The notes under the pieces: generated by a model | Databases searched by the model: none | Told to the model about the DNA's origin: nothing | The model's input: only the letters and a program-made list of their open reading frames with translations | Part shown: positions 1 through 22,090 of the stretch, piece after piece | Layout: each line of letters starts with the position of its first letter | How positions within the stretch are numbered: the first letter of the stretch is position 1 | Virus record (IMG/VR): IMGVR_UViG_3300044712_000492 | Span: 1 to 22,090 of that record | Strand: one strand, 5' to 3' | Length of the DNA stretch: 22,090 nt | Source: a virus | Made by a program: the position numbers and the translations under genes

Positions 1-337
1 GCGTGTCACGGCGGGCAGGCGTTGGGTTGAGGTCGTCATATCCGGCGGCTGTCCAAGTCAACGTCGTGTCGCCAGCGCCATTGTCTGTGATGCTTGGCTT
101 GACTGCGACCGCGCTTCCCCACACGGAATCGAACGTGCTCACGGAAGGCACGCCCGCCGCAAACGTCACATACACCCATGCGCGCGGGGCTGTGTGAGTG
201 TTCGCCGCCATGTCGGTTGCGAGCCGCTCATACTCCGCGTAATCGAGTTCCTTGGTGGGATCGACCGGCCCTTGCGTGTCGCGGTTGTTTTTCGGCAAGC
301 CGTAATCCGTTGCCGGATCGGAAACGTTCGGAAGCAT
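1..337 (-). CDS. Unrecognised baseplate/tail-region protein, N-terminal part (truncated by window edge)
   Basis: The reading frame opens at an ATG (337-335) and stays open for 112 codons to the window edge. A clear GAGGG Shine-Dalgarno lies about six bases upstream, and the start follows the stop of the baseplate-J gene by only 10 bases, so it is the next gene of the operon. The protein begins MLPNVSDPATDYGLPKN; from about residue 50 it turns into short hydrophobic/Thr-Ser stretches that look like beta strands (AWVYVTFAAG, TTLTWTAAGYDD). In Mu the next gene is gp48, a baseplate wedge protein, but I do not see gp48-like sequence here. A tail-fibre, collar or baseplate-attached beta-sandwich protein is possible from position. 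That a gene starts here is fairly sure; its function is not known. Confidence 0.7.
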   Translation of the reverse strand, partial: MLPNVSDPATDYGLPKNNRDTQGPVDPTKELDYAEYERLATDMAANTHTAPRAWVYVTFAAGVPSVSTFDSVWGSAVAVKPSITDNGAGDTTLTWTAAGYDDLNPTPARRDT

Positions 338-347
338 TGATTCCCTC

Positions 348-1862
348 TTACGCCTTGTAGATTGCGAGTTTTCCGAGCACGAGGATGTTGGGCGGGTCCG
401 TCACTGCAGCGGCCACGGTTGGCGCCTTGGGCAGCGAGGGAGTCATCACGCTGATATGCGTGATCTCAGGATGCTCGATTGATAGCTTGCCGACGTGTGT
501 TGAGGTGAACTGCGACGGCCATTCCTCGGATGGCAACGGATGGCGATAGGAGCGGGGGAGCAGGTTCGCGCTCGATGTCTTCTCCCCCGGCCCGAGTCCA
601 CCGAACTGTGCGGCAATCGTCTCGCCGTAGTCGTCAAGGTTCTCTGCATCGGGCGATACGTAGTCACCCACCGCGAGCTTGGAGGTATCGATCGCGCTGT
701 ACAGTTCGATCGTGTAGGTCGTGCCGGCGACAAGCGTCACCGTCTTGACCTTCGCGTGAACGAACTCCTTGTCCGTGTTGGACCAGAATGCGATCTGCGC
801 ATCCACGAGCGGGATGTTGGACGCATCGAGCACGTTGACGTTGATGAGCGTCTGCGAGGTGATCGCTGTGATGGCGGTCGCGTACGGCGCAGCAGTCCAG
901 CACGCGGGCCAATGCGGACCCGTGCCGGTATCGCCGTCGAGCCAGCCGCCGCCCGGTCCACCGTCCCAGATCGGAAGCGGCAACGTTGCCTTGAGCACAA
1001 CGTCAACGTTCTCATCCGCGACCGTCGTGGTTGTCACGTCCGCATGTTCCGGATCGCTCCCCACAACCGCGAGCGCGACGGCTCCCGTAAGCGCAACGCT
1101 GCCCTCGCGTGTGTACGCGCCCGTCAGGTTGTCGCGGTCCGCAACGACCGTATAGGCAACGTGGACCGTAGACGGGCCTTGGATTGCAGGATAGCAATAC
1201 GCCTTCTCAACTGCCGCGTTGGCCTCTGCCCATTCAACGTAATGCGCCCATGAGCCAGACGCGCCGGGATGTCGCAAACTCGAGGTGAACCGTGCGCGCA
1301 GCCGTGCGTCATCGTCAGGATCGGTGCCGTTCGTGAGACCGCTTGGACCGACAACCGCGGTCGTGTTGGAGCCAGCGGGCGGACTGCTCCACGTCATCAC
1401 CGTTGCGGCGGCCTTGTCGGTTCGCTTGCCGGTATCGATTCCGATGACCGGGATCAGCGTGCCGGCAACCGCGGCAGTGGAGGACACGACCTTGTACCGC
1501 AGCCCGTCCACGCTTCGGCATTCGAGGTCTTTCGGATAGACCACTACGCCCACGCAATCGGCCACCACGTAGCCTTGCGCGCCGGCACCAAGCGATGGGT
1601 TCATACCGCGCCACACGAGCGCGAGACGAGCGAGGTCGTCACCGATCGCGGTATCGGGCATCGTCGCGTCTTGGGTCGCTGCGATCTGCGCATAGAGCTG
1701 AAACGCAAGCGACGCGGCAGCCTCGGCCTTGATCGCAGTCTCGGAGCCCGGCGCGACGTTGGGGTTGCTGATAACCGCGCGGATCTTGAGCCGCCGCACG
1801 TCTTCTTTGTATTGGTCGGCCAACTGCGCGATCGTCGGCAGCGTGACGCGAGTGATTGCCAT
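348..1862 (-). CDS. Baseplate J-like wedge protein (Mu gp47-like), enlarged
   Basis: Codes for 504 residues. It matches the baseplate-J/gp47 pattern: an N-terminal helical segment (PTIAQLADQYKEDVRR), then the stretch around PGSETAIKAEAAASLAFQLY and TAIGDDLARLALVWRG, and the conserved DARLRARFTSSLRHPGASGS region near residues 185-205 followed by the YVEWAEA helix. In this family the protein forms the wedge that links the central hub to the baseplate periphery of contractile tails. It follows the gp46-like gene by 22 bases, as in Mu, and has a GAGG Shine-Dalgarno about eight bases before the ATG. It is longer than the usual 350-400 residues: the extra sequence lies roughly at residues 295-440, begins with a Gly/Asp/Trp-rich linker (GGPGGGWLDGD) and continues as beta-rich sequence. 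It ends with TAA at 348. Confidence 0.85.
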   Translation of the reverse strand: MAITRVTLPTIAQLADQYKEDVRRLKIRAVISNPNVAPGSETAIKAEAAASLAFQLYAQIAATQDATMPDTAIGDDLARLALVWRGMNPSLGAGAQGYVVADCVGVVVYPKDLECRSVDGLRYKVVSSTAAVAGTLIPVIGIDTGKRTDKAAATVMTWSSPPAGSNTTAVVGPSGLTNGTDPDDDARLRARFTSSLRHPGASGSWAHYVEWAEANAAVEKAYCYPAIQGPSTVHVAYTVVADRDNLTGAYTREGSVALTGAVALAVVGSDPEHADVTTTTVADENVDVVLKATLPLPIWDGGPGGGWLDGDTGTGPHWPACWTAAPYATAITAITSQTLINVNVLDASNIPLVDAQIAFWSNTDKEFVHAKVKTVTLVAGTTYTIELYSAIDTSKLAVGDYVSPDAENLDDYGETIAAQFGGLGPGEKTSSANLLPRSYRHPLPSEEWPSQFTSTHVGKLSIEHPEITHISVMTPSLPKAPTVAAAVTDPPNILVLGKLAIYKA

Positions 1863-1884
1863 AGTGGAGCCTCAGTTGCCGTAA

Positions 1885-2358
1885 TCAGAACTGCAGCGGG
1901 ATCTTCGTGGTGACGTTGGCGTTCTGGCGTTTGAGGTCGTACCAAGTCACGAGCGCATACCCGCGCGTTGGGAAGTTCGCGTCGGTCTCGACTGTGATTG
2001 AGTCAATGCGCGCTGAACCGTCATCGACCACGGGCGCGAGCGCTTGGGTGAACGCGTCTGTCACATACCGCTCAAGGTCAGCGCCGCACTTGTCTGGCGT
2101 ACGCAAGCCCTGCGTCGGCCAGTTGGCGCGGCTTCCAAGCGAGAGTTTGCACAGGATGAGGATGCGTTGGCCCGTGTCGCTCATGCCGTTTTCGGAGCCG
2201 TACGCGTCGTGCGTGGTGTCCATCTCGACCGGATCGATCGCCACGCTGCTAACCGCGCCCGTGCTCGACTTCTGCCACAGCGAGGCAGCGTAGAGCGGAC
2301 CGTTAGCGACCTGCGTTCCAAGGCCGGCGGGTGTCGTGCCGAGAGCGTGGATGGTCAT
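1885..2358 (-). CDS. Baseplate wedge protein, Mu gp46-like (gpW/gp25 type)
   Basis: Codes for 157 residues. After an N-terminal part that includes AIDPVEMDTTHDAYGS comes the region typical of gp25/gp46 wedge proteins: a hydrophobic strand (GQRILILCKLSLGSRANWP), then a helix (CGADLERYVTDAFTQAL) followed by alternating strands (ARIDSITVE, GYALVTWYDL). Such proteins form the inner baseplate wedge with the gp47/J protein and connect to the sheath. The gene lies directly before the gp47-like gene, as in Mu. The ATG at 2358 is nine bases after the stop of the Pro/Ile repeat gene, and the Shine-Dalgarno is weak, so translational coupling is likely. The call rests on gene order plus these partial matches. 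Confidence 0.72.
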   Translation of the reverse strand: MTIHALGTTPAGLGTQVANGPLYAASLWQKSSTGAVSSVAIDPVEMDTTHDAYGSENGMSDTGQRILILCKLSLGSRANWPTQGLRTPDKCGADLERYVTDAFTQALAPVVDDGSARIDSITVETDANFPTRGYALVTWYDLKRQNANVTTKIPLQF

Positions 2359-2367
2359 CTGTGTTTC

Positions 2368-2691
2368 TCAGGCGAGGGGGCAGGGCGGCAATGTGATTCC
2401 GGGGATCCTCGGGATGGGCAGCGGAGGGGGAAACGCCGGGATCGTCGGGATCTTGATCTTCAGACTGATGCCTAGCTCCGGAAGCGAGAACGAAGGAATG
2501 CGAGGAATCGGCAAGGGCGGCGGTATCGCCGGGATCGTGGGCAGCTTGATCGGAATCTTGATCTTGAGTCCGAACTCAGGCAGCTCGAAGCCAAAGGAAG
2601 GGATGCGCGGAATCGGTATCGAGAATGCGGGTATCCCGGGCAATCGTATGCTGAACGGCAACGCAAACTTGCACGGACCGATCGAAGGCAT
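2368..2691 (-). CDS. Proline/isoleucine-rich repeat protein, possible spike-associated protein
   Basis: Codes for 107 residues with no recognised domain. The sequence is built almost wholly of Pro, Ile, Leu and Phe with scattered Lys/Arg. A unit reading roughly IPAxPPPLPIPRIPSFxLPE then a short Lys/Ile strand (LKIKIP) begins at residues 20, 53 and 84; the third copy is incomplete. A Cys sits near each end (residues 7 and 104). The ATG is two bases upstream of nothing else: it starts at 2691, two bases after the spike stop codon (2694), and the ORF ends nine bases before the gp46-like start. A gene of this kind is not part of the standard Mu order. Repeat copies keep the amino acids while changing codons, which argues that the protein is made and selected. 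Position beside the spike suggests a baseplate or spike-tip part; this is inference. Confidence 0.75.
   Translation of the reverse strand: MPSIGPCKFALPFSIRLPGIPAFSIPIPRIPSFGFELPEFGLKIKIPIKLPTIPAIPPPLPIPRIPSFSLPELGISLKIKIPTIPAFPPPLPIPRIPGITLPPCPLA
2401..2634 (-). repeat. Degenerate protein-level tandem repeat (31-33 residue unit, about 2.5 copies)
   Basis: Inside the Pro/Ile-rich gene, units start at residues 20, 53 and 84. Between copies two and three, over PTIPAxPPPLPIPRIP, fifteen residues are identical but eleven of those fifteen use different codons. The repeat is therefore old at DNA level and preserved at protein level. Confidence 0.8.
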
Positions 2692-2693
2692 TG

Positions 2694-3326
2694 TCAGATA
2701 TTCACATTCGGTGCGCCGCCTGCTGCCACTGTCGCGGCATTGAGCGGACGCTTGGCTCCGACGTGGAGCGAGTGCGTGCCCACCATGTCATTCATCTCGG
2801 GCGCGATGTTTTGGATCGCCTTCTGGCTGTAGGTGGTGACTTCCTTGTCGCCGCCGTGGATCGTGATCCCGTCGTCGTCGCTAATGATGATTCCGCGCCC
2901 GCCAGCGGTCATGAGTGTGATTGCATGCCGCTTCGGCGACATGCTGAAGACCATGTTGTTCTTGCCATCGGGCGCTAGGATCGTCACGCTGCCATCGGCA
3001 TTGACTCGAATCACGTTGCCGCCGATTGAGTAGATCGCAACGTCGCCTTCCTTCATCTTTCCGAACACTGTCGCGGCAGCCAGAGCGCGCGACGCAATCG
3101 TGTAGAGGCTCTGTCCGAACCTGTACACGAGCGCCTCCGCTCCCGCCGGCAACCGCGAGATGAAGCCGTAGTCTTGCCACGAGTCGGCGGGTTCGCTCTC
3201 GTCAATCGGAGTCTGGTCAACCCACGGGTCCTTTGGGTTCCGCTTGGGTTCCTCAAAGAACGTGGCAATGATGTTCTTCGCGTTGCCGAGCAGGTCGGTT
3301 CGCTTCACCTTGCGAATGTCAAACAT
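2694..3326 (-). CDS. Baseplate spike protein (Mu gp45 / P2 gpV-like)
   Basis: Codes for 210 residues from the ATG at 3326, which overlaps the stop of the hub gene as TAATG. An upstream extension in the same frame is possible but would lie wholly within the hub gene, so the short form is preferred. From about residue 88 the protein is a run of short strands with turns (GDVAIYSIGGNVIRVNADGSVTIL, HAITLMTAGGRGIIISDDDGITI is the same style), as expected for the OB-fold and trimeric beta-helix of spikes that pierce the outer membrane. It lies directly after the hub gene, the same place as Mu gp45. The C-terminal tail (GTHSLHVGAKRP onward) contains no HxH, the motif that binds iron at the tip in P2 gpV and Mu gp45. 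Confidence 0.75.
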   Translation of the reverse strand: MFDIRKVKRTDLLGNAKNIIATFFEEPKRNPKDPWVDQTPIDESEPADSWQDYGFISRLPAGAEALVYRFGQSLYTIASRALAAATVFGKMKEGDVAIYSIGGNVIRVNADGSVTILAPDGKNNMVFSMSPKRHAITLMTAGGRGIIISDDDGITIHGGDKEVTTYSQKAIQNIAPEMNDMVGTHSLHVGAKRPLNAATVAAGGAPNVNI

Positions 3327-4450
3327 TATTCCGCGTGGTCCACATCTGAGAACGTGATCGAGCCGAGCGGAACGCACTTGAGCGTGGTCGTGGTCCCGCC
3401 CGTCGCGCTCTTGCTGAACGTTCTCTCTCTGACGTACATGTCTTCGTGCACGCCTAGGTAGTCGTCTTCGATGTGCGCAACCGTGTCGATCGCGTACGTG
3501 CGCCCCGTGTCCCGATCGGTGTGCCCGATGAGCGTACACTCATAGACACGCGCGTCCTTGCGTGCTTCGCTCATCTCTTGCTCAGCGAGCGCTTGAGCCT
3601 CATCGTTGGTCGTGCACTGCTCGTGAAACACGTAGCGAGGCACGTAGAGCGACCGCGAGTCGTCCTGAATGAACCCCTCGGCTGTCGACTTCTCCCACTC
3701 CAACTGCGCGCCCTTGCCGTGCACTAGGATGTGGGACGGGGCTTGCGTTGCCTTCTCCGTATAGGACGCGTTGAGAATCTTGACAGACCGCTCGCCGTCA
3801 CGATGGATCAACGAATACGACGGGGCTTGGTCGTAGTCCGGTCCAGACACGACGATGTTGCCAGCCGCATCGCTCCAAATCCACAGCCCGAACCTGCGCA
3901 GGTTGCGAGCGAGAAACTCAAACGCGCCTTCGTTGTGCTTCGCCTTGCAGTAGTCTAGTTCGGTCTGCGTCTTGCGAGCTTTCTTGCCAGTCTTGAATCC
4001 CTTGACGCCGGTCAAGATGTCGCGGTTGGAGTCGTTGTCCGTGATGATCTTCCGACCCATGTTCGGGTACAGCGAGAAGATCGTTGCCTCTACGACCTCG
4101 TAGATCTTCTTGCCCTTGATCGGCATGCTCGGGTGCACGTTCGCATCACAGAGCACCTTGAGCACATCGCGGCCTTGGACGTTGACTGTGAGCCCGCTAG
4201 TTCCTCCGCAACTGACCTTGACCTCATCGATCCAGCCGGTGAGCTGCAGATTGCCGTCAACGCGAACCTCGATCCTCTTGTCCTTCTTGAGCACGTCACG
4301 AAGTGCGCGCCAGTTCGCAAGCGTCGTGGTAGAGAAGGACCAGCCATCGGTTGGCGTCAGGAACTCGCTGTTGATGCTGTACTCGCCCCACTTGGACAGG
4401 ATAGACCCGTCCTCAAGCGTGATGGTCGCCTCACCGAATACATCTCTCAT
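3326..4450 (-). CDS. Baseplate hub protein (Mu gpP / gp44, GpD-like)
   Basis: Codes for 374 residues, about the length of Mu gpP. The N-terminus has the hub pattern: a strand-rich domain with KWGEYSINSEFLTPTDGWSF, then WRALRDVLKKDKRIEVRVDG and LQLTGWIDEV, and the strand VNVQGRDVLKVLCDANVHP, a typical motif in this family. The C-terminal part has strand pairs such as RTYAIDTVAHIEDDYLG and a late MYVRERTFS segment. Hub proteins form the ring under the tail tube and carry the spike. It follows the gpN-like gene by six bases and precedes the spike gene, which overlaps its stop codon, matching Mu order N-P-45. Confidence 0.85.
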   Translation of the reverse strand: MRDVFGEATITLEDGSILSKWGEYSINSEFLTPTDGWSFSTTTLANWRALRDVLKKDKRIEVRVDGNLQLTGWIDEVKVSCGGTSGLTVNVQGRDVLKVLCDANVHPSMPIKGKKIYEVVEATIFSLYPNMGRKIITDNDSNRDILTGVKGFKTGKKARKTQTELDYCKAKHNEGAFEFLARNLRRFGLWIWSDAAGNIVVSGPDYDQAPSYSLIHRDGERSVKILNASYTEKATQAPSHILVHGKGAQLEWEKSTAEGFIQDDSRSLYVPRYVFHEQCTTNDEAQALAEQEMSEARKDARVYECTLIGHTDRDTGRTYAIDTVAHIEDDYLGVHEDMYVRERTFSKSATGGTTTTLKCVPLGSITFSDVDHAE

Positions 4451-4456
4451 GTGTCG

Positions 4457-5356
4457 TTACACTTGAGGGATGAACACCACTGTACCGGCCGGTACCTTGT
4501 CCTTGGCCGCAAGCAGCGGGTTCAACTTGAACAGTTGCTCGATCGTGATTCCGTAGTCTCCTGCTAGCAGTGGCGTGGTGCGCTCTTGCGTTGTGGTGCG
4601 GATGTCGATCGCCTTCTTGTCAACCAGACCCGCACTATCATAAGCACTGACGAGCGCCGTTTCGATGCCCTTGAGCGCTTGCATCACGGGCCATGCTTTC
4701 GGATCGCTCATCTGGTTCGTGAAGTCGATGAGCACATTGACGGCCTCCATCGTCTTCTCAATCTCGGCCAGCATGCCAGCGGCAGTGATGTCCGCTAGCA
4801 TCTGCATTCCCTTGAGCTTCTTGAGCGCGTCGCTGAGCGATGAGCCGCTACCGTCGTTATACTTTGGCAGTTTGATGCCCGGCCCGAGCTTCTCAGCATC
4901 GAGCGCAAGCCCCGTCGCGTACTTGATTGGACTCGACGCAGTAAGCTCGATGCGTAACCCTTTCTCGATCGTCTCAACGAACGAGACCGTCATGTCAACG
5001 CCGTCGCGTCGCGCCGGGTCCCACGACGTGTCGTAGTTCTCGACCTTCACATCCATCAGCCCGAACTCGGGATGCTGCAGCGGCCCCGTGCTGCGGTCAC
5101 AGCAAGCGTTCCAGAAATCGCGATAGGTGTTCGGGTACAGGTTACGATAGCCGAGCAGACCGGCGCGAAACGGGATGGTGAAGGACAGATGCGCGCTCTT
5201 GCGGCACGTGTTCTCTTGCTCTCCGCCGCTCACGCCGTACTGATTGTGCTCCACAAGGTTCTGCGTGACCTTGATCGAGTTGGTCTGACACGGAACCTCG
5301 ATTCCGCGGAACTTGAGCGGCAGAAGGTTGCCGAGGATGTCGAGTGCGTCTGCCAT
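4457..5356 (-). CDS. DNA circularisation N-terminal domain tail protein (Mu gpN-like) with LysM-like C-terminus
   Basis: Codes for 299 residues, clearly shorter than Mu gpN. Residues about 10-135 match the DNA circularisation N-terminal domain: LKFRGIEVPCQTNSIKV, the HNQYG segment, LSFTIPFRAG, a YRDFWNACC helix and VKVENYDTSWDP. In Mu-like phages this protein joins the tail tube to the hub. A helical middle (about 175-245) leads to residues 253-298, which read as a LysM-like module: DYGITIEQLFKLNPLL then VPAGTVVFIPQV. It starts one base after the tape measure stop (TGA-C-ATG) with no good Shine-Dalgarno, so coupled translation is likely. The hub gene follows by six bases. The first domain is a firm call, the LysM a good guess. 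Confidence 0.85.
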   Translation of the reverse strand: MADALDILGNLLPLKFRGIEVPCQTNSIKVTQNLVEHNQYGVSGGEQENTCRKSAHLSFTIPFRAGLLGYRNLYPNTYRDFWNACCDRSTGPLQHPEFGLMDVKVENYDTSWDPARRDGVDMTVSFVETIEKGLRIELTASSPIKYATGLALDAEKLGPGIKLPKYNDGSGSSLSDALKKLKGMQMLADITAAGMLAEIEKTMEAVNVLIDFTNQMSDPKAWPVMQALKGIETALVSAYDSAGLVDKKAIDIRTTTQERTTPLLAGDYGITIEQLFKLNPLLAAKDKVPAGTVVFIPQV

Positions 5357-5357
5357 G

Positions 5358-7694
5358 TCACATACCAGCCGGTTTGCCGTCGCGAGCCTTGTGCCCTGGA
5401 TTGGCTAGATCGCCAGCGGATGCGCCCTTCTTCAGTGCTTCGATGAACATGTCCATGCCCGCCGCGAACTCGCGCGCCTTCTCAGGTGTGACGCCCGCCG
5501 ATTCCTCCTCGGCCTTCTGCTTCGTGAGTATCATAGACTTCGTTGGGTTCAGGTAATCCCACGTATCAGCCTTAGTCTCATCGTTGTATGCGGTCGTTGC
5601 CTTCTGCAGGCGTTCGCGCGCAGACGTTGCCTGTTCCAGTAGCGCCTTGCGCTTTGCATCCTTGCCCTGACGCTCGGCGATGGCCTCTGGCGAGTTCTCG
5701 CCCATGAGGTCGCCCATCGTAGGGCCCTGAAACATCTTCTCGCCTTCGTCGTAGCCGCGTACCTGACGAATGGTATTCTCTGCCTCTTGCTGGGCCGCGT
5801 ATAGCTCCTTGCCGACCGTTGCACCCTTGGCAGCGGATTGGTCAATGATGCTTACGCCGGCCGCAATGATGGAGACAGCCGTTGCCGTAATTGCAAGACC
5901 GGCCATGAACTTCCCGCCGGTTCCGAGGTTTCCGCCAACGCCACCGCCACCCATCCCAGCCCGCGCATTGAGTAGAGCCTCGAGTCCCTTGTCTAATACC
6001 TTGGATATTCCAGCCGCCGCAAGCTCCTTGGTCAGGCTCGCCGCGAACAGACCACCGATTCCAGCTAGCGGGTTCTTAGCCACGAACGATGCCAGCCCAG
6101 CAAACGCACGCGTTGCCTCCGTGATGGTTGGAAGCAGTTTGATGAACTCCGGAAGAAGCTCGCCAATCCGGGCCTTGAACTGCTCCATGTTCGCCGCAAG
6201 CTGCGACGCCGGATCGCCCATCATGAGCGCGAGGCCACGATCGCGCTCGCCCTCGGCCAGCTTCGCGCCCGCCGCCGCGTTGAGTTTGGCAAGGACGCCT
6301 TCCTTGCCTCCGCGGTTGTAGTCGGCCATCAACGATTCGACGATCTTGTGAGACGAGCCGGTGAACAATCCACCAAGCGCTTCCGACCCTTTGACGTTGC
6401 CGCGACCGCGAAGGGAGAAACCCTTCTTCATCGCAACATCCATCGTCTCGGCAAGAATCTGCGCCGGGTCGTTCATCATGTTGTTTTCGTCGTATACGTT
6501 GATGCCGCCAGCCTTGAGGTGCTTGGCGTTCGTGTTGATGTCGCGCATCAGGTCCACGATCGCGGTCCGGCTTTCCTCTGGCGACACAGCGGCCTCTGCG
6601 GCGATCTGAGCCATGCCGACGTTGCGACGAAGCATCGAGCCGGCTGAGAGGTTGGTCATCTTCCCAGCGCCGCCCAACTTCGCCAACTCTTGTGCGAGGT
6701 CGCTAATCTCGATCGAACCCTCTTTGCCCATTGCGGCCATGTCTTGGATCAGGTCGCGCATCTCCTTGCCGGGCTTCACGTCGGCCTTGAGCGCGGCAGC
6801 CACGACGCCGCCCATGTCCTTCATGGTGACGCCGAAGACCTTAGCCGTCTGGATGATATCCTCCATGTCCTGACGGTACGCGGTCAACCCCTGCGCTCCG
6901 CCGGCACGCGCGGAAACGATCGACATCGATTCCATGATGTCGCCAGCGCTGATGCCGTACTTGCCCGCCATGGCCTGAGCTTCGCCCGTAAGGCCCGTCA
7001 CGGTCTGCGTGGCGGCTCCACCCTTGTCTCGGGTCGCGTTGACGAGCAGAGCCGCTTGCTGCCTCAGAGACAGGTTCTCTTGCAGGGCGTTGGCGATCAT
7101 CATTCCGCCGCCCGCGGCGCCGAGCGTTCCGGCAACTCCGGTCACGGTTCCGATGGTGGAGCGGCCGGCGCGACCGATAGCGCTGGTAACTGTTCCAGCT
7201 CGAGATGCCCGCGTACGGGCATCCTGAGCCGCCTCTTGGGCTGCATGTCGTCCAGCCATCTTTGCCGACTGCTCGTTGAGGCGCATGCGTCGGGCAGCCT
7301 CACGTTCAGCGGCGCGGGTCTTGCGTTGCTCGGCACGTTCGGCTTCCTTGGCCTCTTTCTCCGCAACCCTCCCCGCGTACTTGGCAGACGCCTCGTTGAT
7401 CTTCATCCGGCGTGCGGCTTCGCGCTCAACGGCCTTCGTCTGACGCTGTTGCTCGCGCTCGGCTTGCTTGGTGTGCTGTTGTTCGCGCTTCTCCGCGCCC
7501 TTCAACCAGCGCTCAACCTCTTTCAGTTCGTTGTCTGCGCCGGACCTCGTTACGCGCACCTTGCGGTCGGCTGTACGCTGCGAGTCCTTGAGCATCTGCT
7601 CATTGATCTTCTGCACCTTGACTCGGACGCTTTCGAACGCTCGCTCAACGTTCGAGAAGTTCACCTCCGATATGATCTTGATAGGTGCAGGCAC
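5358..7694 (-). CDS. Tail tape measure protein
   Basis: Codes for 778 residues, the longest protein here, placed between the assembly chaperone and gpN-like genes as expected. The start is GTG (7694-7692), chosen for the AGAGGAG Shine-Dalgarno seven bases upstream, within the end of the chaperone gene. Residues 1-160 are strongly charged and predicted coiled coil, with a 40-residue tandem repeat at 78-157. Gly/Ala-rich hydrophobic stretches at about 180-205 and 597-617 could insert in the membrane during DNA ejection. The region around residues 240-460 (GISAGDIMESMSIVSARAGG and onward) resembles phage minor tail proteins with a tape-measure core. By the known rule of about 1.5 angstrom per residue, a tail somewhat over 100 nm long would be expected, an estimate only. 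Confidence 0.9.
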   Translation of the reverse strand: MPAPIKIISEVNFSNVERAFESVRVKVQKINEQMLKDSQRTADRKVRVTRSGADNELKEVERWLKGAEKREQQHTKQAEREQQRQTKAVEREAARRMKINEASAKYAGRVAEKEAKEAERAEQRKTRAAEREAARRMRLNEQSAKMAGRHAAQEAAQDARTRASRAGTVTSAIGRAGRSTIGTVTGVAGTLGAAGGGMMIANALQENLSLRQQAALLVNATRDKGGAATQTVTGLTGEAQAMAGKYGISAGDIMESMSIVSARAGGAQGLTAYRQDMEDIIQTAKVFGVTMKDMGGVVAAALKADVKPGKEMRDLIQDMAAMGKEGSIEISDLAQELAKLGGAGKMTNLSAGSMLRRNVGMAQIAAEAAVSPEESRTAIVDLMRDINTNAKHLKAGGINVYDENNMMNDPAQILAETMDVAMKKGFSLRGRGNVKGSEALGGLFTGSSHKIVESLMADYNRGGKEGVLAKLNAAAGAKLAEGERDRGLALMMGDPASQLAANMEQFKARIGELLPEFIKLLPTITEATRAFAGLASFVAKNPLAGIGGLFAASLTKELAAAGISKVLDKGLEALLNARAGMGGGGVGGNLGTGGKFMAGLAITATAVSIIAAGVSIIDQSAAKGATVGKELYAAQQEAENTIRQVRGYDEGEKMFQGPTMGDLMGENSPEAIAERQGKDAKRKALLEQATSARERLQKATTAYNDETKADTWDYLNPTKSMILTKQKAEEESAGVTPEKAREFAAGMDMFIEALKKGASAGDLANPGHKARDGKPAGM
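7224..7463 (-). repeat. 40-residue tandem duplication in tape measure coiled coil
   Basis: Residues 78-117 and 118-157 of the tape measure protein align without gaps, sharing EREAARRM, a Lys/Arg then Ile/Leu, NE-x-SAK and AGR. Codons for shared residues often differ between copies, so the duplication is not recent. Confidence 0.8.
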
Positions 7695-7708
7695 TTGTTT
7701 ACTCCTCT
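7692..7708 (-). promoter_or_regulatory. Ribosome binding site and GTG start of tape measure gene
   Basis: AGAGGAG at 7708-7702 is formed by the last codons of the chaperone gene, followed by its TAA stop (7701-7699) and then GTG at 7694, seven bases from the Shine-Dalgarno. No ATG nearby is better placed, so GTG is the likely start. Confidence 0.75.
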
Positions 7709-8421
7709 GCCTTCACGTCAGCATCACTTGTCGACGGGGAACATTCTGTCTGTAGCTCGGTTGATTGCTGACCATCCGAGCGCGTGCCGTCCTTCAACCT
7801 CGAAAGGTGAGCAGCCAATGAAACGGTCAACTGAACGAGCGCCCCTCGAGAGAGCGCAGATAAAGGGGAGGCGGATGCACCATCCTCCAATACCTTGATC
7901 CATTCCTCGATCTCGGCGTCGCTGAGTTCGTCCCACAACGGACCGAACTTCATCTGCACGGTCGTGTACGCATCAAACAACGACGCAATCTCATCGTTGG
8001 TCAGAAGCTCGCGAATCTTGTTCGCGCCCGTAAACAACGGCCGAAACTTGCCGCCGTCAACCGGATCGATCTCGCACATGGCGATGCACAACAGTTCGCA
8101 CGCCTTGGCGTCTTCGTAGATCTCGCTCCACGCCTCACGCCGCACTTGAGCGACCTGCGCATCGTTGAGCTTGTGCACGGTCTTGAGCCTGTCTGCCGTG
8201 TAGCGCTCGGCCGACATGCGCGCTTGGTCTAGCTCCCACTGCGTCAGAATGCGCATGCGGTAGCTGAAGACAGGTTTGCCATCGGCGTCATTACGCGGAA
8301 ACGGCAGCACCTCGCTAGGGCGCTCGACGGCCATGAGTTTACGCAACAGTTCCGTTGGCTCCACGTCGGATGGAGGTCCAGCGCCGGGTGCACTCTTGGC
8401 GAGCTTTTCTAGAACGTTCAT
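7699..8421 (-). CDS. Tail assembly chaperone (candidate frameshifted gene)
   Basis: Codes for 240 residues from the ATG at 8421, chosen because GGGAGG lies ten bases upstream; a GTG 63 bases earlier in frame has no Shine-Dalgarno. Placed between tube and tape measure genes, where phages including Mu carry the chaperone that wraps the tape measure and guides tube polymerisation. No enzyme motif is seen. The middle (residues about 60-165) is helical and charged (FSYRMRILTQWELDQARM, YEDAKACELLCIAMC, IRELLTNDEIASLFDAY), similar in style to chaperones of this position. Codons 186-187 contain a slippery heptamer, listed separately. Identity rests mostly on gene order. Confidence 0.65.
   Translation of the reverse strand: MNVLEKLAKSAPGAGPPSDVEPTELLRKLMAVERPSEVLPFPRNDADGKPVFSYRMRILTQWELDQARMSAERYTADRLKTVHKLNDAQVAQVRREAWSEIYEDAKACELLCIAMCEIDPVDGGKFRPLFTGANKIRELLTNDEIASLFDAYTTVQMKFGPLWDELSDAEIEEWIKVLEDGASASPLSALSRGALVQLTVSLAAHLSRLKDGTRSDGQQSTELQTECSPSTSDADVKAEE
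7839..7867 (-). promoter_or_regulatory. Candidate -1 ribosomal frameshift site with downstream stem-loop
   Basis: On the minus strand CCCTTTA (7867-7861) is in the right phase for -1 slippage (C CCT TTA, X-XXY-YYZ). Three bases later GCGCTCT (7857-7851) can pair with GGGGCGC (7845-7839) around a five-base loop, using two G-U pairs. The -1 frame is open for 46 codons to a TGA at 7726-7724, giving a 232-residue product instead of 240. Confidence 0.4.
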
Positions 8422-8443
8422 TGGTGTAGGCCCTCCCAGGCCA

Positions 8444-8460
8444 GCCGCCGATATGGCGGC
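8444..8460 (-). other. Hairpin in tube-chaperone gap (proximal to chaperone)
   Basis: GCCGCC and GGCGGC form a perfect six-base stem around a five-base loop. It lies just upstream of the GGGAGG ribosome binding site of the chaperone gene. No T-run follows it, so it is not a standard terminator. Confidence 0.4.
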
Positions 8461-8505
8461 GTATCGTTGAATTGACGTGCCCACTAGAGCGCGGGCAGCG
8501 AGGAT

Positions 8506-8528
8506 GGGCGCGACGTAGAGCCGCGCCC
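8506..8528 (-). other. Hairpin downstream of tail tube gene
   Basis: GGGCGCG and CGCGCCC form a perfect seven-base stem around a nine-base loop, about 19 bases after the tube stop codon. No T-run follows on the minus strand. It may stabilise the 3' end of the abundant tube message or reduce read-through; both are inference. Confidence 0.4.
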
Positions 8529-8546
8529 GGTGCGGTCAGTGACGGA

Positions 8547-8918
8547 TCACTTGATCTTCGGCAGACCGCCGACGAACGTAAACGATACATCGGTGGGATT
8601 GGACGCGCCGCCCTTGCCCTTGATGTTCATAATCACGCCCTTGCTGATCAATTGCACCGTCCCAACGGTGATGATGCAGTCCACGAACTGAATGTTCTCA
8701 CCCATTGTGAAGTAGTTCAGTTCCGGTCCCGTTCGCGGGCAAGCATTGTTCACGTTGACGGTGAACTTGCCGCTGCCCTTGCTTGCCCCGGCAAACGCCT
8801 TGGCTTGCGTCGTGACGATCTTCGTATCGAAGTCAACGTCCCAATCAACGTCGACTTCCTCCTCGAGTAGTTTCTGATCCACGAACACAAAGAACTGCGC
8901 ATATACCTGCTCAGCCAT
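8547..8918 (-). CDS. Tail tube protein (Mu gpM-like)
   Basis: Codes for 123 residues, close to the length of Mu gpM. The ATG at 8918 has AAGGAGA six bases upstream; an in-frame TTG two codons earlier overlaps that spacer and is not preferred. The protein is an alternation of short strands (VDVDWDVDFDTKIV, SGKFTVNVNNACP, CIITVGTVQLISKGVIM, VSFTFVGGLPKIK), consistent with the beta-barrel tube fold of contractile tails. It follows the sheath gene by 27 bases as in Mu (L then M). Tube proteins stack as hexamer rings that form the DNA channel inside the sheath. The call depends on order and fold pattern more than on a single motif. Confidence 0.78.
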   Translation of the reverse strand: MAEQVYAQFFVFVDQKLLEEEVDVDWDVDFDTKIVTTQAKAFAGASKGSGKFTVNVNNACPRTGPELNYFTMGENIQFVDCIITVGTVQLISKGVIMNIKGKGGASNPTDVSFTFVGGLPKIK

Positions 8919-8945
8919 GGTCAATCTCCTTCAATGGGTCGGCCG

Positions 8946-10469
8946 TTAGCCGGCAGAGTTTTCGGTCACGAGCGCCGCGAACTGATGGCAGAGCGGCATG
9001 ACGTGCAGCGGGATGCGAGCGTTGATGCGGGTGTTGACCACCGGGTCGATACCTGTCGTGCAGGCAAGGATGTCAGCGGTCGCACCGTCCAGTGTCATTG
9101 CCGAGTGAAGCCAGCCGTTTGCCACGTACTGAATGTATAGAGGCTTGATCGTCTGATTCTTCAGCCGCGACGGCGTGCACACGTTCTTCGGCACGTCGCC
9201 TTCGTTGACCGGATCGTCTTGAAGCGCCGTGTACCCCGAGGTGTTGTAGCGCACCGCGAGGTCGTCGGCGAACGCGTCAGCCACAGTCACCTTCGCCACG
9301 TCGCGCACGCGCACGTCGGTCGAGCACGTGACCATCTGCACGATGTAGGTCTTGCCAAGCGTGTTGACCGCGATCGGGGTTACGCCGCCAGCGATGAGCG
9401 TCGCTTGCTCGGTGCGGGTCGGGTAATCGCCGTTGGCGTACTGCTTCGGAATCGCGCACGCCTCGCCGGTATGCAAGCCCCATGAGTCGTAGTTGGCCCA
9501 AGGATTCGAGCCCGCTTCGGTAGCGAACCGGACGCCTGCAACGTAGCCGGCAAGCTCCATCGGCTCCCATTCGCTGTTCTCTTGGTAGACGTGGCAGAAG
9601 CGCGGGTTGTTCGCAGGTCCCGCCGTCGTGAGCACGCCAGCGGACAGCGACACAGCGTTGGCCTGAGACACGCTCGAGCCGAAGATGACCTGTTGCCGGA
9701 TACCCGTCGTGGGGAGCGCCTGATTGATGACCTGCGTTGCGAGAGCGCCGAGCCGCACGTTGGCCGCAGCGGTCGGGTTCGCGCACAGCACGATGTAGTC
9801 GTAATCGTCGGCAAGAATCGACGCGAGCACCGTGGTGAGCACTTCGTCGGTCGCACCAGACGCGAGCACCGTAGCGCCACACGCAGCGGTCTGGGTGGTG
9901 GTCGTGGTCGAGATGCGATGACGAATGTGATTGCCGTCCGTGCCCTTGATCTTGGCGTTGATCGTGACCACGCCAGCGCCACCGTCCACCGCGACAACCG
10001 GCCAATGCGTCTGCAGGTTGACCATTGCCGTGAACAGCGCACCCGATGCAGCCGCAGCCGTACCGTTGGGGATCGCGACCTGAATGGTCTCTCCGCACAG
10101 CGTATAGGTCACAACGCCAGCGCTGCCGGCCACGCCGGCAAAGGTCACGTTGTCGGTCGCAATCGCGCCAACAGACTCAGCCGCAACGATGCCAAAGCAC
10201 TGCGCATCAGGGCACGCATGCATGAACCTGCGAGCCGTGCGATGCACCTTGGAGCCAGCGCCGAAGTAGGTGATGGCATCGGCTTCTGCACCAATCGCGT
10301 AAACGATTGTGTCGGTCGTCGCGCTGCCAGCCGTGGTCTTGGCGCCGATGAACAGAACCTTCTTGCTCGCGCTCGCGCCGTTGGCCTGGCCTTGGGCGAA
10401 CTTGACTTCGATGTAGGTGCCAGGCAGAAGGGTCGAGAAACCCGTAAGGGCCAAACTCAGAGTGGACAT
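8946..10469 (-). CDS. Contractile tail sheath protein (Mu gpL-like)
   Basis: Codes for 507 residues, near the size of Mu gpL. It shows the Mu-type sheath pattern: N-terminal PGTYIEVKFAQGQAN, then KVLFIGAKTTAGSAT, FGAGSKVHRTARRFMHACPD, a middle strand set (TINAKIKGTDGNHIRHRI), DDYDYIVLCANPTAAA, and a conserved C-terminal domain with MVTCSTDVRVRDVAKV and the final strand IPLHVMPLCHQFAALVTE. The sheath surrounds the tube and contracts during infection. The ATG overlaps the stop of the preceding DUF2635 gene as TAATG, with only a weak GGTGAG upstream, so the two are translationally coupled. A contractile tail (myovirus morphology) follows from this gene. Confidence 0.92.
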   Translation of the reverse strand: MSTLSLALTGFSTLLPGTYIEVKFAQGQANGASASKKVLFIGAKTTAGSATTDTIVYAIGAEADAITYFGAGSKVHRTARRFMHACPDAQCFGIVAAESVGAIATDNVTFAGVAGSAGVVTYTLCGETIQVAIPNGTAAAASGALFTAMVNLQTHWPVVAVDGGAGVVTINAKIKGTDGNHIRHRISTTTTTQTAACGATVLASGATDEVLTTVLASILADDYDYIVLCANPTAAANVRLGALATQVINQALPTTGIRQQVIFGSSVSQANAVSLSAGVLTTAGPANNPRFCHVYQENSEWEPMELAGYVAGVRFATEAGSNPWANYDSWGLHTGEACAIPKQYANGDYPTRTEQATLIAGGVTPIAVNTLGKTYIVQMVTCSTDVRVRDVAKVTVADAFADDLAVRYNTSGYTALQDDPVNEGDVPKNVCTPSRLKNQTIKPLYIQYVANGWLHSAMTLDGATADILACTTGIDPVVNTRINARIPLHVMPLCHQFAALVTENSAG

Positions 10470-10855
10470 TACTCACCGCCCTTGCTGCCCTTGACGGGCT
10501 TCGACAGATTCGGGTATTCCCCTCCGAACGTCGGATCGAACGGAACTCCAGCAATCTTCGCCGTTGCGGTATCAGCGGGCCACAGTTCCCCCTTTTGCAG
10601 TCGCTTGATAAAGTATCCGTCAAGCGGCACTTCGGTGGGTTCCGTCTTCTTCACATGCCAAGCATGCGGAAGCACCTTCTGGCCGGGCTCGAGGAACTCG
10701 TTGGCCTGGACAGTCACGCACGTGTGGCCCTCTGGCAATTCCGCAACGTTGTTGGTGTAGTGAGACTCGAGCCCAACATAGCGGAGGAAACCGTTTTGGT
10801 GCGTGTATGGATACAATACACGTCCCTCTCCGCGCGCTAGTACACGTAGGTTCAT
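10469..10855 (-). CDS. DUF2635-like protein (Mu gp38 position)
   Basis: Codes for 128 residues. The C-terminal part has the DUF2635 pattern: VPLDGYFIKRLQKGELW, where a Tyr/Trp-x-x-Arg-Leu-x-x-Gly motif precedes a polar tail. The N-terminal 70 residues are extra compared with the very small Mu gp38 and begin MNLRVLARGEGRVLYPYT. An AGAGGGA Shine-Dalgarno sits about seven bases before the ATG. It lies directly before the sheath gene and overlaps its start, exactly the Mu gp38 place. Its molecular role is unknown in the family; a part in tail assembly is inferred from context. Confidence 0.65.
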   Translation of the reverse strand: MNLRVLARGEGRVLYPYTHQNGFLRYVGLESHYTNNVAELPEGHTCVTVQANEFLEPGQKVLPHAWHVKKTEPTEVPLDGYFIKRLQKGELWPADTATAKIAGVPFDPTFGGEYPNLSKPVKGSKGGE

Positions 10856-10873
10856 AATCGATTCCCTCTGCTG

Positions 10874-11584
10874 TTACGGCGCGTACTGCGTTTGCACCAC
10901 AGTCGTTTCGCCGCTGTCGTCTTTGGAGGTGATGGTGGTATCGACGCGAGTAAGGTCAGCGTATTGCGTCAATACCCATTCCTGCCGCTCGCGCATCATG
11001 ATCGTCATGTCAAGCACACCGAACGGCATTGCTACGTTCAGCTCGTTGTCCCAGAACCCGTATTGCGCGGCAGTAAGCGTTAGCGATTCGAGACCGTAAG
11101 TGGAGAGGAGCGTCCCCGGCTTGAGCGTCGGGTCGCCCTTGTTCTCGATGAAGCCTAGCAAGCACGTGCGAACCGCGGTGCGGATCGGCAGGTACTTGCG
11201 ACACTGCTCGATCGACATCGGCTGAAGCACGTAGGCGCATCCGACCGTGGTCTCAACGTCGTTGTGCACGTTGGTGCGCTTGAAGTTGCGCTCGGACTTG
11301 CGCCACAGAAACAGCGCTGGACCGGCCCACGTGATCTTCGCGATCGTGGAGTCGGGCTCGTGCGTGAACGTGTGGTGCACAACGAGCGCCGATGCGCCCG
11401 GGTTCGACTTCGCACCCATCGCAGCCGCCCATGCCGCTGCGAGCTTCGTGTTGAGGATTGACTTGAAGTCCTCCAACAACCCGGTGATGGCCGGATCGCA
11501 GTAGGTCTCGAGCGTTGCGCCCGCCGCCCCGGTCGTGGTCGGTACGGTAACGCCGCCGTACTTGTCTTGTCGCGCGGTGGGCAT
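10874..11584 (-). CDS. Candidate tail terminator / neck protein (Mu gp37 position)
   Basis: Codes for 236 residues with no firm family match. The C-terminal half has hydrophobic strands and a helix bounded by MSIEQCRKYLPIRTAVRTCL and ends with VAMPFGVLDMTIMMRERQEW, a strand layout often seen in tail terminator proteins. The ATG overlaps the stop of the gp10-like neck gene as TAATG, and the DUF2635 gene follows. In Mu-type order, tail terminator gp37 lies here, between the neck and gp38. A tail terminator caps the sheath and tube and joins them to the head. Structural role likely, exact role tentative. Confidence 0.5.
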   Translation of the reverse strand: MPTARQDKYGGVTVPTTTGAAGATLETYCDPAITGLLEDFKSILNTKLAAAWAAAMGAKSNPGASALVVHHTFTHEPDSTIAKITWAGPALFLWRKSERNFKRTNVHNDVETTVGCAYVLQPMSIEQCRKYLPIRTAVRTCLLGFIENKGDPTLKPGTLLSTYGLESLTLTAAQYGFWDNELNVAMPFGVLDMTIMMRERQEWVLTQYADLTRVDTTITSKDDSGETTVVQTQYAP

Positions 11585-12048
11585 TACGGGTGACTCGTGA
11601 TCGCTGCGTCAACTGACTGCTGGATCTGCTCGGGCGCGTCGAACGCCAGGTGCATCGCGGCCATGTTCGAGAAGCCCGCGCCCTTGGTGCCCGGATGCCA
11701 GACCCTACGACGGAATACGACGTTGCCGCCCTTGTCGTAGAAGCGGAGCATCTTGGCTTTCTTGGCAACGATCGCGTGTGCCTTCGTGGCTTCGTCTACG
11801 AACTTCGCATAACCGGCGTACCACGTAATCGTTGAGGCCCATTGCATCGAGCCGGTACGATTCGCGTGAACGACGCGGCTCGTTGTTAGGGTGCCGGTTC
11901 GGTTCTTGTAACCGTGCTGAGTAGTGGCCTCGGCGGCTTCGTTAGTTGCCTCACGAAGTCCGCCATAAGCCGCTTGCCCAATCGATACCTCGAGGCCGAT
12001 CCAATCCGCCAGGAAGTCGTCGGTATCGAAGACGAACTGGACAGTCAT
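11584..12048 (-). CDS. HK97 gp10-like head-tail joining / tail completion protein
   Basis: Codes for 154 residues. It carries the family landmarks: an N-terminal helix that ends in YKNRTGTLTTSRVV (the N-R-T-G-x-L turn), then the YAGYAKFVDEAT motif, and close to the C-terminus WHPGTKGAGFSNMAA, where the His-Pro-Gly-Thr-Lys stretch is the clearest signature. Such proteins form the neck between portal or adaptor and tail. GAGG lies six bases before the ATG. It comes just after the DUF1320 gene and its stop codon overlaps the next start (TAATG). Confidence 0.78.
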   Translation of the reverse strand: MTVQFVFDTDDFLADWIGLEVSIGQAAYGGLREATNEAAEATTQHGYKNRTGTLTTSRVVHANRTGSMQWASTITWYAGYAKFVDEATKAHAIVAKKAKMLRFYDKGGNVVFRRRVWHPGTKGAGFSNMAAMHLAFDAPEQIQQSVDAAITSHP

Positions 12049-12056
12049 GCGGCGCC

Positions 12057-12536
12057 TCAGAAGGGGCCGTCTGTCATGTCGTCAAGAATGAATCGGTCAT
12101 CGATCTCCGTCGCGTACGAGACGCCGCCAGAGTTGGCCGAGCTATCCTTGGCCTCATCGCCCATGTCACGTTCGCCGCGCTTGATGTCCTTGAGGATCTT
12201 GATCGCGCGGTCGTAGCGGGCTTGCTGCGGGTTGGTACCGGCAGCGCTGGCAAACTCTGGGAAGCGATCGTAGCCGTAGAAGATTGCGATATCTGCCACG
12301 CATCGCTTGACGATCCGTGGTGCGGTTGACGTGGTGCCGGTCGGCACCGTGAACGACGGGCCAAGGATGGAGTCAGCGTCCATCTCAGCGTCATCGATCG
12401 CTGCATCGCCGGCTGTGCCGTTGTAGCCAGCCGCACCGTCATCGAAGATGCGCGCCAATACCTCATTGCCTACACGATCGGTCAAGTCGCCCGCTGGCGT
12501 GCCAGTCCAGGTCTGAGATAGGTAGTGATGCGCCAT
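12057..12536 (-). CDS. Head-tail adaptor, DUF1320 (Mu gp36-like)
   Basis: Codes for 159 residues. The layout fits DUF1320: a short N-terminal start (MAHHYLS), a helix LTDRVGNEVLARIFDD, an acidic helix (AIDDAEMDADSIL) and the central VKRCVADIAIFYGYDRFPE helix, then YDRAIKILKDIKRGER. In Mu-like phages the gp36 protein sits after the capsid gene and acts as adaptor between portal and tail. The C-terminal 25 residues after the basic helix are polar and probably flexible. Starts three bases after the stop of the previous gene, without a clear Shine-Dalgarno. Confidence 0.75.
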   Translation of the reverse strand: MAHHYLSQTWTGTPAGDLTDRVGNEVLARIFDDGAAGYNGTAGDAAIDDAEMDADSILGPSFTVPTGTTSTAPRIVKRCVADIAIFYGYDRFPEFASAAGTNPQQARYDRAIKILKDIKRGERDMGDEAKDSSANSGGVSYATEIDDRFILDDMTDGPF

Positions 12537-12539
12537 CGG

Positions 12540-12845
12540 CTAGTCTGCTTCCGGATCGTCTTCGTCTTCCGACTCGTCATCGGTTGAAGTAGCGCCGTCC
12601 GCTGGCTCAATGGCTTTGTTTGCCAAGTAGCCAACGGCGTCTTCCTCGTTGAGGTCGTCAACAACCTCGCTGATCTGCACCATGCGACGATCGCCCGCGC
12701 GGTTCGTGTACATCAATCCGGTAAGAGCGATGTACCGAGCGGGCCGCGTGCTTGAAGGCTCCGCGGCTCGTTCGTCGAGCGCGACCTGTGGATCGGCAGC
12801 CGCGCTTTCGGGCTGCGACTGCCGCCACTTGTTGTGCTTTCCCAT
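12540..12845 (-). CDS. Small acidic-tailed head/neck protein of unknown function
   Basis: Codes for 101 residues. The first 38 are basic or low-complexity; the middle forms one small domain (YIALTGLMYTNRAG, MVQISEVVDDLNEEDAVGYLANKAIEPA) that resembles small phage proteins common between capsid and adaptor genes; the last 20 are almost all Asp, Glu and Ser. GGAGG lies nine bases before the ATG, and the gene lies between the major capsid and DUF1320 genes, the usual Mu gp35 place. I do not know its function. Confidence 0.65.
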   Translation of the reverse strand: MGKHNKWRQSQPESAAADPQVALDERAAEPSSTRPARYIALTGLMYTNRAGDRRMVQISEVVDDLNEEDAVGYLANKAIEPADGATSTDDESEDEDDPEAD

Positions 12846-12868
12846 GCGTCACATCCTCCCTACGTGAC

Positions 12869-13918
12869 TCACTGATAGCAATCGGTCAGCAGGTAGCCGG
12901 TGGGGGCCGCAACGACCTTGACGTGCTCGTTGTAGACCACCGCGATCCGCTCTCCGCCGTCCTGTCCGCGGTCGCTCTCGATCCAGTTGCGGATACGGAA
13001 CGCGGGAGAGGAGCCGCCCTTGACCCAACGGAACGTGCGCGCCGTGGGCACGCTCTCACCGTTGACCGTCGCGCCCTGCGGGATGTGCAGCAGGGTGACG
13101 TGATTGCCCCACAGCGGGCCATAGGTGCCGGCCGTGGGACTCTTGCCCTTCATGCTGCCGATCACGAAGGTCGGCAGGCCGAGCAGTGAGCTGATGACCG
13201 CGGGATTGGAGCCGAGCGACGCGTTGCCGTTGTAGTTGAACTGGCTCTTGACTTGCGGGTTCTGGATGAAGGCATGCCACGTGCGCTCGCTCATCACGAT
13301 GTGCGTGATAGGCTGCAGTGCGGCGTCGATGCCGTCGTACAGATCCTTGATCGGGTCCGAGGTACCTCCGCCGTTCCACTTGCGAGCCGCCGCAACCGCC
13401 GCCGTGTAGCCGGCGAACGTGGTCGCGTTCTGCAGAGCCGCAATGACGCGCTTCTCGTGCATCAGGTTCACGACGTTCATGCAACGACCGATCGCCTGAA
13501 GCCGAGGATTCACGCCCGGGTCCGCGTTCGCCACGGAGCCCTGGGACACGAACGAACTGGTCCCGTACGGCTTCGCGCTGTACGTGTCAGTCGACTTCTT
13601 GGGGGTCACTTCCGGAATCGAGGCATCCTCGCCCGTCATCTCGTCAGTGACCTCGGAGAACTTGTTGTCCTTGTCGAACGTGTGATACGTGTCCGACTGT
13701 TGTCCAACCGGAAGCACGGGGCACACGATGTCGGCAACGGCTTCGCTTGAATTCGAACCGTAGCCGGTCACGAAGCCGGACAGAGCGCCGGCCACATGCA
13801 CGTCGGAGATGGACAGGTCGCGGGCTTCGTATGCCTTGCCGTCGACATGAACGACGCCGTTTGCCTCATCGAGCAAACGAACCTTGCCGTCCTTGGAGCT
13901 GAGCTTGATAAGCGACAT
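12869..13918 (-). CDS. Major capsid protein (HK97 fold expected)
   Basis: Codes for 349 residues from the ATG at 13918. AAAGGA lies nine bases upstream. A GTG at 13942, which overlaps the decoration-protein stop, would add eight residues but would place the Shine-Dalgarno inside the coding region, so it is rejected. Features that fit phage capsid proteins of this group: SDTYHTFDKDNKFSEVTDEM, then TDTYSAKPYGTSSFV, the long helix RLQAIGRCMNVVNLMHEKRV, the MSERTWHAFIQNPQV segment and LGLPTFVIGSMKGK near the P-domain end. It follows the protease-scaffold and decoration genes, the normal place for the capsid gene. It forms the icosahedral shell. Confidence 0.88.
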   Translation of the reverse strand: MSLIKLSSKDGKVRLLDEANGVVHVDGKAYEARDLSISDVHVAGALSGFVTGYGSNSSEAVADIVCPVLPVGQQSDTYHTFDKDNKFSEVTDEMTGEDASIPEVTPKKSTDTYSAKPYGTSSFVSQGSVANADPGVNPRLQAIGRCMNVVNLMHEKRVIAALQNATTFAGYTAAVAAARKWNGGGTSDPIKDLYDGIDAALQPITHIVMSERTWHAFIQNPQVKSQFNYNGNASLGSNPAVISSLLGLPTFVIGSMKGKSPTAGTYGPLWGNHVTLLHIPQGATVNGESVPTARTFRWVKGGSSPAFRIRNWIESDRGQDGGERIAVVYNEHVKVVAAPTGYLLTDCYQ

Positions 13919-13938
13919 GGTAGTGTTTCCTTTCACGC

Positions 13939-14376
13939 TCACGCCGACTTCGGCAGAGAATGGATGTTGACGAATACTTCGCAGAGGTCGCCGTCAGCCG
14001 CGGCGGCCTGCGAGCACCAACCGAGTTCCTCGGTCGCAGCGGCGGCAGACGAGGCTTCAACCTCGCCCTCGTGACCGGCCGTATCATCGGCCATCACCTT
14101 GTCGCCGGTTGCCAGCACGGCACCCGCATACGCGAGCGCATGGCCGTGCACAGTGACCTTGCCAAAACCGCCGGCAGGAATTGCCTCAGCGGTGACGCCA
14201 GCCGTACGGGCACGGCCCGCACCGGCAGTCGGAAGAATGACGGCGCGCGGGTAGCCGGCCACCGTCTCCCACAGAACCGCATACCCCTTGGGGATCGCGG
14301 TCGCAGCGTTGTTGAAACAAATGACGTTGACGGGATGCGCCCCGCTCGTCAGCACGACATCAGCGTACTGTGCCAT
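13939..14376 (-). CDS. Capsid decoration protein (DUF2190-like)
   Basis: Codes for 145 residues, rich in Ala, Gly, Val and Thr, with short strands. The turn PKGYAVLWETVAGYP, the GVTAEAIPAGGFGKVTVHGHALA stretch and TGDKVMADDTAG are typical of phage head decoration proteins of the DUF2190 type, which bind outside the capsid and stabilise it. AGGAGA lies seven bases before the ATG. The gene lies directly before the capsid gene and its TGA stop touches the GTG noted there. Confidence 0.75.
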   Translation of the reverse strand: MAQYADVVLTSGAHPVNVICFNNAATAIPKGYAVLWETVAGYPRAVILPTAGAGRARTAGVTAEAIPAGGFGKVTVHGHALAYAGAVLATGDKVMADDTAGHEGEVEASSAAAATEELGWCSQAAAADGDLCEVFVNIHSLPKSA

Positions 14377-14407
14377 AGTGGAATCTCCTGTTAGTGGTCA
14401 GTGCCGA

Positions 14408-16330
14408 TCAGGCGGACTTGCCCCGCTCGTACTCGTTGAGGGCTTGGTTGTAGGCTTCCATGTAGGACTTGCCGCTCTTGCGCAGCTCGGCCACACGAAG
14501 TTCGATCGGGTTGTCGTTCATGTTCGGAGCGTCGGTCTTCGCGGCATCCACGGGCGCAACGATGCGCTCGAGCAAAGCCTTGCGCGGAGGTTCCTCTTGC
14601 GCCGGATACAGCTTGCGGAACGCCTCGGGCGCAGCCTTCGCCGTCACGAGCAACGCGTCGCGCTTGCTCTCGGGCTCGCGGCCAGCCTTGATCAGACCGT
14701 CCACCATGTCGGTGATGGCCTTTTCCTCGGCGTCCTTGTAGGACTTGACCTGCGTCTCAAGCTCGGCAACGCGCTTCTCAAGCACAGCCGACGAATCCTT
14801 CGCAGCCTTGGTGGCAAGGTCCTTGTCCGCGATTGCGCGAACCGCACTGTCGACATCCTGGCAGCCAAGCACTGCGGCAAGCGCGGCCGGGAGCGACTCA
14901 ACCTGATGAGTCTTGTTGGCGTCCGTCATTGGAGTACCTTCTTGCGGCTTGGCCGCGTCTTGTGTCTCGACAGTCGCACCACGCGCTGTCGTATTGACCG
15001 TTTGGTGTTCACAGGCAGACTCGCGCCTTGGCTCGGCTGCCGCATAGGCTCGCATCTGATTCGCGAGCGTGTTCGGATTCGACGGGATCGGCACCACGCT
15101 GATCTCCACCAACTCGGCCTCATCAATGATGAGGATTTCATCGGCGCCCTCTTGACCGTCGCGCTTCTCCCAGCGGTACTTGAGCGGGACGAAGCCAACC
15201 GACAACCCACGCAACGCAGGCTTCGGCTTCGCGGTCATCATGCGAAAGACGCGCTCGCTCTTGGGGTTCTCCGCCTCGGTCAAGAAGCTGAGATCCGAAA
15301 CGAGCTTGGTGCCGTCGATCTTCGTCGCCGTGGTACCGAGCACATCTTCCGGCTCGGGAGCATCCCATCCGCCTGTCTTGTGAGCCCAGACAAGGATCGG
15401 ATTCTTGTTGTAGCGATCGAGCTTCCAACCAGCAGCCTTGATGATTGAACCGTGGCTGTCCTCGGTCTCATCACTTGCGATTGCGCCACGAATGGTACGC
15501 GCTTGATCGTCAACTTCGCGCGTTTCGTCGAGCGCAACGAATGCGCGCAACAGCGGCTCGACTCTCTGCTGCGGCTTGTTCGTGTCCATGCTTCGTCCTT
15601 TCGGAATGTCGATTGCCCAAAGCGTCGTGACGCATTGGCATTTAGCGTGCGCGCCAGGTCCGGGCAGACTGAACGAGAGACCGAGCGGCCTAAGTTCTCC
15701 GTGAGCGGGCCTGCACTTGTCGCAAGCGTTTGCGCGCGAGTCCCAGCGCTTGCCAACCACAACGATGTTGTCATTGGCGCGCGTCTGCACATGCTGCGCG
15801 TTGCGCACGTCGGCTTCGGTGCGCGCGACTCGAAAGCCAAGCGCCTCGGTTGCGTCGTCACTCATGCGGAGCAACGATTGCTCACCGGCCTCGCGCGCGT
15901 CTTGATAGGCCGCGGTTGCCTCTGACTCGAGAATCGTATCGGCATGGAACGCGGCGCGCTTGAATGCGTCGGCTTCCTGCCCTTCCTTCGCAGCCGCTAC
16001 CATCGCGCGGGCCGTATCGACGGCGTTGTCGATGTAGCCGGAAACATCCGAGCGAGCGGGCTTGTCGCCCAGATCGATCGAAACGTTGCCCGCCCCTGCT
16101 CCAACGATGTCTCGCAACTCACTCACAAGATGCGCGGCACCAAGCGAGGTCGCATGCTCGCGCATTGATTGCACTGCATCGGCCAGCAGGCGGCGGAGGT
16201 GCTCGTAGACGCTATCGCCCATGCTCTGAGCGATTGAGGCATATCCACGATGCACCGCCGCCTTCGCGCTCTCGACCGCAGAGTCTAGCTCTGCCGCCTC
16301 GGCGTTGATGTCGTCAGCCGTGAAGGTCAT
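14408..16330 (-). CDS. Head morphogenesis (Mu gpF-like) + prohead protease + scaffold, one reading frame
   Basis: Codes for 640 residues in three modules. Residues 1-247 are a Mu gpF/SPP1 gp7-type minor head protein: a helical N-terminus, then RTEADVRNAQHVQTRAND and a C-C-H-H-C-C cluster (Cys203, Cys206, His210, His228, Cys231, Cys233) that may bind zinc. Residues 248-445 are an HK97-type (U35-like) prohead protease, with probable catalytic His317 in VWAHKTG and Ser377 in RGLSVGF, plus VEISVVPIPSNPN. Residues 468-640 form an Ala/Lys/Glu-rich scaffold with a coiled coil at about 515-540. In Mu, F is separate and scaffold Z is made from an internal start in protease gene I. Here both borders, at M248 and M468, have a Shine-Dalgarno, so the modules may also be made separately. 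The ATG at 16330 itself has a weak Shine-Dalgarno. Confidence 0.85.
   Translation of the reverse strand: MTFTADDINAEAAELDSAVESAKAAVHRGYASIAQSMGDSVYEHLRRLLADAVQSMREHATSLGAAHLVSELRDIVGAGAGNVSIDLGDKPARSDVSGYIDNAVDTARAMVAAAKEGQEADAFKRAAFHADTILESEATAAYQDAREAGEQSLLRMSDDATEALGFRVARTEADVRNAQHVQTRANDNIVVVGKRWDSRANACDKCRPAHGELRPLGLSFSLPGPGAHAKCQCVTTLWAIDIPKGRSMDTNKPQQRVEPLLRAFVALDETREVDDQARTIRGAIASDETEDSHGSIIKAAGWKLDRYNKNPILVWAHKTGGWDAPEPEDVLGTTATKIDGTKLVSDLSFLTEAENPKSERVFRMMTAKPKPALRGLSVGFVPLKYRWEKRDGQEGADEILIIDEAELVEISVVPIPSNPNTLANQMRAYAAAEPRRESACEHQTVNTTARGATVETQDAAKPQEGTPMTDANKTHQVESLPAALAAVLGCQDVDSAVRAIADKDLATKAAKDSSAVLEKRVAELETQVKSYKDAEEKAITDMVDGLIKAGREPESKRDALLVTAKAAPEAFRKLYPAQEEPPRKALLERIVAPVDAAKTDAPNMNDNPIELRVAELRKSGKSYMEAYNQALNEYERGKSA
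14927..14943 (-). promoter_or_regulatory. Internal start for scaffold (nested product 14408-14929, 173 aa)
   Basis: AAGAAGG (14943-14937) precedes an in-frame ATG (14929-14927) by seven bases, exactly at the border between protease and scaffold modules. Its product would be a 173-residue scaffold with the coiled coil, analogous to Mu gpZ within gpI or lambda Nu3 within C. Confidence 0.55.
15587..15601 (-). promoter_or_regulatory. Internal start for protease-scaffold (product 14408-15589, 393 aa)
   Basis: AAAGGA (15601-15596) precedes an in-frame ATG (15589-15587) by six bases, at the border between the gpF-like and protease modules. The product would be a 393-residue protease-scaffold, a size near that of Mu gpI. 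There is no stop codon between the modules, so full-length read-through is also possible. Confidence 0.55.
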
Positions 16331-16339
16331 TGGCTACTA

Positions 16340-17455
16340 TCAGCCGAGCGCCTTCGTGTATTCGATCCAGGATTCCACGACTACGAGGTCGTCGGTAGCC
16401 AACTCGGCAGCCTGCGGGTTGAGCGTGATGGTCATGCTCGAGGTCAGGCCAGGGAACAGACCAAGCGCGACGCTCATGAGCTGCACGGTCTTCGCGGCCG
16501 GGTTCGCCATCGCGGGCGTGGTTCCGCCGAGGTCTGCGCCAGCATCGTACAGAGCGCCATCCGTCGCGGCGTACATGGTCGAGATGAGCGTGGGTGTGTC
16601 GGCCGCAGTCGCGCCCGTCTTCGCGCAACGCACGTAGAGCGTAGGGGCCGCGGTCACGTCGCAATCGGCAGGTACCGAGAACGACTGCGCTACGATTGCG
16701 GTAGCCCCCGCGGTGTTGTTCCAGCGAAGGCCAGTACACTTGGAGCCGTCGCTCCACAAGCCGACCGTGCCGGCGTCGTCTGCCGCGTAGACAGCAAGCG
16801 GGGTTCCATCTGTCACGGACACCCAGTTGGCCGGGTCGAGGCGAATCACGCCCTTCTTGCCGGTGATGTTCGCCGTGGTGGCGACGGTGCCAGCGGTCGG
16901 CAACGTGATGTCGGTCCCCGCCGTCGCAGTCATCTTCGTTACGAAGTCGCCCGCAATCTCGAGCGTGTTGGCGAGCTTCAGTTCCGAACCAGCGGCCTTG
17001 GCCGTGATCTTCACATCGCCCGTAACCGCATATACGGTTTGATCGCCGACGTGCAGGTTCAAGAGACGCCAGTTCGCGTTCATGTATTCGAACTCGGCCG
17101 CAGCCTTCGTGCTGGCCGGCATCACACACATGGTGCCCGCGCCCGCTCCGCCGTTGTTGCAGGTCACGATATGGGCCGTGGTGCCGGTGCGGACCAACCG
17201 AATACGATCGCCTTCGGTCGCACCCGTGGTGCCGAAGGTGAGCACGATGCTGCCGGCAAGCGCGCCGATCTCGTAGTCTGTTCCGCCACCAACCACAACC
17301 GCACCAGTCGCCGCGATGTCGGTGCCGACCTTCGCGCCGATACCCATCTTGGTCTCGATCGCCACGATGGCCGCCTGCATGCGCGGGATCTGAAGCTGCG
17401 TGTCTTCGGTCGGAAGGAACGAGTCAATCGTGGTGGGGAATGTGGTGTCGCCCAT
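16340..17455 (-). CDS. Unrecognised 371-aa head-module protein, possible head fibre or decoration
   Basis: Codes for 371 residues, with an excellent GAGGAG Shine-Dalgarno eight bases before the ATG and placed between the portal and the gpF-like gene. A short N-terminal helix (QIPRMQAAIVAIETKMG, residues about 23-40) leads into a long series of Gly/Thr/Ala-rich strands with several Trp and Tyr residues (ANWRLLNLHVGD, PANWVSVTDG, GLRWNNTAGA) and ends with VVVESWIEYTKALG. The composition is that of an extracellular, beta-rich virion protein such as a head fibre, tail fibre fragment or decoration protein. No catalytic motif or signal peptide is seen. Such a gene is not normal at this place in Mu-like genomes. 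Confidence 0.7.
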   Translation of the reverse strand: MGDTTFPTTIDSFLPTEDTQLQIPRMQAAIVAIETKMGIGAKVGTDIAATGAVVVGGGTDYEIGALAGSIVLTFGTTGATEGDRIRLVRTGTTAHIVTCNNGGAGAGTMCVMPASTKAAAEFEYMNANWRLLNLHVGDQTVYAVTGDVKITAKAAGSELKLANTLEIAGDFVTKMTATAGTDITLPTAGTVATTANITGKKGVIRLDPANWVSVTDGTPLAVYAADDAGTVGLWSDGSKCTGLRWNNTAGATAIVAQSFSVPADCDVTAAPTLYVRCAKTGATAADTPTLISTMYAATDGALYDAGADLGGTTPAMANPAAKTVQLMSVALGLFPGLTSSMTITLNPQAAELATDDLVVVESWIEYTKALG

Positions 17456-17457
17456 GT

Positions 17458-18915
17458 CTATTTCTCCTCGGCGCCGACAGCATTCCCATCGGCGGAATCG
17501 TTTGCGTCGTCTTCAGAGTCGTCTTCGCCGTCCGGCTGCATCATGGGCGGCGTTGGTTCGTCGTTCTCGGGAGCGGGCTGTGATGGAGGCTCAGTTGGCT
17601 CAGGCTCATCCTCGGGCTCGCTGTACAGCTTTGCTTTGCCCTCTTTGGTCAGCACCACATCGCCCGGCTCAGCGTGCGGAATGCCGAAGCGCTCTGAGGC
17701 CCACGAGGTCTTGACCGGCAGGCCCTTGTCAACGAGGCCGCTAACGGTCTTCATCGCAAGCTCGTCATCCTCGGGCGGCTCGACCTTGGTGTGATAGGTC
17801 GGCAAGTACTTCGCCGCAGCCGCAGCGCCGTAGTTCAGCACCACGAGCGGGCGCACGACACACGACTGCACCGTCTCGTCCCACGCGCCGCCATCGGCCA
17901 TCGTGAGTTCGTTTTGCTGGTCCGACTGCGTGGAGGCTTGTGCGCCTTCGCCGCGCTTCTGCGTTCCCGTCGTCAGGTGCCCGCCTAGCACGGCTTCGGA
18001 CTCCTGCTGGTCACACAGGTCAATCAACGATCCGTGAGGCGTGCTGGACGACGTTGCGCCAGACTGCGAACCTTGACCCTTGAAGTTGATCTCGAACGTA
18101 TCGGGGTGCGCGCACGAGCCGAGACCGGCCGCAATCTTCTTGACGATATCCTTAGCGGCGTTGATGTCGGGTTCGCTTGCAGTCGAGTCAGCACCGTTCT
18201 TCCACGCGACATCCACAAGGCTCTTGCCTCGCGATTCGACGAACGCAACCAGGTCACGCCAGCCGAAACGCTTGAAGGCCATTGAGAAGGCGATGATTCG
18301 TCCGAGCCCTTCGCGCGTCGGGTACTCATCCGACAGCCGAGGCTCAAAGACGGTGAACTTGCCTTCCCACTGCGGATCGCGCGGGTAGATTCCAATCGAG
18401 GTACCGGAGCCGTCAGTGACGTACATCCGGAACTCCTCATCGTAATCAAGCCGGCGAGTGTGCACGAACTCGAGCCGATCGATGAGCCAGTCGCCGTCGC
18501 GCCGCTTCCACATATTCTCGCGCATGGAAGCGCCGTAGAAGTTGCCCCACAGCATGCCGCGGCAATGCGTTTGCCACAGCGGGATCGCAGCGATGGCTTG
18601 ACGTACGAAGTTGGCGACTTCGGTTGCTGCCTCAACCTCGCGTTCGTTCTGCTCGTCAACCTGCGCCGCGAGCACATCCCACGGCTTGTTCGCAACGGCA
18701 GCAAAGCGCTTGCTCAGGATCGAGAACGCGTGAGGGTCGCCCTCGAGCAGCTCGCGCAGCACGTCCACCCAAAGCGACCGATACCCCTGTTCGCTGTAGC
18801 GCATTGCTGCGCCAACCGCGGCGACCGTAGCCCGTGCACCGTGATGGAGCGGGTATTGGTCGTTCGGGTTGTACGGAACGAACTGACGCTCCAGTTGCGA
18901 TATACGAATTGGCAT
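17458..18915 (-). CDS. Portal protein (DUF935, Mu gp29-like)
   Basis: Codes for 485 residues. It carries the DUF935 sequence pattern: an N-terminal helix with LRELLEGDPHAFSILSKRFAAV and NKPWDV, the helix AIAAIPLWQTHCRGMLWGNFYGAS, then RLEFVHTRRLDYDEEF, and the signature FTVFEPRLSDEYPTREGLGR followed by AFSMAFKRFGWRDLVAFVESRG. DUF935 proteins form the dodecameric portal through which DNA enters and leaves the head. The last about 60 residues are a Pro/Glu/Asp-rich, probably disordered tail. It starts 12 bases after terL and its TAG is two bases from the next ATG. The Shine-Dalgarno is poor, so coupling to terL is likely. Confidence 0.9.
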   Translation of the reverse strand: MPIRISQLERQFVPYNPNDQYPLHHGARATVAAVGAAMRYSEQGYRSLWVDVLRELLEGDPHAFSILSKRFAAVANKPWDVLAAQVDEQNEREVEAATEVANFVRQAIAAIPLWQTHCRGMLWGNFYGASMRENMWKRRDGDWLIDRLEFVHTRRLDYDEEFRMYVTDGSGTSIGIYPRDPQWEGKFTVFEPRLSDEYPTREGLGRIIAFSMAFKRFGWRDLVAFVESRGKSLVDVAWKNGADSTASEPDINAAKDIVKKIAAGLGSCAHPDTFEINFKGQGSQSGATSSSTPHGSLIDLCDQQESEAVLGGHLTTGTQKRGEGAQASTQSDQQNELTMADGGAWDETVQSCVVRPLVVLNYGAAAAAKYLPTYHTKVEPPEDDELAMKTVSGLVDKGLPVKTSWASERFGIPHAEPGDVVLTKEGKAKLYSEPEDEPEPTEPPSQPAPENDEPTPPMMQPDGEDDSEDDANDSADGNAVGAEEK

Positions 18916-18927
18916 TGGAGCGTGTGG

Positions 18928-20313
18928 TTAGTCGTCTAGGATGGCTGATTCGATTGGGTAGAAGACTGAGGCGGCCTGGGGGGCGGTACTTCCCACCGAG
19001 TCAAACGCAGCCGCAAGCGCATCGACTTGATCGTCGTGCGGGTCGTTGACGCCAGTAAACTTCGTTACCTCTGCGACAAACGCCGAGGTCCACGGAGCAT
19101 TGCGTTTGACCAGCACCTTGCCCATGTTCCAGCGTGCCGCTACCGGCTGCGCTCGCACGAACTTGTCAGCGTTCGTGGTACGCGCGTCGATCGTCGTGCC
19201 GAGCTTTCCTAGCAGGTCCGCAACGCCTTTCTCGGTACCACTGCAATACCAGCGAGGCTGGACGCCCTTGTGTGAACCACACGTTTCGTTCAGCACTGGC
19301 GCGAACGCGTCCGCTGACTTCTGCTCGCGTACAACGTTCGTCACGTAGAACGTGTCGCCATGCATCTGCCCGACCACGATGACCGAATAGTCGCTCTTGG
19401 TCTTCGCGCTGTAGGCGAGGTCAAGCCCGATGCCTACGCGATATCCGCCCGATGGCAACTCGTCATAGTAGGTCGGTTCTGCGAAGACCTGCCCGCCGCG
19501 GGGTCGTGGATTGCCGTCGTACAGCGACGCTGCGTCGTACTCTCCAACCTCTGCCTTGCGCCGTACGATGGCCTCCACGGGCCACCTATCGGGCCACAAC
19601 GCGTCGCCGGTCTCGGGGTCGAGTGCTGGGAGGTTGATGTAGTCCCAACGCGTCTCAGCGTCATTCTCGAGCCGCCCGATGAGGTCGTCAGGATGCCATC
19701 GGGTATGAACCACGATGACCGATCCGCCTGGCTCGATACGGCTCATGGCCGTCGAGGTGAACCACTCGTGGATCGTGTCGCGGATCGTCTGCGATTCGGC
19801 TTCGGCCCGGTTCTTGTGCGGGTCGTCAACGATGAGCAGATGCGCGCCGTGACCCGTGAGCGGGCCGCCAACGCCTGTTGCGATGAGTCCGCCACCCTCG
19901 GGTGTGCGCCACTCGTTCAACGCGGTGGAGTCATCGCGCAGCTTTACGCCAGCGCGCCGCGCGTAGTCTCTCGCAAGCCGCGACTTGCTCCGCGCGATGT
20001 CCGCTGAGTACGAGGCGTAGACGATCGTTTGCTCGGGATGGCGAATCAGCCACCACGCGATCGTGTGAAGGATAAGCTCGGTCTTGCCGTGCCGAGGAGG
20101 CACCGAAACGAGCAACCGGATCGGTCGCGTCTCTGCCTCGTGCACCGCTTCTGCGATGCGGCGTAGATGCGTCGGGCGTTGCCAGCGCGGCGTTACGCGA
20201 GGGACGAAGTCGAGGAGGTCAACCGATATGCGCTCGCGTCGCCTGCGCTCTTGCTCAAGTCTTAGCAGGTCGAGCGCCGCTGAGTTCCGCGATACGGCGT
20301 TCGAGTTCGTCAT
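18928..20313 (-). CDS. terL: Terminase large subunit
   Basis: Codes for 461 residues with all expected motifs. The N-terminal ATPase has Walker A at about 70-79 (SVPPRHGKTE), an aromatic IVYASYSADIA strand, Walker B LLIVDD at about 159-164, and the coupling motif VVHTRWHPDD near 201-210. The C-terminal nuclease has the first catalytic Asp in GIGLDLAYS (about Asp298), a Glu in SGTEKG (about 361) and the acidic cluster PHDDQVDALA (about 425-434). TerL cuts concatemeric DNA and drives it into the head. The ATG lies inside the end of terS (59 bases of overlap); no better start follows, so the overlap is probably real. Confidence 0.95.
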   Translation of the reverse strand: MTNSNAVSRNSAALDLLRLEQERRRRERISVDLLDFVPRVTPRWQRPTHLRRIAEAVHEAETRPIRLLVSVPPRHGKTELILHTIAWWLIRHPEQTIVYASYSADIARSKSRLARDYARRAGVKLRDDSTALNEWRTPEGGGLIATGVGGPLTGHGAHLLIVDDPHKNRAEAESQTIRDTIHEWFTSTAMSRIEPGGSVIVVHTRWHPDDLIGRLENDAETRWDYINLPALDPETGDALWPDRWPVEAIVRRKAEVGEYDAASLYDGNPRPRGGQVFAEPTYYDELPSGGYRVGIGLDLAYSAKTKSDYSVIVVGQMHGDTFYVTNVVREQKSADAFAPVLNETCGSHKGVQPRWYCSGTEKGVADLLGKLGTTIDARTTNADKFVRAQPVAARWNMGKVLVKRNAPWTSAFVAEVTKFTGVNDPHDDQVDALAAAFDSVGSTAPQAASVFYPIESAILDD

Positions 20314-20683
20314 CGGACAGCTTCGTTACGTCTTGCAACTGCAGCGGGCCGCCGTTTGCGCCGGTAATCTCAGTCTTGGTCGAGTTGCCCCACTGGCCGG
20401 CGTGGCGATGCGTCAGGATCCAAGCAGCTGCGTGCCAATCCTCAATCGCACTCGCCTTGACGACCTTGACCAACTCGGCCTCGGCGCTCGTCTCAGCGGC
20501 TCGAACATCGGCAGCGAACTGCGCGAGTTCCTCGTTGCCTTCGTCGGCAGCGTCGAGCCAGTTGCGGAGCGTGTCTTCGGTGATGCCCGCAAGCGCTGCG
20601 GCTGTCCTACGATAGTTGCCGTCTGCGAGCGCATCCACGATGATCTTGTGGACTTCAGCGCTGTACTTTCGTGGCAGAGGCAT
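20255..20683 (-). CDS. terS: Terminase small subunit
   Basis: Codes for 142 residues. The N-terminus is a helix-turn-helix (residues about 6-45: HKIIVDALADGNYRRTAAALAG, ITEDTLRNWLDAAD), followed by a helical oligomerisation region with AETSAEAELVKVV and WHAAAWILTHRHAGQWG, the common layout of phage small terminases. The C-terminal part (LSDDELERRIAELSGARP) is typical of the TerL-contacting tail. It recognises the packaging site in phage DNA. It directly precedes and overlaps terL. The start ATG at 20683 has no good Shine-Dalgarno. Confidence 0.85.
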   Translation of the reverse strand: MPLPRKYSAEVHKIIVDALADGNYRRTAAALAGITEDTLRNWLDAADEGNEELAQFAADVRAAETSAEAELVKVVKASAIEDWHAAAWILTHRHAGQWGNSTKTEITGANGGPLQLQDVTKLSDDELERRIAELSGARPAKT

Positions 20684-20781
20684 GGGAGTGGTTCATGGGG
20701 TCGCGCGTAGGGAGCCAAAACGCCGAACTAGTAGTGCACCCACCCCAACAGGACCCGCCCGTTGCGGGGGTGCTGCGAATA

Positions 20782-20814
20782 GCAAAGAGCCCACCGTGCT
20801 TGCGGACAGTGGGC
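20782..20814 (-). terminator. Terminator-like hairpin upstream of terS
   Basis: On the minus strand GCCCACTGT (20814-20806) pairs with ACGGTGGGC (20797-20789), nine bases with one mismatch, around an eight-base loop, followed by TCTTTGC. The T-run is short, so termination would be partial. It lies about 100 bases before terS. Confidence 0.5.
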
Positions 20815-20840
20815 GGATTAGACCCTTGCGGGGCCGCCCT

Positions 20841-20872
20841 GGGTTAGACCGTAGGGGAGGGGACTACGGGGG
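20841..20872 (+). other. G-run cluster with embedded hairpin
   Basis: The plus strand has G-runs of 3, 4, 4 and 5 separated by 10, 1 and 5 bases, a pattern that could form a G-quadruplex. CCGTAG (20849-20854) and CTACGG (20864-20869) also form a perfect six-base stem around a GGGAGGGGA loop, an alternative structure. Confidence 0.35.
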
Positions 20873-20993
20873 TGCGTGCGGCTGTCACCCGTGGGACGAA
20901 AGCAGCGGATGCGGTGTTCGTGCCGAGGCGTTACTAACCGAGTTCCAGCTTGTCCAAGTTCGTAAGGGGGGAAGGCACCAATAGGTTCTGATG

Positions 20994-21024
20994 GGGGGAT
21001 TGACCCCCTACCCCCTATAATATA
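20994..21024. other. GC hairpin next to AT-rich patch
   Basis: GGGGG (20994-20998) and CCCCC (21004-21008) form a stem around ATTGA. Just to the right is TATAATATA (21016-21024), the only clear AT-rich patch here. It resembles a -10 element on both strands, but neither strand has a -35 match at 16-18 bases. Confidence 0.3.
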
Positions 21025-21048
21025 CGCGACGCCAATCTGTTCACGGTG

Positions 21049-21306
21049 CTACGTACTGTTAGCGCTGTCGTTGTTGTTGCGCCCGTTGATGTTGTCGCAT
21101 TCGGCCAACAAGTCGTTGATTTCATTCCACGCTTCCGGAAACAGGTCACGCAGTTTTCGCCGGGTAGTGTACAGGCATCCGCCGATCTTCACTAGCGCGT
21201 CGTTCTTGCGTAGTACGCGAACCACCGTCCACCTTGCGATCCCAATCTTGTCAGCAAACCATGTCACCCTCACATAGATCGGCTGTGTAGTCTTATGCTG
21301 TTGCAC
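21049..21306 (-). CDS. Small helix-turn-helix DNA-binding protein
   Basis: Codes for 85 residues. Residues about 14-50 fit a helix-turn-helix of the excisionase/MerR-like kind: VTWFADKIGIARWTVVRVLR followed by a strand-like LVKIGGCLYTTRRKLRDLF. The C-terminus is Asn/Asp/Ser-rich. The start is GTG at 21306, preferred because AAAGGAGG lies seven bases upstream. It overlaps the end of the preceding gene by 14 bases, so the two are translated together. As the last gene before the leader of the packaging operon, it could regulate late genes. It is more likely a regulator than a packaging protein, since terS has its own helix-turn-helix. Confidence 0.72.
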   Translation of the reverse strand: MQQHKTTQPIYVRVTWFADKIGIARWTVVRVLRKNDALVKIGGCLYTTRRKLRDLFPEAWNEINDLLAECDNINGRNNNDSANST

Positions 21307-21907
21307 GGACCGGCCTCCTTTCCGGGGCAGACGCCGCCCACTCCGAGTTCATGACACGAACGATCATGTCGATCTCATCCTTGACCCGCTCGATTCGGGC
21401 TGCCCGCTCGTTGTTCGGGCACAAGTTCTGCGACTCCGCATCGGCCGCGAGTTCAGCCGCCGCTGTTTGCGCCAAAGCTGACCCGCACGCCTCCGCGCGC
21501 TCCTTGCGATGCTGGTAGAACTTCGCCCCGGTCTTGGTGATGTCTACGAGCGCCCAAGACTGCTGTTGCGGGCGCGGCTTCCAATGTTGCCCCTCGTTGC
21601 CGTAGTACAGCTCGAGGGCCGCTCGCGCCATCGGGCTCCGCTTACCGATTTCCTCGATGCGCCTCGACACCCAAACGAGCTTGTAGATCATCTCCTCATC
21701 CGGCTCGTAGGACGCCTCGTGGCGAGTCTCATGCACCTTCATGCACTGCCAAGGGTTCTCGGGTCGTGTGACTCTGCGCCCCTCGCTGTCCCTGTACCGC
21801 GCCTCTTGCCGCTCCAACATGGTCCCAAACGTGGACCTTGCGAAACTCAGGTGCACCGCGCCGAAGTACCACTCCAACAACATCTCGTCATCAATCGAAA
21901 TTGCCAT
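21293..21907 (-). CDS. Unrecognised 204-aa phage protein, possible late regulator
   Basis: Codes for 204 residues, mostly helical. Landmarks are the N-terminal IDDEMLLEWYFGAVHLSFARS, a charged middle with EPDEEMIYKLVWVSRRIEEIG, and ARAALELYYGNEGQHW, which recalls the layout of phage late regulators and antitermination-like proteins (a helix, an LxLYY turn, then a basic segment). The C-terminus has NERAARIERVKDEIDMIVRVM. Third codon positions favour G/C, as in its neighbours. Location next to an HTH gene and just upstream of the terminator-containing leader agrees with a role in switching on late genes, but no domain was recognised with certainty. The Shine-Dalgarno is only moderate. Confidence 0.7.
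   Translation of the reverse strand: MAISIDDEMLLEWYFGAVHLSFARSTFGTMLERQEARYRDSEGRRVTRPENPWQCMKVHETRHEASYEPDEEMIYKLVWVSRRIEEIGKRSPMARAALELYYGNEGQHWKPRPQQQSWALVDITKTGAKFYQHRKERAEACGSALAQTAAAELAADAESQNLCPNNERAARIERVKDEIDMIVRVMNSEWAASAPERRPVRATA
21314..21321 (-). promoter_or_regulatory. Ribosome binding site that fixes the GTG start of the HTH gene
   Basis: AAAGGAGG on the minus strand, inside the upstream 204-aa gene and seven bases from GTG. It is the best Shine-Dalgarno in the window. Confidence 0.8.
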
Positions 21908-21939
21908 CTTGCCGCCTAGTCTTCCTCGAGCCGTCCTTC

Positions 21940-21974
21940 GTTGTGTCGTTGCCTGTCAAACAACGTTTCACAAC
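21940..21974. promoter_or_regulatory. Inverted repeat upstream of the 204-aa gene (possible operator or RNA hairpin)
   Basis: GTTGTG (21940-21945) and CGTTG (21947-21951) pair with CAACG (21961-21965) and CACAAC (21969-21974) around a nine-base loop, with one unpaired base on one side and three on the other. It lies 33 bases before the ATG of the 204-aa gene. Confidence 0.45.
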
Positions 21975-21991
21975 ATTTGATAGCCCACGCG

Positions 21992-22090
21992 CTAGTTGAG
22001 ATCCGGCGTCCAAGAGCCGATGTCCACCCCAAGGTCAGACTTTCCAACCGCTCTTGCGGCGCTGTGCAAGACGCCCTGAAGCCTGCAGAG
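21992..22090 (-). CDS. C-terminal end of an upstream gene (truncated by window edge)
   Basis: An open frame enters from the right edge and ends at TAG (21994-21992), giving 32 residues that end DIGSWTPDLN. Third positions are G/C in 23 of 32 codons, which agrees with the genes around it. A second frame is open to 21916 (ending NEGRLEED) but has a lower G/C share at third positions (19 of the same 32 codons) and would run across the inverted repeat. I prefer the first, with low certainty. Function unknown. Confidence 0.4.
   Translation of the reverse strand, partial: LCRLQGVLHSAARAVGKSDLGVDIGSWTPDLN

Follow-up and report, generated by a model that had tools for sequence, protein, structure and literature searches.

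What does a small proline-rich protein do directly behind the spike gene of a contractile-tail phage, and could it form the tip of that spike? The way in which phage tails and related secretion machines get into cells is determined by their tips, and the known solutions for the spikes of such machines are a PAAR protein or an iron-loaded histidine apex (PMC10715212; PMC11915804; PMC11948020). The protein studied here is encoded in a 22,090-base IMG/VR record (the window, meaning the whole stretch analysed), and an identical stretch was also found in contig IMGVR_UViG_3300044673_000259.

The open reading frame starts with an ATG located two bases past the stop codon of the spike gene and encodes the protein that had been recognised from the sequence in the earlier note (Table 1). 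That note had counted about 2.5 repeat units. Three Pro-rich copies were found instead, with two short full linkers between them (residues 34–49 and 69–80) and a third linker divided between the N- and the C-terminus, as if the chain closed on itself. The likeness described for copies two and three was confirmed: 15 of 16 residues are the same over PTIPAxPPPLPIPRIP, and 11 of these 15 codons differ. The ratio of length to repeat period is 3.45, and the protein ends in CPLA, where its relatives end in CPFD, CPFE, CPFN, CPLD or CPID. With three Pro-rich repeats of about 33 residues, a terminal pair of cysteines and a gene adjoining that of the spike, the window protein belongs to the triple-repeat family described below.

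The gene order of the window is Mu-like (tape measure, gp43-like, hub, spike, triple-repeat protein, gp46-like, baseplate J), and it equals that of the Mu baseplate module (gp43–gp48) apart from the triple-repeat protein. By contrast, no gene lies between gp45 and gp46 in Mu, MuM16-2, martha 12B12, B23 and PBb002. The neighbours were as first described, and hub, spike, wedge and J in Mu order form, judged from their sequences, a Mu-like baseplate cluster in which the hub and J matches are strong and those of the spike and the gp46-like protein weak. The gp46-like product showed 26% identity (E 2e-7) to the product of the gene at the same position in the relative L010, which itself matched GPW_gp25 weakly (E 0.073). 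The gene behind which the repeat gene lies probably encodes a spike, as suggested by its position and by weak profile and fold evidence. The OB region of the family was aligned to ordinary gp45-type spikes by hhalign with E 3.7e-5 and a probability of 71, and the Foldseek ranking for the low-confidence AlphaFold2 model of the window spike was led by injection-system spikes, none of them past E 0.001. No RNA element was detected by an Rfam search at the window locus. Additionally, the baseplate J protein of the window is about 140 residues longer than Mu gp47 (encoded by a 1083-nt gene), an extra length that is shared by the relatives.

Table 1. Features of the window and of the relatives' loci; positions refer to the window unless a locus is named.
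Feature	Position	Strand	Evidence or remark
gp47-like baseplate J protein, 504 aa	348..1862	(-)	Baseplate_J, E 9.8e-21
gp46-like wedge protein	1885..2358	(-)	Position and weak similarity
Pro/Ile triple-repeat protein, candidate spike-tip cap, 107 aa	2368..2691	(-)	ORF, held-out profile score, homologues at the same place
C-terminal cysteine codon, Cys104	2380..2382	(-)	Cys three residues from the end in most members (eight in L020, five in L060)
Pro-rich copy 3, residues 81–99, IPTIPAFPPPLPIPRIPGI	2395..2451	(-)	Sequence
Pro-rich copy 2, residues 50–68, LPTIPAIPPPLPIPRIPSF	2488..2544	(-)	Sequence
Pro-rich copy 1, residues 17–33, LPGIPAFSIPIPRIPSF	2593..2643	(-)	Sequence
N-terminal cysteine codon, Cys7	2671..2673	(-)	Cys at residues 2–7 in the 16 tabulated members; near the N-terminus also in L059 and L060
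gp45-like central spike, 211 aa, without HxH apex motif	2694..3329	(-)	Phage_Mu_Gp45, E 0.008 (weak Pfam match)
gp44/GpP-like baseplate hub	3326..4450	(-)	phrog_177, E 5.5e-47; GpP-like_1st, E 4.4e-11
Lipoprotein-like ORF	L004:5347-6138 (-), L010:6307-6957 (-), L011:6624-7184 (-)		
Lipoprotein-like ORF	L016:8240-9055 (-), L017:8249-9118 (-), L022:8390-9145 (-)		
Lipoprotein-like ORF	L027:6309-7124 (-), L046:6539-7396 (-), L047:4334-5134 (-)		

Homologues were reached by walking from the neighbour genes, using hub-, J- and protein-based scans and two DNA patterns. The search for relatives beside other phage spike genes, which the earlier note had suggested, was positive: 17 further distinct homologues were found in IMG/VR contigs and in GenBank record MW202476.1, giving a family of 18 members (the window, L004, L010, L011, L016, L017, L018, L019, L020, L022, L027, L030, L031, L046, L047, L052, L057/L059 and L058/L060). 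The repeat gene was present in all ten loci recovered by hub alignment. It follows the spike gene immediately in 18 of the 18 phages, the distance between the spike stop codon and the start of the repeat gene being −4 to +7 nt in the 11 loci measured, and it precedes the gp46-like gene wherever the next genes are in view. The word "inserted", used at first for this gene, was therefore misleading, since this gene is a constant part of the baseplate cluster in 18 phages and no one-off insertion. On the sequences compared, contractile-tail phages of a family not recognised before carry a triple-repeat gene behind their spike gene. Because the two genes share one frame in several loci, readthrough of the spike stop codon into the repeat gene was also considered, but it was rejected since the frame differs in other loci.

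Three repeats of about 31–35 residues were observed in all 18 members (17 measured, L060 by eye), the ratio of length to period being 3.0–3.45 in the 16 tabulated members and 3.03 in L059. Every member has exactly two cysteines, placed near opposite ends of the chain; they lie at residues 2 and 97 of 100 in L059, and in L060 two were likewise counted by eye. Both L057/L059 and L058/L060 had been found with an N-terminal DNA pattern that is blind to repeat number and to the C-terminus, and they still show three repeats and a C-terminal Cys-Pro. With repeat units delimited simply by a fixed period, the mean identity was 64% between repeats within a protein versus 45% between same-position repeats of different proteins, and the within-protein value was the higher in 16 of 16 members. 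Recent duplication or conversion of DNA would leave matching codons. However, identical residues in two repeats of one gene share the codon in 253 of 582 cases, close to the 241 that the codon usage of the gene itself would predict, and with codons so near to random the likeness of the repeats is therefore kept at the protein level. A true three-fold partner offering three identical sites would impose such likeness; gene conversion of older date, with silent drift after it, may also be its source.

The ends of the spikes were then compared. The HxH motif was found in none of the 15 tabulated family spikes versus five of seven Mu-like spikes without the triple-repeat protein (present in Mu, MuM16-2, martha, B23 and PBb002; absent in IPK and MWH W8red2), a contrast to which no significance test was applied because the two phage groups are not independent samples. 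The family-wide absence of HxH may stem from one ancestral event, and the two Mu-like exceptions mean that HxH-less spikes can exist without the triple-repeat protein. Nor was HxH seen when the ends of the L046, L057 and L058 spikes were inspected by eye. PAAR (PAAR_motif, PF05488) was detected in none of ten records, which included the window and the circular 77-kb MW202476.1, while the positive controls were matched. Most of these records are fragments; MW202476.1 is circular, so that the absence of PAAR covers the whole record there. The Apex domain (GpV-type, PF18946) had no match in the same ten records, all of which hold the triple-repeat protein; among the proteins themselves, Pfam gave no match for that of the window and no PAAR match for ten members. 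The window spike carries a THSLH stretch near its end; the two histidines of this stretch do not make up the HxH apex motif. Most of the family's other spikes have a hydrophobic, Pro-rich tail at the end.

The reading that we prefer, with a probability of about 0.6, is that the triple-repeat protein is the membrane-piercing tip of the spike, a single closed three-fold chain that caps the trimer and is an analogue of PAAR without PAAR homology. A chain of about 100 residues would be built from three Pro-rich units joined by short alternating strands, and the third joint would be made by the N- and C-terminal ends, each with its cysteine, closing the chain into a pseudo-three-fold cap. This cap would cover the blunt end of the homotrimeric gp45-like spike, with one spike chain contacted per repeat, and upon sheath contraction would enter the host envelope as a rigid hydrophobic point. 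It would thus replace the histidine-iron apex of Mu/P2-type spikes and do the job of a PAAR protein. For the triple-repeat protein we infer presence in the virion, location on the spike, one copy per spike trimer, a fold that is closed, a bond between the cysteines or a metal site, and a piercing role. The earlier suggestion that the protein caps or extends the spike is favoured by the comparative evidence, namely the adjacency in 18 phages, the invariant three repeats, the spikes without the apex motif and the lack of PAAR in the searches. The chances appear evenly balanced that this is a third means, so far undescribed, by which a contractile injection machine closes and sharpens its spike, namely a single Pro-rich pseudo-three-fold chain closed by cysteines and unrelated to PAAR or the iron apex. 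If true, the cap shows that a tip can do its work without the metal-bound knot normally used, and provides a compact case for testing how one chain evolves to fit a partner with three-fold symmetry.

The main rival is the idea first put forward for this protein, a rod in which three copies wind together and lengthen the spike. Extended Pro-rich stretches and alternating strands would suit a fibrous trimer, and the gene adjoins that of the trimeric spike. Moreover, an AlphaFold2 monomer of one relative, built on a shallow alignment, was not confident (pLDDT 59, pTM 0.12, no secondary structure), as expected of an intertwined trimer, and the closed cap is therefore unproven. We nevertheless consider the rod unlikely: repeats in rods usually vary in number whereas 18 of 18 members keep three, so that the data do not favour an extended rod or sheet over a closed cap, and a single chain closing on itself fits with the divided third unit and with the pair of cysteines at the ends. 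It is more doubtful still that the protein is an assembly factor or chaperone, which would hold the spike tip during folding and be absent from the finished virion. Its tight gene spacing to the spike, small size and hydrophobic surface would agree with such a role, which however leaves the family spikes, devoid of the usual apex motif, lacking a known tip, and does not explain why three repeats are held alike.

The link to the spike rests on gene adjacency, and the composition of the triple-repeat proteins is very hydrophobic, so we also weighed a role at another point of infection, such as that of a Pro-rich protein active on membranes or bound to the wedge, the gene position then reflecting the operon only. 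Its chance seems slim, the gene being immediately 3′ of the spike gene in every phage of the family and the invariant design of three repeats being a closer fit to a partner with three-fold symmetry than to the six-fold wedge. A spurious ORF, finally, might be suspected from the low-complexity composition and from MW202476.1 (L004), where the deposited gene call UOF77303.1 (4940–5395) is in another frame and overlies the 103-aa repeat ORF found at 4938–5249 behind the spike gene. This explanation can practically be dismissed: a profile from which the window had been left out gave the window protein 52.9 bits, whereas no more than 25.2 was reached in 2000 composition-matched shuffles, dN/dS was about 0.23–0.28 between pairs of family members, and the ends and the position are conserved in 18 phages.

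The proposed spike cap resembles the PAAR tips (T6SS PAAR, T4 gp5.4) in its size of about 90–110 residues and in having a separate gene; like them it would be expected to close a trimeric spike, and its cysteines possibly stabilise the tip. Unlike PAAR, the triple-repeat protein gives no PAAR match, consists of a Pro-rich triple repeat, has only two cysteines, both terminal, and contains almost no histidine (none in ten of the 12 members counted, one each in L011 and L020). Since both the PAAR profile and a PAAR-type His/Cys metal site were looked for and neither was found (the window protein has no histidine, and each protein two cysteines), it should not be filed under PAAR. The protein would fill the same place, on the same type of spike, as the Apex domain of Mu gp45, P2 gpV and phi92. 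That domain, however, is part of the spike chain and holds iron via HxH, whereas in the family an HxH-less spike is followed by a separate protein.

Searches of Pfam, PHROGs, NCBIfam and PDB sequences with single members and with profiles provided no credible relative of the triple-repeat protein; weak matches to phrog_22486 (E 0.0069) and phrog_33360 (E 0.037) look like an effect of composition and were discarded. In a low-complexity-filtered tblastn against phage records, a member retrieved itself at E 9e-3 only. The family is missed by such standard searches because its sequence is of low complexity, and it exemplifies the structural genes that are hidden by low-complexity filters and gene callers. 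Among the papers listed by literature searches, none gave a description of such a protein, and the family is undescribed in the libraries searched. No prophage was found in scans of the genome_contigs set with hub and repeat-protein patterns. The triple-repeat protein may serve as an easily recognised marker for a poorly annotated phage group.

Additionally, in the loci of nine relatives a lipoprotein-like ORF with a hydrophobic leader, a lipobox-like cysteine and a Gly/Ser-rich linker was observed before the gp46-like gene, on the opposite strand and tail to tail with the repeat gene; it is absent in the window. This ORF is a candidate cargo gene, perhaps for superinfection exclusion.
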